Shown here piece after piece: positions 1 through 64,000 of a stretch of 64,000 nt of DNA. This DNA comes from a virus, in IMG/VR virus record IMGVR_UViG_3300024264_000029, positions 1 to 64,000 of that record; one strand, given 5' to 3'. Below the pieces are notes generated by a model. That model was not told the DNA's origin. It searched no databases and worked only from the letters and a program-made list of their open reading frames with translations. Numbering within the stretch: position 1 is the first letter of the stretch; the number at the start of each line of letters is the position of its first letter. Both the position numbers and the translations under genes were made by a program.

Positions 1-200
1 AGAGATTTCAGAAATAGATATAGTTTCACTAGTCTCTGTCGCAGATGTTTCTTTTGGGTCTGCAGTTTCACTAGTCTCTGTCGCAGATGTTTCTTTTGTG
101 TCGGAAGTTTCTAAAACTTCGGTAGAAGAGATTTCGGAAATAGATATAGTTTCACTAGTCTCTACTGCAGATGTTTCTTTTGTAACAGAAGATTCTACAG
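1..200. repeat. Degenerate coding repeats in the acidic Thr/Glu/Ser tract
   Basis: A segment beginning agtttcactagtctctg recurs at about 22, 67 and 148, each time followed by a segment like gcagatgtttctttt; agatttc-ggaaatagata also appears twice (2 and 127). These encode the repeated KETSA-ETSETISIS peptide and may continue left of the window. Confidence 0.8.
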
Positions 201-1548
201 TTTCTTTTGTTTCAATTTCTGACACATCACTTATATCAGAAATTTCAGTAGATTCTAAATTTGAGGCCTCAATAGTCTCAACGTTTTCCAATGATGTTAT
301 TTGAGAAATATCTAGCTCTTCGATAGTTTCAGTAACATCTATTCCAATAGCAGAATTAGATTCATTTTCTTCAATTGTGCCAAGATCACTAATCGCCTGC
401 GTTTCCACAGTATCTGTAATCGTTTGTTCTTCTGTAGATATAGTTTCCGATTCTTCGGTAGTTTCAATATCTGATATTGCAATAATTTCAGTATTTTCTA
501 TTGCTGCAAGGTCAGATAATCCCAATTCTTCAGTTTCTTCTACAGAAACTATAGAAGAAGTTTCAGTAACTTCAGCATCTTCAGTAACTTCAATATCTGT
601 ATCATCAGTAGTTTCTTCTGGTGCAGAATATACTAATGTTTTTAATTCAGTATCTTGTAGATAAGCCAGAACAAACTGCCGCAAACTAACCATATCATCA
701 TCTGTGATATATTTTGAACGTCTTGTAAGCTCTGTTATCTTTTCAGATGTAAATTCTAATTCGGATAAATCTGGCGCAATTACTAAATTACCCACATTTT
801 CAGCAACAAATTTTTGTAAAATTTCTTTTACTTCTGTCACATCTTCTTCGAATGTGTTAATTCTTTTAGCAACATTTGAATATAATTGTGACGTTGCCGC
901 CGAAATAGTTTTCGCAGAAAAATCTTTTGATATATTATCAGAAATATTAGTTGTTTTTTGTGCGTCTTGTACAACTTGATCAGAAATATTAGTTGTTTTT
1001 TGTGCGTCTTGTACAACTTGATCAGAAATATTAGTTGTTTTTTGTGCGTCTTGTACAACTTGATTGGCCACATTAATAATAGTATCCTGAACTTCTCTTT
1101 CAGGTTCGTCTGCGAAAGTTAAAGTTCTGGTAATTTCTACATCATAATTAGCAGTCTGTGGGTCATTCAATTCTACATTAAATTCTAAAGTAGTTCCATC
1201 AACATCAAATGTATAATTATTTGTAGAATTTAATGTGGGATTTGTTACAGATAGTCTGACAATATCTCCGTCTGAAACAGATACACTTGTACCACTATCT
1301 ACACCGTTTTTTATAATCTTTCCAGAAGAAAATGTTACTGTAGATGGATCTGTTGTTAATCCGCTAACAAATATTTGGTTTGTCTGAGTAGTTATATTCC
1401 AAGATGCAGTAGATGTATCATAAACATAAGTTAGACTACCCTCAGTGACGCTCTGCCCGTCTGTGGGGTTGGTTACGCCAGCTGGCGAACCTATTCCAAT
1501 CTTTACTTTGATTATATCTCTGAATAAGAATATGTTTATGACTGACAT
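1..1548 (-). CDS. Thr/Glu/Ser-repeat structural protein, N-terminal 516 residues (runs off left edge)
   Basis: The minus-strand frame starting with ATG at 1548 is open without a stop to base 1, so the gene is cut by the window edge. Residues 1-190 look like a beta-rich module with a coiled-coil-like follow-on. Three exact 14-residue repeats (about residues 162-203, period 42 bp) contain the core VVQDAQKTTNISD. After about residue 300 the chain becomes a low-complexity acidic region of degenerate repeats such as KETSATETSETISISEIS. It lies last in the late minus-strand virion block, just behind a hairpin terminator, so a fibre or baseplate-associated role is likely. That role is inferred from position and composition only; I recognise no enzymatic motif. 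Confidence 0.75.
   Translation of the reverse strand, partial: MSVINIFLFRDIIKVKIGIGSPAGVTNPTDGQSVTEGSLTYVYDTSTASWNITTQTNQIFVSGLTTDPSTVTFSSGKIIKNGVDSGTSVSVSDGDIVRLSVTNPTLNSTNNYTFDVDGTTLEFNVELNDPQTANYDVEITRTLTFADEPEREVQDTIINVANQVVQDAQKTTNISDQVVQDAQKTTNISDQVVQDAQKTTNISDNISKDFSAKTISAATSQLYSNVAKRINTFEEDVTEVKEILQKFVAENVGNLVIAPDLSELEFTSEKITELTRRSKYITDDDMVSLRQFVLAYLQDTELKTLVYSAPEETTDDTDIEVTEDAEVTETSSIVSVEETEELGLSDLAAIENTEIIAISDIETTEESETISTEEQTITDTVETQAISDLGTIEENESNSAIGIDVTETIEELDISQITSLENVETIEASNLESTEISDISDVSEIETKETVESSVTKETSAVETSETISISEISSTEVLETSDTKETSATETSETADPKETSATETSETISISEIS
938..1063. repeat. Three tandem 42-bp repeats inside the left-edge gene
   Basis: A 42-bp unit is present three times head to tail (938-979, 980-1021, 1022-1063) with essentially identical sequence. 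Its length is a multiple of three, so the reading frame is kept and it adds three copies of a 14-residue coiled-coil-like unit. The near identity at DNA level points to recent expansion. Confidence 0.9.
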
Positions 1549-1554
1549 CGTATC

Positions 1555-1589
1555 TCTATAAAAAATAAGGGGAAGCTAATGCCTCCCCT
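1555..1589 (-). terminator. Rho-independent terminator behind the 1488-residue virion gene
   Basis: On the minus strand a 6-bp stem (AGGGGA / TCCCCT, positions 1584-1589 with 1568-1573, loop 10 nt) is followed by TTATTTTTT. It lies about 35 bases past the stop codon at 1623. An ATAAATA box at 1591-1597 just upstream of the hairpin could be a weak late promoter for the next gene. Confidence 0.7.
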
Positions 1590-1622
1590 ATATTTATTTC
1601 AAATTTTAATCTTTAGAGATTA

Positions 1623-4600
1623 TCAAGAAAAAGTATTATCCGCAATCGCTGCAATATCTCTTGGAGTATAATCACTATATTGTGGTCTGATAGGCCCACC
1701 TCTGGTTAAGAGGAAGATTCTCATACCATTACCAAATGGTTTAGTTGACATCATACCAACATATGTTCTATGTGTTGCATTTGTTGTCGTATCAAGTGCA
1801 TCCGCGCCATCTCTAAATGCAGTAGATGCAGTTGCAGCCGCAGCGCCCTGTTTTGCATTATGCCAATCATATGGCTGACGGAAGTTGAGCTTATCTCCAT
1901 TTGAAGATACATGTTCAGAGCCAGGCGTATGGCCCGTTTCTAATGTACTTTCTTGTGCAGAGTCTAAGTCATACTTAGTTGCAGATGTTTTAATAATACC
2001 ACCTTGAGTAGAACTATCAGCACCAGCCACACAAATCAAATCCATTTCTGCATCACTGTAGATAAATCTCTGTGATGCTAGTGGAGTTGGGAAGTTAAAG
2101 ATAACTGTTTTATCTTGCGTGATTGATAGCTGTTCAACAGGGTTGATACATGCAGGGCTGTCAACCTGTGGAATAACAGCAGAAACATGATAATCCCAAG
2201 GTTTAAACACATCATTCTCACGAACAACAAATCTATAGATACCTTTAGCAACTTTATGAATGTCATTCCAGATAGAAGGAATATCTCTATCTTCTGGAAC
2301 TGATACTAAGTATGTTGATTTACCTGTATCTCTTTCTTCAACATCATTATAGTTTTCATAAGAAAGTTTTACAACTGTACCATTTTCTATCGGTTGGTTA
2401 AAGGTCCATGTATCGTCGGTGAGAGAATATGCATACATTGGTTTTTCAACACCAAAATATTCTAAACTGACATTTGTAGTACCAAACTCAACATTACCAT
2501 CGGCATTAATAGTATAGTTCTGTCCAAGAACAGCAGCATCTGCTTCTGAACCATCCACGAATACTTTAAGTCTGTTGATTTCAAACAATGGATTTGATGC
2601 GGTTCCGCTTCTTCCAAAGAAGTTTGTATATTGATTATCAAATCCAGCGCCATTCCAAGCATATTCGTATACAAATGTATCGTCTTCTGGGAATGTATCA
2701 ATAACTGCCTCAATTCTCATAGCCGTACAAGTTGCCGAAGCATTCAAAGCTCCAGAAGTTTCAACAATCGCAGCCTGTGCTGCTGTGGTTACAATATCAC
2801 CAACTTTCATGCTGATTGCACCAGTACCTGGCGTAGTCCACATTGTATATACAACAGCACTACCTACTGTGTGCTGTTCAAACCCTTTTTTCGTGGCGGC
2901 AGCTGCGCCAGCTTGGTCGGCATAGTCAGTAAGAAATCCACTTGTAGCACCCCTTTGAGAATGTTGAGGTAGTCCTACGATTTCAGCATCTGCAGATGTT
3001 GATGGCACCGGCGTAAATGAAGCTGGAGTTGCTGCAACAGCACTTATAGAATTGCCAGCAGCATCAACTGTTGCATCCATTAAAGTGTAATGGACAAGTT
3101 GAACTCTTCTTGAAGCAACTAAAGTTTGTGCTTCTGGTGATGTTGGAGTAAACAAAGCAACACTTGATACGATAGGAAGTTCCCTTGCGTCACCAGTTGG
3201 ACTTGCTGCTGGAGCTAGTTCAGTTTTATCTAGAATTTTTACATCAGTTCTAGGATCTAAGTATGTATCAACTCCAGTAGAAGAACGATGTCTAACTCTA
3301 TATACAGATAATCCAAGTCTTGCAGGGCCCTGCATTTGGTTTCTAGCAGCATTAAAGTTTGCTAACCCACCAGTAGTGAATGAACCGTCATCACCAAACG
3401 TTGTCGTATTAGAATGAGCATCTACAGTCGCAGTTCTTGATGCAACAGTATTATCAAAAGCAGTGATTCTCTGTCCAACAGGAACAAAAGAAGTTCCATA
3501 TGCTGAACCATAATTTAAAGGAAATTCAGTTCTTTGTGAGATATCTGGCCCGCCTGTGGCCGCAAAAGTCGAAATCTGGTTTGATGCTGCGATTTCTGCA
3601 TAGTTTGACGAAATCACTGATGGTAATTTTGCCTGATCGTTAATAACTGTATATCCAGTAGTTGAGTTTGTTCCAAGGCTACCAGCATCGTTTAAAGGAA
3701 TACCCGCTGTTGCCGATGTATTTTTATATCCTGCCCCACCGCTATATGCCAAACCACTCTTAACTTCAATTGGATTTGAGTCTGTTAAAATAGACTGTTC
3801 TACTGGAAGGCCTGCCTTCAGCTGTCTTCCATTCACATCAAACACTTGTAATTCGTCCAATGCTTTTGATGTGATTGTAGTTTGTCCTGTTGCAGTATCA
3901 AAGTCTTCGCTCACCTCTGCAAAGAAACCAACATTATAGTTAGATGTTTCTTCTGGGCGAGTTGATGGAGAATATAAACAATGAACAGGTGATTTACCAT
4001 CTTCAAATTCAATTCTACCTGATACGTTATTAACGTGTCTCTGTACAACAAACCATGCGTAGTCATCGTCTTGATCTACTGATGCTTGGTCAAACAAGAA
4101 CAATCCAGTACCGTGGTCAGTACATGTCAAACGATATGCAAGTGGATAACCACTTTCAATATCATCTGTCGTTTTACCTTGTCTACGGAACCAACCAGAT
4201 TTTGCTTTGTTTGTATCGTTAGAGAAGTTATAATAGATTTCGCTAAGTTCGCCAGGCTGTCTAAACACCGCCTGCTTAATACCGTCACGACCCTGTCCTT
4301 TTGTCAAATCTCCATTATCTTTGATTTGTAATGCAGTTGCGATATTAACATAAAGATACTCATCTCTACGGTCATAGAAGAAGCGCATTCTCCATTTTTG
4401 TGGTTTCCGAGCATCTTTAACTGGTTGAGTTAATGAAACTGTTGATGGAATTGCCACAGTTGCAGAGTTTACATCCGCTTTAGATGACAAAAGATCTGTC
4501 GCTTTTTCAGATTCAACAACAAACATATCACCAATTCTATTAAGACATTCTTTTACTGCTCTATGGTCTTGTTGTCCATTTACAGCAATTGGAATTGGCT

Positions 4601-6089
4601 CTGAGGCATCTGCATCTTGGAATGGATATATGATATTATATGGCTGAGATTCGAAATCAGACTTATTAATTGCTATTCTCCATTCACCCTTTACATATAC
4701 TGTTTTAGTTGCATTATCAAAAGCATTTACATCTATTGAGTCTTCTGTTGCACTATCTAATTTAACAGTAACAACACCAGTAGCATCATCAACAGCAGAA
4801 ATTAAGGCTGCACCTTTGCCATTAGGTTCAATAATACGTTTACCAACATCAGCAGTCGTTAAACCACCCGCCACTGGATTTGCAGCAGTAGCATTGGCAA
4901 AATCTCCAACTAAAGTTTTTCCAGAGATATCTGTTAATGTGAAAGTTCCATCTGCAGCACCCGATCCAACAGTCGGAGCAGCTGCCCATGTCAATGTTGC
5001 ATTCTGTTGTTGTACAGATGTCCATGCAGAACTATAATAGTTTCCATATGGGTGTAAACATAAGTCTGTTGCGAGTGTTCTTAAAACACCATTTTGTGCT
5101 TTAGGGTCTTTAATAGTATCTACGAAATATTCTAATACGACTGTATCTCCAACTGAAAAAGATTCACTTCTCCAAGTCACTGTTCCATAGTCCAGCGCAA
5201 GCTGGTCTGCATCAACGACTGAACTTACTTTGATAACTAGATCTGGAGCAGAACCACCAATATTACCCAATTGTGCTTCGGCAATTGTGATTTCATTTCC
5301 TATTAGATAGTCTTGGCCAAATGTCAAAGGAACAACTTTGGTAACATTTCCTGTTAAATCGACGAATACTTGAAAAGACCCACCAGTACCAGAAGTAGCG
5401 TTTGCCACACCGTCTGGATCATTTCCTACTGCAACAGATGTTGGAGTGACTAAATATACGCCCCCACGATGTCCAGCAGTTCCAGAATCTGTTTCTACAC
5501 CAGTTACGGCTCCAACGCCATCATAAAAGGAGACAAAAAATTGATTTTTCGCCGGAGACTCATCAACAACTGCAGTTGTAGGATTGGTAGAAGGATCATA
5601 TCCTTGTCCAGAAATAGAAACATCTACAGAAACTACTCTACCACTACCGTCAGTAGTAGCAGTTGCAGTTGCCTGTTTAAATGTACCAGTTGCTGGTTGG
5701 CCACCTCTAATTGTGACGTTGAAAGAAGTAGACGGTGCATAACCCAATCCACCAGATAATACTGAGATGGATTCGATACCGCCAGTATTTGTATAAGTGA
5801 TGCCACCCAAGGATGCTGGTTGGCTTCCGTTTCTATATGTCTGTGTTAATGGTGAAGTTACTGTGGTAACTGTTCCGCCAATAAACTGTCTTCTTTGCGA
5901 AGATAGAGAATATGGAGAAATTCTATCAAATTCTCCTTGCGCGGGGCGGCCGAGCCTTGTGAATGTTTGGTTAAAACTATTCAAAAATTGAAATTTCTGT
6001 TGATGCTTTTGTTGTTGCATCGAAACCATTTCATTTCTCTGAATAGAGAATCCACCTGACATAAATTCTGTAGATAATGAAGTAGTCAT
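1623..6089 (-). CDS. Giant virion protein, paralogue A (1488 aa)
   Basis: Large, beta-rich protein of the late region. It shares with the next two upstream genes a short N-terminal motif (GFSIQRNEMVSM here), a central motif DDYAWFVVQRHVN followed by PVHCLYSPS-RP, and a C-terminal block containing INPVEQLSITQDKTVIFNFP, SQRFIYSDAEMDLIC and GNGMRIFLLTRGGPIR. These shared blocks show three tandem paralogues. Its own variable parts include repeated short beta segments in residues 40-400. The position among baseplate and fibre genes and a TATAAATA late promoter 43 bases upstream support a virion role, probably in the distal tail or fibre system. I cannot name a T4 counterpart. Confidence 0.85.
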   Translation of the reverse strand: MTTSLSTEFMSGGFSIQRNEMVSMQQQKHQQKFQFLNSFNQTFTRLGRPAQGEFDRISPYSLSSQRRQFIGGTVTTVTSPLTQTYRNGSQPASLGGITYTNTGGIESISVLSGGLGYAPSTSFNVTIRGGQPATGTFKQATATATTDGSGRVVSVDVSISGQGYDPSTNPTTAVVDESPAKNQFFVSFYDGVGAVTGVETDSGTAGHRGGVYLVTPTSVAVGNDPDGVANATSGTGGSFQVFVDLTGNVTKVVPLTFGQDYLIGNEITIAEAQLGNIGGSAPDLVIKVSSVVDADQLALDYGTVTWRSESFSVGDTVVLEYFVDTIKDPKAQNGVLRTLATDLCLHPYGNYYSSAWTSVQQQNATLTWAAAPTVGSGAADGTFTLTDISGKTLVGDFANATAANPVAGGLTTADVGKRIIEPNGKGAALISAVDDATGVVTVKLDSATEDSIDVNAFDNATKTVYVKGEWRIAINKSDFESQPYNIIYPFQDADASEPIPIAVNGQQDHRAVKECLNRIGDMFVVESEKATDLLSSKADVNSATVAIPSTVSLTQPVKDARKPQKWRMRFFYDRRDEYLYVNIATALQIKDNGDLTKGQGRDGIKQAVFRQPGELSEIYYNFSNDTNKAKSGWFRRQGKTTDDIESGYPLAYRLTCTDHGTGLFLFDQASVDQDDDYAWFVVQRHVNNVSGRIEFEDGKSPVHCLYSPSTRPEETSNYNVGFFAEVSEDFDTATGQTTITSKALDELQVFDVNGRQLKAGLPVEQSILTDSNPIEVKSGLAYSGGAGYKNTSATAGIPLNDAGSLGTNSTTGYTVINDQAKLPSVISSNYAEIAASNQISTFAATGGPDISQRTEFPLNYGSAYGTSFVPVGQRITAFDNTVASRTATVDAHSNTTTFGDDGSFTTGGLANFNAARNQMQGPARLGLSVYRVRHRSSTGVDTYLDPRTDVKILDKTELAPAASPTGDARELPIVSSVALFTPTSPEAQTLVASRRVQLVHYTLMDATVDAAGNSISAVAATPASFTPVPSTSADAEIVGLPQHSQRGATSGFLTDYADQAGAAAATKKGFEQHTVGSAVVYTMWTTPGTGAISMKVGDIVTTAAQAAIVETSGALNASATCTAMRIEAVIDTFPEDDTFVYEYAWNGAGFDNQYTNFFGRSGTASNPLFEINRLKVFVDGSEADAAVLGQNYTINADGNVEFGTTNVSLEYFGVEKPMYAYSLTDDTWTFNQPIENGTVVKLSYENYNDVEERDTGKSTYLVSVPEDRDIPSIWNDIHKVAKGIYRFVVRENDVFKPWDYHVSAVIPQVDSPACINPVEQLSITQDKTVIFNFPTPLASQRFIYSDAEMDLICVAGADSSTQGGIIKTSATKYDLDSAQESTLETGHTPGSEHVSSNGDKLNFRQPYDWHNAKQGAAAATASTAFRDGADALDTTTNATHRTYVGMMSTKPFGNGMRIFLLTRGGPIRPQYSDYTPRDIAAIADNTFS

Positions 6090-6131
6090 TTATTGATCTC
6101 CTTTAGATGTATTATAATTTTGTTTTCTTTT

Positions 6132-6139
6132 TATTTATA
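6132..6139 (-). promoter_or_regulatory. T4-like late promoter TATAAATA
   Basis: Exact TATAAATA on the minus strand, 43 bases before the start codon at 6089, in the intergenic gap. Confidence 0.75.
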
Positions 6140-6157
6140 AAAACTTTTCTTTGTAAA

Positions 6158-9100
6158 TTATTCACCAAGTACCGAGCCTGGAGCCTTTCCTTCAGTAACA
6201 TCACTATATCTAATACTAGATCCTGTTACTTGCATGAAAATTCTCATACCGTTTCCATCTGGAAGAGTTGAAACCATACCTTCATATTTTCTGGCATCTT
6301 TTCTCCAAATATATTTTGTTTGATCGGGCCCATCATGTCCAGCATATCTAGTTGTTTGATTTGCTGCCATTGCTGGAGTGGTAGTTGGAATATATTCTCC
6401 ATTACCAAAGCCACCTGCAGGCCCGTTGATGCCATCACTATCTCCGTATTTGTTGATTTCAACATGACCTGCTTGTGTAGAGAAGTCTGCTGAAGAAACA
6501 CAAATCAAATCTAGTTCACTTTGAGGATAGTAAAATCTCTGAGATGTGATTTGAGTTGGGAAGGAGAAAACAAAATTTCTGTCTTGTGTAATTGATAACT
6601 GTTCTTGTGGGTTAATAATAGCATGAGAGTCTATTTCATGCATTGTTGCTGATACGTGATAATCCCATGGTTTTAGAACATCCTGCTCACGAACAATAAA
6701 TCTGTTAATAGTTTTAACTTCATTCATATTTGTCTCAGGGAAATTTCTATCTTCTGGTGTAGAAATTATATATGTATTTTGAGATGGATTTGAAGACGTA
6801 TAATTAACTAAAGAAATAGAAAAGTTAGACATAGACCTTGGTGCATGTTTAAACACTAAAGTTTTATTCATGAAATCGTAAATATATTCTTGAGTTGTGC
6901 TATCTCCATCTGTCCATACTATATCGCCAGGCAATAAACTAGTATATGCTTGTTTATTCGAAGATTTAGTAAGATTACTTGTCGTAATAGTATAGCTTCC
7001 TGCTGCTTTGTCCAAGAAAAATGCTCTTCCAGTTGCAGAGTTTACTACATTATTGTTAATAGTTCCTGATACAGCTTCTCCTAACAAATTAGGTACAACC
7101 GCCGCATCCTCTGCTGGAAGTTTGAAGTTAGAACCTAAAGTTTCTACTCCTGCTGCTTCGAGCATTTCCAAGAATCTACCTGCAGTAGTTGGATCTCCAT
7201 TGACTACCCAATCATCATATGTTAGAACATATGCGGCATTATCTCTTCTAACTTCCACATCATCTAAAGTAACAACCATAGATTCCATTACCTTTGCAGC
7301 ATTATTCTGTTGTGCATTATATAAAATATCTAACAGTGCAGAATCACCTTCGGTGTAGTCGGATATAGAAATAGCATCTGGAACAGGCGGCACACCGCTT
7401 GTCTGAGAAGCTGCTTTGGCAAATGTTGAAACTCTATCTAAGAAGTTTTCTGGGAAAATTACATTTCTAGATGGTGATGGAGCCATATCATTTTGTTGAA
7501 CCCAACTCGCAATCGGAGCTGTAGTTGCAGTTTGTTCACTTCCATCAAGTGAAATCTCAACCAACCCATCGGGTGCGGTTGTATCGCGATCAAGAGCATT
7601 TGGTGAATTGGATGCACCCATCGTGAATGCTGTTGCTCTTCTTCTTGGAAGACTATTAAATCCAGTGATTGCCAGATCAGTTGGCACTCTTGTTCTAGAT
7701 GTAATCATATCGCCGCCGGTGCCGCCAGGCAGATCCATAATCTGCGCTGCGTTGGTTTGAGTAAAATCATTGTTTGTTGTCACATTTCCTGTTGGACTTG
7801 TTCCAATAAGAATTGGATCGCCTGCAGTTAGAGTGTTAAATCCTGCAGACGGATCTGCAGATGAAGTAAATACTAATTCGCCAGACACATTATTCCAACT
7901 CACCACACGGCCGCCGTTGTATACATAATTTGGAGATGATCCTGATTGCGCAGCAATAAACATGCCGGGGATCAGTTCCAACGCGGTAACTGAAGTTGGA
8001 TTTAAATATATCACATATACAGTTTGCGACCAAAGAGTTTCAGTTGCAGAACCCTGTGCGCCTGTAATACCTCTATAGAGGTCTGATTTTACATCCGTGT
8101 TATATACACCAGAACCATATCCAGATGCGCCAGCCGCATATCCAAAACTATTGAAGTCGATAGCATTTACCAATCCATTAAATATAGATTTACTCTTATC
8201 AATCCATACAGTTGGACCTTCTGTCTTGAAAATAGTTCCTAGTGAATTTGACACAGGAGCAGCAGGAGATAAATCAGCCAAATCATCAGTTGAATAGTAA
8301 TTACTTATAGAACTGATATCGACAGGACGCTTTGCCGGAGAATACACACAGTGAACAGGCGCTTTCTCAGTAAATTCTGGTTGTCCTGTTGTCTGGTCAA
8401 CATGTCTCTGTACAACAAACCATGCATAGTCATCATCTTGATCTACTGCACTCTGGCCATATAAAAACAACCCCATACCATGATCGGTACAAGTTATTCT
8501 ATATGACATAGGATAAGTTTGCGTAATCTCATCAACAATTTGAGGTCTTCTAAACCATTGAGATTTTGCAGTAGATATAGATAAATTTGCGCCTTTACCG
8601 ATAGCCGGTTCTTTATATACATCACACAACTCTCCTGGCTCTCTATAAACTGGAGATTTGATACCATCTCTACCCTGTGGTTGTGATATGGACATATCAT
8701 CTTTCAATTGGTAATCTGTCGCAACGTTAACTTTAATTTCATTGCTATTTTCTAACCAATCAAAACGAATTCTCCATTTCTGAGGTTTTCTTGACGCTGC
8801 TGGAGATAGACTATTTAAGAAATTTAAATTAGTATCTGATAACAAATCTACGCCCTTTTCGGATTCTACCAGAAAATTATTTGTAATTCTTCTAAGCGCT
8901 GCCTTTACATCATCTAAGTGGTTGCTTGCAGGCATTGGATGAATTAATCTAAAAGGTGTTGCAAACTCATCATTCTCTTGGAATGTTAAATTAAATACAT
9001 CACCTTCTGATATTTTCGATAGTGTAGCTTTTCTTGCATCTGTAGGTAACTCTACATCACTTCCAACAAGTCCTTGTGCTTCAGTGATGTTTGGGTTTCC

Positions 9101-10291
9101 GCTGACCTGTGGCCAGATAATAAATCCATTTAATCCTGTAACGCCGTCCGATGCGAGTTGTGGAGTGCTATAATCCCAAATCTGATTTGCACCAAGAGAA
9201 TCTGTTTTTGGCCAAGAATTTGTACCAGACTGGTCTGGGCCCAAGCCTTTTGGCCCTACTAGAGCTCCATATGGAACATCAATTGTTTTCCCCCAATGAT
9301 ATGCAATTACAACATTTACAACTGCCATGTCAGTAATCCATGTCATAGGTGTAGTAGAAGGGTTTCTTTTTAGTTTAAAAGTTGATTTTCTTGTAGCAAC
9401 ATCACTAGATACTACATAATCATCTTTTGGCAATACTCTACCATTCAAAGATACTCTGAATTCGCCACTACCTAAATCGCCTTCAATTAATGGAAAATCA
9501 TCCATTAAAGTAATGTAGGTGGTATCGTCTGCTGGATCAATCGCCGAAAAGCCTGTTCCAGCAACCGCGCCGCTCATATCTTTTGTAGCAGTTTCTCTAT
9601 GCTCAGTAACAACCTTCCACAACTGATCTGCCTGTCTTTGTGTTGGAAGTACTGTAGAACCGTCATTGCCAAAATCGTGGTTATATCTTACTGAAACTGT
9701 ATTTTTAAATCCTTCTCCTACATAATCTCCTTCGTTTATTTCTTGGTCACCAGTCGGACTTGCTGCAACAAAGTCAGTATTGTTAGAGAATTTTGATCTG
9801 AAGATTTCTGGAGTTTCAAATGGATGAATACACAAGTCGTGAGCTAATTGAAAAAATAATCCACCATCATTACCAGTAAATTTTTCCATTGCCTCAATAT
9901 AATTGATGTTTAAAGTTTCGCCAGTGATAGGTTTTGCGGTTTCACTAAACACTAAGGCACCAAATTCACCAATACCAGAAACATATTTTATGCTCCCTTC
10001 TCCTGCTAAAGTTGAGCCTTCTTCATATGAGTTTGCAACCCATTCTTGAATTTCAGTAAATCCTGCAGTCAAATTATTTTTGAGTATGTTTTTACCTTGG
10101 GTTCTGTCCAAAAACAGTCTCACACTACCCAATCTGATATCCCAATCCCAAGTCTTATCTGTGAAATCTGGTTTAGATCTCAACAAATATGTATCTGTGC
10201 CGGAATTGGCATTATGTATTTCTTTCTGTGATCTATGAATGACATCAACAATGTCATTTCTCTGAACACTAAATCCACTGGCAATAGGCAT
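6158..10291 (-). CDS. Giant virion protein, paralogue B (1377 aa)
   Basis: Second of three tandem paralogues. The N terminus has GFSVQRNDIVDVIHRSQ; the middle has RKPQKWRIRFDW, GRDGIKSPVYREPGEL, DDYAWFVVQRHVD and PVHCVYSPAKRP; the C-terminal block has INPQEQLSITQDRNFVFSFP, SQRFYYPQSELDLIC and GNGMRIFMQVTG. All are close to paralogue A over the same order, so the two giant proteins probably share one architecture with divergent inserts. An exact TATAAATA box lies 29 bases upstream, so it starts its own late transcript. Virion role inferred; no known enzyme motif seen. Confidence 0.85.
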   Translation of the reverse strand: MPIASGFSVQRNDIVDVIHRSQKEIHNANSGTDTYLLRSKPDFTDKTWDWDIRLGSVRLFLDRTQGKNILKNNLTAGFTEIQEWVANSYEEGSTLAGEGSIKYVSGIGEFGALVFSETAKPITGETLNINYIEAMEKFTGNDGGLFFQLAHDLCIHPFETPEIFRSKFSNNTDFVAASPTGDQEINEGDYVGEGFKNTVSVRYNHDFGNDGSTVLPTQRQADQLWKVVTEHRETATKDMSGAVAGTGFSAIDPADDTTYITLMDDFPLIEGDLGSGEFRVSLNGRVLPKDDYVVSSDVATRKSTFKLKRNPSTTPMTWITDMAVVNVVIAYHWGKTIDVPYGALVGPKGLGPDQSGTNSWPKTDSLGANQIWDYSTPQLASDGVTGLNGFIIWPQVSGNPNITEAQGLVGSDVELPTDARKATLSKISEGDVFNLTFQENDEFATPFRLIHPMPASNHLDDVKAALRRITNNFLVESEKGVDLLSDTNLNFLNSLSPAASRKPQKWRIRFDWLENSNEIKVNVATDYQLKDDMSISQPQGRDGIKSPVYREPGELCDVYKEPAIGKGANLSISTAKSQWFRRPQIVDEITQTYPMSYRITCTDHGMGLFLYGQSAVDQDDDYAWFVVQRHVDQTTGQPEFTEKAPVHCVYSPAKRPVDISSISNYYSTDDLADLSPAAPVSNSLGTIFKTEGPTVWIDKSKSIFNGLVNAIDFNSFGYAAGASGYGSGVYNTDVKSDLYRGITGAQGSATETLWSQTVYVIYLNPTSVTALELIPGMFIAAQSGSSPNYVYNGGRVVSWNNVSGELVFTSSADPSAGFNTLTAGDPILIGTSPTGNVTTNNDFTQTNAAQIMDLPGGTGGDMITSRTRVPTDLAITGFNSLPRRRATAFTMGASNSPNALDRDTTAPDGLVEISLDGSEQTATTAPIASWVQQNDMAPSPSRNVIFPENFLDRVSTFAKAASQTSGVPPVPDAISISDYTEGDSALLDILYNAQQNNAAKVMESMVVTLDDVEVRRDNAAYVLTYDDWVVNGDPTTAGRFLEMLEAAGVETLGSNFKLPAEDAAVVPNLLGEAVSGTINNNVVNSATGRAFFLDKAAGSYTITTSNLTKSSNKQAYTSLLPGDIVWTDGDSTTQEYIYDFMNKTLVFKHAPRSMSNFSISLVNYTSSNPSQNTYIISTPEDRNFPETNMNEVKTINRFIVREQDVLKPWDYHVSATMHEIDSHAIINPQEQLSITQDRNFVFSFPTQITSQRFYYPQSELDLICVSSADFSTQAGHVEINKYGDSDGINGPAGGFGNGEYIPTTTPAMAANQTTRYAGHDGPDQTKYIWRKDARKYEGMVSTLPDGNGMRIFMQVTGSSIRYSDVTEGKAPGSVLGE

Positions 10292-10319
10292 TAAAATCTC
10301 CTTTGTGTATTTTTCTTTA

Positions 10320-10327
10320 TATTTATA
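10320..10327 (-). promoter_or_regulatory. T4-like late promoter TATAAATA
   Basis: Exact TATAAATA on the minus strand 29 bases before the start codon at 10291. Confidence 0.75.
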
Positions 10328-10360
10328 AAAAAAAATTAGTCTTTATTTGTTTATTTTTTA

Positions 10361-12412
10361 TTATGTTCCAGAACCAACTGGATCATTTGAATCTATATTC
10401 GTGTCTGAATTAAAAATGTACTGGCCATTTACTAAAACCATTATACGCATACCATTACCAAACGCAGCAGTTGATCGCATTCCCTGATATCTTCTCTTAT
10501 CGTTGTTTACGCCATCGTACAGATATGTTGTCATAGGAATGTTGCTGCTCTCTGCAACCACTTCGGCAGAAGAGAAGCAAATTAAATCTGTTTCTTCTTT
10601 TGGATACATAAATCTTTGCGTTGTCAATCCAGTTGGAAACGTAATTACAAATCTATTTTCATCTGTAATAGATAATTGTTCAAGTGGATTTATAATTGCA
10701 TTGCTATCTATTTGATGTCTTGTTGCAAACTTATGAACATCAGAAGGTTTTAAAATATCAAATTCTCTAACAACAAATCTCCAAATATTTTTGGCAGCTG
10801 CCTCATCTCCTAAATAATCTTCTCTATCATGAGGACTTAAAATATAAAATGTTCTTGCATTATCTACTGAGTTTATGTGATACGAGTTTCCCTGATCGTC
10901 AAATATTGTATCTATTTGATCAGCAGCAGTCTGTAAATTTGCAGCCTGACTAGAAAAATAAACTCCAGCATCACTAGAATATGAAGATTCTCTGGAACAT
11001 GAATATAAACAATGGACAGGAAATTTTGAACCTTCATCGGTTCTAGGCAATCCAGTTTCATTATTTACAGTTCTTTGTAGCGCAAACCATGCATAATCAT
11101 CTGCCTGATCTCCAGCGGCATCGTCATAAATGTAAAGAATTAATCCTCTTTCTGTCATCGTAAGTCTATATGAAAACGGATATGTTCCTTCTAGTGTCGG
11201 ATCAGTTTTTGGATATCTCTTAAACCACCCACCACCTTTTCTCTTATTTCTGAATCTTATAGAACGATTATTAATATATTTGGTATAATTAGAAACATCT
11301 GCTGGAGCAGTAGCTTGTGCAGTACTTCGTCCTGTTGTCGGCATATAAAATGTTGCTAGTGGATATTCGACAAACGTAAATGATGTAGATGTACCCGAGC
11401 CGCCATTTGCAGTATCTCTTGTATTTGCAGCCGTTTGGTCGAGATAAAGAGGATAGTAAAACGCTGGCACAGTTCCGTAGGTGTTTGTATCTGTTTCGGT
11501 TCCATATACATAATATGGCCCACTATTTGCAGGGTCTGCAGAAATTACAATATCTTCAAAAGTCAAATCTACCATTTCGCCAGGATTTCTCACGACTGAA
11601 GTATCAACTGAAGCTCCATTTTCTAATGTTATAATTCCATCAGAAGAAAGTTGTGGAGATGTAATACTACCATCATTTAAAATTTGAGATGATGTTCCAG
11701 CATTTACCTTTAACCATCCATACATTGGATTGGGGATTCCTGAACTATTTTCCCAGCCCGAAGACAATATTCCATTAAAAGTATAGCCAGGATGATATTG
11801 ATCAGGCACAAATGTAGTTTCATCAATTGTATTTCCTGCCGAATACTGCGTTCCGCCCCGAGCAGACATTCTTAAATTTAATTGATATAACTCTTGAGAA
11901 AATTCTTTATCTCCAGTATTACCGGCAACATCATAATACAATCTAGGACGCAAATCAAGTTCAAACCTAATTCTATAATTCTGATCAATACCTCTTGCTA
12001 CTGCCCCACTTTTCGGAAGAATGTCATCAGAAGATTCAAACACCATAACGTGCTGTTCTGGATCGATTCCTGCATTTTTTTGACTAAAATTAGCAACTCC
12101 AGAATATGGCCCAGAACCTGCTCCATTAGATGTAGATGGACGATTTAAAGAAACTTGTGTAAAAAATTGTTTATTAATATATGTAATAGGATTTGCAATT
12201 GTACTATCAACCAGTTCATTTCCAGCTATAGGATTTCCATTATACATTGTCCAACTTGAAGTTAAATCTTGGGCCAATGCCATCATCGCACCACCAGACA
12301 CCACTTCACCACTGGATATCTCGCCAGCACCTTGCAGTGTGGTGAAAGAACTTCTTTGCCTCGACATACCATAACTAGTAAGTGTCGATGGATCTACAAA
12401 TCTTTGCGCCAT
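10361..12412 (-). CDS. Virion protein, paralogue C (683 aa, short form)
   Basis: Shortest of the three paralogues. It keeps the family core: GMSRQRSSFTTLQ near the N terminus, GGGWFKRYPKTDP then YRLTMTERGLILYIYDD, DDYAWFALQRTVNNETG, PVHCLYSCS, then INPLEQLSITDENRFVITFP, TQRFMYPKEETDLIC and GNGMRIMVLVNG. It lacks the long variable insert of A and B between the central and C-terminal blocks. It begins three bases after the stop of the upstream glycine-rich fibre gene, so the two are co-transcribed. This may be the minimal form of the family. Confidence 0.85.
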   Translation of the reverse strand: MAQRFVDPSTLTSYGMSRQRSSFTTLQGAGEISSGEVVSGGAMMALAQDLTSSWTMYNGNPIAGNELVDSTIANPITYINKQFFTQVSLNRPSTSNGAGSGPYSGVANFSQKNAGIDPEQHVMVFESSDDILPKSGAVARGIDQNYRIRFELDLRPRLYYDVAGNTGDKEFSQELYQLNLRMSARGGTQYSAGNTIDETTFVPDQYHPGYTFNGILSSGWENSSGIPNPMYGWLKVNAGTSSQILNDGSITSPQLSSDGIITLENGASVDTSVVRNPGEMVDLTFEDIVISADPANSGPYYVYGTETDTNTYGTVPAFYYPLYLDQTAANTRDTANGGSGTSTSFTFVEYPLATFYMPTTGRSTAQATAPADVSNYTKYINNRSIRFRNKRKGGGWFKRYPKTDPTLEGTYPFSYRLTMTERGLILYIYDDAAGDQADDYAWFALQRTVNNETGLPRTDEGSKFPVHCLYSCSRESSYSSDAGVYFSSQAANLQTAADQIDTIFDDQGNSYHINSVDNARTFYILSPHDREDYLGDEAAAKNIWRFVVREFDILKPSDVHKFATRHQIDSNAIINPLEQLSITDENRFVITFPTGLTTQRFMYPKEETDLICFSSAEVVAESSNIPMTTYLYDGVNNDKRRYQGMRSTAAFGNGMRIMVLVNGQYIFNSDTNIDSNDPVGSGT

Positions 12413-12415
12413 TAC

Positions 12416-15400
12416 CTATTCCTTTTCCAAATCTTTTAGCCAATCATTTTCCAAAACTCTAACCATATTCTTATATGTTAGATATGCTTTTTCATCTTCT
12501 TGTCTATTTATATGAGAAATAGATAGGTCAATTTGTTCACCAATCCAATTCCACACGGCATGTGTCTTTGGAATTGCCGTAACGATTTTAGGAGCTATGT
12601 TGTAGTATTCTTCAATTTCATTAGGATAATTTTTCAACAAGAAATTATCTCTGTATATACGCAATGTATTGAGAGTAGTTCCATCATCTGCCTCACCTCG
12701 CATTTCTACTACAGCAGTAGTCAAGAAACAACCGCCACCTTGAGATTGGCCGGACACTGATCCGCCAGTGCTTGCGTTTCCTTGATCGCTTATACTGTCA
12801 CCGCTATGATGAGTGTTTGTAGAAAAAACACCGCCGGGCTGTTGTTTCCTAAGATCTTGTATCTGGTCATGAGTCATTCCTGTTGAGAAATTAGTTGTTG
12901 TGCCAGTAGAAGGTTCGTAGTGAGAATAAAACGAACCCGAGCTTCCCCCACCATCATTATCATTATTACTTGCCGGTGGAGTAGTTGGAGTGGGTACTGC
13001 AACTGCAAAAGATGCTGATGTTCCTTCGGTAGTTCCACTTGAAGTTTCTTTAGAACAACTCCAATATGTAATTCCGTCTTGAACATAAAAGTTTCCATGT
13101 CTCTCTGAAGAATTACTGGAACTAAAAGTAGTTGCTGAAAGTTTTATAGAACTAAAATTGTCATGTCCAACTTGAAGCTTTCCGTCTTTTGATCTAGTTT
13201 TGATAGTAACTGTTTTATTTGGACTAATTCCAATTCCAGAAGTTACTAGTTTGTATACCTCATCATAACCAACCTCGGCCGTTACAGAACCATTGCTAAT
13301 AGAAATCTGGGCGGGCCCAATCTCTGCATCAGAAGATGCAACTTTTTTGAAAATTAATTGATGTGCGGTGCTGCCTGTTGTTGTAATATCAAATTTAACA
13401 TTACATTTTCTGATGAACCAATTAGGAACATCTTCTAAGTCTGGGCCATCCCGCACACCCTTAGTTCCAATTGCAATCTCATCTGCAGAATGCCAATCAG
13501 GTTCGCGGTATAATGATTGCACTGGCAATTCGTTTGCAGTATCTACATAATTTGGTGTGATATTGATATTTGCACCTGTGGATTTAAATCCCATTTTTGT
13601 TTGGAATTTTCCATTCTTTTTAATCCTTGCAGTATATCCAATATAATATCTTCTAGGATTTTCTGGGTCATCTGAGCCAGGCAATAAAACATTTAATGTA
13701 TTAGTTCTGTTAGGTAAGTCTGTATTAGTACCCTTATCCGAAACTCCATTGGTGACTAGAGATTTTAATACTCTTCCCGTATCATCCATTAAAACTATAC
13801 CAGCATGAGACATCATAGAGAATGATGGGCCGTGCTGTCCATATATCTGCACAATTCCATCACCGCCCCTATCTGACTTAGATACAAATCTTTCACCTTC
13901 GTTATTATATACATCTGTATATTCATTCCTAGAAGCTTTGCCTCCTTGAGGAACTTTGATAGTAATAATTTCGCCAGGCGCAGTTTCAAAATCTCCAAGA
14001 TATGCAGTTGCAGCAGCATACCCCCCATATGTATTCGTCCATCCAAGAGAATTGCTTCCTCTACCACCATGTTGGCCGGGCCCGCCACCAGCACCAAATG
14101 CAGGGGTTCCTGAAGGCCCAGAAAGGTTTGGATATTCCGCTGCTGCTTCTGTTCCTGAGCCATATAGAGAATGTCCACCGCGGCCGTTGCTTCCATCGGC
14201 ACTATGAACCCTACCCTGTGCAAGGCCCCATCTAAAGAACATATTAATCGGATGTTTTCCTACTCCAAAATCTGAAAGTGCCTCTTCGCCTCTTACAGTG
14301 CCCGCTGCATTAACCACCAATTGAGCAGCATATACTGCCTCGTCTGGAAATTCTGCGAGTCGTTTTGCCGCACCCTTTTCTGTTTTTTCTCCGCCGATAA
14401 CTTTCATTATATCACTACGGTTAATAGTCCAGTTTGGATCGTTTGATAGCGAAACATGCTGTGTATCAGAATCTGCAGAAATAGGAGTTCTCAATACACC
14501 ATAATACCGTATCCCATTTGCAGTTGAAATTTGACTTTGCGTTTCATACTGCCAATTAGTAGTTTCCAGTTCATGTTTACTAGATCCAGCATGGCGATTT
14601 GAAAAGAAACTTCCCTTAAGCGCGTTGTTCCAATAAAACTGAACATTAAAGTTTTTATTAGAAGCCATTTGAGATTTTACTTTTACATATCCATTTCCAC
14701 CATTACCACCAGCACCTGCCTGAGTCGAACCACCATCTTTTGGGCCTCCAACACCACCTTGGCCAATACTAGTTACGTTTAATGTAACATTAGATTTTCC
14801 TGTTAGATCTATCACAAATGTATTTGATGCGCCTGCTTTACCACCTTCAGCGCCGTAACCAGTGCGCCAATTTACGGCACCAGAACCACCACCGCCGCCG
14901 GCTGCTCTTCCACCATTTCCGCCAGGCTTTCCATGGATACTACTGGCCAGTTTTACCCCTCCAGCTCCACCTGTTCCAACTGAACTATTTTCACCCTTTT
15001 GTCCATTTGGTCTATAACTTGCATTTTCGAACAATGTCGTAGAACCCCCATCGGACTTTCCTCTCTTACCCCCGCGGCCTCCAGCGCCGCCGGTTGCAGT
15101 TTTAGTATTACTGTTCCATTGTACTATAGTTCCAGTTCCTGCCGTGCCCGCTGTACCCTGACCTTTCCAGTCATCGCCGCCGGAGCCACCGCCGCCGCCG
15201 CCACCTATAATGGTGATGGTATGTTTCATATTACCTTGTAATGTAAAAGCAGTTTCGGATGTGATTGCTGGATGGTCGACTTCAGTTGGAGTTATTTTTA
15301 CGAAATCTCCTGTCACCGTTCCATTATTTCCAACAGTATGTTGACCCTGTTCTGGAACTATTTGTGCATCTGGAACCCCATCTGGATCTTGGCCGCCCGG

Positions 15401-16096
15401 CGCTCCATATAATTCGACAGTTCCGTTTTCTGAAATAATTCTTGCATCCCCACCCTTATATCCAGATTCTTCTGTAGCAGGCAATGTCTTATCCAATAAA
15501 AAGTCACCACTCAATTCAGTTTTCTGAACACTTCCAGAACCACCACCAGCTGTCGCAACAATTCTAAATCTTGTAAACTTAGCAGGAATTGTCAAAGACC
15601 ATTCACCGAATTCAAAGTAATCTTTATTTTCTTGAGTATTTCTAAGAAGTTTTTCAAAATTACTACTAGCACCAACTTCTGTTTCTAAATCAACTTCAAC
15701 ACCTTTTGTTGCGTTTCCGCTCCAAACTTCAACCAATGCAGCAGGAGAACGAATGTCAACTGCAACAGCATGTCTATCATTAATGCGTGTTACGTGTTGT
15801 CTCCAATTATCTTGAATATCTGTCCAATTATTTACTTCAGCAGTTTCTTGCCAAAAATCGTCAACATCAATTGGAGGTAATGTAATACTAGTAGGACGAA
15901 CTTGATCACTAGAACCATAGAAGTCGCTAAAGCAAATAGTTCCTCTTGTCGGAATTCCATCGTTTTCAACTATGTCGGGAACATTTACACCATCTCTATA
16001 ATATTCACTAATACAGTGTGGTGCTGAATTGCTTCCTGGCCTGAATTCGCCTTGGATTTGTGCTAATGTTACTCTGCCCGTCTTAGGTATCGTCAT
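12416..16096 (-). CDS. Glycine-rich tail fibre protein with C-terminal CFI-box-like domain (1226 aa)
   Basis: The N terminus (to about residue 70) resembles marine phage fibre starts: an LAQIQGEFRPGS-like segment, SEYYRDG, then PTRGTICFSDFYG. Two long glycine-rich tracts (roughly residues 290-470 and 650-740, with runs such as GGGGGGGSGG) are interspersed with beta modules, as in glycine-rich phage adhesins. The last about 110 residues start GGCFLTTAVVEMRG and continue LNTLRIYRDNFLLKNYP, EEYYNIAPKIV; this matches the CFI-box C-terminal domain pattern (CFIATAAYG, LRxFRDxYL, YYxxSPxIA). Predicted receptor-binding fibre. The next gene follows after three bases. Confidence 0.8.
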   Translation of the reverse strand: MTIPKTGRVTLAQIQGEFRPGSNSAPHCISEYYRDGVNVPDIVENDGIPTRGTICFSDFYGSSDQVRPTSITLPPIDVDDFWQETAEVNNWTDIQDNWRQHVTRINDRHAVAVDIRSPAALVEVWSGNATKGVEVDLETEVGASSNFEKLLRNTQENKDYFEFGEWSLTIPAKFTRFRIVATAGGGSGSVQKTELSGDFLLDKTLPATEESGYKGGDARIISENGTVELYGAPGGQDPDGVPDAQIVPEQGQHTVGNNGTVTGDFVKITPTEVDHPAITSETAFTLQGNMKHTITIIGGGGGGGSGGDDWKGQGTAGTAGTGTIVQWNSNTKTATGGAGGRGGKRGKSDGGSTTLFENASYRPNGQKGENSSVGTGGAGGVKLASSIHGKPGGNGGRAAGGGGGSGAVNWRTGYGAEGGKAGASNTFVIDLTGKSNVTLNVTSIGQGGVGGPKDGGSTQAGAGGNGGNGYVKVKSQMASNKNFNVQFYWNNALKGSFFSNRHAGSSKHELETTNWQYETQSQISTANGIRYYGVLRTPISADSDTQHVSLSNDPNWTINRSDIMKVIGGEKTEKGAAKRLAEFPDEAVYAAQLVVNAAGTVRGEEALSDFGVGKHPINMFFRWGLAQGRVHSADGSNGRGGHSLYGSGTEAAAEYPNLSGPSGTPAFGAGGGPGQHGGRGSNSLGWTNTYGGYAAATAYLGDFETAPGEIITIKVPQGGKASRNEYTDVYNNEGERFVSKSDRGGDGIVQIYGQHGPSFSMMSHAGIVLMDDTGRVLKSLVTNGVSDKGTNTDLPNRTNTLNVLLPGSDDPENPRRYYIGYTARIKKNGKFQTKMGFKSTGANINITPNYVDTANELPVQSLYREPDWHSADEIAIGTKGVRDGPDLEDVPNWFIRKCNVKFDITTTGSTAHQLIFKKVASSDAEIGPAQISISNGSVTAEVGYDEVYKLVTSGIGISPNKTVTIKTRSKDGKLQVGHDNFSSIKLSATTFSSSNSSERHGNFYVQDGITYWSCSKETSSGTTEGTSASFAVAVPTPTTPPASNNDNDGGGSSGSFYSHYEPSTGTTTNFSTGMTHDQIQDLRKQQPGGVFSTNTHHSGDSISDQGNASTGGSVSGQSQGGGCFLTTAVVEMRGEADDGTTLNTLRIYRDNFLLKNYPNEIEEYYNIAPKIVTAIPKTHAVWNWIGEQIDLSISHINRQEDEKAYLTYKNMVRVLENDWLKDLEKE

Positions 16097-16118
16097 CGAA
16101 ATACTCTTTTATTAAATG

Positions 16119-17282
16119 TTAAAATTGTACATATGCACAAACATCACCAGAACTTCTAATTGCATTATTCTGAGAACCATTGACTTCCAAATCTCCACCA
16201 TTGATAGATAGTGTTCCTGTCATTGTATCTCCATTTCTTCTAACAAATGGAGTCGAATCTGCGCCGGCAAGCAATGGAGCTAGTAATGAATATAAAGAAT
16301 TTATCGCTGCAACAATATTAGAAATATCTCCAATATTACCGTCTAATGCTGATAAATTACCAATGGTTACTTTATCTTCTTTAGTTGCAATGTCTGTCAC
16401 TAGTGTTGCAATTTGTGTATCGATATCAGTTTCTAATTTAGAATCCAAAGATTTTATTTTATCATCCAACAATTTAATATTGTATCTAACTTCAGTACCA
16501 ACGGCATAATCATTTGCCAAGTCTGCGGCAAGAATACCCTGAGAATTTAATCCCACTGAATCTAAAATATTTCCAACTTTTATATTGATAGCATCAATAG
16601 AATTTACATTTACAACAATATTATCGCTGTTTACTTTTACTTGGCTATCTAATTCAATAAGATTTGTTTTTACGGCAGCATTCCCATTGGTTGCTGACAT
16701 ATAATTTACATTATCTCCATTATAATTAAATGTACCATTTGCATTAGTTCCGATAGTAGCTCTAAGAGTATCTACCATGTCGGATTCATCTTTTAAGCCA
16801 GTGTCTAAAGCGTTTAATGCTTGCATCACTGTACTTGATGTATTGATATAAGTTGCTCCAGTTGGAAAAGATACCGTTCCGTTTGCTGCAAATCCTAATG
16901 TTGTTTGTGTTAAATCTAATTCTGATTGTAATGCATTGTCTTTAGTCAATCTAATTAATGCTTCAGCAGCTACTGCATCTGTAGTATATTTTTCGTGATA
17001 TGCTACCGCAGCGTTCAAAGTATCCACGATGGTAGATCTTATAATCTTACCATCAATTTCTGTCATTGACCCAATATTTGCGGTATTGGTATCTGCATGA
17101 GTATCTACTTCATTGATTGCATCTACTATTGTTGATTGTCCGTCAGTGTTAAGAAAATTCAAATTTCCTACATTCTGGGCAGCTGCCTCAGTATGTGCAA
17201 TCATAGAGTTGGTTTTAACTCTCCACTCTTCGAATGTATCTGTTTGTATTACACTGACAAGTGTTGGATATTCTACTGCCAT
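16119..17282 (-). CDS. Coiled-coil tail fibre / virion protein (387 aa)
   Basis: Long helical protein built of repeated segments in which a short helix is followed by phrases like LGFAANGTVSFPTGATY and IGTNANGTFNYNGDNVNY, a layout common in phage fibre shafts. The C-terminal 50 residues (RRNGDTMTGTLSINGGDLEVNGS) contain the GDTMTGTL motif seen at the distal part of many tail fibre proteins. It sits between the DUF4815 protein and the glycine-rich fibre, so it is a plausible fibre shaft or connector. Function inferred from sequence style and context. Confidence 0.75.
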   Translation of the reverse strand: MAVEYPTLVSVIQTDTFEEWRVKTNSMIAHTEAAAQNVGNLNFLNTDGQSTIVDAINEVDTHADTNTANIGSMTEIDGKIIRSTIVDTLNAAVAYHEKYTTDAVAAEALIRLTKDNALQSELDLTQTTLGFAANGTVSFPTGATYINTSSTVMQALNALDTGLKDESDMVDTLRATIGTNANGTFNYNGDNVNYMSATNGNAAVKTNLIELDSQVKVNSDNIVVNVNSIDAINIKVGNILDSVGLNSQGILAADLANDYAVGTEVRYNIKLLDDKIKSLDSKLETDIDTQIATLVTDIATKEDKVTIGNLSALDGNIGDISNIVAAINSLYSLLAPLLAGADSTPFVRRNGDTMTGTLSINGGDLEVNGSQNNAIRSSGDVCAYVQF

Positions 17283-17489
17283 TTAAATTCTCTCCAATAT
17301 TACGTTTAATATTTTTTTAATTTCGTCCATTTCAGATTTAAGGTCTTTTATTTCTTCATCTCTTCTTTTGATAGAGTGCATTTTATTCATATAATCTCTG
17401 TATGCATTATTATCAGTATTTATTATAGCCTTAGAATGCATATCTCTCTGCAATGTTTTATTTTCTTTTACAATATGTCTGTTTGTCAT
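17283..17489 (-). CDS. Small coiled-coil protein (68 aa)
   Basis: Charged, entirely helical protein ending in a heptad-like stretch (EEIKDLKSEMDEIKKILNVI). Both ends abut the neighbouring virion genes: the upstream gene stops at 17490 and the downstream one starts at 17282. It may be a small fibre or baseplate accessory or assembly factor. I do not recognise a family. Confidence 0.65.
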   Translation of the reverse strand: MTNRHIVKENKTLQRDMHSKAIINTDNNAYRDYMNKMHSIKRRDEEIKDLKSEMDEIKKILNVILERI

Positions 17490-20400
17490 CTAACTCGCCA
17501 ATGCAATCACTCTAAAATCTTTTACTTTTGGTACAATAGAAGAATTATTTGTTTTCAAAACAATTTTGATAGAAACGGATGTAAATTCTGACAATCCTCT
17601 CAAATCAAAATCAAACTCTTTATAATCTTCTGGGCCGGTTGAAGCAATGTTATATGCAGCAGGACGACTCATTAATGTATATGAAAGTTTAGAAAATAAT
17701 TGATCTTCTGATGTTTTCACTCTATAATAAAAGTCAACATCGCATCCATCCTGTCTATTCACTGATGCTAATACTCTCAGAGATGTTGCTGGTTGGTCTA
17801 AAGTGACTTCTCTTGTCATATATTTAGTCGCAACAGAACCACCAGCTGCAGAAGTTTCATCAACAAATCCAGTATTAACATGTCCAATAACTCCATCTGC
17901 TACATTAGCAGGACTGTTAGTTTGATTTGATATCAGGATTGCACTCATACGCTGTGTGTCGATGATGGGAGATAAATTGTCAACCTCTGTTCTCATTCCT
18001 ACTCTAAATACCAAAGATTTCTTATCTATAGGCGAAGACTCTGTATTGAATTCGTTTTCATTAAAGTATGTTGCAACCATCTTTGGAGATGTCAATTCAT
18101 AATTTGTATTTGGAATAAATCCAGAATAAATTGGATCTTTTATGCCAGGAACCTGAGTAGAATCTTGTGATGTTCCGCTCAATCCTCTCATACTGAATGT
18201 CATCGAAGTTTTTGGCAATTCAATATTTTGTATAATCGGTTTGATTAGATCATACTTAAAGTTTGAAGAGACAGTTGGACTCGATGCAGTGTTAGACTTC
18301 GGAGTAAATAAGTCATCCGTAGTTGGCAAGACACTGCCATTATATGCAACTTGAGATGTAGAACTGCCAATTGGATAAAAAGGATTTCTCAAATCAATTG
18401 TAAAACTGTTATATGTCGTGTCTGTGACCAAATGCGTTCCGTTGAATGATTCTGATGGAAATACTCCATAGGTTCCAAAGAAATTTTTCAAAGTAACATA
18501 ATTATAGCCATTGGATTGCCAAAATTTAGTTGCAACCATCCCGCCGCTATCTGATATAGAAAATGTTACTTTTGTGTCTCCATTGAAAACTTTTAAAGAG
18601 TTTCTATTGAGCTTTTCTGCCCATAGATCATTTCCATTATCATCTCTTTCATTATTTTGTAGATAGATTTCTGCTTGAGTATTCGTATCAAACTTTGCTC
18701 GCGAAACTCTAAACTTCAAATCTTCCATTTGATCGGCAGTCCATGTAGATGCGTTCTGAGACTTAAAGAAGACGCCCGCATATGGCTGTTGTGATATCTT
18801 ACCACTACCATCTAGAGAATCCTCTCCCATTCTTGCTACATGACATCTATATCCCTGTGTATCTGCCATAATTACGATACAATATTCTGTCTCATCTTGT
18901 ACATATATCGGCGATGGGAAAACAAAAGATGTTGGAAGAGTACCATCATCAGAAACCGCAGCGTTTTCTGGATATACAATAGATTGTCCTAGTATTTTAG
19001 GGCCAGGATAACCATTAACAGTCTGTCTCAATTGAACTGTTACTGGTTTTGTGGCATCTTTAGTTGAGAAAAATAATTCAACTGCAGTGATAAAACATCC
19101 ACCATCCTGATTAATCATGATAGTTTGTGCAAGAGGATCATACCATCCGCCGGCCGTAACTGTCGTGTTTATACTAGTATCTGTAATGGCTTCAGAATCA
19201 CTAACCTCTCTGGTAGAGAAGTCTGGAAGTCTAGTGAGAATAATTTGATCTGCAACTGTTTCGATTGTACCCGATGCAACATAAGTTGTCTGTGCTTCAG
19301 TATCAGTGTCCTGTGAATTATTAGGCTGGTCAGACATCTTAAAGATTCTTTCACCAGTTTTGAATTTCATGTTGTCTGAATTTGGAATAGAGAAAATACC
19401 AGAAACAAATCCAGAGGAGTCTGAAATTATAGAATTGCTTCCAGACACAATTCCTGAAGCTTTCCACGTTCCAATATTTCTACTTTTTTCACCAGTTCCC
19501 TGATCTGGATCTGGATACACAATAAATATAGTTTCTCCTTCAGAAAAACCAAGAGAATCTGCGTTTGATTGTAAATGTAAGCGCAAACTTGTAGCAGCAA
19601 GATAATTTATATCATAAATTCTTGCCTCAGTATTAGTTGTTCCGCCACGTATAATTACCTGCCCTAGATTATCTCTAACCAGACTTGGATTTTCTCTTCT
19701 CCAAGTCGCAGTAACAGCTGGAGTGTCGGTAGTAGTAAGTTTTACAGTCGTTTTACAAAAATCAGAAACATTTACTCCATCAAAATATTGATATAGTTTT
19801 GTATTTGGTTTTAATTTTTCTCCGCTGAAATATACATCTCTGGCTCTAATAAATGGTATAATTTCTGTGCTTACAGTCCTAGTTCCAACACTCTCTCGAT
19901 CATCTCGCATAGAAACTAGTTGCTCTGTACCAGTTCTAGTTTTTTGTCCTGTCAAAGTAGTTGTAGTGATTGTTGTAGTTTCTTGTCTTACCAAACCAGC
20001 AGAGGCAACAATTGGAGTAAAAATACTTGCAGTGGCATTGCTTCTATTTGCTCTTCTAGTAGAAGCTGTAGAAGAATCGTCGCGGCCTGTCCAATTTTCT
20101 TCCCAACCATTCCACATGGTTCCCATCACACCATCTTGTGGCAAAAGAGCTCCAAATATATTATCATATTGTTCTCTTCTATCTGTAACAATATCTGGTG
20201 CCTGTTTTGTTTCTTTCCATTCGTCGGTTGAAGGGAACATAGAAATGCTTCCTCTAAATGTGAAGATTGCAAATGGGTTAACATTTACTGTTTTAGAAGA
20301 TTTTTCTTGAGTAATCAAATATTCGCTAGTATATGGCAAATGGATTTTTTGTTCTTTGATGGCATAACCACTAGAGCTTCTTGCATCTAATGTCATATTT

Positions 20401-23400
20401 ACTAATTTTTCTGAGAAAAATGGACGCAGAACACCTTCAGTTTTACTGATTGAAACTTTGTAATCTGGATCAAATACGTTACCAACTGTATGGTCTACAA
20501 ATCTATCTACAATAAATCCATTTTTAAATCTATCATTTCCATTTTCATCTTTTACTGCTAAATCCATGGTATCTTTTTCTAGCATGTTCAGAGATGTATA
20601 GTATTCTAGATTTTCAATTCTTTTTTCTAACTTACCGATATCCCGCATTGTATATCGTTTATTGTCGCGCATCTTAGTTGCAATTGCTTTAGGCCCGACA
20701 GTATATGGATCAGATTCTAATTCATATAATACCATACCCTCTGATGGATCTTCTGGCATAGATGGATTTTCTGCTGGAGAACCATATTTCAATCTAACTC
20801 TTCCAAGCTTGTCCATGAATAGTTTATCTTTTCTTGCAAGGTAAACTCTGAGATCAGCACTCACTGCAGTACCATCAATTGGATAATCCGTTGCCGAGGA
20901 AACCATACCTCTTCCAAATGGATATCCTGTAGTTTGTATATAGCTGGCAACAGGGCGGAAATCTAAGACATCTGAAAGTCTCTCAGAACCATAATATCCA
21001 ATACTTGCATATCCATCAACATATGAGTCTACAGATGCATAATCTCCAACTCCATGGTTATAATATGAATATATTGCTATCGGTCTACCACCACAAGGAA
21101 GACTTCCTGGCTTCAGATCCAATTCTCCCAATTGAATGATAGATGGTTTTTGTCCATCGAATAGATCATATCTGTCTGTGATATCATTAAGTTTGACAGG
21201 AACTTCTGTAGGATTTGTTATAAGATTTCCATTAGTCCAAGCATTAATAATTTCTGTATTAAATGGATTTTCAATTCCATCAACAACAAGTAATACTGCT
21301 AATTCTGTAAGAGAAGTTGTTACAGAGTTGTCTAAATTTACATTAAATGGAGATTGTCCAGTTTGTTCATAAAATTCATAGGCCTTGAATGCAAAATCAA
21401 AATCTGCTGTAGTCATTTCATGAATAAATTTTTTGTTGTCTGAGACAACTCCAGTTCTATATGCAACATTATTTACATTACATGTGTCATATAATTTTAT
21501 TAATTCTCTAACATCTGCGTTCTGTAGTTGCAAATTCGACAAACTCATACTAACATCACCACTTGCACCAACCGCAAAACTAGGATTGACAGTTCCTGTA
21601 GATGCGCTACTATTGATTCCCAACACATCTGCTTCATAGGAACTAGTCGTATCGTTAACGGCACCAACAGTGTTGTCGTAATTTGCAGAATTGATAGCAG
21701 AGCCTTCAATTCCAACAAGACTTAATGGCAATTCGATGTAATTTTTTACTAGAGTTTTTGTTTTTTCTTTTGCATTAGTCTTTTTCATGGGAACTAATGC
21801 AGTAAATCCAGAAGTAATAGCACCAGTACCTGTCACATCAAAAGAAACCGTTCTCAAGTCTGCAGAAAACGCTAGGTTTTGTATATATCCAACAAGTCCA
21901 GAAGTATCGCTTGAATTAGCACTAGAAAATATGTTATATAGTGATGGAATATTTTCAAAATATGTATCTGCCTCTGTGGCAATTAGAGTGACAGTACCAG
22001 CAGGAAATGAAACTGAATTGAATTGCTTCATCACAGAATATTGAGTGTCAATTGATGAAACACCTGTCAATTCATTTATGTTTCTTGCAGTCCGTACCCA
22101 TTTTTTTCCAGTATCAACTAAACTAGATCCGCTAGTGTTATGTAAAACAGATTTACTAAAAATTCTGGCAAGGACATTTCCAGTATCGGCCGTTTGAGAA
22201 TTATTCCATGAAGCTGCATTTGTAGTTGAAGTATCCGTAGAAGGTATTGCCTCGCTGATTAGTTCATTTGTTGTAAATGAGGCGGATGGTAATACTCCAG
22301 AACCTTCTGCTCCGGCAGTAATATTTCCAGAGTTTAAAGGTTTTATCAGCATGGTATTGGTTATGTTATTATGATAATAATTAATACCTCTAAAGTTTAC
22401 ATTATATCTATCAAATATTAAACTTTTAGGAGTAAATCCACCCTGCACTTCAGTCAAATCTAATTGTGTCAGAATATTTCCAGCATTTTCATATATGTCA
22501 GAACTAGAGTTGGAGACTGTTGTTTCGCTTACAATAGACCTTGCGTCGATCATTGTGTATGGTTGGGTTGTTCTAGGATTTAATTCATATTCAATGTCAT
22601 ATAGATATACTTTATAAATCGCAGATTCTTTTGATTGCTCAATATCATCTGTTGGTCTATAATTAGATTGTAGATAGTTATTCAATCTTGCGCTATTAGA
22701 AGACTCTGAAAAATATTCTACAGCCTTTACTTTTGCTGTTGCAATCACATCAACACCATAAATATTTGTTCCTAGAGTGGTTCCCCCACCTTGAAAAAAT
22801 ATAGAAGTTGGATCATATGTTATTGTGTGAAGATAGTTCGATTCGCCAGAATCTATATTAGAATCTATATTAATAAATTGAGAAGTTCCACTTTGCGACG
22901 AATGCACATTTACAAGATTGACAGATTCGTCAATTTTAAATAAACCTTTAGTATCTGTAACATATATAAATGAACCCAAATTTACTGGCATATACTTATT
23001 ATTGATTTGATAATTACTTCTAGATTTATCAAATATTACATACTTAGATTGATTTGAAGATGGTTTTCTTTCAATTTCATATCCTCTTACATATGCCTTA
23101 CCAGCTTCAACCCCTACTGCTAGTTTATCTCTAATCGCATCTAAAAGATTTTCGTGCGTCTGGCCAGGATAGTATAACAATCCAGTATTGTCTAAATTTT
23201 GATCTGCATATGTCGTTAAATCTATAGTAGAAATTGTATGGGCCTGTCCGTCACCATCAACAACCATTCCTAAATCATCTGGAAAATTTTGTAATGCAAA
23301 ATCTTTTGCAGCAACCTCAGTTTCAAAAACTAAATCCGACATCGTATATACGCCGCCGTTATTATTTTCGCTGAAATATTCTCTGATATCTAATTTAAAT

Positions 23401-24431
23401 GGACGAACTGTATAATCACCAGATTCGTCATATGTTCTTCTAGCTAACGTTTTCATCAATACAGAATAATCTGTAGAAGAAACATAGTTGCTAACAAATC
23501 CATTTCTAACTGCAATCAACTCAACAAAATTTGTAGTATCAATTGCGTCATAATCTCTCTTAGCAAGAGTTAATTGAACCTTGTATCTATCAGCGCCAGG
23601 AGAATTATAATTAGTTGTTCCTAATGAATTATCTAGAAGACTTGGGTCGTCATTATAATTAACAACAGATTCCGATATTTCTAGGCCAATTTTATATGAT
23701 GGTGTGTTTGAATATTTGTCAAGAATTAAACTCTGAGATGCAACTCTTACCAAATTTCCATTGATGTAGTACACACCCTCTTCGATAAATGCTTGCGATC
23801 CAATTCCGATTGGATTTTGTACAGTTGAAGATGTTTGAACTGTACAAACTAAATTCACCCCATCGGTTGTTGTTGCAACAAGTTCTTCTCCCTCAACGAA
23901 AGTAGAAGTCTGTCCTTCAGAAATTGTTACAGTTTCTCCATTTACGGTAAATGATGCTGTACCGCCATCTAGTATGTTTACTGTCGTTCCATCACTAAAT
24001 GTTGTAGAACCAGATGTTGTACCATCCAAATACTTTAAGTATAATGTTGTAAACTCGTCATTGTCGCCGTCGATTACATCATCATTATTCAAATCAACTT
24101 CATCGGAGTAATTGACAACCAATGCACGTATGCCTGTGCTCTTACCCTGTACTATCTTTCCCACGAAACCATTGGCAGTAGAAAGTGTTCCGTTAAGAGA
24201 AACTTTGACATAATTTGCCTTTAAGTCCAACGCGGCCTGGCCAGGAATTACCATTGCTCCTTCTTTGAAGAAATGGTCTGATAAATTTGATATTTGCCCC
24301 TGCAAAATACTTTGCAGTTGGGTCATCTCTCTTGCCTGAACAGAATTGCCGGGCTTGAATAGTATTTTTAGATAACCCTTATTTACGTCAAAATCATCAA
24401 AATAGGGGGTGACATTAAGATTTAAGGCCAT
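17490..24431 (-). CDS. DUF4815-type giant virion protein (2313 aa)
   Basis: The N terminus (VTPYFDDFDVNKGYLKILF, then PGNSVQAREMTQLQSILQGQ) is the signature of the DUF4815 family common in marine T4-like phages. The rest is a long series of beta-rich segments. Near residue 1300 is a charged helical stretch (MRDIGKLEKRIENLEYYTSL). Such proteins are virion-associated and sit between gp8 and the fibre genes, the place held by gp9/gp10 in T4, so it may link fibres to the baseplate. That link is inference. It is the longest gene in the window, with a 21-base gap from gp8. Confidence 0.85.
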   Translation of the reverse strand: MALNLNVTPYFDDFDVNKGYLKILFKPGNSVQAREMTQLQSILQGQISNLSDHFFKEGAMVIPGQAALDLKANYVKVSLNGTLSTANGFVGKIVQGKSTGIRALVVNYSDEVDLNNDDVIDGDNDEFTTLYLKYLDGTTSGSTTFSDGTTVNILDGGTASFTVNGETVTISEGQTSTFVEGEELVATTTDGVNLVCTVQTSSTVQNPIGIGSQAFIEEGVYYINGNLVRVASQSLILDKYSNTPSYKIGLEISESVVNYNDDPSLLDNSLGTTNYNSPGADRYKVQLTLAKRDYDAIDTTNFVELIAVRNGFVSNYVSSTDYSVLMKTLARRTYDESGDYTVRPFKLDIREYFSENNNGGVYTMSDLVFETEVAAKDFALQNFPDDLGMVVDGDGQAHTISTIDLTTYADQNLDNTGLLYYPGQTHENLLDAIRDKLAVGVEAGKAYVRGYEIERKPSSNQSKYVIFDKSRSNYQINNKYMPVNLGSFIYVTDTKGLFKIDESVNLVNVHSSQSGTSQFINIDSNIDSGESNYLHTITYDPTSIFFQGGGTTLGTNIYGVDVIATAKVKAVEYFSESSNSARLNNYLQSNYRPTDDIEQSKESAIYKVYLYDIEYELNPRTTQPYTMIDARSIVSETTVSNSSSDIYENAGNILTQLDLTEVQGGFTPKSLIFDRYNVNFRGINYYHNNITNTMLIKPLNSGNITAGAEGSGVLPSASFTTNELISEAIPSTDTSTTNAASWNNSQTADTGNVLARIFSKSVLHNTSGSSLVDTGKKWVRTARNINELTGVSSIDTQYSVMKQFNSVSFPAGTVTLIATEADTYFENIPSLYNIFSSANSSDTSGLVGYIQNLAFSADLRTVSFDVTGTGAITSGFTALVPMKKTNAKEKTKTLVKNYIELPLSLVGIEGSAINSANYDNTVGAVNDTTSSYEADVLGINSSASTGTVNPSFAVGASGDVSMSLSNLQLQNADVRELIKLYDTCNVNNVAYRTGVVSDNKKFIHEMTTADFDFAFKAYEFYEQTGQSPFNVNLDNSVTTSLTELAVLLVVDGIENPFNTEIINAWTNGNLITNPTEVPVKLNDITDRYDLFDGQKPSIIQLGELDLKPGSLPCGGRPIAIYSYYNHGVGDYASVDSYVDGYASIGYYGSERLSDVLDFRPVASYIQTTGYPFGRGMVSSATDYPIDGTAVSADLRVYLARKDKLFMDKLGRVRLKYGSPAENPSMPEDPSEGMVLYELESDPYTVGPKAIATKMRDNKRYTMRDIGKLEKRIENLEYYTSLNMLEKDTMDLAVKDENGNDRFKNGFIVDRFVDHTVGNVFDPDYKVSISKTEGVLRPFFSEKLVNMTLDARSSSGYAIKEQKIHLPYTSEYLITQEKSSKTVNVNPFAIFTFRGSISMFPSTDEWKETKQAPDIVTDRREQYDNIFGALLPQDGVMGTMWNGWEENWTGRDDSSTASTRRANRSNATASIFTPIVASAGLVRQETTTITTTTLTGQKTRTGTEQLVSMRDDRESVGTRTVSTEIIPFIRARDVYFSGEKLKPNTKLYQYFDGVNVSDFCKTTVKLTTTDTPAVTATWRRENPSLVRDNLGQVIIRGGTTNTEARIYDINYLAATSLRLHLQSNADSLGFSEGETIFIVYPDPDQGTGEKSRNIGTWKASGIVSGSNSIISDSSGFVSGIFSIPNSDNMKFKTGERIFKMSDQPNNSQDTDTEAQTTYVASGTIETVADQIILTRLPDFSTREVSDSEAITDTSINTTVTAGGWYDPLAQTIMINQDGGCFITAVELFFSTKDATKPVTVQLRQTVNGYPGPKILGQSIVYPENAAVSDDGTLPTSFVFPSPIYVQDETEYCIVIMADTQGYRCHVARMGEDSLDGSGKISQQPYAGVFFKSQNASTWTADQMEDLKFRVSRAKFDTNTQAEIYLQNNERDDNGNDLWAEKLNRNSLKVFNGDTKVTFSISDSGGMVATKFWQSNGYNYVTLKNFFGTYGVFPSESFNGTHLVTDTTYNSFTIDLRNPFYPIGSSTSQVAYNGSVLPTTDDLFTPKSNTASSPTVSSNFKYDLIKPIIQNIELPKTSMTFSMRGLSGTSQDSTQVPGIKDPIYSGFIPNTNYELTSPKMVATYFNENEFNTESSPIDKKSLVFRVGMRTEVDNLSPIIDTQRMSAILISNQTNSPANVADGVIGHVNTGFVDETSAAGGSVATKYMTREVTLDQPATSLRVLASVNRQDGCDVDFYYRVKTSEDQLFSKLSYTLMSRPAAYNIASTGPEDYKEFDFDLRGLSEFTSVSIKIVLKTNNSSIVPKVKDFRVIALAS

Positions 24432-24452
24432 ATTTTCTTTCTCTCAATTTAA

Positions 24453-26123
24453 TTAAAATTCAAAGACAACTTTGATATCTTCGATCTGGTCGATTGCTCT
24501 AGCCACTGGCTGTCTGTTTTCTGTATAAAGTACTTTACCAGAACCAGTCAAAATATCAAATGGTTCTTCATCAGCAGTTCCAAAATCTGGGTGTTTTGGT
24601 CCTCTGTAAGATTCTTCCGTTGCCGGTGGATTATCAGACGTTGCCTCTTGAGGATCTGCCACAATTGCGATTTGTCTGAACTGTGCCTCATCACCAGAAA
24701 CAGGGAATATAACTTTAGTTTCAGAATTTCCTAAACTATTATCTCTGGTTGATTGTTCGTCATACTCCAATCGCATGGAAACCATAACATAATATCCAGC
24801 TAATTCTTCTATTGCATTGTACCCATGACCATAATCTGGAGAAATAATCGGTTTTACTTTACATGCATTCACATTTTGATTTCCATTACCATCCACTGCA
24901 GGCACATTAGATGTATCAATCTCGGCAGAATCTACTGCACTCCAGTTTGCACCTTTAGCAGTAATTACCATACTAGAAATTTTATCAATAGTAACAATAC
25001 CATATGCCGAAAACCCTGCACCATTTCCGGCAACTGAAACGCCAGGCGCGATGATGAGGTTTCTATCAGCACCACCAGTAAAGGTGCCGTTGACTGTCAC
25101 TGCAGCTGTGGTTCCTGTGACGTTCCACTGTGTGATTTCAAACTGTTCATTATTTCCCAAATCGATTATAAAATATTTTGTATAATCAAGAGATGTATTA
25201 GATATATTAGGAATAGATAAAGTATTTCCTGTTAATGCTATTCCAGTTTTATTAATATTCGGGTGATATCCAGACCCCCCAGATACAGCACCACCCACTT
25301 CATTTGGTTCGATTTTGATCCACTCAATTTCGCCATCTATGCCGGCAGCATTTTGTTGAATTTGCCACTGCACATATTCTGCACTAGAAACATCCACTGG
25401 CTCATATAAAATCGTATCAACTGGAATATAATCTTTTGTTAAAAACTTTAATGCATCCGACAGTTCAATTGAATACATGTACTTCCAAACATACCCATCA
25501 GAAGTTTCTTGAAATTCAGTAGTAGATGTTGAAGTAGGTTTGACAGTAGATGCGACCGTTTGCACACCTACAGCATCATCTACATATGCTCTGTTATTAA
25601 TACATTTATACACATTATATTGATTTCCAGAATCTGTTACAACATAATTGTTTGGAATGATTTCTTCTGGGGAATCATGTTCGAACATAGTATAAACTCT
25701 ACCAGAAGTCCAATTAATTCTTGGAATTGCAAGAGTCATATCTGCATAGTTTACTTTTTTCATAGCGATAGTATCTGCGTTCACACTATAACCATAGCCA
25801 ATAGAATCTTGTGGAGTTGGTGGATTTGCATCATTAGTCCATGGAGTATGTTTTGCAACTGACATGTACAGATTATTGTACACCGCCAGTCCTTGATGTA
25901 TCCATGTAACTGTGCCATCAGTCAATGAAGATGGCGTTGGGCCGGTTCCAGTTGCCGCTGATGTGCCTGTAGCCACTGCGACAAAGAGATTTCTATTGTT
26001 TACAACCGAATCGCCAGCACTATATGATTGGTTAGTATTCCAAACTGGGGCCGAACGATTTATTGATTGCAAAAATTCTTGAGCGTTAAAAATTCTCAAT
26101 TTATTTGTGATAATTGCTGCCAT
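24453..26123 (-). CDS. 8: Baseplate wedge protein gp8 (556 aa, with extra N-terminal module)
   Basis: Homologue of T4 gp8, a wedge subunit. Typical features are the N-terminal ITNKLRIFNAQEFLQSI, the stretch SVAKHTPWTNDANPPTPQDS and the C-terminal region with ARAIDQIEDIKVVFEF. It is longer than T4 gp8 (334 aa). One reason is residues 28-78, a small aromatic module (VWNTNQSYSAGDSVV, then SSLTDGTVTW) resembling carbohydrate-binding modules of the WxxxxxYxxGDxV type; the same module is split around a lytic domain in the gp5-like gene. A TATAAATA late promoter lies 34 bases upstream. Co-directional with gp7 and gp6. Confidence 0.85.
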   Translation of the reverse strand: MAAIITNKLRIFNAQEFLQSINRSAPVWNTNQSYSAGDSVVNNRNLFVAVATGTSAATGTGPTPSSLTDGTVTWIHQGLAVYNNLYMSVAKHTPWTNDANPPTPQDSIGYGYSVNADTIAMKKVNYADMTLAIPRINWTSGRVYTMFEHDSPEEIIPNNYVVTDSGNQYNVYKCINNRAYVDDAVGVQTVASTVKPTSTSTTEFQETSDGYVWKYMYSIELSDALKFLTKDYIPVDTILYEPVDVSSAEYVQWQIQQNAAGIDGEIEWIKIEPNEVGGAVSGGSGYHPNINKTGIALTGNTLSIPNISNTSLDYTKYFIIDLGNNEQFEITQWNVTGTTAAVTVNGTFTGGADRNLIIAPGVSVAGNGAGFSAYGIVTIDKISSMVITAKGANWSAVDSAEIDTSNVPAVDGNGNQNVNACKVKPIISPDYGHGYNAIEELAGYYVMVSMRLEYDEQSTRDNSLGNSETKVIFPVSGDEAQFRQIAIVADPQEATSDNPPATEESYRGPKHPDFGTADEEPFDILTGSGKVLYTENRQPVARAIDQIEDIKVVFEF

Positions 26124-26156
26124 GTTTTTACCTTTTGAATCTTTGTAAGTTTGTAC

Positions 26157-26164
26157 TATTTATA
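26157..26164 (-). promoter_or_regulatory. T4-like late promoter TATAAATA
   Basis: Exact TATAAATA on the minus strand 34 bases before the gp8 start codon. Confidence 0.75.
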
Positions 26165-26170
26165 ATCTTT

Positions 26171-29100
26171 TTAATCGACTAAAGTAGAACTTATTATAAT
26201 ATTTAATTCCTCTATACTAGAAGGAGATGAATTGTATGTTACAATATTGGATTCTGATGCAAAATTAGATTTATCATGTAGTCCGCCAGGAACTGCATAC
26301 TTCCCAAAAGTATTTAAATATAGTTCATTTTCGTCAAAATCTATTCTGTCAACATTATAATCCAACATCTGCACCTTTTCATTAAACTTTGCCCTTTCAA
26401 CTGATAAGTTAGTTGGGCCCATTCTCTTTCTTGTACTAGAATTTGGTTCTTCTTCACTCATGACCAAATAAACAGGATTTAAATCTACATGTGCATCTAA
26501 TACTGCTCTGTATTTTCTATCCGATTTTTCAGTTATTTCTGCTATTCTAGTATTCGTCCATTTATGATCTGTTCCATCCGTATTCGCAATCCATTCATCA
26601 TCACCATCTACTTCTACTGGCAAGAAATACCACATATTATATTGTGTTGGTCTTCTTGCAACATGTGTCAAAGTAGTACCTTGTATCAATTTTCTTCTAT
26701 TTAGCCACGGAGATGTATACATTTCTGCCTGTGGACTGAACAAATATGGAGAAAGGTTTTGCCAAGGAAAAGATGCAGTAAAGTAAAACTTAAATCTTTC
26801 TAGAGAACGGTAAGTTGTGTGTAGAGTTGGAACATCTCCTTCTTTATTATTGTTATATCTTCCAGAAATATTTATGATCATTTTTTCATCTCTTGGATTG
26901 GCACCATCTGCTGTGGAACCTATCCAATGATTTGGTTGTCTATCAACATTTCCTCTAAATATATTATCCCATCTGAACTCCACTCTATTTTCTGGAGATA
27001 GATTTGGCATAGTCTTATAATGACGCAAGTATTTAACGCTAAGAATTGCATATCTATCTTCAGCATCATCATCAAATTCTACAGAAGTAACTTCATATTT
27101 ACCCCAAGGCCGAGTATTCAACCATTCATCACTTGTAATATTTGCATCTGAAGTATCATATACAGTAAAGTTATTTCCAATGATTTCAGATTCATAATAA
27201 TTTGCATTATCAGTGCCGAAAGCATCTTTATAATTCAATGCAATTTTTTCCACTAAATTCCAATCTAGGGCATCTGCATTTGAGCTATCTAAAAGTGCAT
27301 ATCTACCCGAACCAGTATCAACAGATGCTGCCCCAATAGTATCATCGGATATTTCGCCAGTACCAACACCGGCATATAATCCATCAATCATACTATCGAT
27401 TGTTGGTTGTCTATTGTCATATGTAACTCGTATTCCATGCGAATTTAAATTGTTTGTATCTTGAACATCAGAGTGTCCATAAGTCCATCTTCCCAAACCA
27501 TCCATATTTTTGACTTTAAGATTAATATTTTTAATAATCTCATAAATCAACTGACTCCATGCAGAGTTTGTAGTTCTTCTCAGGCCTGCCGTAGTGGTTA
27601 TAGAATATTCACCAAACATCATCATACCAGCTGGGTGTAGAACCTTTTTAACTATTTTTCTCCACTCATCAATATATCTTCCAACTTTTATAACATAAGA
27701 ATAGTCTTGCCATAGATAACTATCCGTAATTCTATTATTATCGGATAAGAACCCTTGATCGTTTATATATGCACCCTCTCTTACACAAAGAGGGCCTGTC
27801 TTGACTGTTACTTGTGCATCTCCATTACCTATGCTTGAAAGGTCTATTGTGGGTGCTGTGTCATATCCTACTCCAAAGCCATCATATTCATCTTGGATAT
27901 CACTTTCAAATATCTTTACCTTACTAATTCCACCAATAGAACTTCCCATACCTTTGAAAAATGCTCCATCGCCTTGTGAGGAATAACTTAGAGTTTTATT
28001 CCTCACATAACCATATGGTTGTCTAATATAATTAGCACCTTTGCTTATAAGTCTTGTTCCAGAAACTCCAGCAGGAGGCCGCGCAGAATATTTAACTCTT
28101 AACGAATGGCCATCTGGTAAGTTGTATGTAGAATATATTCCAGTAGCATCAGCATGACGCAGTGAAATTTTATTACCAGCAGCTGCGTTTGTGTTGTCGT
28201 ATATAATATATTCAACATCATCTTCAATATTAGAATACGAAGAAACTTTTACTATATCACCTTCAGATAGTCCACTATTAAAAATTATCTGCTCACCGTC
28301 TGTTGCAGTAAAGTTTGTATTTGATACATCATTAACTAATATATTGACTTGGAGTGATGCATCATATTCAAGGGCGAATATGGTCTGGCCCTGATCTGCT
28401 GTAAAAGTATTTTGCTGTTGTGTAGAGTTTCTTATAGTTCTATAACTAGGAACAGGATTTACATGAATAGGATTTAATCCGTTGCCACTTATTGGATTTT
28501 CTGTACCCCTATCTTCAACTAAGATATCTCCATCTACATTTATTGGTTGTTCTTCATATCTCTGCCCTGAGGTAAACCTCATACTACCAAAGAAACCTAA
28601 CGTATAATCGAACATAATATAATCTGCACTCACCTCTTGTCTTGCACCAACATAAAAGTTAGTTCCAGATGAGTATTGCAACATATTAACACTTGAAATT
28701 GTATCTTCTTTTTTGCCATCTACATATAGTGTAGTGCTGGCATTTGAGAAATGAATAGCAATATGATGCCATTTTCCAAATTCCAATTGAGCAGAAGTTA
28801 ATTGATTGCCACCACCATCTTCCAATAATAATGTTCCATCTGGTCTTTGCCAAAGGATTGATTTTTGTTCGCCAGTATTTTCAACATTAAAAGAGAATAA
28901 AGTTCCGCCAGGAGATGAAAGATCAGTAACCGATATAGATTTTCTAAAATACCAAAAGTCTAATGTCAATTCTCCAGAAGTTAATTTTTCGTCCAGTACT
29001 GCATCAATATCATTAGTTCTCGTATAGCCAAAATTAGTGAATAGTGCGTTATCGCCTACTTTAGATAATCCGGCTACAAAATTATCTTTAATCCACTGAT

Positions 29101-32029
29101 ATCCCAATCTTTGTCCAGAAATAGTTAGAGTTTGACCTACTTCATATCCAGAACCAGCAAAACTAGGAGAAACTGTGGCAGAAAAGTTTCCAGAATTTAT
29201 CGATACATCGAATTTTGCCCCACGACCCTTACCATTCATTACATTCAAATTTAAATAACTATCTGAATTTGCAGCAGTTCCATTCAACACAGACAGCTTT
29301 CGGACTTGGCCAGAAACAAAAGAACCATCAACGTTTCCGTCTACAGTTTCATCAATCCGTATCGTTAAATCATTAGTACCGTCGGCCCCGCCTAGTTTCG
29401 AGCCCAAAACAGTTATGATAGAACCAACTACATAATTGCTTCCCCTATCTTTGCCAAACGGATCAACTGTTTCATAAGAATTACCAATCTTGTTTACAGA
29501 AAATCTCAAATCAGAACCACCAGATACATCTACAGAATATGTCGGTGAAAAGTAAGAATTTACAGAATCCGGCATCGCCTTAGCTGGATCCATCAATTGG
29601 AATGCAGATATCTGTCCACCTTGTGGGCGGCCGATCGCGGCGAAATCATTAATTCTACCACTATCGTCAACTTCTGTCACCTGTATCACCAAATCATGTT
29701 CTGGAGTACTTCCGCCAATCAAAGTGCCTGGAATTGTAAAAGTATCACCCACTACATATCCTGTAGTTGGGGATGGATTATTATTTGAATCTGCATCACT
29801 CAAAAGAAGAGAAATAAGTTTTGGATATGTCGCCTGTGTTGTGTCTATATCCCAAACAGCACCAGTGCCATTTTCAGATGTGGTAGTATATTGTGTATCC
29901 TCAATGTCTGTAACAACAACTCCACCAGTTACTGCAGTGATTTTTACAAACACATCGTGAGTAATATCTTCGCCCTGTGGGGCAAAATTGCTACCCAATA
30001 TTTTAACAACATCATTGACTGAATACAATTGGGAATTGTCTGTAGATGAAAGACTAATATTGCTAATGATATTATTTGTAATTACAACATCAAAATTAGC
30101 ACCAAATCCCAATCCATTGTTCAACACTGCATCTTGTCTCAGTAGATCTACTGTTGCAGGGAATATGGAAGTAGTATTAGCTGTGGTATTTACTACTGAA
30201 ACTCCAGTAATCGCCCCATCCGCATCTACTGATGTAACTGTTAAATCTAAATCTTGTCTAACTCTTGTTTCTGTTGGATCCCCCTGATTTATATTGACAA
30301 TATTTCCCAAAGGAAATTCTACAGGCATTAGTGAAGATTTGTGTCTATATGAAAGTGCATTTGCCTTTTTATCTAAAAAATAACCCTGATATTGATTATC
30401 ATTTCTGAATAAGATCTGATCGGTTCCAAGAAATGCTTCATAATCATATAGGATGAAAACATCGTCATATTTTGTGTCTATATTTTCTATAGAAACTACA
30501 GTGTTTGTTGAATTTGCTGGATATATATCTCCGCTCAAAGAAATATCAAAAACAGTCATAGGATATTCTAGAGACTCAGGGTTTTGATTAAATATAACTT
30601 CATAATTTGTTGTAGTTGAACTTATATCAGCAACTTCGCCAAGACCACCAGAACCCAATGTGCCAGTATCTGCAAATTCAATCTGTTCTCCAGTAATATA
30701 TCCTTCACCAGCACCAACAATTTCAATTTCTTCTATGTGGCCAGGCGTAGTGTGTTCTATAAGAGCAGAGAACCCTGTGCCAGAACCGGCAGACGAAATA
30801 TATGGGGTCAGTCCACGATTTCTTGGATAGTCTGTGCCTGGGCTTGTTATTTCAAATCCAACAACACATTCATATAATTCTTCTTCATAGCTTGTATTAT
30901 TTGTTTGAAAAATTTCAATTTTTTCTTTACTAGAGAATTCTCCAATAATATTAGTTATAAAATATTCTCTAACTAGATTATTGCCCAATTTAAAATCTTT
31001 ATAGTATTCTACAATACCTTCTGCTTTGGAAGTTTTTCCAACGACTTTATATGGAGTTTCTATTTTTGGATCTGTAGGAGCACTTCTAGTATATGGAATT
31101 GCTCTAAGACTCTTATTAGAATCCCAAACATTATTGCTCAATTTAAATATATTTGTTTTGGGGTAGTAAATATCAATATCTTCATTAAATATAGCACGAA
31201 ATAAAAACTTAAAAGATGGTTCTGTACCTTTTGATTGGTAGAACTCTTTCATAAACTTTAAAAAATTCTTTTGATTCGTATAGCTCGTTTTTTTAACTGA
31301 GGCATCACTAACAATTTTCTTCACAGCATCTTCGGTGTCTGCAGTAGCAGTTGTTGCCAACAAAGACTGGATATAAAATCTAACTTTTATTAAGTCATTA
31401 CTAGTTGGTTTTTGTGGGTCGCCATTACTGTCTATGAATTTTATTTGATTATTATCTAAAATATAATCTACATTTTCTACTAACTCTACATAACTACCTA
31501 ATGCCCCACCAGACTGCAGTTCTGGATCTGTAAGATGTTCAACGATTGCATCTAAAGTAGTTCCCGTACCTCTAGCAGACCCAGCCGCATTAGAAAAAAC
31601 TCTAATATCGACAACAGAACTATCATCATTTGGATTGCCAAGATAATATATAGGACTGAAATAATTTAATTTAAATGTATGGTTATTTCCATCTGCAAAA
31701 AAGTGTTGATCAGAAGTAGTTTCAGTTAAAGATTGAGTATCTGCTTCTACATTTTCATCTGAAAACTGTAAACCTTTTATTCTTGTAATATTTGGAAAAC
31801 TATCGGCAAGTTCACTTTTAAACATCGAAACGAATAAATCAAGAGTTTGATCTAGGTCAGTATAATCTACGATTTTATTAGTAACTTGTGATACATTACT
31901 CTCTTTAGCCATCCACTCATAATAAAGTTCTAAAAACTTAACAAACTTGCCATATTCTTCATCACTAGAAATATAGAAAGGAAGTTGGTCTCTAATGTAG
32001 GCTGATATGTTTTTAATATTTTCTTGCAT
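26171..32029 (-). CDS. 7: Baseplate wedge initiator gp7 with LamG-like domain (1952 aa)
   Basis: The N terminus (SAYIRDQLPFYISSDEEYGK, FLELYYEWM, then FLKFMKEFYQSKGTEPSFKF) is characteristic of gp7-type wedge proteins of marine T4-like phages. At 1952 residues it is nearly twice T4 gp7 (1032). Residues about 1000-1160 read as a LamG / concanavalin-like domain (LTLDFWYFRKSISV, QLEFGKWHHIAIHFSN, STTLYVDGKKEDTI), which often binds sugars. Several beta repeats precede it (segments like GYVVGDTFTIPGTLIGGS and GSNYVVGSIITVLGSKLGG). The gene lies between gp6 and gp8, separated from gp6 by two bases, matching the T4 order 6-7-8. Confidence 0.85.
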   Translation of the reverse strand: MQENIKNISAYIRDQLPFYISSDEEYGKFVKFLELYYEWMAKESNVSQVTNKIVDYTDLDQTLDLFVSMFKSELADSFPNITRIKGLQFSDENVEADTQSLTETTSDQHFFADGNNHTFKLNYFSPIYYLGNPNDDSSVVDIRVFSNAAGSARGTGTTLDAIVEHLTDPELQSGGALGSYVELVENVDYILDNNQIKFIDSNGDPQKPTSNDLIKVRFYIQSLLATTATADTEDAVKKIVSDASVKKTSYTNQKNFLKFMKEFYQSKGTEPSFKFLFRAIFNEDIDIYYPKTNIFKLSNNVWDSNKSLRAIPYTRSAPTDPKIETPYKVVGKTSKAEGIVEYYKDFKLGNNLVREYFITNIIGEFSSKEKIEIFQTNNTSYEEELYECVVGFEITSPGTDYPRNRGLTPYISSAGSGTGFSALIEHTTPGHIEEIEIVGAGEGYITGEQIEFADTGTLGSGGLGEVADISSTTTNYEVIFNQNPESLEYPMTVFDISLSGDIYPANSTNTVVSIENIDTKYDDVFILYDYEAFLGTDQILFRNDNQYQGYFLDKKANALSYRHKSSLMPVEFPLGNIVNINQGDPTETRVRQDLDLTVTSVDADGAITGVSVVNTTANTTSIFPATVDLLRQDAVLNNGLGFGANFDVVITNNIISNISLSSTDNSQLYSVNDVVKILGSNFAPQGEDITHDVFVKITAVTGGVVVTDIEDTQYTTTSENGTGAVWDIDTTQATYPKLISLLLSDADSNNNPSPTTGYVVGDTFTIPGTLIGGSTPEHDLVIQVTEVDDSGRINDFAAIGRPQGGQISAFQLMDPAKAMPDSVNSYFSPTYSVDVSGGSDLRFSVNKIGNSYETVDPFGKDRGSNYVVGSIITVLGSKLGGADGTNDLTIRIDETVDGNVDGSFVSGQVRKLSVLNGTAANSDSYLNLNVMNGKGRGAKFDVSINSGNFSATVSPSFAGSGYEVGQTLTISGQRLGYQWIKDNFVAGLSKVGDNALFTNFGYTRTNDIDAVLDEKLTSGELTLDFWYFRKSISVTDLSSPGGTLFSFNVENTGEQKSILWQRPDGTLLLEDGGGNQLTSAQLEFGKWHHIAIHFSNASTTLYVDGKKEDTISSVNMLQYSSGTNFYVGARQEVSADYIMFDYTLGFFGSMRFTSGQRYEEQPINVDGDILVEDRGTENPISGNGLNPIHVNPVPSYRTIRNSTQQQNTFTADQGQTIFALEYDASLQVNILVNDVSNTNFTATDGEQIIFNSGLSEGDIVKVSSYSNIEDDVEYIIYDNTNAAAGNKISLRHADATGIYSTYNLPDGHSLRVKYSARPPAGVSGTRLISKGANYIRQPYGYVRNKTLSYSSQGDGAFFKGMGSSIGGISKVKIFESDIQDEYDGFGVGYDTAPTIDLSSIGNGDAQVTVKTGPLCVREGAYINDQGFLSDNNRITDSYLWQDYSYVIKVGRYIDEWRKIVKKVLHPAGMMMFGEYSITTTAGLRRTTNSAWSQLIYEIIKNINLKVKNMDGLGRWTYGHSDVQDTNNLNSHGIRVTYDNRQPTIDSMIDGLYAGVGTGEISDDTIGAASVDTGSGRYALLDSSNADALDWNLVEKIALNYKDAFGTDNANYYESEIIGNNFTVYDTSDANITSDEWLNTRPWGKYEVTSVEFDDDAEDRYAILSVKYLRHYKTMPNLSPENRVEFRWDNIFRGNVDRQPNHWIGSTADGANPRDEKMIINISGRYNNNKEGDVPTLHTTYRSLERFKFYFTASFPWQNLSPYLFSPQAEMYTSPWLNRRKLIQGTTLTHVARRPTQYNMWYFLPVEVDGDDEWIANTDGTDHKWTNTRIAEITEKSDRKYRAVLDAHVDLNPVYLVMSEEEPNSSTRKRMGPTNLSVERAKFNEKVQMLDYNVDRIDFDENELYLNTFGKYAVPGGLHDKSNFASESNIVTYNSSPSSIEELNIIISSTLVD

Positions 32030-32031
32030 TT

Positions 32032-34071
32032 TTAGTAACCACTACCACTGCTAGAGCTTGATCCGCTTGAACCAGCAGATGTTTGAGAACTATCTCCATA
32101 TACTCTAGTTATTGAGCCACTACTTCCACTAGATATAGAAGCAGAGTTTGTATTATAAGAAGTAGAAACATTTCTAGAAACTACAACCCTCTGCGTTGAG
32201 ATGTCATAGTTTTCATTAAATTCGTCCGTATCTTCAATAAGATTAACTTCCAACTCATCCATATCAATATAAATTATTTGATTTCTAACAGGAAAAATAT
32301 CATTTGATGCTGGAGTACATGCAATTCCTATCATATCGCCACCCAATACTCCTGTAACATTTAAGTCTGGAATATCGACCAGACCTGTTGTATAATTTAC
32401 AGTACCAATAGCATTTAATGTATAAATTCTTGTTCCAAAATTATTGATATTATACATTCTGATGCTTCCAAGCCCATTATCGTCTATATAAAATGGAAGT
32501 TCGTTTCCAGAAATATAAAATGCGTTTGAGTATATAGAATTTGGAGAAATATTATTACTAAAATTAAAAGAATATTTGCTTGATGTATTTACTGTTGCGG
32601 ATTGTTCATTTATCATTATAATTGTAGTTAAGTTATTGGTAATACTCTCATCTGTTTGGTCAATCTTGGCAAGAAATTGAGAATACCTAAAATAACTGTT
32701 AAAATCATTCAAGAATTTACTATTATAATCTATGATAGAATTTTTAACAGCAGCTGTCAGATCTGCAGTTTCTAATAAGGTAGATTCGTTATCATATTTC
32801 ACTTGAGTATTGATTTTTAATTTAATAAAATCTGGATCAACAATATCTGGAGTAAGTCCTAAAACAGAATAATTTTTAACTAAAGAATTCTTTACAGAAA
32901 CTTTTTCTTGCTCAGACAAATATAATCCACTATTTGGTTTAATAGAAATAAATATTCTACCATATTGTGGAGGGTCATTATCTTCACCACCCCAAACATT
33001 CATTGAAGCTGTTTGTGGATAAATTTTTGGAATAATTGTCATATAATCTCTAGAAGTTACTGCACGATTTTGTCCTTCAAAAGTTCTTGGAGCATAAAAT
33101 TTAATCGATTCTATACTCTCTTTATCAGAACCACCATAAGTTCTACCAATTATAGATAAATTGTTTGGGAAAACAGTAGGAGTTGCTGCCCGTATATTAT
33201 CAGGAACATCTTTTCCCAACATTGTCATTTGGCCAGTAAGTCCATTTACTGCTGCACCGGCAGAAGTAACATATCTAATAGTAAGTTCATTTCCAGATAC
33301 CAAATTTTTTCCAAGAACTCCATCTCCAAACAAAACCTCATAATTTCCATCAGCAGATTCTTGTAAAAAATATCTAGTGGAAACATCAGTCAATGCCATC
33401 GTATCGGTGTTTAATGTATACTCTTCTATGAAATCACTAAATTTATTTTCTTTAACAAAAACTTTTAACGTAGAAGTATCGACATTTGGGTTTGATATCA
33501 AAAATCTTTGATTTACATCAGAAGTGTCCACGATATAACTTTCAGTTACTAAACTACCTTGGATTACTTCAAGGTCAAATATTTCGTAAATATGTCTAAA
33601 CTGGCCATTGTCAATATCAATTGGATCTTGTGAACGATTGACTACTCTCGAAACTGACGGTACAAATCTATAGTCAACTCCGTCAACTGATAACTTAAAT
33701 ACAAAATTACTATCAATTTTAATATTTGCAAACTTAGTATTTGATTTATCTCCAATTCTATTCTCGATCATAAAAACTGATGATAATGTTGCCTTTGCAG
33801 ATCTTGTAGAGGTTGGGGTATATCCAAGCAATTTTGCTTTGGATACCACGTTGTCTCTAATTCTGGCGGTGTCCAAAAACATTTCATTTGCCATCATATT
33901 CAAATAGAATGAGTTATAATATGTGTTATATCCCAAGATATCAGTAAGAGTATCTAGTGCAGAACCTTCAAAGTTATAATCTCTAAAAGTTTCATCCGAT
34001 TTCATATAGTCTTTTATAGAGGACTTTATAGCCTCAAAATCTAATTCAGATATATTAATGTTTTTTGCCAT
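32032..34071 (-). CDS. 6: Baseplate wedge protein gp6 (679 aa)
   Basis: T4 gp6 / P2 gpJ-type wedge protein. The N terminus (FEAIKSSIKDYMKSDETFRD, LDTLTDILGYNTYYNSFYLN, NEMFLDTARIRDNVVSKAKL) is diagnostic, as is the downstream APRTFEGQNRAVTSRDYMTI. T4 gp6 is 660 aa, so length is normal. The last 40 residues are an unusual Ser/Gly tail (SQTSAGSSGSSSSSGSGY). The start codon follows the gp25 stop by zero to one base, so gp25, gp6 and gp7 are probably translationally coupled. Confidence 0.9.
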   Translation of the reverse strand: MAKNINISELDFEAIKSSIKDYMKSDETFRDYNFEGSALDTLTDILGYNTYYNSFYLNMMANEMFLDTARIRDNVVSKAKLLGYTPTSTRSAKATLSSVFMIENRIGDKSNTKFANIKIDSNFVFKLSVDGVDYRFVPSVSRVVNRSQDPIDIDNGQFRHIYEIFDLEVIQGSLVTESYIVDTSDVNQRFLISNPNVDTSTLKVFVKENKFSDFIEEYTLNTDTMALTDVSTRYFLQESADGNYEVLFGDGVLGKNLVSGNELTIRYVTSAGAAVNGLTGQMTMLGKDVPDNIRAATPTVFPNNLSIIGRTYGGSDKESIESIKFYAPRTFEGQNRAVTSRDYMTIIPKIYPQTASMNVWGGEDNDPPQYGRIFISIKPNSGLYLSEQEKVSVKNSLVKNYSVLGLTPDIVDPDFIKLKINTQVKYDNESTLLETADLTAAVKNSIIDYNSKFLNDFNSYFRYSQFLAKIDQTDESITNNLTTIIMINEQSATVNTSSKYSFNFSNNISPNSIYSNAFYISGNELPFYIDDNGLGSIRMYNINNFGTRIYTLNAIGTVNYTTGLVDIPDLNVTGVLGGDMIGIACTPASNDIFPVRNQIIYIDMDELEVNLIEDTDEFNENYDISTQRVVVSRNVSTSYNTNSASISSGSSGSITRVYGDSSQTSAGSSGSSSSSGSGY

Positions 34072-34530
34072 CTATCTTACTCTTTTTACTTTTAAAGTAT
34101 AGTCAAATACTTCTGTTGCCGGTGGTACTTTATATTTAATTTCAATATTCAACTGATTATTATCAGTTGCCCTAGTCACAGAACCTTTTCCATATCTATT
34201 TTTCCCATCACCAACAAATTGAACGTCTGTCACTACAACTCTAGGCTCATATTCTGCTATAGTCAATCTTATAGTTTCTTTTATATTTATTTCGTCTGGA
34301 ATGGACATATATTCAATGTCTGATATCAATTCAAAAAGATTTCCATACATATTACCACCAAAATTCTGAAAGAAAGGTTTTTCACCTTTATTGGTAAGTA
34401 AAATATTCACAAGACTCTGTTCAATTGCAGGGAATTTATTTTGCTCGGGAATATCCTTTTTAATCTTTATATCTCCAGAAGACATTCTGGTAAATTTTAA
34501 ATCAAAATCTTTATTAGTTACTAGTGTCAT
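34072..34530 (-). CDS. 25: Baseplate wedge protein gp25 (152 aa)
   Basis: Small gp25/GPW-family baseplate protein. The family pattern is clear: IEQSLVNILLTNKGEKPFFQ followed by a Gly-rich FGGNMYGNLFELI, then TIAEYEPRVVVTDVQF, and a beta-rich end. It connects wedge arms to the hub and helps nucleate sheath assembly. T4 gp25 is 132 aa. It is placed between the gp5-like spike and gp6 as in many contractile tails. Confidence 0.92.
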   Translation of the reverse strand: MTLVTNKDFDLKFTRMSSGDIKIKKDIPEQNKFPAIEQSLVNILLTNKGEKPFFQNFGGNMYGNLFELISDIEYMSIPDEINIKETIRLTIAEYEPRVVVTDVQFVGDGKNRYGKGSVTRATDNNQLNIEIKYKVPPATEVFDYTLKVKRVR

Positions 34531-34538
34531 TTTTCTTC

Positions 34539-36815
34539 CTATGGATTTAAATCAATTTTCGGGGCTTTAATCGTAGTATTCCCACCAGATTCGGTATCTA
34601 GAGTTTTTCCTATTTTTGCGTCCACTGCACCAGTAACATTAATATTGACATCTTTATCTACAACAATATTTAGGTTTCCTTTTACATAAATATTATTATC
34701 ACCAAAAACAATTTCATAATTGTCTTTTACTATCTTAGTTACCATGCTGCCATCTGGATGCATTTCTTGAAAAGTTCCCGATTTATGCATTACATTAATT
34801 CTTTCAGCCCCAGGCGTATCATCAAACTCTTGGACATGTCCAGACTCTGTAAATAATACTTTATTGTGGGGATATTTCGCCGCGTATGGATTTTCTGGTT
34901 CTTCGAATAGGACAGTTGTGTCTCTAGTCTTTTCTTTTTGTTGTACTGAATATGGTTTATCCTCAGAGGCGACTCCAGACGCTCCAGAGCCCTTTGCGTT
35001 TGTGGTGTAACCATCTGTAGTGGTCGCAGCTGCTGCCTCTGCAGCATCCTTCTGTGCATTCACAGAAGACTCTTGAACACTATCGGGTGCAATTTCCCAC
35101 AACACCGTACCATCTGTCAAATTAGAAGTTCTGGGGCCACCATCAGTTCCAGAAGTTCCTGCTTTTTTTGCAATATAAACTTTTTGTTCTATAAAAGTAG
35201 ATTCTCCAGCACCTTTAAGAAGTCTATTGGCGTTTACTTCATGTCCAGCCATTTGATTATTTACTTTATCTCTGACTGTTCCGGCAGCACCACCATTATT
35301 TGCATCAGTTCTACCATAATACTTTTCACCAACGCCGCCAGCATTGATTGCAGAATAAACTTCCAATCTTCCCATGCCAGATCTAACACCAGCACCTTTG
35401 AGATATTTTACAACAGCACCATTAGGCCCAAGTTGGGAATCTAATGCAGTCTGTTCTGTTGAAAAATTTGCTCCATATTGTCTGGCTTGCGGTTCTCCAA
35501 ATTGTATCAGTCCTCTATGCTGCCCCCATTGAGTAGTCGGGCCTTTCTTGCGTGGATCGAAAGTACCACCTGTTTCATATGATATCACTGTTGCTAAATC
35601 TGTTGCAGATATACCCAGAGAGGCAGCAGAAGAAATAATACCAGTTTTCAATGTGAAAGGCGGCCCTCCAACTGAGTTTTGTCCTTCTGGCAACTTTGGG
35701 CCCTTAACCAAGTCTCCAACTGCATATGATGTTTTTTCGTTCCAATCGCTAACATCTAATGTGGGTTTGGGTTGTGTTTTTGCGCCAGTTCCAGATGGAG
35801 TTGAATATGTAGAACCAGTAATTGGTGCTGAGTTACCAACAATTGCACTTTGATTTCCACTTGCATCTGGAACAATACCATTACGCTTTAGACGAACTGT
35901 TCCACGCTCTCCACTTGCCATACTGAAATGCATCGTATCTTTTTTAGAGCTCCAGTCACCACCCCAACCCAGACCATATTTCTTAGCGATTGCAGATGTG
36001 TTTGATGGCATGTCAGTGATAAACCTATCACTATAAGGATTTTCCGCTGGATTGATATCTATTGACGCACCAGATGCATGATAACTCCATTTACCATTTC
36101 CAGCTGCAGATTTTCTATAAACATAACCACCAATACTGTAGATAGTATATCCATTAGGATGATTTGGAGAAGGTGTCTTTTCTAATTCATTAATGAATCC
36201 TTGAAAATTGTCCTTGAATACTGTAGCAACCCATGCACTCTTACCATTCTTAGTTGTAACTTTAGATATACGTTTTCTGTTCTCTTCGTCTGAAGATGTT
36301 CCAGATTGATCTACATCTTCGCTGTAATGCTTCCCATGTCCACCATCATCAGGTCCAGAAGAATCTACGGCAGTTCCAGAAGAACCAGTATCTGGAGGAA
36401 CGCCTTGAGCAAGTCTGTTAACATCTGTCTCATTAGTTGTAGATGCGCCAGGAACTCTTTCTTCAGTAGACGGATATGAACCATCCTCTGCTCCTGTAGA
36501 TGTTTCATTTGGTCGTCCATAGACTGTTCCCCAAATGATAGGGTCTTGGCCGGATTGTCCATCTCTAAAGAACCCCATAACCCATGCGCCAGGCAATGCA
36601 CCAGTTGGAGATTGTCCTACACCAGCAATTGCTGCAGATGTGATAGGCATTATCGGGGAGGCCCAAGGAAGTTTTGTTGTTGGTAGTAATGACCTGTCTT
36701 CATTATGAAATCCAAAGATTCTAACTCTAACTCTACCTAATGCTTCGGGGTCGTTTACATCTTCGACAATTCCTTGCCACCAAACTAAACCTTCTTTACC
36801 ACTGAAAAAATCCAT
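34539..36815 (-). CDS. 5: gp5-like baseplate hub/spike with M15-peptidase-like and transglycosylase-like domains (758 aa)
   Basis: Hub-spike protein. Residues 1-105 are a gp5-type OB fold (WWQGIVEDVNDPEALGRVRV, LPGAWVMGFFRDG). Residues about 190-310 look like an M15/VanY-type peptidase (SYHASGASIDINP, then DTMHFSM; His and Asp ligands at SYH, DIN and HF). Residues about 375-535 look like a lytic transglycosylase (DLATVISYETGGTFDP with a candidate catalytic Glu, then HRGLIQFGEPQARQYG). An aromatic carbohydrate-binding-like module appears split around the latter (DWNEKTSYAVGDLVKG and SNLTDGTVLWEIAP). The last about 120 residues form the beta-helical needle (HPDGSMVTKIVKDNYEIVFG). T4 gp5 has one lysozyme domain; here two different predicted hydrolases replace it. 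Overlaps the hub gene by one base. Confidence 0.88.
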   Translation of the reverse strand: MDFFSGKEGLVWWQGIVEDVNDPEALGRVRVRIFGFHNEDRSLLPTTKLPWASPIMPITSAAIAGVGQSPTGALPGAWVMGFFRDGQSGQDPIIWGTVYGRPNETSTGAEDGSYPSTEERVPGASTTNETDVNRLAQGVPPDTGSSGTAVDSSGPDDGGHGKHYSEDVDQSGTSSDEENRKRISKVTTKNGKSAWVATVFKDNFQGFINELEKTPSPNHPNGYTIYSIGGYVYRKSAAGNGKWSYHASGASIDINPAENPYSDRFITDMPSNTSAIAKKYGLGWGGDWSSKKDTMHFSMASGERGTVRLKRNGIVPDASGNQSAIVGNSAPITGSTYSTPSGTGAKTQPKPTLDVSDWNEKTSYAVGDLVKGPKLPEGQNSVGGPPFTLKTGIISSAASLGISATDLATVISYETGGTFDPRKKGPTTQWGQHRGLIQFGEPQARQYGANFSTEQTALDSQLGPNGAVVKYLKGAGVRSGMGRLEVYSAINAGGVGEKYYGRTDANNGGAAGTVRDKVNNQMAGHEVNANRLLKGAGESTFIEQKVYIAKKAGTSGTDGGPRTSNLTDGTVLWEIAPDSVQESSVNAQKDAAEAAAATTTDGYTTNAKGSGASGVASEDKPYSVQQKEKTRDTTVLFEEPENPYAAKYPHNKVLFTESGHVQEFDDTPGAERINVMHKSGTFQEMHPDGSMVTKIVKDNYEIVFGDNNIYVKGNLNIVVDKDVNINVTGAVDAKIGKTLDTESGGNTTIKAPKIDLNP

Positions 36816-38116
36816 TATCTACCGCCTCCACCAAAGCCAACCGGCCCAACCAGCTGGGGAACTGGAGAAGGAAGAGTTTCGTTGAATGAATCTTTTACTA
36901 ATTCTAAATCCATAATATATCTCCCACCCTGTATTCTATGTCTCAATGCGAATATTATATATTTCCCACTATAATATTCATCCTTTTTATCTGGATCAGT
37001 TGAACTAAACAAAGGAACATTTAATTCAAGACAATCGCCCGTAACCAAGTCACTATCTCCATACACTGTAATTGTACATTTAATATTTTCCATCAATTGT
37101 TTATAAAACAGTCTACTTAAAAATATCTTCTCTTGGTTGTATAGCGGCTTGCCAGCAGTCAATTCGACTTCTGGAAGGAGATAATAGGATTCTGGGCGAT
37201 ACTGTCTCCCCTGTCCGCTTACATCTTGGATAGGCCCATCATTCATATACTGATAGTCTGTAGAGTTATCCCAATATGAATGAGTGAAGGTTTTTGTATT
37301 TCTTGTAACCATATCTACCGTAGTGAGATTTCCAACATACATACCCTTTGCGATATTATCTAAAACAGAAAAGTTTGAGTTGAAAGAATATGTTATTACT
37401 TTTTTGTTTTCTGAATTTGGATCTAAAAAGGCATCAGGAGCTCCAGATCCAGTATTTTTTAAATCTCCCAAAAAGAACTCATTTCTCTTTTCACCCTGTG
37501 CCATAGATTCTATAGATTTTAATTTATAACCTTTTGTTGTTTCGAAAAATACATAGGACGAACTCTTATATGATTCTGAATATGCTCTATCACATAGAAA
37601 ATTTATTGCTCGCATAGGAGTCATATTAGGAATTATAATTCCAGTTTCTTGATCATATCTATCGTCGCTCGGTTCTACATCAAATGTCTTAGATGAATTA
37701 ATTCTTTCAAAACATTTTTGGGCTATTTCAGTAGCACTCCCTTCAAAGTGTTCAGATATTCTAGTTTCAAAATTAGAGATCATGTCTTCAGTAACCAATT
37801 CCAAATTATAACTTTGTGCTAAATTTTCATTAGATACCGATGATATTTTATGTATTACCATATTAAGAGAAATTTGAGTATCACCGCCGCGTGTTTTAAA
37901 TTGAATCTCAACCTTTTCCTGTCCTATAACTGGCAGGTAGTTCATCAAACCAACATCATCTAATATAGTAATTCTTGCTGTAATACTAGAGGAAAATAAA
38001 TCTTCATATATTTGAATAGAAGAAGCAAGCGTAACTACACTTTGTTTAAATCCATTATGAGAAGTTATTTCTAATTTAGATAACTCATAATCTCCTAGTT
38101 TAGTAAAATCAGACAT
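36815..38116 (-). CDS. 27: Baseplate central hub protein, gp27-like (433 aa)
   Basis: Hub protein of the gp27 / late-control gpD fold. Seen features include the N-terminal LGDYELSKLEITSHNGFKQS, DLFSSSITARITILDDVGLM, the middle IAQKCFERINSSKTFDVEPS and the Cys-containing AINFLCDRAYSESYKSSSYV. T4 gp27 is 391 aa. It abuts gp53 upstream and the gp5-like spike downstream (one-base overlap), as expected for a protein that forms a trimer carrying the spike. The C-terminal tail ends in GPVGFGGGGR. Confidence 0.82.
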   Translation of the reverse strand: MSDFTKLGDYELSKLEITSHNGFKQSVVTLASSIQIYEDLFSSSITARITILDDVGLMNYLPVIGQEKVEIQFKTRGGDTQISLNMVIHKISSVSNENLAQSYNLELVTEDMISNFETRISEHFEGSATEIAQKCFERINSSKTFDVEPSDDRYDQETGIIIPNMTPMRAINFLCDRAYSESYKSSSYVFFETTKGYKLKSIESMAQGEKRNEFFLGDLKNTGSGAPDAFLDPNSENKKVITYSFNSNFSVLDNIAKGMYVGNLTTVDMVTRNTKTFTHSYWDNSTDYQYMNDGPIQDVSGQGRQYRPESYYLLPEVELTAGKPLYNQEKIFLSRLFYKQLMENIKCTITVYGDSDLVTGDCLELNVPLFSSTDPDKKDEYYSGKYIIFALRHRIQGGRYIMDLELVKDSFNETLPSPVPQLVGPVGFGGGGR

Positions 38117-38865
38117 TATTTAGAAGCCTCTTCCCAATCTTTCAAAAAATCATTAATCAAATCTGTCCGTAATAGTTTTATTCTTCTATTCTTCTCATTA
38201 TTATCAAAAGCATTATCCCAAACCGAATATAATTTATACTGTTTCTTTTTTTGTATATCTAGATTTGCATAAGAACTATTTGAAATCTTATGAGTATCGT
38301 CAACAGACATATACCATATTGGAAGTTTTTTTGAAATATCCAATGCTATTATCTTATCGTCCGATGTAAGTTTATCCCAAGAAGTTAAAAAATTATTCTG
38401 GTTCTCTTGTATTTCTCTACCATTCCAAATATAAAAATCTCCATCAACTCTAGCAAGTTGGCCAACAGTTCTTGCACTTCTTTGTTGCAGAGAATCCTTA
38501 TCCAATTCATTATTTTCTTTTTGAGGAATTGCATTTTTTCTTTTTAAATCAAAATATGGAAGAATTTCTGGATTATAAGTTTTCTTTATTGAATTGATAA
38601 GCTCTGTTTCTGTTCTTGGCCATTCCAAATACCTATCCTTTATATCATTTACCAACAAAATAATCCAAGACAATTTAGAATCTTTGTAGTAATTATATGC
38701 AATTTTTTCTGGAGTTTCGGAGTCGTGAACTGTATGATCGAAAGTAGAAAGAGGATTGTTTCTATATTCTTGCATTACATAAGAATATTTAAAAATATTC
38801 TTTACCTCTCTAGATTGTCCATTAAGGTTTATGTCATATTTTATATTGTTTAATCTATCGAACAT
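38116..38865 (-). CDS. 53: Baseplate wedge protein gp53 (249 aa)
   Basis: gp53 completes the wedge before hub attachment. Family signs: MFDRLNNIKYDINLNGQSRE, IFKYSYVMQEYRNNPLSTFD and a LysM-like TPEKIAYNYYKDSKLSWIIL motif followed by WPRTETELINSIKK. Slightly longer than T4 gp53 (196 aa). It shares its last base with the start of the gp27-like gene. Confidence 0.88.
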   Translation of the reverse strand: MFDRLNNIKYDINLNGQSREVKNIFKYSYVMQEYRNNPLSTFDHTVHDSETPEKIAYNYYKDSKLSWIILLVNDIKDRYLEWPRTETELINSIKKTYNPEILPYFDLKRKNAIPQKENNELDKDSLQQRSARTVGQLARVDGDFYIWNGREIQENQNNFLTSWDKLTSDDKIIALDISKKLPIWYMSVDDTHKISNSSYANLDIQKKKQYKLYSVWDNAFDNNEKNRRIKLLRTDLINDFLKDWEEASK

Positions 38866-38866
38866 A

Positions 38867-39655
38867 TTAATATCCTGCCTTTACATCACTTCTGGTTATC
38901 AATTGTACTTCTTGGAAAGTCATACTAAGATTTACAACTGATGGAGCTCCACTAGATGCAAACATTCCAAACGAACCATTTCCGCCAAATTCAACATCAA
39001 AGTCAGTTAATACACATGGTTTTATTTTATTTAAATGTTTTGATTCTGTACCATCTATCATATATTTTAGTTCAAAGTAATTTGGGGGAGTAAAAAAGTT
39101 ACCAGCGTTTCCAGATAATTCTGGAGACATATTCATTCTAAAAAATTCTATTATGTCGGTAAGTACATCCGATTCTTTTTCTGACTTGGGCATTAAATTA
39201 TATGCATAAGAAAAACTTCTATATTCTGGGCCCTGATACAAAGTATGTCTATTTGCAGCTGCTGTCGATCTACCTAATGCTTGCGCAGCAAGTGTTGCAG
39301 ATTCTCCGCCCGCGCCAAGACTAGCAGTTAGTGCATCACCGCCACCACCAATAATTCCTTTTATTGTTTTTAATACACCAGACATTTCTGGTGGATTATC
39401 GGCATTTCCCTGTTCAAAAATATTTGCGATCCCTGATAATGCAGTACCATCGTTAGTATTTTGAAAATTTTGTTTTGTTGTATTTTTAATATTTTCTGGA
39501 AGGAACAACTGAACAGTACCGACCACTTCCTGTGAAGGTTGGTCATCTCTGGATTTAACTTTTGTATATCCAGCAACTCGCCCCGAATATGCAGTAAACA
39601 ATAAATGATCTCCGGCGTTTGGGCCAGATTCAATTGGATAGGTGTAACCTGCCAT
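38867..39655 (-). CDS. 48: Baseplate tail-tube cap gp48-like (262 aa)
   Basis: Resembles gp48 of marine T4-like phages: VQLFLPENI early, GPEYRSFSYAYNLMPKSEKE in the middle, and PCVLTDFDVEFGGNGSFGMF with SMTFQEVQLITRSD at the end. The C-terminal half has the tail-tube fold pattern. It caps the hub and lets tube polymerisation start together with gp54. First gene of the long minus-strand late operon, with a TATAAATA box 29 bases upstream. Confidence 0.8.
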   Translation of the reverse strand: MAGYTYPIESGPNAGDHLLFTAYSGRVAGYTKVKSRDDQPSQEVVGTVQLFLPENIKNTTKQNFQNTNDGTALSGIANIFEQGNADNPPEMSGVLKTIKGIIGGGGDALTASLGAGGESATLAAQALGRSTAAANRHTLYQGPEYRSFSYAYNLMPKSEKESDVLTDIIEFFRMNMSPELSGNAGNFFTPPNYFELKYMIDGTESKHLNKIKPCVLTDFDVEFGGNGSFGMFASSGAPSVVNLSMTFQEVQLITRSDVKAGY

Positions 39656-39683
39656 ATTAAAAATTCTCCTAAATAGTTAAATA

Positions 39684-39691
39684 TATTTATA
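39684..39691 (-). promoter_or_regulatory. Late promoter TATAAATA in the divergent gp48/gp4 gap
   Basis: Exact TATAAATA on the minus strand 29 bases before the gp48 start. The gap of about 54 bases also has to supply transcription to gp4 on the other strand; I see no exact late box there. Confidence 0.7.
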
Positions 39692-39709
39692 AAGGTTTTT
39701 TTGATTGAA

Positions 39710-40150
39710 ATGAGAAGATTTACATATAGAGGAAAATACAACCCAAAACACCCACAAAAATATGTAGGCAATGTTAAAAATATTGTTTATCGATCCATGT
39801 GGGAAAGAAGGTTTATGAAATATTGTGACGATAATCCAGAAGTCCTTGTTTGGTCAAGTGAAGAGCTCGTAATACCCTATTTATCTCCAATCGATAGAAA
39901 GATGCACAGATATTATCCAGATTTCTTGATAAAGGTAAAAAGAAATGATTCGACACAGACAGTTGTAGTAGAAGTGAAACCAAAAAGAGAAACCAAACCA
40001 CCAAAAAAGAAACAAAAAATTACACCTAGATATTTAAGTGAAATGAAAACATGGTCAGTAAATGAAGCAAAATGGAAAGCTGCAAATGAATTTTGCAAAG
40101 ACAGAAGATGGGAATTTAAAATTATGACAGAAGATCAGTTAGGAAGATAA
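39710..40150 (+). CDS. 4: Head completion protein gp4 (gp50) (146 aa)
   Basis: Very clear T4 gp4 homologue: TYRGKYNPKHPQKYVGNVKN, IVYRSMWERRFMKYCDDNP, WSSEELVIPYLSPIDRKMHR and YYPDFLIKVK followed by VVEVKPKRETKPP. The spacing of Glu, Asp and Glu-x-Lys suggests a PD-(D/E)XK nuclease-like fold. Length equals T4 gp4 (150 aa). The start is ambiguous: an in-frame TTG at 39701 lies 5 bases after AAAGG, while ATG at 39710 gives the usual MRRFTYRGK-type start; I chose the ATG. First gene of the plus-strand late block. Confidence 0.9.
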   Translation: MRRFTYRGKYNPKHPQKYVGNVKNIVYRSMWERRFMKYCDDNPEVLVWSSEELVIPYLSPIDRKMHRYYPDFLIKVKRNDSTQTVVVEVKPKRETKPPKKKQKITPRYLSEMKTWSVNEAKWKAANEFCKDRRWEFKIMTEDQLGR

Positions 40151-40151
40151 T

Positions 40152-40724
40152 ATGGCAAACTTCGCACCACTCTTAGCAAGACTTGCACAAAGAGGAATAC
40201 AACCAAATACCAATGCAGCCAGAGAATGGTTCAGAAAAAAGGTAAGAGAAACTAGAATTAGTAGAAATGCACTTTTATCTGATTCCGATAGAAAGGCTGG
40301 AGGACTACAAGTTGGACATATGTATTGTTACAACTACGATCCAAAATTTGCGAAAAAACTACCATACTATGATGAGTTTCCTCTCATATTTGTGATAGAA
40401 AGAACCTCTAAAGGATTTGTAGGAATTAATTTGCATTATGTGTCTCCAAGAAACAGAGTTGCAATTATGAACGCATTAGATAAGACAGTCCGTGGCAGAA
40501 ACTATGATGAGAAAACAAAATTGGCAATTTCTTATAATATCCTAAAAGGTTTGTCTAAATATAACATGATAAAACCCTGTGTAAAAAAATATCTATATGG
40601 ACATGTTAAAGGTAATTTTGTTAAGATAGATGCAAACGAATGGGATATTGCATTATTTTTACCAGTGCAAAAATTTAGAAAAGCAGCTGCATCCAAAGTT
40701 TGGTCAGATTCTGCAAGAAGATAG
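40152..40724 (+). CDS. Conserved T4-superfamily protein of unknown function (190 aa)
   Basis: Matches a family I recall from many T4-like phages of marine bacteria: GGLQVGHMYCYNYDPKFAKK, LPYYDEFPLIFVIERTSKGF, VGINLHYVSPRNRVAIMNAL, and a C-terminal ANEWDIALFLPVQKF. Some relatives are annotated as DNA end protector, but I cannot confirm that from sequence. It starts one base after gp4 and is followed by the tail-tube initiator, so a role in head-tail completion or DNA packaging is plausible. Confidence 0.8.
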   Translation: MANFAPLLARLAQRGIQPNTNAAREWFRKKVRETRISRNALLSDSDRKAGGLQVGHMYCYNYDPKFAKKLPYYDEFPLIFVIERTSKGFVGINLHYVSPRNRVAIMNALDKTVRGRNYDEKTKLAISYNILKGLSKYNMIKPCVKKYLYGHVKGNFVKIDANEWDIALFLPVQKFRKAAASKVWSDSARR

Positions 40725-40731
40725 GATTAAA

Positions 40732-41292
40732 ATGGGAAGTATAACTGACTTTGTTTCCGAAATTAATAGAACTGGATTTTCCAGAGCAAATCGTTATGAG
40801 ATGGTGTTTGTAGTACCAACCGCAGTAAACGGATTGTCGCCAGGCCTAAGCAGATCTCTAACATATAGAATAGCATCTGTCAACCTACCAAGTAAATCAA
40901 TCGCAACTACAGAAACCAAAGTATATGGCCCAGTAAGACAGGCACCATATTCTACGACATATGACCAATTAACTTTTAGTATGTATCTCAGTAAAGATTT
41001 GCGCGAGCGAAAATCTATGGAAAACTGGATGCATTATATTGTAGATTATGACAATCATAAAATAAGATATTTGAATGAATATAAGGGATCGATATATTTG
41101 GCAGTTTTTGACGAACAGGAAAATCAAACAGCATCCTATCATTTCATGGAGGCATTTCCACTATCAATTGGAGAAGTTGCGTTAGCATATGCAAATGAAG
41201 ATGTGGCGCAATGTCAGATAACAATGTCATATAGAAAATATATAGAAACCGACTCAAAACAGTGGCAGGCTGCTAATGGAAGTTATTATTAA
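40732..41292 (+). CDS. 54: gp54-like baseplate tail-tube initiator / tail-tube fold protein (186 aa)
   Basis: ATG at 40732 follows an AGGAT ribosome site; the frame is open upstream but those codons overlap the previous gene. It has the tube-protein pattern: SRANRYEMVFVVPTA, SLTYRIASVNLPSKSIATTE, TFSMYLSKDLRERKSMENWM and AFPLSIGEVALAYANEDVAQ followed by ITMSYRKYI. The ending resembles T4 gp54 (ISVSAPELSYDGDNQITTF). It may be gp54 or a gp19-type tube protein; I favour gp54 because no second candidate is present in the window. Confidence 0.7.
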   Translation: MGSITDFVSEINRTGFSRANRYEMVFVVPTAVNGLSPGLSRSLTYRIASVNLPSKSIATTETKVYGPVRQAPYSTTYDQLTFSMYLSKDLRERKSMENWMHYIVDYDNHKIRYLNEYKGSIYLAVFDEQENQTASYHFMEAFPLSIGEVALAYANEDVAQCQITMSYRKYIETDSKQWQAANGSYY

Positions 41293-41294
41293 GA

Positions 41295-41302
41295 GATAAA
41301 TA
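41295..41302 (+). promoter_or_regulatory. Late-promoter-like GATAAATA
   Basis: One mismatch from TATAAATA, 38 bases before the gp26 start codon, in the 48-base gap after the tube gene. Confidence 0.5.
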
Positions 41303-41340
41303 AACAGAAGTATTATAATATTAATTTATGAGGAATAATT

Positions 41341-42066
41341 ATGTTACCAAGAATTGATACACCCACGTATGAATTGACATTACCATCAACTAAGAAGAAA
41401 CTAAAATTTAGGCCATTCTTAGTAAAAGAAGAAAAAATTCTTCTGATGGCACAAGAAGGAGATACATCAGAAGAAAAAATTGATGCTGTTAAACAGATTA
41501 TAAGAAATTGTATTTTACAAGATATCGATGTAGATAAATTATCAACATTTGATATCGAATATATTTTCATTCAATTAAGATCAAAATCTGTTGGAAATAT
41601 TATACAGCTAAACTATAAAAGAGAAAATTGTGCAGATAAGGAAGATGGGGCAGGGGATTGTCAAATACCTTTTCTTTTAAACTTAGACGATACTAAGATT
41701 GAAAATATGACACAAGATCACTCAAATGAAATAGTTTTAACAGATGATATTTCAATTTTAATGAAATATCCAGATTTTTCTTTGATGAATCAGTTGGTAG
41801 ATGCAGAATCATACGATGATTTGGTTGAATTGATTGCTAATTGTATAGAGTTTATAAAAGACTCTGACGAAATGCATAATGTATCTGACTACACTAGTCA
41901 AGATGTGAAAGATTTTATTGAGAACTTGACACAGAATCAATTTGAGAAAATTAATGAATTTTTTGAAAATATGCCAGAAACAACTTGTGATGTAAATATC
42001 ACCTGTTCAAAATGTGGCTTTAAAAAAGAAATGAAAGTGAGGGGTATTTCCGATTTTTTTTCCTAA
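41341..42066 (+). CDS. 26: Baseplate hub protein gp26 (T4_baseplate family), zero-frame product (241 aa)
   Basis: gp26-family protein: LPSTKKKLKFRPFLVKEEKI, ILLMAQEGDTSEEKIDAVKQ, DIEYIFIQLRSKSVGNIIQL, and a C-terminal zinc-ribbon half, CDVNITCSKCGFKKEMKVRG. AGGAATAATT precedes the start. The coding sequence ends DFFS-stop on a run of eight T (42054-42061); shifting back one base there opens a further 62 codons (see next entry). Located between the tube initiator and the tape-measure-like gene, fitting a chaperone or hub-assembly role. Confidence 0.88.
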   Translation: MLPRIDTPTYELTLPSTKKKLKFRPFLVKEEKILLMAQEGDTSEEKIDAVKQIIRNCILQDIDVDKLSTFDIEYIFIQLRSKSVGNIIQLNYKRENCADKEDGAGDCQIPFLLNLDDTKIENMTQDHSNEIVLTDDISILMKYPDFSLMNQLVDAESYDDLVELIANCIEFIKDSDEMHNVSDYTSQDVKDFIENLTQNQFEKINEFFENMPETTCDVNITCSKCGFKKEMKVRGISDFFS

Positions 42067-42248
42067 GCTTAAATCATGAATCCCTGGCGTCTTTGTATAG
42101 GAATAATTTTGCGTTAATGCACCACCATAAATATAGTTTAACTGAGTTGAATGATATGATTCCTTGGGAGAGAGAAGTATATCTTAATTTATTGATTGGT
42201 TATTTAGAAGAAGAAAAAAGAAGAAAAGAACAACTTAAAAATCAATAA
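42054..42248 (+). CDS. Probable -1 frameshift extension of gp26 (hub assembly, 302-aa fusion)
   Basis: Reading in the -1 frame from the T8 run (slippery T TTT TTT) continues open to TAA at 42248 and gives a coherent protein segment: FLSLNHESLASLYRNNFALM, HHHKYSLTELNDMIPWEREV, YLNLLIGYLEEEKRRKEQLK. It has the look of the tail assembly chaperone extensions of other phages. It begins before any good start codon; the first in-frame ATG (42117) lacks a strong ribosome site, though a separate 43-residue protein from there is the alternative. The next gene starts 11 bases later with a normal ribosome site. Confidence 0.65.
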   Translation, partial: FFFLSLNHESLASLYRNNFALMHHHKYSLTELNDMIPWEREVYLNLLIGYLEEEKRRKEQLKNQ

Positions 42249-42259
42249 GGAACTATAAC

Positions 42260-42583
42260 ATGACCAAAACACTCGAAACCGACAGCGTATTAAATAATGC
42301 AGACGCGAATGGAGATAATGTTATAAGCAATGATGAATTGGCGAGACACGAAAGAATGTTGAAAATTGAAAATGAAGATAAAAAAGAAGATCAAATCAGA
42401 TCCATGGCATGGTTTGCATTGGCAGGCATGTTGTTATATCCGTTTGCGGTGGTGATTGCAGATTTAGTTGAATTAGATAATGCAGCAAAAATATTAGGTG
42501 ACATGGCACCAACATATTTTGTATCAGTCGCAGCATTAGTTGCAGCATTCTTCGGCGCACAAGCATATACTAAAGGCAAATAA
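42260..42583 (+). CDS. EF-hand two-helix membrane protein (107 aa), possible holin
   Basis: Residues 14-25 (DANGDNVISNDE) are a canonical EF-hand calcium loop (D-x-N-x-D-x-V-x-S-x-x-E). It is followed by an amphipathic helix and two predicted membrane helices, MAWFALAGMLLYPFAVVIAD and MAPTYFVSVAALVAAFFGAQ, then a basic end. TAAGGAACT provides a ribosome site, and the gene touches the tape-measure-like gene. Small proteins with two membrane helices near tail genes can be holins or tail-tip membrane factors; a calcium-responsive membrane protein would be unusual. Function is inference. Confidence 0.75.
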   Translation: MTKTLETDSVLNNADANGDNVISNDELARHERMLKIENEDKKEDQIRSMAWFALAGMLLYPFAVVIADLVELDNAAKILGDMAPTYFVSVAALVAAFFGAQAYTKGK

Positions 42584-45037
42584 ATGGCAGATCTTGCACC
42601 AGTAACAGAAAAACTGATAAAACAAAATCAAGAAGAACTAGCAAAGTCTGTAAAGGATGCAAGTATATCATTGCAGTCTGCTGGTGCAAGACAAGCTCTT
42701 ACAGAAATTGCATCTATTTTTGAAGAACAATCTGGAGTGTCAGTAAAAGAATTTAAACAGAGTAGAGATAAAATCACTGCACTGTCATCATCTTTGGATG
42801 AAATGGATACTGTATCAAATACTGAAAGAAAAATACTTGAAGATATTCTTAAAAATTCCCAGACAAGTATAAAAGAAAACGCAAACTTCAAAAAAAGTGT
42901 TGGGGAATTAACATCCAATGCAGTTAAGTCTGGACTAGATGGTGTGGGTGGAATGTTAACTGGCGCACTTGCCCAAAGTCCTATTCTGGCTCTTGGTGCA
43001 AGTTTTCTTGGAGATCGTGTAAAACAATTTAGAGAAAGACGCGCGGCCGCCAAAGAAGAAGAAAATCAGAGAACAGAGAGAATAAAACAAGAAACCGAAA
43101 TCGAGAAAAAAGAATTTGAGATTTTAAGAACCCAAATATCTAATGAAGATGCTATTTCTCGTTCTAATATGGATCAGCAAAAGATTCAAGAAGAAGCAAG
43201 ATCCAGAGGTGTATCTGAACAAACTGTAATAGATGAAGTAAAAGATAATATTATCAGGACAGCTAAAAATGAAAAACTTTCAAATGATAAGAAAAAGGCA
43301 GAATTAGATACAATAGAAGATCTCAAAAAGAAATATGAAATTGAAACTGAAGTATCTAAACCAGAAAGTCCTACAGAAAACTTTAATGATAATATAAGTA
43401 CACCAGAAACAACTGAAACGGATACAAATGCACTATTAGATATTGATGAAAAGTTGGGGCCCAATCAAGCATACTTAGAAGAAATTAGAGACCTCTTGCA
43501 ATGGATGAAAGATAATGATGGAAATCCTACTTCTCTAGAAATAGAAGAAGCAAGAGAATTGAGAAGAGAAAGAAAAAAGACACTTGAGATTGAAAAGGCA
43601 CAACTCAAAGCAATGCAGGGAATGGGTGCCGGTGGTTTAGGTATATCATCTGGTAAGGCCGGTGGTAATGAAGGAAGTTTATTAGATACGGTTGGTGATA
43701 TTGGTGGGGGAGTTGCCGCGTTGGGTGGTCTTGCTGCTGCATTTAAAGTATTTAAAAAGGGTGGGTTTAGAGGTTTAATCAAAGCGGTTCCAGCTCTAAT
43801 GGGGTTATCTACTGCAATGGATGTTATCACACCAGATCTCGCTTCATCAATAGATGGGCCAGCTGGCCGCGATGCAGCAAAAACAAGAAAAGCAAAACCC
43901 AGAGGAAGATTTGGACGAATATTCGACTTTGCAAAAAGAAATTTAAAAAAAGTAAATCCAAAATTATTACTTGGTGGAGCCGCTGTTGCAACAGCAGTAG
44001 GAGCGACTACAGCACTCACACCAAGTAACGATATAGACACGCCCAAATCTACAGCACTCACACCAAGTAAAGATATAGACACACCCAAATCTGCAAAACC
44101 AAGATCTGGATCTGGTGGATTGGGTAAGGCAAAAGAACTGATATCTAAAAAAACTAAAACTGCTGTTGCGGCTACCAGTGCTGTTGCATCAAAGGCAGCA
44201 ACTCCTGTCAAGTCTGCTGCTAGTGCAATTAATAAAAAACTTGCAAAAACTATTTTAGCAAAAAGGGGAGCAATGATGGCCGCGAAGGCGATCCCTGCTG
44301 TCGGAGCGATTGCAGGAGCAGGATTTGCATTGGGAAGATTATTTCGTGGTGATTTTGTAGGTGCTGCAGCCGAAGCCGGTGGTATATTAGTGCCGGGCCC
44401 AATTTCAGCTGCAGTAGACATTCCGATCATGGTCAGAGATACTTACAATGATATGTATGGAACAGACGATAATAGATTTCCATTTGAAAGTGATGGAATC
44501 ACTAAACCAGAAATATTTAAAGAAAGAACTGCCGCTTTGGGAAAAATGGCAAAAGAAATGATAACTGGCACAGATGATAATATTGAGAAACATAACAAAA
44601 ACGCTTCAGAAGTAGAAAGAAGTAATATAAGTTCAGAAATCACAGATATGGAAAGTGAACTGGAAACATTATCCAACAAAAGCAGACAAAACCGCGGCGA
44701 CAGAAGAAGAATGGGCGAGTTAAAAAGAAATATAGAGGTCAAAAAAAATCGGCTGGCGGAAATCACTCCAGCACCAACCGATAATAATATTGATAATTCT
44801 ATACAAAATGTTGCATCTACGCAAGCAGAACAAAAACTTCAAGTTGCAAATGCAATGAACGGAAATGCATTAGATAATCAAGCTTCTGCAGCTGCTGCTA
44901 ATGTGGTTGTCGCCCCTACTACAAATAATTCAACCAATGTAGTAAATAATAACAGCACAACAAATACAGCAAAACCAGAAGTAAGACATACGGATATGTC
45001 TATAAGAAATATACATGCTGGAATTGGTGCATATTAA
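42584..45037 (+). CDS. Tape-measure-like tail protein (817 aa)
   Basis: Long helical protein: coiled coil over residues 1-260 with EKLIKQNQEELAKSVKDASI and KKAELDTIEDLKKKYEIETE, then several hydrophobic glycine/alanine segments (GGGVAALGGLAAAF, LLLGGAAVATAVGATTALTP, AIPAVGAIAGAGFALGRLF), then a second coiled coil and an Asn-rich tail (STNVVNNNSTTNTAKPEV). This is the layout of tape-measure proteins, which line the tube and can insert into the host membrane. In T4 the equivalent is gp29 (590 aa). Role assigned from architecture and position after gp26; no diagnostic motif seen. Confidence 0.65.
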   Translation: MADLAPVTEKLIKQNQEELAKSVKDASISLQSAGARQALTEIASIFEEQSGVSVKEFKQSRDKITALSSSLDEMDTVSNTERKILEDILKNSQTSIKENANFKKSVGELTSNAVKSGLDGVGGMLTGALAQSPILALGASFLGDRVKQFRERRAAAKEEENQRTERIKQETEIEKKEFEILRTQISNEDAISRSNMDQQKIQEEARSRGVSEQTVIDEVKDNIIRTAKNEKLSNDKKKAELDTIEDLKKKYEIETEVSKPESPTENFNDNISTPETTETDTNALLDIDEKLGPNQAYLEEIRDLLQWMKDNDGNPTSLEIEEARELRRERKKTLEIEKAQLKAMQGMGAGGLGISSGKAGGNEGSLLDTVGDIGGGVAALGGLAAAFKVFKKGGFRGLIKAVPALMGLSTAMDVITPDLASSIDGPAGRDAAKTRKAKPRGRFGRIFDFAKRNLKKVNPKLLLGGAAVATAVGATTALTPSNDIDTPKSTALTPSKDIDTPKSAKPRSGSGGLGKAKELISKKTKTAVAATSAVASKAATPVKSAASAINKKLAKTILAKRGAMMAAKAIPAVGAIAGAGFALGRLFRGDFVGAAAEAGGILVPGPISAAVDIPIMVRDTYNDMYGTDDNRFPFESDGITKPEIFKERTAALGKMAKEMITGTDDNIEKHNKNASEVERSNISSEITDMESELETLSNKSRQNRGDRRRMGELKRNIEVKKNRLAEITPAPTDNNIDNSIQNVASTQAEQKLQVANAMNGNALDNQASAAAANVVVAPTTNNSTNVVNNNSTTNTAKPEVRHTDMSIRNIHAGIGAY
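44011..44094. repeat. Two 42-bp tandem repeats in the tape-measure-like gene
   Basis: The unit encoding TALTPS(N/K)DIDTPKS occurs twice in a row, differing by very few bases. The 42-bp length equals that of the tandem repeats in the left-edge gene, but the sequences are unrelated. Confidence 0.8.
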
Positions 45038-45040
45038 AAC

Positions 45041-45229
45041 TTATATAGTTGGGGCGTATTGTTCTCCATTGTAGCCAGGATATGTCTGTCCATCATGAAC
45101 ACCAGAGTTGCACCCAACTACAACAACCAATAAAAAGAATACTGACCACAAAGCAACCCTTTTGCTCCACATCATAAATGCATCAAATGTTTTTTCTGCT
45201 TCTTGTTGGGCTTGTTCTCTAGGTGTCAT
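45041..45229 (-). CDS. Small membrane protein resembling aa3-type cytochrome oxidase subunit IV (62 aa)
   Basis: Start ATG at 45229 overlaps the stop of the upstream gene (ATGA), so translation is coupled. The order is a charged amphipathic start with EKTFDAFMMWSKRV, one membrane helix (LWSVFFLLVVVVG), then a polar Gly/Tyr/Gln tail. The (E/Q)KTFxxFMxxxxRxV + helix pattern is that of the tiny subunit IV of alphaproteobacterial aa3 oxidases, which usually ends soon after the helix. The C at the helix end followed by NSG also recalls a lipobox-like site, but the position is wrong for a signal peptide. Convergent with the tape-measure gene, four bases apart. Assignment uncertain. Confidence 0.6.
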   Translation of the reverse strand: MTPREQAQQEAEKTFDAFMMWSKRVALWSVFFLLVVVVGCNSGVHDGQTYPGYNGEQYAPTI

Positions 45230-45399
45230 AGACTGATACCAAAACATGGCAACCAACTTTGATTGCAGTACTGAGCATAGTCTTCAAGTCCTACCATTGC
45301 CATAAGTGCTAAAATTGGAACACCTATAATCATAAATGCGATAACTAGAAAGGCTTTGCCCAAGTCTTTAGTTGTACAATAATTTGTTTGTTCACTCAT
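45226..45399 (-). CDS. Single-pass membrane protein (57 aa)
   Basis: Too short for many gene finders but well placed between the cytochrome c and the oxidase-IV-like gene. The N terminus MSEQTNYCTTKDLGKAF is followed by one strong membrane helix (FLVIAFMIIGVPILALMAMV) and a Cys-containing tail (DYAQYCNQSWLPCFGISL). AAGGAATTATAAA supplies a ribosome site. Its three cysteines could bind a metal or form a disulfide. No family recognised. Confidence 0.6.
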   Translation of the reverse strand: MSEQTNYCTTKDLGKAFLVIAFMIIGVPILALMAMVGLEDYAQYCNQSWLPCFGISL

Positions 45400-45444
45400 T
45401 TTATAATTCCTTCATTACATACACAAATCTTCGTAATTAGTGGT

Positions 45445-45467
45445 ATGGGATCTATGCAAGACCCCAT
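45445..45467 (-). other. Hairpin directly behind the cytochrome c gene
   Basis: ATGGGGTC / GATCCCAT can pair (8 bp with one G-U, 7-nt loop), starting on the cytochrome stop codon. No U-run follows, so it is more likely an RNA-stabilising structure than a terminator. Confidence 0.5.
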
Positions 45468-45868
45468 TACTCTTCTGTGGGTTCGCCCATAGTCTGTAGA
45501 TACGCAATAATGTCTGCACGTTTTGCTTCCTTTTTCTCTTTAAAGTTCATCTTTGTACCTTTAACTAATTTTTTAGAATTAGTCAACCAAGCATCCATCA
45601 ATTCTGGCGTCCACTCTGGATTTTCTTCTGCCCATGCCAGAAACTTTTCGCTATATCTAAAGTCTGCTTGTGCAGTACCTCTTTGCATAATATTCCATAG
45701 ATTGGGCCCAGTTTTATTCTTACCGCCTTCTTCAATGCTGTGACATGAGGCGCATTTTTTAAAACCTTTTTTTCCCTTATCAGGATTTCCTTCTGCAGAT
45801 GCAGTTGCAACATATAACATACTTACTAAAAAACCTAAAACAAAAGTCCAAATTAAAGCTTTATTCAT
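45467..45868 (-). CDS. Class I cytochrome c (cytochrome c2-like), secreted (133 aa)
   Basis: Encodes a signal peptide (ALIWTFVLGFLVSMLYVATA, cleavage likely after ASA) and a mature mono-haem cytochrome c. The haem motif is CASCH near residue 40; the c2-type GGKNKTGPNLWNIMQR follows, then YSEKFLAWAEENPEW and the distal Met in KKLVKGTKMNF, and the final helix RADIIAYLQTMG. All elements for a folded, haem-bearing periplasmic electron carrier are intact. The second ATG (45868) has AAGGG at proper spacing, so I prefer it over 45874. A GATAAATA late-type box lies 26 bases upstream. In the host, c2-type cytochromes carry electrons from bc1 to aa3 oxidase. Confidence 0.92.
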   Translation of the reverse strand: MNKALIWTFVLGFLVSMLYVATASAEGNPDKGKKGFKKCASCHSIEEGGKNKTGPNLWNIMQRGTAQADFRYSEKFLAWAEENPEWTPELMDAWLTNSKKLVKGTKMNFKEKKEAKRADIIAYLQTMGEPTEE

Positions 45869-45892
45869 TTTCATTTCCCTTATATTAAAAAG

Positions 45893-46069
45893 TTATTTAT
45901 CGTCAATCTTTCCAAGTTCTGTCATACACTTCTTGGCTTCCTCGTAATAACCCATTCTTGCGAGCTCCGCTGCCGCTCTCGCATATCCAATTGTCTGCGT
46001 ATAACGATCTAGTGCCGACCACAATCCAGATAATGGTGAGAAGACATAATTGCTTACCAATGCTGTCAT
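45893..46069 (-). CDS. Small protein next to the DUF1127 gene (58 aa)
   Basis: ATG at 46069 overlaps the upstream stop (TAATG) and follows AAGGGGTGGG. The chain contains FSPLSGLWSALDRYTQTIGY and ARAAAELARMGYYEEAKKCM. The arrangement (short aromatic start, then a basic/acidic helix) recalls small alphaproteobacterial DUF1127-like proteins, but the typical DIGI(S/T)R signature is absent. Coupled to its neighbour, so probably works with it. Function unknown. Confidence 0.65.
   Translation of the reverse strand: MTALVSNYVFSPLSGLWSALDRYTQTIGYARAAAELARMGYYEEAKKCMTELGKIDDK
45894..45901 (-). promoter_or_regulatory. GATAAATA late-type box before the cytochrome c gene
   Basis: One mismatch from TATAAATA, overlapping the stop codon of the upstream small gene, 26 bases before the cytochrome start. 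Suggests late expression of the cytochrome; weak evidence alone. Confidence 0.4.
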
Positions 46070-46311
46070 TATACCCACCCCTTTAAATTTGTATTTGCAT
46101 ATCCGACAAGTTCTTTCTTGTCTCTGTTTTCTTCCATGATATCTTTATAATGCTTTTGTGCAATATGTCTAATATCTCCACGACTAATTCCAATATCATT
46201 TAAATCGTAATCTGATAATCTTGATAATTCATTAATGGTGCTTTTTCTTGCCGATTTTGCTTCGTGGCGAGTTTGCCATGAACCATATAAGTTGATTAAT
46301 ACCCCTAACAT
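46069..46311 (-). CDS. DUF1127 (YjiS-like) small regulatory protein (80 aa)
   Basis: Contains the DUF1127 signature NELSRLSDYDLNDIGISRGD following an Arg/Lys-rich helix, with the family's usual short length. DUF1127 proteins are typical of alphaproteobacteria, where some bind RNA and affect sRNA or mRNA turnover and carbon or phosphate responses. Finding one beside a phage cytochrome c suggests control of host metabolism, an inference. It begins with AAGGAAAAAAAATG and heads the four- to five-gene minus-strand cluster. Confidence 0.8.
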   Translation of the reverse strand: MLGVLINLYGSWQTRHEAKSARKSTINELSRLSDYDLNDIGISRGDIRHIAQKHYKDIMEENRDKKELVGYANTNLKGWV

Positions 46312-46552
46312 TTTTTTTCCTTTCGTGTGATAAATGTGTGTATCCTATACATTAATATATAGTGTGCAGGAGCAGAAAAACAAGGGTTTAAGCAATCTAA
46401 AATAGGTATTCCCGATATGCATTTTGTGCAACTCTAGAAATTAAAGGGGTAGAAATTTCTTCCTACCCCAACTCTAGTATTGTACCTAGTCTTTTCGATG
46501 CGAGTCTAACTCAGCCATCAGGGATATTCACCTAGTATACCCTTCTTATTTA
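46312..46552 (-). other. Intergenic region between gp32 and the cytochrome cluster
   Basis: This 241-base gap holds a hairpin (see terminator), a GATAAATA-like box overlapping the gp32 stop (46547-46554) and an AT-rich stretch near 46350-46375 (TATATATTAATGTATAGG on the minus strand) that may contain the -10 region of a promoter for the DUF1127 cluster. No protein-coding frame of note. Confidence 0.45.
46446..46469 (-). terminator. Probable terminator behind gp32
   Basis: A perfect 7-bp stem GGGGTAG / CTACCCC (46446-46452 with 46463-46469, loop 10) lies 84 bases past the gp32 stop. On the minus strand it is followed by TTTAATTTC, a modest U-run. Confidence 0.6.
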
Positions 46553-47476
46553 TCACATCTCTTCAGCAAGACGTTCAAAGTAACCAATCGAATCGTCTTC
46601 ATCATCTGAAGATGAACTCTGTGGTTCTGGAGAACTCTCAGCATAACTAGGTGCCACCTTCTCTTTAAAAGAAGGTTTACTGAATGTTTGAGTCGGTGTT
46701 GACTCATCCATATCATAGTCTGCATTTGTTGATGGAGCAGTTACTCCAAGAACACGATCCAAACGTTCTTTAATCTGTTCATAAGATTTAAAGTTATTTG
46801 GACTTACAAACTCTTCAAGAGAGTGTTGTTGATTATAAATTGTTTCCAATTCAGCATCGTCTTGTGACAAAGCACTAGTTCTATCGAACTCTGATTTGTC
46901 ATAGTTACCATATCCATCAACAGTACGATACTTCAGTTTGAAGTTTGCACCTTCCCAGAAATCAAATGGGTTGATTGGATCTTCATCTTCGAACTGTGGA
47001 CGCATGATATCGTTCAGCTTGTCAAAGATTTTTTTACCAAATGAATAGAGGAATACTTTTCCATCATTATCTGGATTTGCGGGATCTTTCACGACATAGA
47101 TATTTGAAATATATTTCAATCTACGTTTACGATCCCGAGCAAGGTTTTGATTCTCTTGCGAACCAGTTCCCCATAGTTCTGTATTACTTTCGCAGACAGG
47201 ACATGGTTTACCAATAGTAGTAAGACAGTTATCAATCAACCATCCGCCAGGGCCTTTAAATCCATGATTAAAGATACGAACCCATGGCAAATCCTCACCA
47301 TCAGTTGGTGGAAGAAAACGAATTACTGCATAACTGTTACCAGTCTTATCAATAGTCGGTTTCCAAAAGCGATCATCTTGTGATGATGAATTTGATTGTG
47401 GTTGTGATGTTTTTTCTAACTCTTCAGCAAGTTTACTGAAATTGTTACGATTCTTTTTAAGCGATGCAAAAGACAT
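46553..47476 (-). CDS. 32: Single-stranded DNA-binding protein gp32 (307 aa)
   Basis: T4 gp32 homologue of normal size (T4: 301 aa). The basic N terminus (FASLKKNRNNFSKLAEELEK) serves cooperative binding; the core has the zinc site, a His followed by CLTTIGKPCPVCES, and aromatic/basic residues such as RKRRLKYISNIYVVKDPANP. The C-terminal tail is acidic (SSSDDEDDSIGYFERLAEEM), the part that contacts replication partners. GGAG precedes the start. A TTGACA / TATATT promoter lies 47 bases upstream. Gene order 33-59-32 is as in T4. Confidence 0.95.
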   Translation of the reverse strand: MSFASLKKNRNNFSKLAEELEKTSQPQSNSSSQDDRFWKPTIDKTGNSYAVIRFLPPTDGEDLPWVRIFNHGFKGPGGWLIDNCLTTIGKPCPVCESNTELWGTGSQENQNLARDRKRRLKYISNIYVVKDPANPDNDGKVFLYSFGKKIFDKLNDIMRPQFEDEDPINPFDFWEGANFKLKYRTVDGYGNYDKSEFDRTSALSQDDAELETIYNQQHSLEEFVSPNNFKSYEQIKERLDRVLGVTAPSTNADYDMDESTPTQTFSKPSFKEKVAPSYAESSPEPQSSSSDDEDDSIGYFERLAEEM

Positions 47477-47522
47477 ATTTTTTTCTCCTAATATACGTTG
47501 TATGCGTTTTTGTATTGTTTCT

Positions 47523-47551
47523 AATATAACATTTTATGCGTTGTATGTCAA
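47523..47551 (-). promoter_or_regulatory. Sigma-70-type promoter of gp32
   Basis: TTGACA (47546-47551), 17-base spacer, TATATT (47523-47528). CATACAACG occurs at 47539-47547 (overlapping the -35) and again at 47496-47504 in the leader, as direct repeats that could be binding sites, perhaps for gp32 itself or a repressor. Confidence 0.75.
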
Positions 47552-47559
47552 TAAGTAAA

Positions 47560-48240
47560 TTAAATATATTTACCATAATTTTCATAATAATCCTCAATCA
47601 AAAGAGTCTTTACGACCCCAACATAATAATCAAGTTCCACATCCAAAAAGGACATGTACTTTTCTACCTTCTTACGATACTCAGGCCAATAGGTAGTATC
47701 GTTTATTTTAACTCGTTTTAAGAAACCAAAAATCTTCTCAAAGATTACTAAGGTTTCCAAGCATATCTCACCTTTCTGTTCCAACTGGACAATGAAAGGA
47801 TAATTGTTTCCAACCGATTTAAAAATGTTTGGAAATTCTATATCACCAGATGAAGCCTTGGCGAACAAAACCTCACAGTCAGACTTAAAAGTATACCTTA
47901 TGCTATGTATACGTTTTTTCCACGCCTTATGGATTTCACTTGACTCAGAATCTAGAAGATACTTAGAATGCATATATTCATTACGATGTATTGCTAAATT
48001 TCCTTTATCTGTCACATTTACAAAGACAGAAAGAAGAAACTCTTCTAAAGATTTTTTATCATATCTTCTAGATAATTCTTCAAAAGTTTTCTTATCTTTT
48101 CTATTAAGATAGGTTTCTTTTTTGGTGTTTGTAGTTCCATACTTTTTATAATCTAGTTTATCGGCAAAATGGTGTTTCATTGCCAAGTAAATCTTAAAGG
48201 CTTCAAAGTCATCTATTTTTCTACTAGACATGTATCTCAT
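47560..48240 (-). CDS. 59: Loader of replicative helicase gp59 (226 aa)
   Basis: gp59 homologue (T4: 217 aa): KIDDFEAFKIYLAMKHHFAD at the start, the basic middle TYLNRKDKKTFEELSRRYDK, KYLLDSESSEIHKAWKKRIH and the C-terminal LDVELDYYVGVVKTLLIED. It loads the replicative helicase on gp32-coated DNA at forks. ATG overlaps the gp33 stop as ATGA, showing translational coupling; gp32 follows after 83 bases with its own promoter. Confidence 0.92.
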   Translation of the reverse strand: MRYMSSRKIDDFEAFKIYLAMKHHFADKLDYKKYGTTNTKKETYLNRKDKKTFEELSRRYDKKSLEEFLLSVFVNVTDKGNLAIHRNEYMHSKYLLDSESSEIHKAWKKRIHSIRYTFKSDCEVLFAKASSGDIEFPNIFKSVGNNYPFIVQLEQKGEICLETLVIFEKIFGFLKRVKINDTTYWPEYRKKVEKYMSFLDVELDYYVGVVKTLLIEDYYENYGKYI

Positions 48241-48461
48241 AGGGGTAAACGTTCTGTAGACTTGCGTACTAAGTTTAATCCCTCTGCTTCAAATTTGATT
48301 TTTTCTTTGATAAACGAACTCAACAATGGAGTTACATTTTCTACTTCTAGTTTATTGATCTCGCAATAGTGCGTGATTGTTTCGATGTAAGACATTTTCA
48401 TTTCGCTTACAGTCTTTTCTATTTCATCACAAAACTCTTTTGAACTTTTTAACTTTAACAT
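48237..48461 (-). CDS. 33: Late transcription coactivator gp33 (74 aa)
   Basis: Start chosen at ATG 48461, which follows AAAGGAGAT; the frame is open nine codons further up but without a ribosome site. Sequence pattern SSKEFCDEIEKTVSEMKMSY, ETITHYCEINKLEVENVTPL and a hydrophobic ending RLPL fits cyanophage/marine gp33, which bridges RNA polymerase and the sliding clamp at late promoters. T4 gp33 is 112 aa, so this is a short form. Fits with TATAAATA boxes in the virion genes. Confidence 0.8.
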   Translation of the reverse strand: MLKLKSSKEFCDEIEKTVSEMKMSYIETITHYCEINKLEVENVTPLLSSFIKEKIKFEAEGLNLVRKSTERLPL

Positions 48462-48475
48462 ACTATCTCCTTTTA

Positions 48476-48525
48476 CGTTATAGCGCATATTATTAGATTA
48501 TACGCTATAACGCAAGTTTTGTCAA
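48476..48525 (-). promoter_or_regulatory. Consensus promoter of the 33-59 unit with flanking operator-like inverted repeat
   Basis: TTGACA (48520-48525), 17-base spacer, TATAAT (48497-48502): a perfect consensus. A perfect 10-bp inverted repeat CGTTATAGCG / CGCTATAACG occupies 48476-48485 and 48503-48512, bracketing the -10 box and transcription start, the usual geometry of a repressor site. Confidence 0.85.
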
Positions 48526-48529
48526 GAGT

Positions 48530-48703
48530 TTATTCGGATTTCCAGAGTGTCAATGCACCCCAAGCAATAGCGGCCCACGCTGCTAGTTCGACAAATGGAT
48601 TTCCCATCAGTACGACTACTCCCATGGCAATTAATAATGCGCCATCCCAAGATGTTCTTTCACTCTTCCGAGCCATAACCCAATCTTTTAACTTAGTAAT
48701 CAT
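48530..48703 (-). CDS. Small two-helix membrane protein (57 aa)
   Basis: Preceded by AAAGGAGGTAAT, one of the best ribosome sites in the window. Sequence: a basic start (MITKLKDWVMARKSERTSWD), then a hydrophobic helix (GALLIAMGVVVLMG) and a second (LAAWAAIAWGALTLW). Small proteins of this style (RTSWDGAxLIxxGVxVL) recur in marine T4-like phages. Function unknown; membrane location predicted. Confidence 0.75.
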   Translation of the reverse strand: MITKLKDWVMARKSERTSWDGALLIAMGVVVLMGNPFVELAAWAAIAWGALTLWKSE

Positions 48704-48742
48704 ATTACCTCCTTTCGTTAAGTTAGTTTCTAGTATAAAACA

Positions 48743-49546
48743 CTAAGAATTTAATGTTTCATTTAAATCTGCTTCTTTACATAAAAACCCAGATGCAGTT
48801 CCGTCTGGACTATACATATCAAAATGTACTAACATATCTGCTTTACTAAATCCATTCCGATTCCATCTATACGGAAACACTATGAATTTACTATCATTTG
48901 AACGAATATGAATTTTTGAATTTGCTTGTGTTTCGCCGCGCTGTTGTCCAAAAACAAAATTACAAGTAACATTTTCAAACTTGGCAAGTTCCCATTCTGC
49001 AATCAATATTTTATTCGAAGGATAATTTGGAAACGGACTCGAAGATGAATACTCCACATTATGACCCCATAATGGAGCTTTTCTATCTATCCAACCAGAG
49101 GCAGTTACAGATATATTGTTTGCTCTAGTTGCCGAGATGATCGCAACAAAAGTCTGTGGCTCCGCACTTTCATTTGTGTACTTTATGATACCCTTTGGAT
49201 TGGAGACATTTATATCTGCTATACTATCATCGTCAAAGTCTATTCTAAGGTCTAAGTAATCTGCTGGTGTATAGTTACAATCTATTTTTATTTTCATTGT
49301 TGTGCCGGGGTCGATAGAAAACCTTTTTGAGATTATTGTATCTCCAGTGCTCATTTGGCCAGTTCTCTCAGACATCCAATACTTATTACTTTTTTCTGCA
49401 GATTTCCTCTGCACACCAAATACATATAACTGTCCAACTCCATAGGTTCGTTCAGAAGTACCATAAAATGGAATGTATTCCAATCCTAAGTGGTCTTTAA
49501 TACCCAAGCGAATTCTATCGCTCACTAATCTTATAGTTCTAGACAT
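48743..49546 (-). CDS. Beta-rich protein of unknown function (267 aa)
   Basis: Begins MSRTIRLVSDRIRLGIKDHL and is rich in Ser/Thr and beta-like segments (TTMKIKIDCNYTPADYLDLR, ATRANNISVTASGWIDRKAP). It has no signal peptide or membrane helix. AGGAAAAGAA precedes the start. It sits between the replication nuclease and the gp33 promoter region but looks more like a virion or carbohydrate-binding protein. I do not recognise the family. Confidence 0.75.
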   Translation of the reverse strand: MSRTIRLVSDRIRLGIKDHLGLEYIPFYGTSERTYGVGQLYVFGVQRKSAEKSNKYWMSERTGQMSTGDTIISKRFSIDPGTTMKIKIDCNYTPADYLDLRIDFDDDSIADINVSNPKGIIKYTNESAEPQTFVAIISATRANNISVTASGWIDRKAPLWGHNVEYSSSSPFPNYPSNKILIAEWELAKFENVTCNFVFGQQRGETQANSKIHIRSNDSKFIVFPYRWNRNGFSKADMLVHFDMYSPDGTASGFLCKEADLNETLNS

Positions 49547-49554
49547 TTCTTTTC

Positions 49555-50229
49555 CTAAAATTGATTCTTATATTCTTCTACCATATTTATCAGGTCGCCG
49601 ATGTGTGCATCACGCTTTGAAATAAACACTTCTGGTTCATCCTTATCTGCGATTGCCGCAATAATTACAAGACTATTTATAGGCATTTTATATCTCTCTT
49701 CAAACATAACTGCATATCCTGCAGCTTGACGGAAATATTTTTCTAACTTACCATATTTATCACCGACCATAGGTTGCCTAGAAGTCTTAAAGTCGATTAC
49801 GGACAACTTACCATCAAAATCTGCTACACAGTCTACAGTGCCTGCTAAACCAAGATGGTCAGAGTACATAGGTTTCTCTTGTGCATAGATATTATCAACA
49901 CGATTATCAAGAACAGGTTTTATCTTCAAAAAAGTCTCTATGTCAAATGGCATAGTCTTTTCTGTTTTCCATTCTAGATTATTTAGGTGGTCTTCAGCCA
50001 TTTGATGGACACTAGTTCCACTTCTTGCTGCTTGTGTTGTTATTTTGTTTGCAACTTCCGCACCAACTCTTCTTCTCCACTCTGCAATACCCTTTGCGGA
50101 AAAATGTGAGAGAACAGTTGTGATAGATGGATACTTATTTCCATCTGGTGTTTCATAAAATCTTTTGCCATTTTCTGTAACCCTTTTTAAAGTGTGGGTT
50201 GGCAATTCAACATCTACATGATTAAACAT
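49555..50229 (-). CDS. RecB-like PD-(D/E)XK exonuclease (224 aa)
   Basis: Conserved phage nuclease of the PD-(D/E)XK superfamily: KYPSITTVLSHFSAKGIAEW, RSGTSVHQMAEDHL, then GLAGTVDCVADFDGKLSVID with DFKTSRQP, and the RecB-type Gln/Tyr helix YFRQAAGYAVMFEERY. Catalytic residues are likely the Asp in GTVDC, the Asp of VIDFKTS and its Lys. Likely role in DNA recombination, repair or host DNA degradation. The first nine codons plus the leader are duplicated 466 bp upstream (see repeats). Confidence 0.85.
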   Translation of the reverse strand: MFNHVDVELPTHTLKRVTENGKRFYETPDGNKYPSITTVLSHFSAKGIAEWRRRVGAEVANKITTQAARSGTSVHQMAEDHLNNLEWKTEKTMPFDIETFLKIKPVLDNRVDNIYAQEKPMYSDHLGLAGTVDCVADFDGKLSVIDFKTSRQPMVGDKYGKLEKYFRQAAGYAVMFEERYKMPINSLVIIAAIADKDEPEVFISKRDAHIGDLINMVEEYKNQF

Positions 50230-50286
50230 TTTTAATTCCTATTTTAAGTTAAACCTCATCCTCCAGCTCAACTCTTCCTTTCTGTC
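50209..50286. repeat. 78-bp direct repeat, copy A
   Basis: Perfectly identical to 50675-50752. On the minus strand it contains the last codons of a zinc-finger gene, a ribosome site and the start of the exonuclease gene. Copy A is fused to a partial tmRNA-like sequence at GACAG. Confidence 0.95.
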
Positions 50287-50467
50287 GATCCTAGTTCAGC
50301 CCCATCATAAAGACATTCTCATAAATGATACCATAGTATTAGTAAACCCTATTTTACGTCGATTACTAATACTATGATGTTAGTTCAAATGTCCTTATGG
50401 TGGAGCTGTGGGGTACTGCCCCCCAGTCCAGTTCGTATTCGATTTGTTTCATCGATTACATCTTTAC
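50287..50467 (-). ncRNA. Partial, permuted tmRNA-like locus (acceptor half plus 5-prime start only)
   Basis: On the minus strand: a small hairpin (TCGAT / ATCGA), then the acceptor half with T-arm-like TGGGG-GGCAGTA-CCCCA, the acceptor strand CAGCTCC and ACCA (ending 50398); a linker stem TAAGGACATT / AATGTCTTTA; then GGGGCTG (50297-50303) and GAACTAGGATCGACAG. CAGCTCC pairs with GGGGCTG including the G3-U pair used for alanine charging. It parallels the complete tmRNA gene at 53310-53643, with compensatory changes in every stem. The coding half with tag and the P2 partner are missing; the sequence switches to the 78-bp repeat at GACAG. Confidence 0.75.
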
Positions 50468-50656
50468 TTAGTCCATGTCCATGACTAAGAATTCTTTGTC
50501 TAACCATTTGCGTTCTTTTTTGTTATACGCTTTCTTGATCTTTTTGCAAACTTTAGATCTTTGTGTATAACAGTAGAACTCACGCGCATCAGTTAACACA
50601 TCCCACTCATCACCAGAGTTCATAGGTTTTCTTGGCAGTCTACTATTTCTCTGCAT
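50468..50656 (-). CDS. Basic protein inside the 466-bp insertion (62 aa)
   Basis: Start codon follows GAAGGAAGATTAG. Sequence is basic: LPRKPMNSGDEWDVLTDARE, then SKVCKKIKKAYNKKERKWLD. It recalls small phage proteins starting with an LPRKPM-GDE motif, of unknown function. It lies wholly inside the segment bounded by the 78-bp repeats, so it arrived with the tmRNA-like piece. Possibly nucleic-acid binding, judging only by charge. Confidence 0.65.
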   Translation of the reverse strand: MQRNSRLPRKPMNSGDEWDVLTDAREFYCYTQRSKVCKKIKKAYNKKERKWLDKEFLVMDMD

Positions 50657-50674
50657 CTAATCTTCCTTCTATGA

Positions 50675-50752
50675 AACATCTACATGATTAAACATTTTTA
50701 ATTCCTATTTTAAGTTAAACCTCATCCTCCAGCTCAACTCTTCCTTTCTGTC
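50675..50752. repeat. 78-bp direct repeat, copy B
   Basis: Identical to 50209-50286, period 466 bp. On the minus strand it ends the zinc-finger gene and then reads MFNHVDVS-stop, a broken copy of the exonuclease start. Confidence 0.95.
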
Positions 50753-50882
50753 CACATTTCGGGCAATACCAATTGCCCCGATCAATTTTAAAATTACTTC
50801 TCATTACTGCATAAGTGAAGTAACACTTACACTGGGCACAAGTAATATGAAAAATATATTCCAAGTGCGCCGAGAAACTCAT
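50715..50882 (-). CDS. Small zinc-ribbon protein (55 aa)
   Basis: Not obvious by length, but has two CxxC pairs spaced for one zinc ion: HITCAQCKCYF and WYCPKCGQKGRV, ending VELEDEV. It starts three bases past the upstream stop. Likely a small zinc-binding adaptor. Its last ten codons are duplicated in the 78-bp repeat. Confidence 0.75.
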   Translation of the reverse strand: MSFSAHLEYIFHITCAQCKCYFTYAVMRSNFKIDRGNWYCPKCGQKGRVELEDEV

Positions 50883-50883
50883 A

Positions 50884-51216
50884 TCATTCTTCTTCCTTGA
50901 AACCCATTTTCAGAAGTTTTATGTATTGAAACATATCTTCTGAAAATGGATTATCAATTCCTAATTGTCTATCCACAATTGCTTCCAAAACCATATTCAT
51001 AAAGGCCATTTCCTCATGTAGGCCTTCATCTGTAGATAAAGGAAACTCATAATCATTCGTAAGTTTATCAATAACATCAATCATAACATGATGACAGATT
51101 TGTTCAGTCTCAGAACCATTGGCCAAATAATCATTGATAGAATCAAGATCAATATGTCCACTTTCTTTCTTTGCACCAAATAATTCTGTTGCATCTATTA
51201 CGACATTTGTTTCCAT
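50884..51216 (-). CDS. Acidic protein of unknown function (110 aa)
   Basis: Acidic helical protein (HIDLDSINDYLANGSETEQI, DEGLHEEMAFMNMVLEAIVD). Its start overlaps the PhoH stop (TAATG), so both are co-translated. Family not recognised; conserved neighbours of phoH in T4-like phages often are of this size. Confidence 0.75.
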   Translation of the reverse strand: METNVVIDATELFGAKKESGHIDLDSINDYLANGSETEQICHHVMIDVIDKLTNDYEFPLSTDEGLHEEMAFMNMVLEAIVDRQLGIDNPFSEDMFQYIKLLKMGFKEEE

Positions 51217-51938
51217 TAAGCTATTCCTAATTCCAACTTGTTGATTATATAGTCTTTAACCAAAGCACTTCTGACAATATCATCTTGGCCAAATTCAATG
51301 AATGCGAATTGTGGCATATTTTTAATAATTTTCATAAAATCTAAAACGCCGTCTTTTTCGTCTTTCCATCTGAAATCAGACTGTCTGAAATCTCCACAGA
51401 ATAATATTAAACAGTTTTCTCCCATTCTGGTTATCACTGAATCCAATTCGTGAAAATTCATATTTTGACATTCATCTACTATGATTATACTATCGTAAAA
51501 AGTTTGTCCTCGTATAAAAGATGTTGAAGTAAAGTTAATTAAGTTATTCTTTCTTAGACTTTCATATGCAGTGCCACATTCTAATAATTCATTAACTATT
51601 GTCTTATATGGTGCTTCATATGATTCTATTTTTTGTTTTTCGGTGCCAGGCAAAAATCCCATATCTCTAGTAGGAACTACACTTCTTATAATTTGTATTT
51701 CTCTGTACATAGATCTGGAAGACATTAATTCTCTCAGCGCAAGATACAGCGAAACGAATGTTTTTCCTGTTCCTGCTACTCCATGTAGAAATAGGTGGTG
51801 GCCATCTTCAAAAGCGTTAAATACTTCTTGTTGAGATGGTGTTGCCGGATAAATTCTTTTTAAATCTGAACTCCTGTTATCTAAACCGATGAATCTTTTA
51901 TTTCTATTAATTTTACTTTTTTTGGATCTTTTGCTCAC
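51216..51938 (-). CDS. phoH: PhoH-like P-loop ATPase (240 aa)
   Basis: PhoH family: QQEVFNAFEDGHHLFLHGVA, Walker A GVAGTGKTF, an Arg-rich sensor region RSVVPTRDMGFLPGTEKQKI, Walker B SIIIVDECQNM, then CGDFRQSDFRW. The N-terminal 25 residues are basic. Very common in marine phages and sometimes linked to phosphate stress, though the biochemical role (ATPase, perhaps RNA-related) is unsettled. Followed by the acidic 110-aa gene with one-base overlap. Confidence 0.92.
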   Translation of the reverse strand: MSKRSKKSKINRNKRFIGLDNRSSDLKRIYPATPSQQEVFNAFEDGHHLFLHGVAGTGKTFVSLYLALRELMSSRSMYREIQIIRSVVPTRDMGFLPGTEKQKIESYEAPYKTIVNELLECGTAYESLRKNNLINFTSTSFIRGQTFYDSIIIVDECQNMNFHELDSVITRMGENCLILFCGDFRQSDFRWKDEKDGVLDFMKIIKNMPQFAFIEFGQDDIVRSALVKDYIINKLELGIA

Positions 51939-51988
51939 GCCAGACTCCTTACTCTGTTAGGGGAAAAGACATGTGAACTTATACCTAT

Positions 51989-52273
51989 TTACGAACCGAC
52001 CTCTCTTGTAAACTTAGTTTCATTATATGTTTTACCCATAGATTTATCGAAGGCTTTATCCAAAACCTTTTCTTTGAACTCTAGGGGAACTTTCGTGACG
52101 CCCATGGCGACAGGATCAGCAACCATAGGAGCTTTGGTGATAATCTGTTTTAATTTTTTGGGTTGAGAGCATTGTGGACAAGAACCTTGTAGGACCTCAT
52201 CTCTTTCAGAAATTTTACACGAATGTTCATATTCGTGATTGCAATTTGTACATCTAAATGTGTATAGTGGCAT
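51989..52273 (-). CDS. FmdB-type zinc-ribbon protein (94 aa)
   Basis: N-terminal zinc ribbon MPLYTFRCTNCNHEYEHSC followed by SCPQCSQPKKLKQII, the FmdB/CxxC_CXXC regulator pattern, then a helical tail (KEKVLDKAFDKSMGKTYNET). Could bind DNA, RNA or a host protein. Stands alone between two small gaps. Confidence 0.8.
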   Translation of the reverse strand: MPLYTFRCTNCNHEYEHSCKISERDEVLQGSCPQCSQPKKLKQIITKAPMVADPVAMGVTKVPLEFKEKVLDKAFDKSMGKTYNETKFTREVGS

Positions 52274-52296
52274 TATAACCTCATTTCACTATTATA

Positions 52297-52402
52297 GATG
52301 TTAGGCATAAATTTATATTCAAATATACTTTTCCGTTTTTGATTACTCAATATAGAAATACATAACGATACTAATATATATGAAACATTAATACCTAACA
52401 TC
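52297..52402. other. Structured AT-rich gap with 9-bp inverted repeat
   Basis: GATGTTAGG (52297-52305) and CCTAACATC (52394-52402) enclose 88 AT-rich bases in the 146-base gap upstream of the FmdB-like gene. Could fold as an RNA leader or hold regulatory sites. No clear promoter or ORF seen. Confidence 0.45.
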
Positions 52403-52419
52403 CGTGTTTCACGCTAGTT

Positions 52420-52641
52420 TTAATCTTTATTAGAAACAAAAGAATACAATTCTTTAGCCTTAACCATAAGTTCTTCCATAGAGTACATTTTATATGCATC
52501 TTGGACTTCTTCATAAGTTTTATTACCCTGCTCGTACATATCGTTCATCAACTGAACATTCATATGATATTGACTATCCATATAGTCTTTAGCAAGTTTA
52601 AGCATATCTGCTCTTATTTCAAATGGGTTCTTATTAGACAT
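52420..52641 (-). CDS. Conserved small helical protein (73 aa)
   Basis: Helical protein (NPFEIRADMLKLAKDYMDSQ, YKMYSMEELMVKAKELYSFV). The NPFEIRxxxLxxAKxYMDxQ pattern recurs in T4-like marine phages in my recollection, with no known function. Its start overlaps the stop of the upstream gene (TAATG). Confidence 0.75.
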   Translation of the reverse strand: MSNKNPFEIRADMLKLAKDYMDSQYHMNVQLMNDMYEQGNKTYEEVQDAYKMYSMEELMVKAKELYSFVSNKD

Positions 52642-52850
52642 TATTTCATTCCCTTCACAAACGCATCACCAGTTGCATTTGCAAAATCATTCATAGATTT
52701 TACTGCAATTTTTGTGAATGTTGTTTGGGCTTCAATAAAGGCCTTTAGTGGCGCAGACAAAGTTTCGTCTTTTACTAAAGTGTCAACCATTGTTTTCTTT
52801 GTAGTCTGGATATGGTCAATCCAGTAGTTTGTTGTCCAATCATTAATCAT
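52641..52850 (-). CDS. Small helical protein, weakly phasin-like (69 aa)
   Basis: Helical and amphipathic: WTTNYWIDHIQTTKKTMVDT, then LKAFIEAQTTFTKIAVKSMN and DFANATGDAFVKGM. The second half resembles the helix of phasins (polyhydroxyalkanoate granule proteins), but it is too short for a sure match. CAGGAGAAAAAT precedes the start. Coupled to the next gene. Confidence 0.65.
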   Translation of the reverse strand: MINDWTTNYWIDHIQTTKKTMVDTLVKDETLSAPLKAFIEAQTTFTKIAVKSMNDFANATGDAFVKGMK

Positions 52851-52876
52851 ATTTTTCTCCTGTGTGTTTGTGTAAA

Positions 52877-52898
52877 TTCCCCCTAACCATGGGGGGAA
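52877..52898 (-). terminator. Terminator behind the outer-membrane-like gene
   Basis: Stem TTCCCCC / GGGGGAA (7 bp, loop 8 nt) followed on the minus strand by TTT; about 33 bases past the stop at 52931. Confidence 0.7.
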
Positions 52899-52930
52899 GC
52901 GTGCTGATTAAGGAGCAACCCTACAACTAT

Positions 52931-53284
52931 TTAGAAGCTGAATGATGCACCAATGCTAATATCACCCATTCCCCACTCATCGTCTGTAGTGGTTTTTGTA
53001 TATACTTCCAAGCCAGTTACTGAAGTTACTGGTAGTGTTACTTGATATTCCATACCTGTAAATTCAATATCTTCTAGATCCATAATATTTGGGCCAACTT
53101 CTACGTTAGCAATACCAAAATTCCATGTCAAATCAGTTTCAAATGTCAAAGCATTTGTTTCTGTTTCCATGTTTCTTTCTGCTTTAAATTCACTGTCTAA
53201 TGATAGACCATTTCCTAATTCAATCGCTGCGGCCGAACTTGCCAAACCAAGTGCAACAACACTTGCTGTAATAAGAGTTTTCAT
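52931..53284 (-). CDS. Secreted outer-membrane-barrel-like protein (117 aa)
   Basis: Clear signal peptide MKTLITASVVALGLASSAAA with cleavage before IELGNG. The mature 97 residues alternate polar and hydrophobic residues (NALTFETDLTWNFGIANVEV, MEYQVTLPVTSVTGLEVYTK) and end GDISIGASFSF; a C-terminal Phe on a beta strand is the insertion signal of outer-membrane barrels. It may sit in the host outer membrane, perhaps for superinfection exclusion or host surface change; that is inference. AAGGAAATACAGAA precedes the start, just after the tmRNA gene. Confidence 0.8.
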   Translation of the reverse strand: MKTLITASVVALGLASSAAAIELGNGLSLDSEFKAERNMETETNALTFETDLTWNFGIANVEVGPNIMDLEDIEFTGMEYQVTLPVTSVTGLEVYTKTTTDDEWGMGDISIGASFSF

Positions 53285-53309
53285 TTCTGTATTTCCTTTG
53301 TTAAAATTC

Positions 53310-53643
53310 TTATAAATTAAAATGTCACTACTTCTGTTGCTAGGTGAGTGACCAACCCCCTGTGGTTATGCTGCTAGAGCAAACTCAGATGGTGCAAAAT
53401 TATCGTTTGCATTTGTAGTTTGTGGCTGAATAACGTAGGCCAACACGGTAATCTACTCTCATCTCTACACACCTGTCGATCCTAGTTCGCCCCCATCATA
53501 AATGCACTAACTTCGACTACCCATTCGGGCCATCTATGTTCTGCAAAACTTCCTGTTGCAGCAGGACGCAGTGCATTTATGGTGGAGGCGTTGGGTACTG
53601 CCCCCAAGTCCAGTATGTATGTTGAATCGTATCAACAATTACA
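53310..53643 (-). ncRNA. ssrA: Two-piece (circularly permuted) tmRNA gene
   Basis: On the minus strand in transcription order: acceptor half with T-arm TTGGG-GGCAGTA-CCCAA, CGCCTCC and encoded ACCA (3-prime end 53580); an excised linker with stem TAAATGCACT / AGTGCATTTA; the coding half starting GGGGGCG (53488-53494), GAACTAGGATCGACAGG, the tag frame ANDNFAPSEFALAA-stop (53366-53410), and a final hairpin GTCACT / AGTGAC followed by ATTTTAATTT. GGGGGCG pairs with CGCCTCC with G-U as third pair, the alanine identity. P2 can form between GTGTGTA (53466-53472) and TACATAC (53613-53619). This layout is the alphaproteobacterial split tmRNA, which rescues stalled ribosomes and tags their peptides. 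Ends are approximate. Confidence 0.93.
53324..53352 (-). terminator. Hairpin at the 3-prime end of the tmRNA gene
   Basis: GTCACT (53347-53352) pairs with AGTGAC (53324-53329); then ATTTTAATTTATAAG on the minus strand. May be a terminator or a structural end of the coding piece. Confidence 0.55.
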
Positions 53644-53649
53644 AGTATA

Positions 53650-53678
53650 CTTATAACATAGTTTTCCATGTGCGTCAA
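53650..53678 (-). promoter_or_regulatory. Promoter of the tmRNA gene
   Basis: TTGACG (53673-53678), 17-base spacer, TATAAG (53650-53655), placing the start about 53643, directly before the acceptor half. CCATGTG (53666-53672) and CACATGG (53702-53708) form an inverted repeat around the -35 box. Confidence 0.75.
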
Positions 53679-53714
53679 TAGTTTTTCAACTTTTTAATAC
53701 ACATGGTATTTTTA

Positions 53715-54185
53715 TCACACTATCAGTTCGAAGTGTGGGCCATCAATAAATGGTCTGCGATTTTGAGAACGGCGCAAATCAATATATGCATTCATTGCAT
53801 CTTCTGCTGTACCCTCATAAGAACGGATATCACCTTCTGACCATGCTGCTCCCCACTTGACTGCAACACCCTTTTCTTCTGCTGCCTGCTTGAATGCATC
53901 GCAGATGTTATCGTATACATTAATTTCCCACACAACATCTGATCCATCGTAAGCTACGACATCAACTGCATGTGAATATCCACTATCTTGAATAAGGTGT
54001 TTTGACTTCATAGTTTGAGAACGTCCAGATGCTACTAATTTTTCTTGCTCTTCGACCGTCCGAACACCATATGTGACTCCGAAATCAACCGAAGTCAATT
54101 CGATAGCACGTTCTACGACTGCGACCATATCTGGATGGACACCTTCTAATTTAACCTTTGATCTATTTGATAATTTAAATGCCAT
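53715..54185 (-). CDS. Endolysin: M15-type L-alanyl-D-glutamate peptidase (156 aa)
   Basis: Peptidase M15 fold of the T5-endolysin type: GVTYGVRTVEEQEKLVASGR, the zinc-binding SKHLIQDSGYSHAVDVVAYD (His72 and Asp75 as ligands) and the closing DGPHFELIV with the third ligand His. Cuts peptidoglycan stem peptides to release progeny. AAGGATTAGAT precedes the start. Sits just upstream of the tmRNA promoter. No holin is adjacent; the EF-hand membrane protein at 42260 and other small membrane proteins are candidates. Confidence 0.92.
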   Translation of the reverse strand: MAFKLSNRSKVKLEGVHPDMVAVVERAIELTSVDFGVTYGVRTVEEQEKLVASGRSQTMKSKHLIQDSGYSHAVDVVAYDGSDVVWEINVYDNICDAFKQAAEEKGVAVKWGAAWSEGDIRSYEGTAEDAMNAYIDLRRSQNRRPFIDGPHFELIV

Positions 54186-54187
54186 AT

Positions 54188-54805
54188 CTAATCCTTTTCT
54201 GTTTCTATAATATTATCATCTTCATCAACTTCTAATTCATGTTTTGCAAAATCCATACTTATATCTTCAATAGTAACACTAACATCATAATCATTCCAAT
54301 TTGGAGTTTCCCCGCCGGGGCTTATATGTTCGTATTCTGTAGATATAGCAAATAGGATATCTTCTTCGTCTTTCTTTTCTTGATATTTTCCAAGATCAAC
54401 TACCTTTGCAGTTCTATCTATACCAGACATTCTTTCTGCAATATCAATATTATCTTTCCGTTTTAGTTCTTCTAAAACACTCTTTAAAACGTTTTGTTCT
54501 TGGCTAACTTTTTTTAGAGATGTTACGCCCTCAACATCTTCTGGAAATAAGTCTGTTTCTCCAGAAAACCAACCAACATCTTCGCTTGAAAATGTCTTAC
54601 CGTTATGATTATCTAATCGTAATGTTCCTCTCTTAATAAAATCATAACCAGAACTAATTAAAAATTGTTCAACTCGTTCTAAAACATCGCTGATGACCAT
54701 ATCAGAAGCATCAACTGACATGCTCACTCGCATTCCTTCTCTACCATTTTCTCCTTCTACATAAGAAAACTCGAAATCTGCTTCAAAGGTATCTTCAATA
54801 TCCAT
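54188..54805 (-). CDS. Acidic protein of unknown function (205 aa)
   Basis: Start at the second ATG (54805), placed 6 bases after TAGGAG; the first ATG at 54811 is too close to it. Very acidic (DIEDTFEADFEFSYVEGENG, ending HELEVDEDDNIIETEKD). Could be a DNA mimic or regulator because of charge and its place beside a DNA modification gene, but no family is recognised. Ends two bases before the endolysin gene. Confidence 0.75.
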   Translation of the reverse strand: MDIEDTFEADFEFSYVEGENGREGMRVSMSVDASDMVISDVLERVEQFLISSGYDFIKRGTLRLDNHNGKTFSSEDVGWFSGETDLFPEDVEGVTSLKKVSQEQNVLKSVLEELKRKDNIDIAERMSGIDRTAKVVDLGKYQEKKDEEDILFAISTEYEHISPGGETPNWNDYDVSVTIEDISMDFAKHELEVDEDDNIIETEKD

Positions 54806-54814
54806 TATCATCTC

Positions 54815-55621
54815 CTATAAATAATTATCTAAACTATTTTCTGCTTTATATCTTGCGATATTGTTTTTATTGTGTTCCACATCCTTACTATGTATAAAAG
54901 GCATTTCAGAACTAATAGTATAACTAGTTTCGCCTGGGCGTTTGATCTTCCATTCTAGATCGGCATCTTTGGGATAATTCATATCCCATTCACAAGTGGA
55001 ATTTCTATTCATATACTTTCTATCTTTTTTGGTTATTGGATAGATATACCTAAATTGTTTTCCCCATACTCTAGAAAAACCCAACTCGCCCATTTTTTCA
55101 TCATTTGGCCTTGGCCCATACTTCAAATCATCACGGCCCATTTCCTTTTTCATTTTTCTTTGTATAGTTCTGAAATGAACTTTTTCGCCCTTATCAGTGA
55201 CATATACATCGCTCCATATAAATCCCCCATGTAAAAAATTAGCAGATTGATAGACATAGCCAGGCTTGCCTACAATACCATCTGCCCAAGTATACAGAAA
55301 TTTTATATCTGGAGTATTATCTCTCATCCATTTTACTGTTTGAGACAACATCTGACTCTCTGAATTTCTTGGCATAGATTCGTCCATACACATTTTGCCA
55401 ATTTCAAAATAATCTTTTGTAGTCAATTCTGGAAACATTTTCTTAATTGTTCCCATAGGATTTGTTCCCCATCCTAATGTCAGCACACCAACTAATACAT
55501 CTTTATCAAAAAACCCAAGATAGTGTTTAGTCAATCTAGGCATAACAGCAGAATAATGCCTCTCTGCAACAAACAGAGAGGCTGTATTCTTATGAAGTTT
55601 TTTGATATTGAAAGTTACCAT
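54815..55621 (-). CDS. Mom-like DNA modification protein (268 aa)
   Basis: GNAT-fold protein of the phage Mu Mom type: AERHYSAVMPRLTKHYLGFF, LVGVLTLGWGTNPMGTIKK, EIGKMCMDESMPRNSESQML, then FLYTWADGIVGKPGYVYQSA followed by NFLHGG. Mu Mom (about 240 aa) adds a carbamoylmethyl group to adenine N6 and shields DNA from restriction enzymes. Relatives are common in marine phages, mostly untested. Start shares TGATG with the upstream stop. The C-terminal about 50 residues are an extra basic/acidic tail. Confidence 0.82.
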   Translation of the reverse strand: MVTFNIKKLHKNTASLFVAERHYSAVMPRLTKHYLGFFDKDVLVGVLTLGWGTNPMGTIKKMFPELTTKDYFEIGKMCMDESMPRNSESQMLSQTVKWMRDNTPDIKFLYTWADGIVGKPGYVYQSANFLHGGFIWSDVYVTDKGEKVHFRTIQRKMKKEMGRDDLKYGPRPNDEKMGELGFSRVWGKQFRYIYPITKKDRKYMNRNSTCEWDMNYPKDADLEWKIKRPGETSYTISSEMPFIHSKDVEHNKNNIARYKAENSLDNYL

Positions 55622-55884
55622 CAGGCATCCTTCATCATGAATGAACGTTGTTTCTTTGGATCGCCCCAGACTTCACGAGCATTAATTTTAATCTTTCTAC
55701 GATTAGTTTCATTCTTGTTTGGATTGTCGATAGTCAAAACAACATTCCTACCTTTTGACCACGCTTGGCGCTGTCTTAGTGCATGTTCCAAAGTACCCTT
55801 TGCACGTTTAGTACATCCAGACTTTGCAACATTTCTACGTTCACCTTTAGAAACGTATTGATCTCTTGATTTTTTACCAGCCAT
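55621..55884 (-). CDS. Basic small protein (87 aa)
   Basis: Strongly basic (KKSRDQYVSKGERRNVAKSG, HALRQRQAWSKGRNVVLTID), likely nucleic-acid binding by charge. Start overlaps the upstream stop (TAATG) and its stop overlaps the Mom-like start, so the three are translationally coupled. Family not recognised. Confidence 0.75.
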   Translation of the reverse strand: MAGKKSRDQYVSKGERRNVAKSGCTKRAKGTLEHALRQRQAWSKGRNVVLTIDNPNKNETNRRKIKINAREVWGDPKKQRSFMMKDA

Positions 55885-56180
55885 TAACCTAATCCTCTCG
55901 CCCAGCTTTGAAGACGTTCAAATCTAAATGAGCGCCATCCTTCTTTTTCTAAATCCCAAACTACAATAAGATTATCATCTTTTTCTTTTGGAATATCACC
56001 TTCTGCCTCAGTTGGATTATCAGGATATGGAATCATACGTGGATTTGTAGTACACATCATATCACGAATAGTTCCATCAGCCTTTTCAAACTTTACAAGG
56101 CACTTTCTTTTTGACAGATCTTCCTTTAGTTGACTTCGCTTTGCTTCGTCCACTACTACTTCGTTTTCGTTTTCCGACAT
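55884..56180 (-). CDS. DUF2693-like SH3-barrel protein (98 aa)
   Basis: Core pattern KCLVKFEKADGTIRDMMCTT then NPRMIPYP and LIVVWDLEKEGWRSFRFERL matches the small beta-barrel DUF2693 family of phages and plasmids (recalled, not searched). AAGGAAACTAAAG precedes the start. The first 31 codons overlap the C-terminal codons of the upstream gene in another frame. Confidence 0.7.
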   Translation of the reverse strand: MSENENEVVVDEAKRSQLKEDLSKRKCLVKFEKADGTIRDMMCTTNPRMIPYPDNPTEAEGDIPKEKDDNLIVVWDLEKEGWRSFRFERLQSWARGLG

Positions 56181-56709
56181 CTTTAGTTTCCTTTTTACTT
56201 TCTATAACATCATCTCTAATTTTTTCAAAGTGTTTCCAATGTTTGGGTGTATCATTGTAACGTCCATTATACAATATATTCCAGTCTTTGTCAATAGAAT
56301 TCCAATACATCAAATGAAAGTTTTCTGCTTTGGTTTTTGCCTTTGCATATATCATATCGCCAGGAAATTCTAATTTTTCATAAATTAAAGAATCATCAAA
56401 CTTTGCCTTGGGTGTTGGTTTTGGATATTTTTTTAAAACTGGTTGTGCGGCCTTGGTTTTGGGTGGGCGGTCATAATACACAGTTTTATTCTGTGGAATA
56501 GTCCACTTTTCATCTTCCTGTTCCAGCGCCTTTTTCTTATCGGCCTCAATTTGTGCCTTTGTTCTGCGCTTGCGTTTCTTCTTCACTGGAGATTTTTTTG
56601 GCGTGTCTTCTTCCAAATGGTCAAAGATATCACGAAACTTTGGTGTCGCTGCTCGAGCGGCTTCCATTTCTGCTTTAGTTCTGCGTTTTCGTTTAGGTTT
56701 CTGAGTCAT
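56086..56709 (-). CDS. Lysine-rich protein with RRTKAEM repeats (207 aa)
   Basis: Contains two basic repeats, KRRTKAEMEAARAATPKFRD and KRRTKAQIEADKKKAL, each a phage-typical RRTKAE(M/I)E motif, then a middle with FHLMYWNSIDKDWNILYNGR, and a basic C terminus (KRKRSSSGRSKAKSTKGRSV). Likely DNA- or RNA-binding. The last about 95 bases overlap the next gene in a different frame. Start overlaps the upstream stop (ATGA). Confidence 0.75.
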   Translation of the reverse strand: MTQKPKRKRRTKAEMEAARAATPKFRDIFDHLEEDTPKKSPVKKKRKRRTKAQIEADKKKALEQEDEKWTIPQNKTVYYDRPPKTKAAQPVLKKYPKPTPKAKFDDSLIYEKLEFPGDMIYAKAKTKAENFHLMYWNSIDKDWNILYNGRYNDTPKHWKHFEKIRDDVIESKKETKDVGKRKRSSSGRSKAKSTKGRSVKKKVPCKV

Positions 56710-56953
56710 CTTTTTTTCTTCCTAACAGATTTTGTTGCTGTTTTTCCAACAACTGGTCACGAATATCAACAACACTTTCGTTGTTAACCATATCAATTAT
56801 TAAATTAGTAAGATTTATTTCTTGATTCAGATAGTATACTTTTTGTTTCAACTTGTCAAGTTGTTTTAAGTAATATTCCAATTCTTTTTCTTTTCTGACT
56901 TTTTGTTCAATATAGTCAGTAAGCAAAATTAATTTTTTTTCTTTTTCGGTCAT
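56693..56953 (-). CDS. Coiled-coil small protein (86 aa)
   Basis: Helical protein with heptads (EKELEYYLKQLDKLKQKVYY, then NQEINLTNLIIDM). Starts just 18 bases downstream of tRNA-Thr; no ribosome site stronger than TTGGAATTGTA is visible. Function unknown. Confidence 0.65.
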   Translation of the reverse strand: MTEKEKKLILLTDYIEQKVRKEKELEYYLKQLDKLKQKVYYLNQEINLTNLIIDMVNNESVVDIRDQLLEKQQQNLLGRKKDDSET

Positions 56954-56971
56954 TACAATTCCAATATTAAA

Positions 56972-57047
56972 TGGTGCCCGTCGAGAGACTTGAACTCCCG
57001 ACCTACTGATTACAAATCAGTTGCTCTACCAACTGAGCTAGACGGGC
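56972..57047 (-). tRNA. tRNA-Thr (anticodon UGU)
   Basis: 76-nt cloverleaf: acceptor GCCCGTC / GACGGGC, anticodon stem ACTGA / TCAGT with loop TTTGTAA, T-arm with GTTCAAGTC, encoded CCA. Reads ACA. Confidence 0.95.
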
Positions 57048-57224
57048 CTATTTAAGTGTCATCTCAATTTTAACCAGTACTACACTACCATCAATTTCCA
57101 TTGCAGCAAAAGTGTCTGCTTGTTGAATTCCCATTTCTTTAAAATTTTTAGTAGTTGATAAACGAATGTTGCCGTCACTATCAGTGTTCCATGTATCTTT
57201 ATTTGCTGTCACTTGATTTCTCAT
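57048..57224 (-). CDS. Small protein between SET-domain gene and tRNA-Thr (58 aa)
   Basis: GGAGTAAATA precedes ATG at 57224. Sequence TANKDTWNTDSDGNIRLSTT, then MEIDGSVVLVKIEMTLK, suggests a small beta structure. The stop codon lies next to the tRNA-Thr 5-prime end. Family unknown. Confidence 0.7.
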   Translation of the reverse strand: MRNQVTANKDTWNTDSDGNIRLSTTKNFKEMGIQQADTFAAMEIDGSVVLVKIEMTLK

Positions 57225-57227
57225 TAT

Positions 57228-57512
57228 TTACTCCATATTATAAAAAGTATATTCACATGTTATTTCTTCACCCGACCTAATGTCTCTGGTCGCCACGATA
57301 AAGTATCTACTGTCTCTTCTAACCTTTTCTATGTTAGGTTCGCTAGAATGGTTGTAGAATGCGCCTATAGGGGTTCGTATTAGTTCTTCCCCCCAATGAA
57401 AGTGAGACATACCTAATTCAGTACCCTTTGCAATTGGTTTACATGCAAACAGTCCTAGTCCTTCAATATCAGAATTATGAATTGTTAAAAAGTCTGGTAA
57501 AGGTTTATACAT
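57228..57512 (-). CDS. Minimal SET-domain protein (94 aa)
   Basis: SET-fold signs in order: SDIEGLGLFACKPIAKGTEL (SET-N), RTPIGAFYNHSSEPN (residues 47-60; the NHSxxPN cofactor/pseudoknot motif) and IRSGEEITCEYTFY (residues 79-91; the catalytic-Tyr region). SET proteins methylate lysines using S-adenosylmethionine. Usual domains are about 130 aa, so this lacks the variable SET-I insert and may be a stripped-down enzyme or a binding protein. Expressed in the tRNA-rich early operon; target unknown, perhaps a ribosomal or RNA-polymerase protein. Confidence 0.82.
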   Translation of the reverse strand: MYKPLPDFLTIHNSDIEGLGLFACKPIAKGTELGMSHFHWGEELIRTPIGAFYNHSSEPNIEKVRRDSRYFIVATRDIRSGEEITCEYTFYNME

Positions 57513-57524
57513 CTTTTTCTTTCT

Positions 57525-57599
57525 TGGCTCCGGCGGTAGGGGTCGAACCTACGACCAATTGATTAACAGTCAACTGCTCTACCACTGAGCTACGCCGGA
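57525..57599 (-). tRNA. tRNA-Asn (anticodon GUU)
   Basis: 75 nt; acceptor TCCGGCG / CGCCGGA, anticodon loop CTGTTAA, T-arm GGTTCGACC, discriminator G with encoded CCA. Confidence 0.95.
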
Positions 57600-57606
57600 A
57601 TGTTTT

Positions 57607-57683
57607 TGGTCGGAGTTAGAGGATTCGAACCTCTGACCCTCTGCTCCCAAAGCAGATGCGCTACCAGACTGCGCTAAACTCCG
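57607..57683 (-). tRNA. tRNA-Pro (anticodon UGG)
   Basis: 77 nt; acceptor CGGAGTT / AACTCCG, anticodon stem TCTGC / GCAGA with loop TTTGGGA, T-arm GGTTCGAATCC, encoded CCA. Confidence 0.95.
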
Positions 57684-57841
57684 TTTCTTGTTAAAAGATC
57701 GAGAACAACATTTAATTCATAAATTGCTTTATCTAAAACTAAATGTGCAGTTTGATTATCATTCTTTTTCTTTTCTTCGTGAAGAAACTCTAATCTTACC
57801 TTTATATAGTCTTCTGCTTCAGGTTTGCTTCCTCTACGCAT
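57674..57841 (-). CDS. Small helical protein overlapping tRNA-Pro (55 aa)
   Basis: ATG at 57841 follows GAGGATATATT. Sequence RRGSKPEAEDYIKVRLEFLH then NDNQTAHLVLDKAIYELNVV is helical and charged. The final ten bases, including the TAG stop, lie inside the tRNA-Pro gene. Function unknown. Confidence 0.6.
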   Translation of the reverse strand: MRRGSKPEAEDYIKVRLEFLHEEKKKNDNQTAHLVLDKAIYELNVVLDLLTRNGV

Positions 57842-58182
57842 AATATATCCTCATTTTATTGGTTGTGGGATTAACCATGATCCCACGCGCACTTATTAAG
57901 TTCAGTGACCCTTTTGTGTGTCTTCTGCGACATTGCAAGGTAACAACACTTGACCTTTATTAATGTGTAGGTGGGATTTAGGAATACCCACAATTCCAGA
58001 ATGATACATCCTCTATCAAACTATCTGAAAAGCCTCATATCAAACTAGTTAGGTTTGAAATCTAGCACTCCCTGTCTCCAGAGTCTACCAGTGTCACTAC
58101 AACTATGAGCCAAGTTAGGGGCTGTATTACCCCCATTTCCTTGCACTACAATCCCTACTCCGTCGAGTTTGGATTTTTTATT
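57842..58182 (-). other. 341-base gene-free stretch between tRNA-Gly and the 55-aa gene
   Basis: No convincing ORF. It holds a perfect 7-bp hairpin GTGGGAT / ATCCCAC (57865-57871 with 57880-57886), a weaker GTGGG / CCCAC hairpin (57971-57975 with 57987-57991) and an imperfect direct repeat cctctatcaaacta / cctcatatcaaacta (58010 and 58033). It may encode a small structured RNA processed with the tRNAs, or be a remnant of lost tRNAs. Confidence 0.5.
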
Positions 58183-58256
58183 TGGAGCGGATGGAGAGAA
58201 TCGAACTCTCGGCTTTAGATTGGAAATCTAAGGTATTACCATTATACGACATCCGC
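58183..58256 (-). tRNA. tRNA-Gly (anticodon UCC)
   Basis: 74 nt; acceptor GCGGATG / CATCCGC, anticodon stem TTAGA / TCTAA with loop TTTCCAA, T-arm AGTTCGATTCT, encoded CCA. Confidence 0.95.
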
Positions 58257-58257
58257 A

Positions 58258-58569
58258 TTAAACTTCTATATCTACAAATTCACCTTCCGTATAGGCAGCT
58301 GGAACACTAGTTCCATAAGCATCATATCTTGCCTTTGCTTGGTCTCTCAACGATTGAATTTCTTTCATACGTTCTTCAACTTGTCGAGTTTGTTGCAGTT
58401 TAAGATCAGTACGTGTAGATGCTTCAACAACACGAATACGTTCCTTTTCCATAGGAGGCATAATATGCTCACTATTTGGATAGACATTAGGATGTCCATA
58501 AATTTGCGCTTGTATTTTTTGATGCATATCAAATGGCATTCCATTAGTCGGTAGCGTTTTCATTTTCAT
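58258..58569 (-). CDS. Hypothetical protein (103 aa)
   Basis: TAGGAAAGG lies right before the start; a second ATG two codons on is equally possible. The N terminus is Pro/Met/His rich (LPTNGMPFDMHQKIQAQIYG, SEHIMPPMEKERIRVVEAST), then a coiled-coil helix (LQQTRQVEERMKEIQSLRDQ). It lies between tRNA-Arg and tRNA-Gly, so it is co-transcribed with them. Unknown function. Confidence 0.7.
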   Translation of the reverse strand: MKMKTLPTNGMPFDMHQKIQAQIYGHPNVYPNSEHIMPPMEKERIRVVEASTRTDLKLQQTRQVEERMKEIQSLRDQAKARYDAYGTSVPAAYTEGEFVDIEV

Positions 58570-58580
58570 CCTTTCCTAAT

Positions 58581-58657
58581 TGGCCTCCACTAGAGGATTC
58601 GAACCTCTGACCTAGTGCTTAGAAGGCACTTGCTCTATCCAGCTGAGCTAAGTGGAG
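58581..58657 (-). tRNA. tRNA-Arg (anticodon UCU)
   Basis: 77 nt; acceptor CTCCACT / AGTGGAG, anticodon stem AGTGC / GCACT with loop CTTCTAA, T-arm GGTTCGAATCC, encoded CCA. First gene after its promoter. Confidence 0.95.
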
Positions 58658-58677
58658 TTTTGTTTCTTACTTAATAT

Positions 58678-58706
58678 AATCTATCATATAAAATATGATT
58701 CGTCAA
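58678..58706 (-). promoter_or_regulatory. Promoter of the tRNA operon
   Basis: TTGACG (58701-58706), 17-base spacer, TAGATT (58678-58683), about 20 bases before tRNA-Arg. The spacer holds the palindrome-like ATCATATTTTATATGAT. Confidence 0.75.
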
Positions 58707-58712
58707 TAGTTT

Positions 58713-58898
58713 TTATCCACTTAAAGCTTTAGCAATTTGTCTTTTTTTATGATCCCGGCCCATTATATATGCTAGTTCAAATAATCTGGCCAGTTTTGGA
58801 TCGTTTTCAATATAATTTTCATTTCCAACAATAACAGTTCCTGTATTAGTATCTACAGAAACGTTATAAATTCCATCTTCTTGATATTCAATACTCAA
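58713..58898 (-). CDS. Hypothetical protein (61 aa)
   Basis: Short beta start (GIYNVSVDTNTGTVIVGNEN) then a helix (DPKLARLFELAYIMGRDHKK). It begins four bases after the upstream stop. Part of a run of six small coupled genes read from the promoter at 60067-60095. Function unknown. Confidence 0.7.
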   Translation of the reverse strand: MSIEYQEDGIYNVSVDTNTGTVIVGNENYIENDPKLARLFELAYIMGRDHKKRQIAKALSG

Positions 58899-58902
58899 AA
58901 GA

Positions 58903-59094
58903 TTAACCCTTCATAAATTGTAAGGCAGAAAAGCGCATATGTTCATAATTGCTCCATGCTTTATCAAAAAGTTCTTGATTTTCTTCTGAGTTTGGTGTAG
59001 AAAACTCACTCAAAAATTGAACTTGGGCCTCATTATATTCTAATCCTCTAGAATACAATTCACCAACTCTCATTGATACTCGATCTTCTGCCAT
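58903..59094 (-). CDS. Hypothetical protein (63 aa)
   Basis: Start chosen because AAAGGAG lies 7 bases before it. Helical, acidic (YNEAQVQFLSEFSTPNSEEN, AWSNYEHMRFSALQFM). Overlaps the upstream gene by 35 bases. Function unknown. Confidence 0.7.
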   Translation of the reverse strand: MAEDRVSMRVGELYSRGLEYNEAQVQFLSEFSTPNSEENQELFDKAWSNYEHMRFSALQFMKG

Positions 59095-59242
59095 CTTCGA
59101 ACTCCTTTTCTATTTCTGTTATCATATTATGCAATTTAAAAAACGACATATCTATATGTATATCAGGCGTTTCACTTTTTCTATAGAATTTTAAGAAATT
59201 GCTACGAATTTCTAATAAATCCACTAAATATTTTTGTTCCAT
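59060..59242 (-). CDS. Hypothetical protein (60 aa)
   Basis: Helical (YLVDLLEIRSNFLKFYRKSE, MSFFKLHNMITEIEKEFED). Overlaps both neighbours (19 and 35 bases), typical for compact early phage operons. Function unknown. Confidence 0.6.
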   Translation of the reverse strand: MEQKYLVDLLEIRSNFLKFYRKSETPDIHIDMSFFKLHNMITEIEKEFEDGRRSSINESW

Positions 59243-59436
59243 ATCCGGCCTTCCTCGACCACATCTTGAACAGCATGTAAATAATCACGATCTTCGTCGC
59301 TCATATGTGCAAAATATATGCTAACACTATCCATAAGAGAAAAAACCTTGTCAGGTTCCTTTAAATGCTCATTGTTTTCCATCATCCATTGAATTTGATC
59401 CATCAATGGTAAAATTTTTGCTTGTATTCGGTTCAT
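59224..59436 (-). CDS. Hypothetical protein (70 aa)
   Basis: Helical (KILPLMDQIQWMMENNEHLK, DSVSIYFAHMSDEDRDYLHA). Start overlaps the upstream stop (TAATG). Function unknown. Confidence 0.7.
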   Translation of the reverse strand: MNRIQAKILPLMDQIQWMMENNEHLKEPDKVFSLMDSVSIYFAHMSDEDRDYLHAVQDVVEEGRIWNKNI

Positions 59437-59600
59437 TATCCAGTATCCATTTTTCCAGACCGAATCATTGCAGTAGAATTGCCAGAAAAATGTTCTTGAG
59501 ATAACTCAGAATGTAATGAACGAGATTGCTCCTGCGTCAATCCCACCCACATTTCTTTTTCTTGAGTTTGCCAATTTACTATTCGTTCAACATACCACAT
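59436..59600 (-). CDS. Hypothetical protein (54 aa)
   Basis: ATG at 59600 follows GGAGGCCGCATA and overlaps the upstream stop (TAATG); the longer frame to 59651 lacks a ribosome site. Sequence MWYVERIVNWQTQEKEMWVG then TQEQSRSLHSELSQEHFSGN. Function unknown. Confidence 0.7.
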   Translation of the reverse strand: MWYVERIVNWQTQEKEMWVGLTQEQSRSLHSELSQEHFSGNSTAMIRSGKMDTG

Positions 59601-60028
59601 TATGCGGCCTCCATTTCTTGTGTTGCAGTACAAACATAAGGTTTGTTCCATTTACCAACGTTAATATCGATATAATACGCAGTATCAAAATAATCAATTT
59701 GTGCGTTAGTGTTATTATACCATATTGTACCTTTCATTGCAGCAACCAGTTCTTCAAAAAACTGAGAAGCTTCACCGTATGTCTCAGGATAATAAGTGTT
59801 AACTTGAATATATCCTTCATTCGCGTAGTAAGATGTACCCCGCCGTTCAGAGATTTCTTTGTTTTTCTCATTGGCGATACCAATAAAATCAAAGACACCT
59901 TCTTTGATGTTCACAACGAGAGAAGAGTGATTGTTAATAGCAATTGAACCCTTCACACCGAACTTTTGCAACACCGATTTGATAGCGGGAGCAAGTTCTT
60001 TTTTCATCTTTTGCGAAATATAAGCCAT
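59600..60028 (-). CDS. LPD29-like conserved phage protein (142 aa)
   Basis: Start at ATG 60028 after GAGGAACTTTATATT gives MAYISQKMKKELAPAIKSVL, then GSIAINNHSSLVVNIKEGVF, ASQFFEELVAAMKGTIWYNN and a conserved ending YDTAYYIDINVGKWNKPYV-like. I associate this with the LPD29 domain of large polyvalent phage proteins, also found alone in many phages; role unproven. First gene after a consensus promoter with a palindrome. Confidence 0.75.
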   Translation of the reverse strand: MAYISQKMKKELAPAIKSVLQKFGVKGSIAINNHSSLVVNIKEGVFDFIGIANEKNKEISERRGTSYYANEGYIQVNTYYPETYGEASQFFEELVAAMKGTIWYNNTNAQIDYFDTAYYIDINVGKWNKPYVCTATQEMEAA

Positions 60029-60060
60029 AATATAAAGTTCCTCAGTTTTTTTCACGTTAC

Positions 60061-60095
60061 TCATACAGTATAGTGTATGATTCTCTATTTGTCAA
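60061..60095 (-). promoter_or_regulatory. Consensus promoter with palindromic operator-like site
   Basis: TTGACA (60090-60095), 17-base spacer, TATACT (60067-60072). The -10 box sits in a perfect palindrome with 7-bp arms, TCATACA-GTATAG-TGTATGA (60061-60080), a likely repressor site. Confidence 0.85.
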
Positions 60096-60418
60096 GGGCT
60101 AAAAAAGAATTTATTGCAGATTTCTTCAATTTTTTCTGCTGCTAAATCCCATTTATATAACCAATGTTCTAATTTTTGATAACAATATGCGTCTGCTGTC
60201 AAATCAAACATTTCATAATCGTCTTCTTCTTGCTGATATAATTTTCTAACTGCCTGTCTCCAAGTATTCTGGCCATTTTCCATAATATCAGTAACACAAT
60301 GGTCGAATCTATTAAATTGTTCTTCGTAATATTCGTCAAAATTAGGCTCTCGGTTCTCATCAAATTCCCAAAGGCCTTTTTCTTGTAGTTCTACTACATA
60401 ACTTCCTATTCTAGACAT
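60092..60418 (-). CDS. Hypothetical protein (108 aa)
   Basis: Start at ATG 60418 with GGAGAATAAT before it. Acidic and helical (YEEQFNRFDHCVTDIMENGQ, NTWRQAVRKLYQQEEDDYEM, EHWLYKWDLAAEKIEEICNK). The end of the gene overlaps the -35 box of the next promoter. Function unknown. Confidence 0.72.
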   Translation of the reverse strand: MSRIGSYVVELQEKGLWEFDENREPNFDEYYEEQFNRFDHCVTDIMENGQNTWRQAVRKLYQQEEDDYEMFDLTADAYCYQKLEHWLYKWDLAAEKIEEICNKFFFSP

Positions 60419-60419
60419 A

Positions 60420-60857
60420 TTATTCTCCATTTATTTGTAAAAATTGTGACGCAAGAACGTCTTCTAATTCGTATGCCTCCTTTTCATGTGGACGTTTCAT
60501 GTAATCAGTATCAGTTGAGAAGGTTTTACCTTTGAAACTCATTCGATCTGATCGCGATTGACGCAATTCGTTCTTTGCGTACTGTTTAACATGCACCAAT
60601 TCGTGGCACAATGTTTTTATAAAAGCTGTATCGTTCTGTAAACTATCGACACGCACAGTGAACTCCCGATCATCTTCATCAAGACAATCGCCAAGTACAC
60701 CTTCTTTTCCTGATAAGTTTTGAATTAGCTCAACATTTAGTAAAACTCTCTGAGTTTTAGGAAATATTTGAGACTTTACAAAGGAACATACCTTTGCAGC
60801 GAGTTTTCTTCTATTTTTTCCAGAACCAGAAATGTCTAGAAATTCAAAGTCAACCAT
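60420..60857 (-). CDS. SprT-like zinc metalloprotease (145 aa)
   Basis: Zinc site HELVHVKQYAKNE at residues 85-97 (HExxH), with a later Glu in PHEKEAYELED as a possible third ligand, the layout of SprT/Spartan domains. Upstream it has FTVRVDSLQNDTAFIKTLC. Such proteases may act on DNA-bound proteins during replication or on host factors. Driven by its own promoter. Length is near the isolated SprT domain. Confidence 0.85.
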   Translation of the reverse strand: MVDFEFLDISGSGKNRRKLAAKVCSFVKSQIFPKTQRVLLNVELIQNLSGKEGVLGDCLDEDDREFTVRVDSLQNDTAFIKTLCHELVHVKQYAKNELRQSRSDRMSFKGKTFSTDTDYMKRPHEKEAYELEDVLASQFLQINGE

Positions 60858-60886
60858 TTATTCACCTATAATTACGATTCGTATAT

Positions 60887-60915
60887 AGTTTACGATATTT
60901 TAATCACAATGTCAA
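60887..60915 (-). promoter_or_regulatory. Promoter of the SprT-like gene
   Basis: TTGACA (60910-60915), 17-base spacer, TAAACT (60887-60892), 30 bases before the start codon. Confidence 0.75.
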
Positions 60916-60917
60916 GT

Positions 60918-61136
60918 CTATTCTTCGGTAATTGTGATCCTAATACCATGATTTTTGGCCATTTTTTCATATAGGCCATCTATTGTTTCTTTATCATGAT
61001 TTAATGCCTCTTCAACACTAGTTAGTGCATCTTCGACACCCTGCCTATACCCTTCTGTTTGTGATTTTTTACCACTAAAGTATAGGGCGACTAACAAAAA
61101 GGTTCCAAAAAAACCAGCTGTAGTATAATCAATCAT
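60918..61136 (-). CDS. Single-pass membrane protein (72 aa)
   Basis: ATG at 61136 (after GAGAAATA) gives a helix AGFFGTFLLVALYFS followed by a cytoplasmic charged coil (YRQGVEDALTSVEEALNHDK). A longer frame to 61199 would overlap the upstream small gene. Topology suggests N-out; a spanin-like or holin-accessory role is possible, but no lipobox or partner is clear. Confidence 0.65.
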   Translation of the reverse strand: MIDYTTAGFFGTFLLVALYFSGKKSQTEGYRQGVEDALTSVEEALNHDKETIDGLYEKMAKNHGIRITITEE

Positions 61137-61248
61137 TATTTCTCTTTCTATTTTTTCTATTGTGTAACCAAACATCCAAAAATTCAATACCGAATACAAA
61201 AACTGTCAAAACCAGTACTGAAATGCCAATTATAACATAATCATTCAT
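61129..61248 (-). CDS. Tiny membrane protein (39 aa)
   Basis: Reads MNDYVIIGISVLVLTVFVFG, then a basic tail (HNRKNRKRNND). Start overlaps the stop of the upstream gene and its stop overlaps the downstream start by eight bases, so all three are coupled. One predicted helix with positive-inside tail. Function unknown. Confidence 0.6.
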   Translation of the reverse strand: MNDYVIIGISVLVLTVFVFGIEFLDVWLHNRKNRKRNND

Positions 61249-61447
61249 TGTTAAAATATGAATCTATGTCTGCAATCAAATTATGACACCGTTCTCTATC
61301 ATATGGTGTTAAAAAATCTGCTTGCAAAAGCTGTTTCATATCCAACCCAACTTTGGTTAGTATTTCTTCAGAGTATTTTAGCTTATGCTCTGCGTCATAC
61401 ATTCTTTCTTTTAAGTATGTGTCAAAATCTAATTGTCCATCCATCAT
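61241..61447 (-). CDS. Hypothetical protein (68 aa)
   Basis: Helical and acidic (FDTYLKERMYDAEHKLKYSE, LTPYDRERCHNLIADIDSYF). AGGAGATTATG at its start. Function unknown. Confidence 0.7.
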   Translation of the reverse strand: MMDGQLDFDTYLKERMYDAEHKLKYSEEILTKVGLDMKQLLQADFLTPYDRERCHNLIADIDSYFNNE

Positions 61448-61460
61448 AATCTCCTAATAT

Positions 61461-61637
61461 TTATTCCTTACTTTCGATCAAACGATAGAAAGTTAAATCA
61501 CCACGCATCGCTGCGGATGATGTTTCGGAAAGTTCTTCTTCTCTCCAGAGTGCTTTCTCAGCATCTGATTTAAGTATGAAAGTTTGAGTGCTGTTCCACT
61601 CACCGTTATTAATTCTTTTCTGTAAAATCCAAGCCAT
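61461..61637 (-). CDS. Hypothetical protein (58 aa)
   Basis: MAWILQKRINNGEWNSTQTF, then DAEKALWREEELSETSSAAM and TFYRLIESKE. Start overlaps the upstream stop (TAATG) and AAGGAGTATT lies before it. Compact alpha/beta small protein, family unknown. Confidence 0.72.
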   Translation of the reverse strand: MAWILQKRINNGEWNSTQTFILKSDAEKALWREEELSETSSAAMRGDLTFYRLIESKE

Positions 61638-61849
61638 TAATACTCCTTATGAAAACCACCGTCTTCATTTTGTTCATAACCAGCCCAGTAATCAGCAATT
61701 TCATCTTCATTCATATCTTCTACGCCGATGCGTTCAGATTGATATGTAGAACCAACATAATAATGTGGGTCAGGAGTCCTAAGATAGTAACTATCCGCAC
61801 TCCCACGATCATAAGGGCCGCCGTGTCGCTCTCTATATTTATGTGTCAT
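61637..61849 (-). CDS. Tyr/Asp/Gly-rich small protein (70 aa)
   Basis: Rich in Tyr, Asp, Gly (RERHGGPYDRGSADSYYLRT, then NEDEIADYWAGYEQNEDGGF). Similar short proteins with RHGGPYDRGSADxYY and a YxxGY-type ending are frequent in marine phages by recollection; function unknown. Overlaps the upstream gene by four bases. Confidence 0.75.
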   Translation of the reverse strand: MTHKYRERHGGPYDRGSADSYYLRTPDPHYYVGSTYQSERIGVEDMNEDEIADYWAGYEQNEDGGFHKEY

Positions 61850-62037
61850 GAGAACTCCACCCCACTTTCGAACATATCAAAAGCAGAAACAAAATTCAAT
61901 TCACCATCGGAAAGTTCGACAGTGAACTGAATGTCTGGAGTTCCACCATAACAGACACGACGATCTACCACAGGATTCCCCATGATTTGTGTAGCAGTCC
62001 ACACGGTTTCCATAAAAGTTTTCAATTGAGAATTCAT
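61846..62037 (-). CDS. Hypothetical protein (63 aa)
   Basis: First gene after a strong promoter; AAAGGAAAGTGATTCGTT precedes ATG. Sequence FMETVWTATQIMGNPVVDRR, then QFTVELSDGELNFVSAFDMF. Function unknown. Confidence 0.7.
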   Translation of the reverse strand: MNSQLKTFMETVWTATQIMGNPVVDRRVCYGGTPDIQFTVELSDGELNFVSAFDMFESGVEFS

Positions 62038-62069
62038 AACGAATCACTTTCCTTTTTGAGTACTCTTAT

Positions 62070-62098
62070 ATAATATCAAATGATAACCTGCGTGTCAA
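62070..62098 (-). promoter_or_regulatory. Consensus promoter before the small-gene operon
   Basis: TTGACA (62093-62098), 17-base spacer, TATTAT (62070-62075), 33 bases before the start codon at 62037. Confidence 0.8.
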
Positions 62099-62106
62099 GG
62101 GCCCTG

Positions 62107-62586
62107 CTAAAATTTATTTAAATATTTTGCAATATGGCCAACAAATGGCAATAACATAATGGCCATTAGAAGGTTAGCGCCCGTATGTGCCAATGCGATT
62201 CTAAACGTGTCTCCTTTTGGCATGCCATCTGAGACTAAAATCCCTGCAAGCCAGATGGTTCCTGTCGTTCCTATATTCGCCCCTAGAACAGCACCAATCG
62301 CAGCAGGGAGCGGCAAAGCACCAGACGCAACTAATGCAATGATTGCGGTTGTACTTAAACTTGATGATTGCCATAACAAAGTCATGATGATTCCACCAAA
62401 GAACATGTATAGCGGATTTCCTAAGAAAAACGAAAGATGTTCCATGTTCCCCATAGACTTCATGCCTCCAGAGAATGTCTTTAATCCGATATAGAATATT
62501 ACCAGACCTACTAGTGCCGTAATGACAGGGTTTCCTAAATCCATTTTCTTTACCTTTTTCCAAAGTTTCTTATTTTGTTTTTTCAT
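62107..62586 (-). CDS. Half-size Na/Pi cotransporter (PNaS family) (159 aa)
   Basis: Carries the core motifs of the Na+/phosphate cotransporter family: LLWQSSSLSTTAIIAL (QSSS at residues 73-76) and AAIGAVLGANIGTTGT (GANIGTT at 102-108), with four or five membrane helices. Full bacterial NptA/YjbB proteins have two inverted QSSS repeats and 300 or more residues; this has one repeat and is complete in itself (AAGGAAATACTCT before ATG, normal stop). It may work as a homodimer. Phages often carry phosphate genes because DNA synthesis demands phosphate, but a Na/Pi carrier is uncommon. Confidence 0.85.
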   Translation of the reverse strand: MKKQNKKLWKKVKKMDLGNPVITALVGLVIFYIGLKTFSGGMKSMGNMEHLSFFLGNPLYMFFGGIIMTLLWQSSSLSTTAIIALVASGALPLPAAIGAVLGANIGTTGTIWLAGILVSDGMPKGDTFRIALAHTGANLLMAIMLLPFVGHIAKYLNKF

Positions 62587-62660
62587 AGAGTATTTCCTTC
62601 TAATACCTCACACAATAATTTATATTTGTTTTCTTGCCCATGACCCGCTAATTTTTGCCC

Positions 62661-62689
62661 TTGACTTTCTCAACAGTTTCAGTTACATT
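62661..62689 (+). promoter_or_regulatory. Promoter of the sigma region 4 gene
   Basis: TTGACT (62661-62666), 17-base spacer, TACATT (62684-62689). The -10 part belongs to a 41-bp duplicated leader. Confidence 0.7.
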
Positions 62690-62722
62690 ATAAGAGTAAT
62701 AAGAAAGGTGATTCGAAATGAT
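62682..62722 (+). repeat. 41-bp duplicated leader, copy 1
   Basis: Identical to 62968-63008; holds the -10 box, 5-prime leader, ribosome site (AAGAAAGGTG) and start codon. Confidence 0.95.
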
Positions 62723-62963
62723 TAAGAACAACTCAGAAATTCTTCGTGAAGCGCTTCTCACTCTCTCCCCCAGAGAAGAACGTGTCATTCGAATGCGCTA
62801 TGGAATTAACGGTGTCGGGGAGCACACTCTCGGCGAAATCGGATATATTTTCAACTTGTCTGTTGAACGCATTCGTCAAATCCAAGCCAGAGCCGAACGG
62901 AAACTGAAACATCCTTCGCGTTCTGTGGATCTTCGCTCGATTTTAGTTGACATTGCTGCATAA
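62718..62963 (+). CDS. Stand-alone sigma-70 region 4 protein (81 aa)
   Basis: Sequence LREALLTLSPREERVIRMRY, the GxG turn GINGVGEHTLGEIGYIFNLS and the recognition helix VERIRQIQARAERKLKHPSR equal sigma region 4 of the RpoD type (the -35 binding helix-turn-helix). No regions 1-3 are present and 81 residues leave no room for them. Could compete with host sigma on the beta-flap, recruit polymerase to phage TTGACA promoters, or act as a repressor. Own promoter with a duplicated leader. Confidence 0.88.
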   Translation: MIKNNSEILREALLTLSPREERVIRMRYGINGVGEHTLGEIGYIFNLSVERIRQIQARAERKLKHPSRSVDLRSILVDIAA

Positions 62964-62975
62964 GTCTGTTACATT
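62947..62975 (+). promoter_or_regulatory. Promoter of the two small plus-strand genes
   Basis: Perfect TTGACA (62947-62952) inside the last codons of the sigma-4 gene, 17-base spacer, TACATT (62970-62975). Confidence 0.8.
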
Positions 62976-63008
62976 ATAAGAGTAATAAGAAAGGTGATTC
63001 GAAATGAT
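62968..63008 (+). repeat. 41-bp duplicated leader, copy 2
   Basis: Identical to 62682-62722; the two -35 boxes lie outside the repeat and differ (TTGACT versus TTGACA). Confidence 0.95.
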
Positions 63009-63168
63009 ACAATATCTTCCTAGAAAACTTCAATACGCTGCGGGCTATTCAGTCTCAGTGATGTCCAGAGTTTCAGCGATGCTGACATCTCACGCAACAA
63101 TAACGACTGTCTCGTTTCTTCTGAACGTTGCATTCCTTGTTTCAATTCTTCTGATGGTGAAAGGTTAA
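63004..63168 (+). CDS. Small membrane-anchored protein (54 aa)
   Basis: Starts inside the duplicated leader (AAGAAAGGTG ribosome site). Sequence MIQYLPRKLQYAAGYSVSVM, then a membrane helix at the end (TTVSFLLNVAFLVSILLMVK). Likely C-terminal anchor; function unknown. Confidence 0.65.
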   Translation: MIQYLPRKLQYAAGYSVSVMSRVSAMLTSHATITTVSFLLNVAFLVSILLMVKG

Positions 63169-63172
63169 ACCC

Positions 63173-63319
63173 ATGTACATTGTGAAATACACACTCTACC
63201 GCAAATACCACCACGAAAAGACCTTTGATGACTACGAGTCTGCAAGAGGTTTCTTCTATGGCATCTCACGCAAATGCCGTGGTTCAAAATGCACGAAGGC
63301 AGAACTCATCTGCCTCTAA
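63173..63319 (+). CDS. Small basic Cys-containing protein (48 aa)
   Basis: ATG four bases after the previous stop, with GGTGAAAGG as ribosome site. Sequence MYIVKYTLYRKYHHEKTFDD, then GISRKCRGSKCTKAELICL with three Cys. Same operon as the preceding gene. Its stop overlaps the end of the convergent minus-strand gene by four bases. Confidence 0.6.
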   Translation: MYIVKYTLYRKYHHEKTFDDYESARGFFYGISRKCRGSKCTKAELICL

Positions 63320-63732
63320 TACGGTGGATCAGTTTCTTCCAAAAGAAATCCACCTGTAATATAAATCTCAGGGTCTTCTTCAAGGAAACCCTGTTCATCT
63401 AAATGATTCACACCCTCATCCAAATAACCATCGATGAGGCTTTGTGTATATTCATTCCCCTCAATCTCTTCAAAGGAATTTAAATCATGGAAACTATATT
63501 CTTCATGACCATCTGTTACATGATCCAAGTGACATTCTTCAAACCCATCATAGAGGTTCAGCCCATCTTGGTTCCAGTTCGGAATCAATCCGTCAGGAGA
63601 TTCTAAAACGTGAAACAAACCCCTCTTCCAATTAATATCAATTTTCATTAAAATCTTTTTCTCAATATTCACAAAGTTAAGTATTTCATTAATGCCATAC
63701 TTCTCTCTTGGTGTCAATTCATACCACTGCAT
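63316..63732 (-). CDS. Acidic hypothetical protein (138 aa)
   Basis: Very acidic (NLYDGFEECHLDHVTDGHEE, FEEIEGNEYTQSLIDGYLDE). Start at 63732 preferred because GGAAGAG precedes it; ATG 63744 is the alternative. Overlaps the upstream gene. Function unknown; the charge could suit a DNA mimic, without further evidence. Confidence 0.7.
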   Translation of the reverse strand: MQWYELTPREKYGINEILNFVNIEKKILMKIDINWKRGLFHVLESPDGLIPNWNQDGLNLYDGFEECHLDHVTDGHEEYSFHDLNSFEEIEGNEYTQSLIDGYLDEGVNHLDEQGFLEEDPEIYITGGFLLEETDPPY

Positions 63733-63911
63733 TTTCTCTTCCATGCTAATTCAAATCCTTCTTCATAATCCGACAGAGGAGCTCCATTGCTTCCATCGAT
63801 CCACAATCTCTTAAAATAACCATTATAACAATCCAATGCAGTCTGATCACTTTCTGCAATATGTCCTTTGACAATCCAGAACAATCTATATGCTTCCTTT
63901 AGACTACACAT
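63714..63911 (-). CDS. Hypothetical protein, possibly leaderless (65 aa)
   Basis: MCSLKEAYRLFWIVKGHIAE, then DCYNGYFKRLWIDGSNGAPL and EEGFELAWKRK. Only five bases separate its ATG from the -10 box, so the transcript likely begins at or next to the start codon. No upstream ribosome site is possible in that case. Confidence 0.65.
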   Translation of the reverse strand: MCSLKEAYRLFWIVKGHIAESDQTALDCYNGYFKRLWIDGSNGAPLSDYEEGFELAWKRKCSGMN

Positions 63912-63916
63912 AGATC

Positions 63917-63945
63917 ATTCTAACAGAAATATTCAAAGATGTCAA
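63917..63945 (-). promoter_or_regulatory. Consensus promoter abutting the start codon
   Basis: TTGACA (63940-63945), 17-base spacer, TAGAAT (63917-63922). Confidence 0.8.
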
Positions 63946-63950
63946 GAGAT

Positions 63951-64000
63951 TTACCACCAACCAGCTCCAAGTCCTACAGAAAAAAGAATACCCCCAACAA
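63951..64000 (-). CDS. C-terminal end of a probable membrane protein (cut by right edge)
   Basis: The frame VGGILFSVGLGAGWW-stop is open to the window edge and reads like the last turn of a membrane helix with Gly/Trp. Only 16 codons are visible, so support is weak. Confidence 0.35.
   Translation of the reverse strand, partial: VGGILFSVGLGAGWW

Follow-up and report, generated by a model that had tools for sequence, protein, structure and literature searches.

Does the tmRNA-like locus of this phage encode a working two-piece RNA, where does the gene come from, and what might the phage gain from it? The window (the whole stretch of DNA analysed here, 64,000 nt) is a fragment of a T4-like phage, taken from a 64.7-kb record and carrying tail, baseplate, PhoH, exonuclease and endolysin genes. 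A preliminary description had recognized on its minus strand a complete, phage-encoded permuted tmRNA of the alphaproteobacterial type, and a covariance-model scan bears this out: RF01849 (Rfam alpha_tmRNA) matches 53693-53323(-) over the full model (1-355) with 126.9 bits and an E-value of 3e-34, the gathering threshold being 50. The general model RF04321 (Rfam tmRNA_permuted) also matches over its whole length (118.8 bits, cut-off 47), and ARAGORN independently predicts a permuted tmRNA with the tag ANDNFAPSEFALAA. The RF01849 score is lower than that of most bacterial alphaproteobacterial ssrA genes (127 bits versus mostly about 195-313 bits), and the window gene is therefore a diverged form. 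Because the covariance models, the pairing of the halves, the conservation of the tag and the conserved promoter speak for it, we consider the presence of a complete, phage-encoded alphaproteobacterial-type two-piece tmRNA with an intact tag strongly supported. It is a real gene and, judging from its sequence, very probably a functional one.

Table 1. Features of the main tmRNA locus and of the second, tag-less locus, in window coordinates.
Feature	Position	Strand	Evidence or remark
Complete permuted (two-piece) tmRNA gene including promoter	53678-53324	-	Rfam and ARAGORN
Promoter: -35 TTGACG (53678-53673), 17-nt spacer, -10 TATAAG followed by TA (53655-53648)	53648-53678	-	Homologous position in relatives: TTGACA-17-TATAAATA
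Acceptor half (GGAC...CCA at 53611-53580): T arm, loop GGCAGTA, acceptor 3' strand CGCCTCC, encoded CCA (53582-53580)	53580-53622	-	
P2 5' strand, in acceptor half	about 53622-53611	-	
Linker between halves, 85 nt	53495-53579	-	Inverted repeat at ends
Coding half: acceptor 5' strand GGGGGCG, D-loop, GGATCGAC, P2 3' strand, putative pseudoknot region, tag	53324-53494	-	
3' hairpin of coding half, GTCACT/AGTGAC, with conserved GCAACAGAA loop		-	Predicted 3' end of coding half, 53324
Tag frame ANDNFAPSEFALAA and TAA stop	53366-53410	-	ARAGORN; codon-level conservation
Second, partial tmRNA: complete tRNA-like domain, cut right after GGATCGACAG, without tag	50282-50432	-	RF01849 62.5 bits, model 85-169 only
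78-nt perfect direct repeat, 3' side of insertion	50209-50286	-	
78-nt perfect direct repeat, 5' side of insertion	50675-50752	-	
62-aa ORF, inserted together with tRNA-like domain	50468-50656	-	Homologues next to or within tmRNA and tRNA genes of phages

The locus has the permuted order, with the acceptor half encoded upstream of the coding half and the linker between them (Table 1). The parts listed in the preliminary description could be placed: the promoter TTGACG-17-TATAAG at 53678-53650, the acceptor half at 53611-53580 with its encoded CCA ending at 53580, and the coding half from 53494 with the intact tag at 53410-53366. The acceptor stem, GGGGGCG/CGCCTCC, pairs at 7 of 7 positions, and its G3-U pair is G3-U70. 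The linker stem is also present, since the linker ends (TAAATGCACT and AGTGCATTTATGAT) pair in a stem that is continuous with the acceptor stem; the 85-nt linker itself is presumably removed during processing. The proposed P2 pairing between the halves has a calculated energy of -8.5 kcal/mol in the window. One earlier claim has to be withdrawn: the T-loop GGCAGTA had been taken for a derived form, but the Rfam consensus is GGCgGUA, and GGCAGTA is common in alphaproteobacterial ssrA (22 of 56 bacterial genes, with GGCGGTA in 27 of the 56).

Relatives indicate that these pairings are maintained. The pattern used to collect the first relatives fixed the T-loop, U70 and a portion of the acceptor, and the sets used here are drawn from among the matches listed. 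In 97 distinct genes among those matches, all but one from viral contigs, the acceptor stem pairs 7/7 with its own partner in every case (97/97), across linkers of 4-266 nt and in 11 different stem combinations; when the halves are swapped at random, at most 50 of the 97 pair fully (mean 37). Because this set had been filtered for 7/7 stems, and some of the 3' strand was already set by the search pattern, the evidence lies in the contrast between own and swapped partners and in the positions that were free to vary. P2 is more stable with its own than with a shuffled partner (mean -5.4 versus -3.6 kcal/mol in 123 phage genes among the matches listed), and the same is true of the stem at the linker ends (mean -10.2 versus -4.1 kcal/mol). 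G3-U70 is present in all 123 of these phage genes (among the matches listed), U70 having been partly fixed by the search pattern and G3 free.

The tag frame is conserved in related phages. Compared with the locus L131, the window tag has 3 synonymous and 0 replacement codon differences, and the same is true of the comparison with L010; both relatives have a tag of the same length and the same peptide. In 50 phage tags of 14 aa, the third codon position varies about twice as often as the other positions. The middle of the tag varies in other relatives, and 105 of 120 phage tags end in LAA. Thus, the synonymous-only drift of the codons and the LAA ends point to selection acting on the tag peptide.

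The neighbours of the tmRNA are phage genes. ARAGORN finds five tRNA genes in the tmRNA region, an endolysin gene (PHROG 465) lies directly upstream of the tmRNA, and exonuclease and PhoH genes are nearby. The tmRNA, its position and its tag are unchanged in near-identical contigs (L124, L126, L127 and L140) and in relatives of 84% protein identity (L133, L135-L137 and L131, the last from a 204-kb contig); in near-identical and 84-87% relatives alike, the tmRNA is near the same exonuclease and endolysin genes. The record of L131 also contains genes for a T4 major capsid protein and a gp55-type late sigma factor. The window endolysin DNA is 70-74% identical to that of Roseobacter phages CRP-1, CRP-9, CRP-13 and CRP-345, and this likeness, taken together with the alpha type of the tmRNA, may point to a host among the Alphaproteobacteria. 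A genome scan with the T-arm pattern, as a route to the host, gave one Rickettsiales-labelled MAG only, whose ssrA, a bacterial gene with bacterial neighbours, is an unlikely source. No recognizable copy of smpB was found in 12 related phage records, whereas the control search was positive in 10 bacteria. Host SmpB would therefore be needed if the RNA works, and we presume that host SmpB, AlaRS and proteases are used.

The promoter is also shared among the phage genes. A looser pattern, TTGAC-(17-19)-TATAA, occurs 5 times in the window versus 0.94 expected. Among the matches listed, 54 of 94 distinct upstream regions match TTGACA-(16-18)-TATAAT with at most two mismatches, compared with 3.5% of control stretches, and the -10 of the matching regions is mostly 41-48 nt before GGAC. 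The commonest -10 upstream of phage tmRNAs is TATAAATA (34 cases). In 2.3 Mb of loci there are 40 exact TTGACA-17-TATAAATA sites. Of these, 37 stand immediately before a tmRNA, and a 38th (L214) precedes a tmRNA missed by the pattern. At other spacings, TTGACA and TATAAATA occur together 0-2 times in these 2.3 Mb, and the usual -10 of the other TTGACA-17 sites there is TATAAT, with TATAAATA rare. In a scan that was not selected for tmRNA, at least 21 of 107 newly fetched promoter sites precede a tmRNA (13 recognized by ARAGORN, 8 by eye). The window promoter is TTGACG-17-TATAAGTA, in contrast to the TTGACA-17-TATAAATA common to its phage relatives. Both TTGACA and TATAAATA are absent before the 29 alphaproteobacterial ssrA genes checked, whose -10 is mostly TATATT-like.

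TATAAATA is established as the late-promoter motif of T4. In the window it stands shortly upstream of several genes of the structural region (minus strand; 39691, 26164, 10327 and 6139), and genes for gp23, for a gp55-type protein or for both are present in several large relatives. Contig G014 (L201, 141 kb), which may be incomplete, has the promoter and lacks gp23 and gp55-type genes. By its sequence, the phage tmRNA promoter combines a sigma-70 promoter with a T4-type late motif, and we postulate that a TTGACA-17-TATAAATA site may serve both forms of the polymerase. In other phage contigs (for example, L307, L309, L357, L375 and L407) the same composite promoter also lies before a gene with a product beginning MAHFAEL.

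The window gene is not the first of its kind. Two-piece phage tmRNAs were published in 2022 for the methylophage Melnitz (MZ577095) and others, with 53 gene types (PMC9004378). Like the window, Melnitz is a marine T4-like phage with a permuted alpha-type gene, a tag of the same type (ANDNYVPVDYALAA) and the composite promoter TTGACA-17-TATAAATA (exact, at L003:4935-4965), and smpB was not found in its record. The two tmRNAs are about 77% identical over the aligned half. The authors assign the Melnitz ssrA an early promoter only, and TATAAAT was their late-promoter query (PMC9004378). However, the 3' domain of Melnitz ssrA has a predicted glutamine riboswitch, whereas Rfam finds none in the window at its gathering threshold, nor in 49900-54000 at E up to 1, and the second, tag-less copy is a feature of the window phage. 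The window gene and its relatives resemble alphaproteobacterial ssrA (RF01849) in the permutation, G3-U70, the T-loop GGCRGTA, GGATCGAC, the type of tag and the 3' hairpin with GCAACAGAA, but the phage copies do not fall within the main clade of the sampled bacteria. What is new here is the phage-side tmRNA lineage, its shared promoter and the tag-less second copy.

We think it highly probable that the window encodes a functional two-piece tmRNA, belonging to a lineage almost confined to phages. Host RNA polymerase, and later perhaps a phage late sigma factor, would transcribe one precursor from the promoter at 53678-53648. Excision of the linker would split this precursor into an acceptor piece with a CCA end and a coding piece, which pairing in the acceptor stem and P2 would keep joined. 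The RNA would be charged by host AlaRS (G3-U70) and brought by host SmpB and EF-Tu to ribosomes that have stalled on broken or non-stop mRNAs. Such a ribosome would then move to the tag frame, terminate at its stop codon and be released, and the tagged peptide would end in ALAA, a Clp-type degradation signal. The benefit would most likely be that ribosomes are kept available while mRNA is destroyed during infection. Sustained translation and tagging of host peptides, the two roles suggested in the preliminary description, are both plausible, and both ideas are already contained in PMC9004378.

Ribosome rescue could also serve as a counter-defence. The phage tmRNA might restore rescue against host RNases (mRNA interferases, anticodon nucleases) or against a shut-off or depletion of host ssrA. 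This idea is compatible with the explanation that we prefer; five tRNA genes lie in the same region, and phage tRNAs are thought to aid translation during host takeover (PMC9004378). No defence target was identified, however, and we consider counter-defence unlikely. It is improbable that the main purpose is proteolytic tagging, in which host or faulty phage proteins are sent to Clp proteases and their amino acids recycled. Tagging was proposed for Melnitz (PMC9004378), and it would suit a conserved peptide that has kept a degradation-type C-terminus (105/120 LAA). However, tagging acts at ribosomes stalled on broken messages and not on finished proteins, and for this reason bulk degradation of host protein by this route would seem inefficient.

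The preliminary description had referred to features held in common by two loci. The main locus is complete as claimed; the second (50282-50432) comprises only the tRNA-like domain of a different tmRNA and is ruled out as a complete gene, since RF01849 matches it over model positions 85-169 only. It has its own compensated acceptor stem (GGGGCTG/CAGCTCC, 7/7, with G3-U70), a T arm, CCA and the top of P2, its halves are separated by a 94-nt linker, and its fold has a z of -6.6; GGATCGACAG is followed by ordinary non-tmRNA sequence. The insertion that holds it has 388 unique bases between the two perfect 78-nt repeats. Six sister contigs have a single repeat copy and no insert; one of the six, L126, is identical over the repeat. 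An assembly error is unlikely because L185 carries the left junction of the insertion and L125 the right junction. In L184, a phage contig, the same 62-aa ORF stands immediately upstream of a complete tmRNA, and short stretches identical to L184 are found at the two joints of the insertion (TAGATGTT and GACAG). Together with the repeats and the sister contigs, these identities make the insertion look like the product of illegitimate recombination with an L184-like phage, an event that seems to have stopped inside the tmRNA by chance.

Could this second locus act on the host? A tag-less, tRNA-like RNA made from it might titrate host SmpB and inhibit host trans-translation. The complete tRNA-like domain keeps its 7/7 stem and G3-U70 and folds well. 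The tmRNA of mycobacteriophage DS6A consists of the TLD only, and strong inhibition of tmRNA by a similar molecule is described (PMC4131195), so an effect of this kind is possible; the second locus is like that of DS6A in being a tRNA-like domain without a tag, and the window copy differs in keeping its linker and in sitting in an insertion with a 78-nt duplication. However, the structure looks accidental, with a cut at a 5-nt microhomology (GACAG), the duplication, and its absence from six sister contigs, and no promoter was identified for the second locus. We therefore regard titration of SmpB as quite improbable, and a simple remnant of recombination as more likely.

The 62-aa ORF, which matches neither a Pfam family (E up to 1) nor a PHROG (default cut-off), seems to belong to a family tied to phage tRNA and tmRNA genes. 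In L188-L191 (about 2949-3230 in L188 coordinates) the linker of a two-piece tmRNA contains a homologue, placed after CCA and before the coding half, and the stop codon of this homologue (AACTAG) falls in the D-loop region of the tmRNA itself; a protein gene is thus nested in the part of the precursor that is presumably excised. Another homologue (L187:3001-3165) belongs to a phage tRNA cluster, where its neighbours are tRNA-Glu and tRNA-Ser. The tmRNA of L184 (L184:3187-3450) was missed by ARAGORN; Rfam and the pairing of its halves support it, and its tag is ANDNFAPSELRLAA with the stop codon TAG.

A tree of un-permuted tmRNAs, with 123 phage copies (among the matches listed) and 56 alphaproteobacterial copies over about 260 columns, bears on where the main gene came from; betaproteobacterial ssrA is outside this sample, and the bootstrap is not settled. 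A single label change sets all 123 phage copies apart on one side of the tree (SH-aLRT 79), and a fuller search without four long branches (119 phage copies) gives two label changes, versus about 48 needed when the labels are shuffled. The window tmRNA is placed among the phages (nearest L131, L201, L010, L107 and L100), and two diverged bacterial copies, L183 and L438, fall near the phage side. With so few label changes, the genes seem to have been passed among phages and not repeatedly taken from hosts. The phage tmRNAs thus appear to form one or two lineages apart from the sampled alphaproteobacterial copies, with no sign of recent host capture, and the lineage of the window gene is, on the sequences sampled, almost confined to phages. 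It is most improbable, and largely refuted, that the gene is a functionless passenger, a host ssrA fragment captured recently (through transduction, or when a prophage excised at ssrA): tmRNA genes are common integration sites and prophages hold ssrA fragments (PMC9004378), but the window gene is complete and no 3' fragment, the 119-123 phage copies need 1-2 label changes against the 56 bacterial copies (shuffled mean 48), and a passenger would not be expected to show compensated stems, a promoter common to its relatives or a tag under apparent purifying selection.

With one or two lineages, a promoter of their own and a conserved tag, phage tmRNAs look like standing phage genes, and their purpose could therefore be tested in an isolated phage such as Melnitz. 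The shared promoter predicts the timing of their synthesis. We speculate, tentatively and with some doubt, that marine phages have an old two-piece tmRNA lineage of their own, in which sigma-70 and T4-type late promoters sharing one -10 (TTGACA-17-TATAAATA) provide rescue both early and late, and that the tag-less tRNA-like copy in some genomes could damp host trans-translation. More distant phages (L150-L182; for example, L151:6836-7208 and L159:6597-6985), whose exonuclease is about 50% identical, also have permuted tmRNAs close to the exonuclease gene; their tags are short (ANDAQFALAA type) and their alpha-model scores lower.
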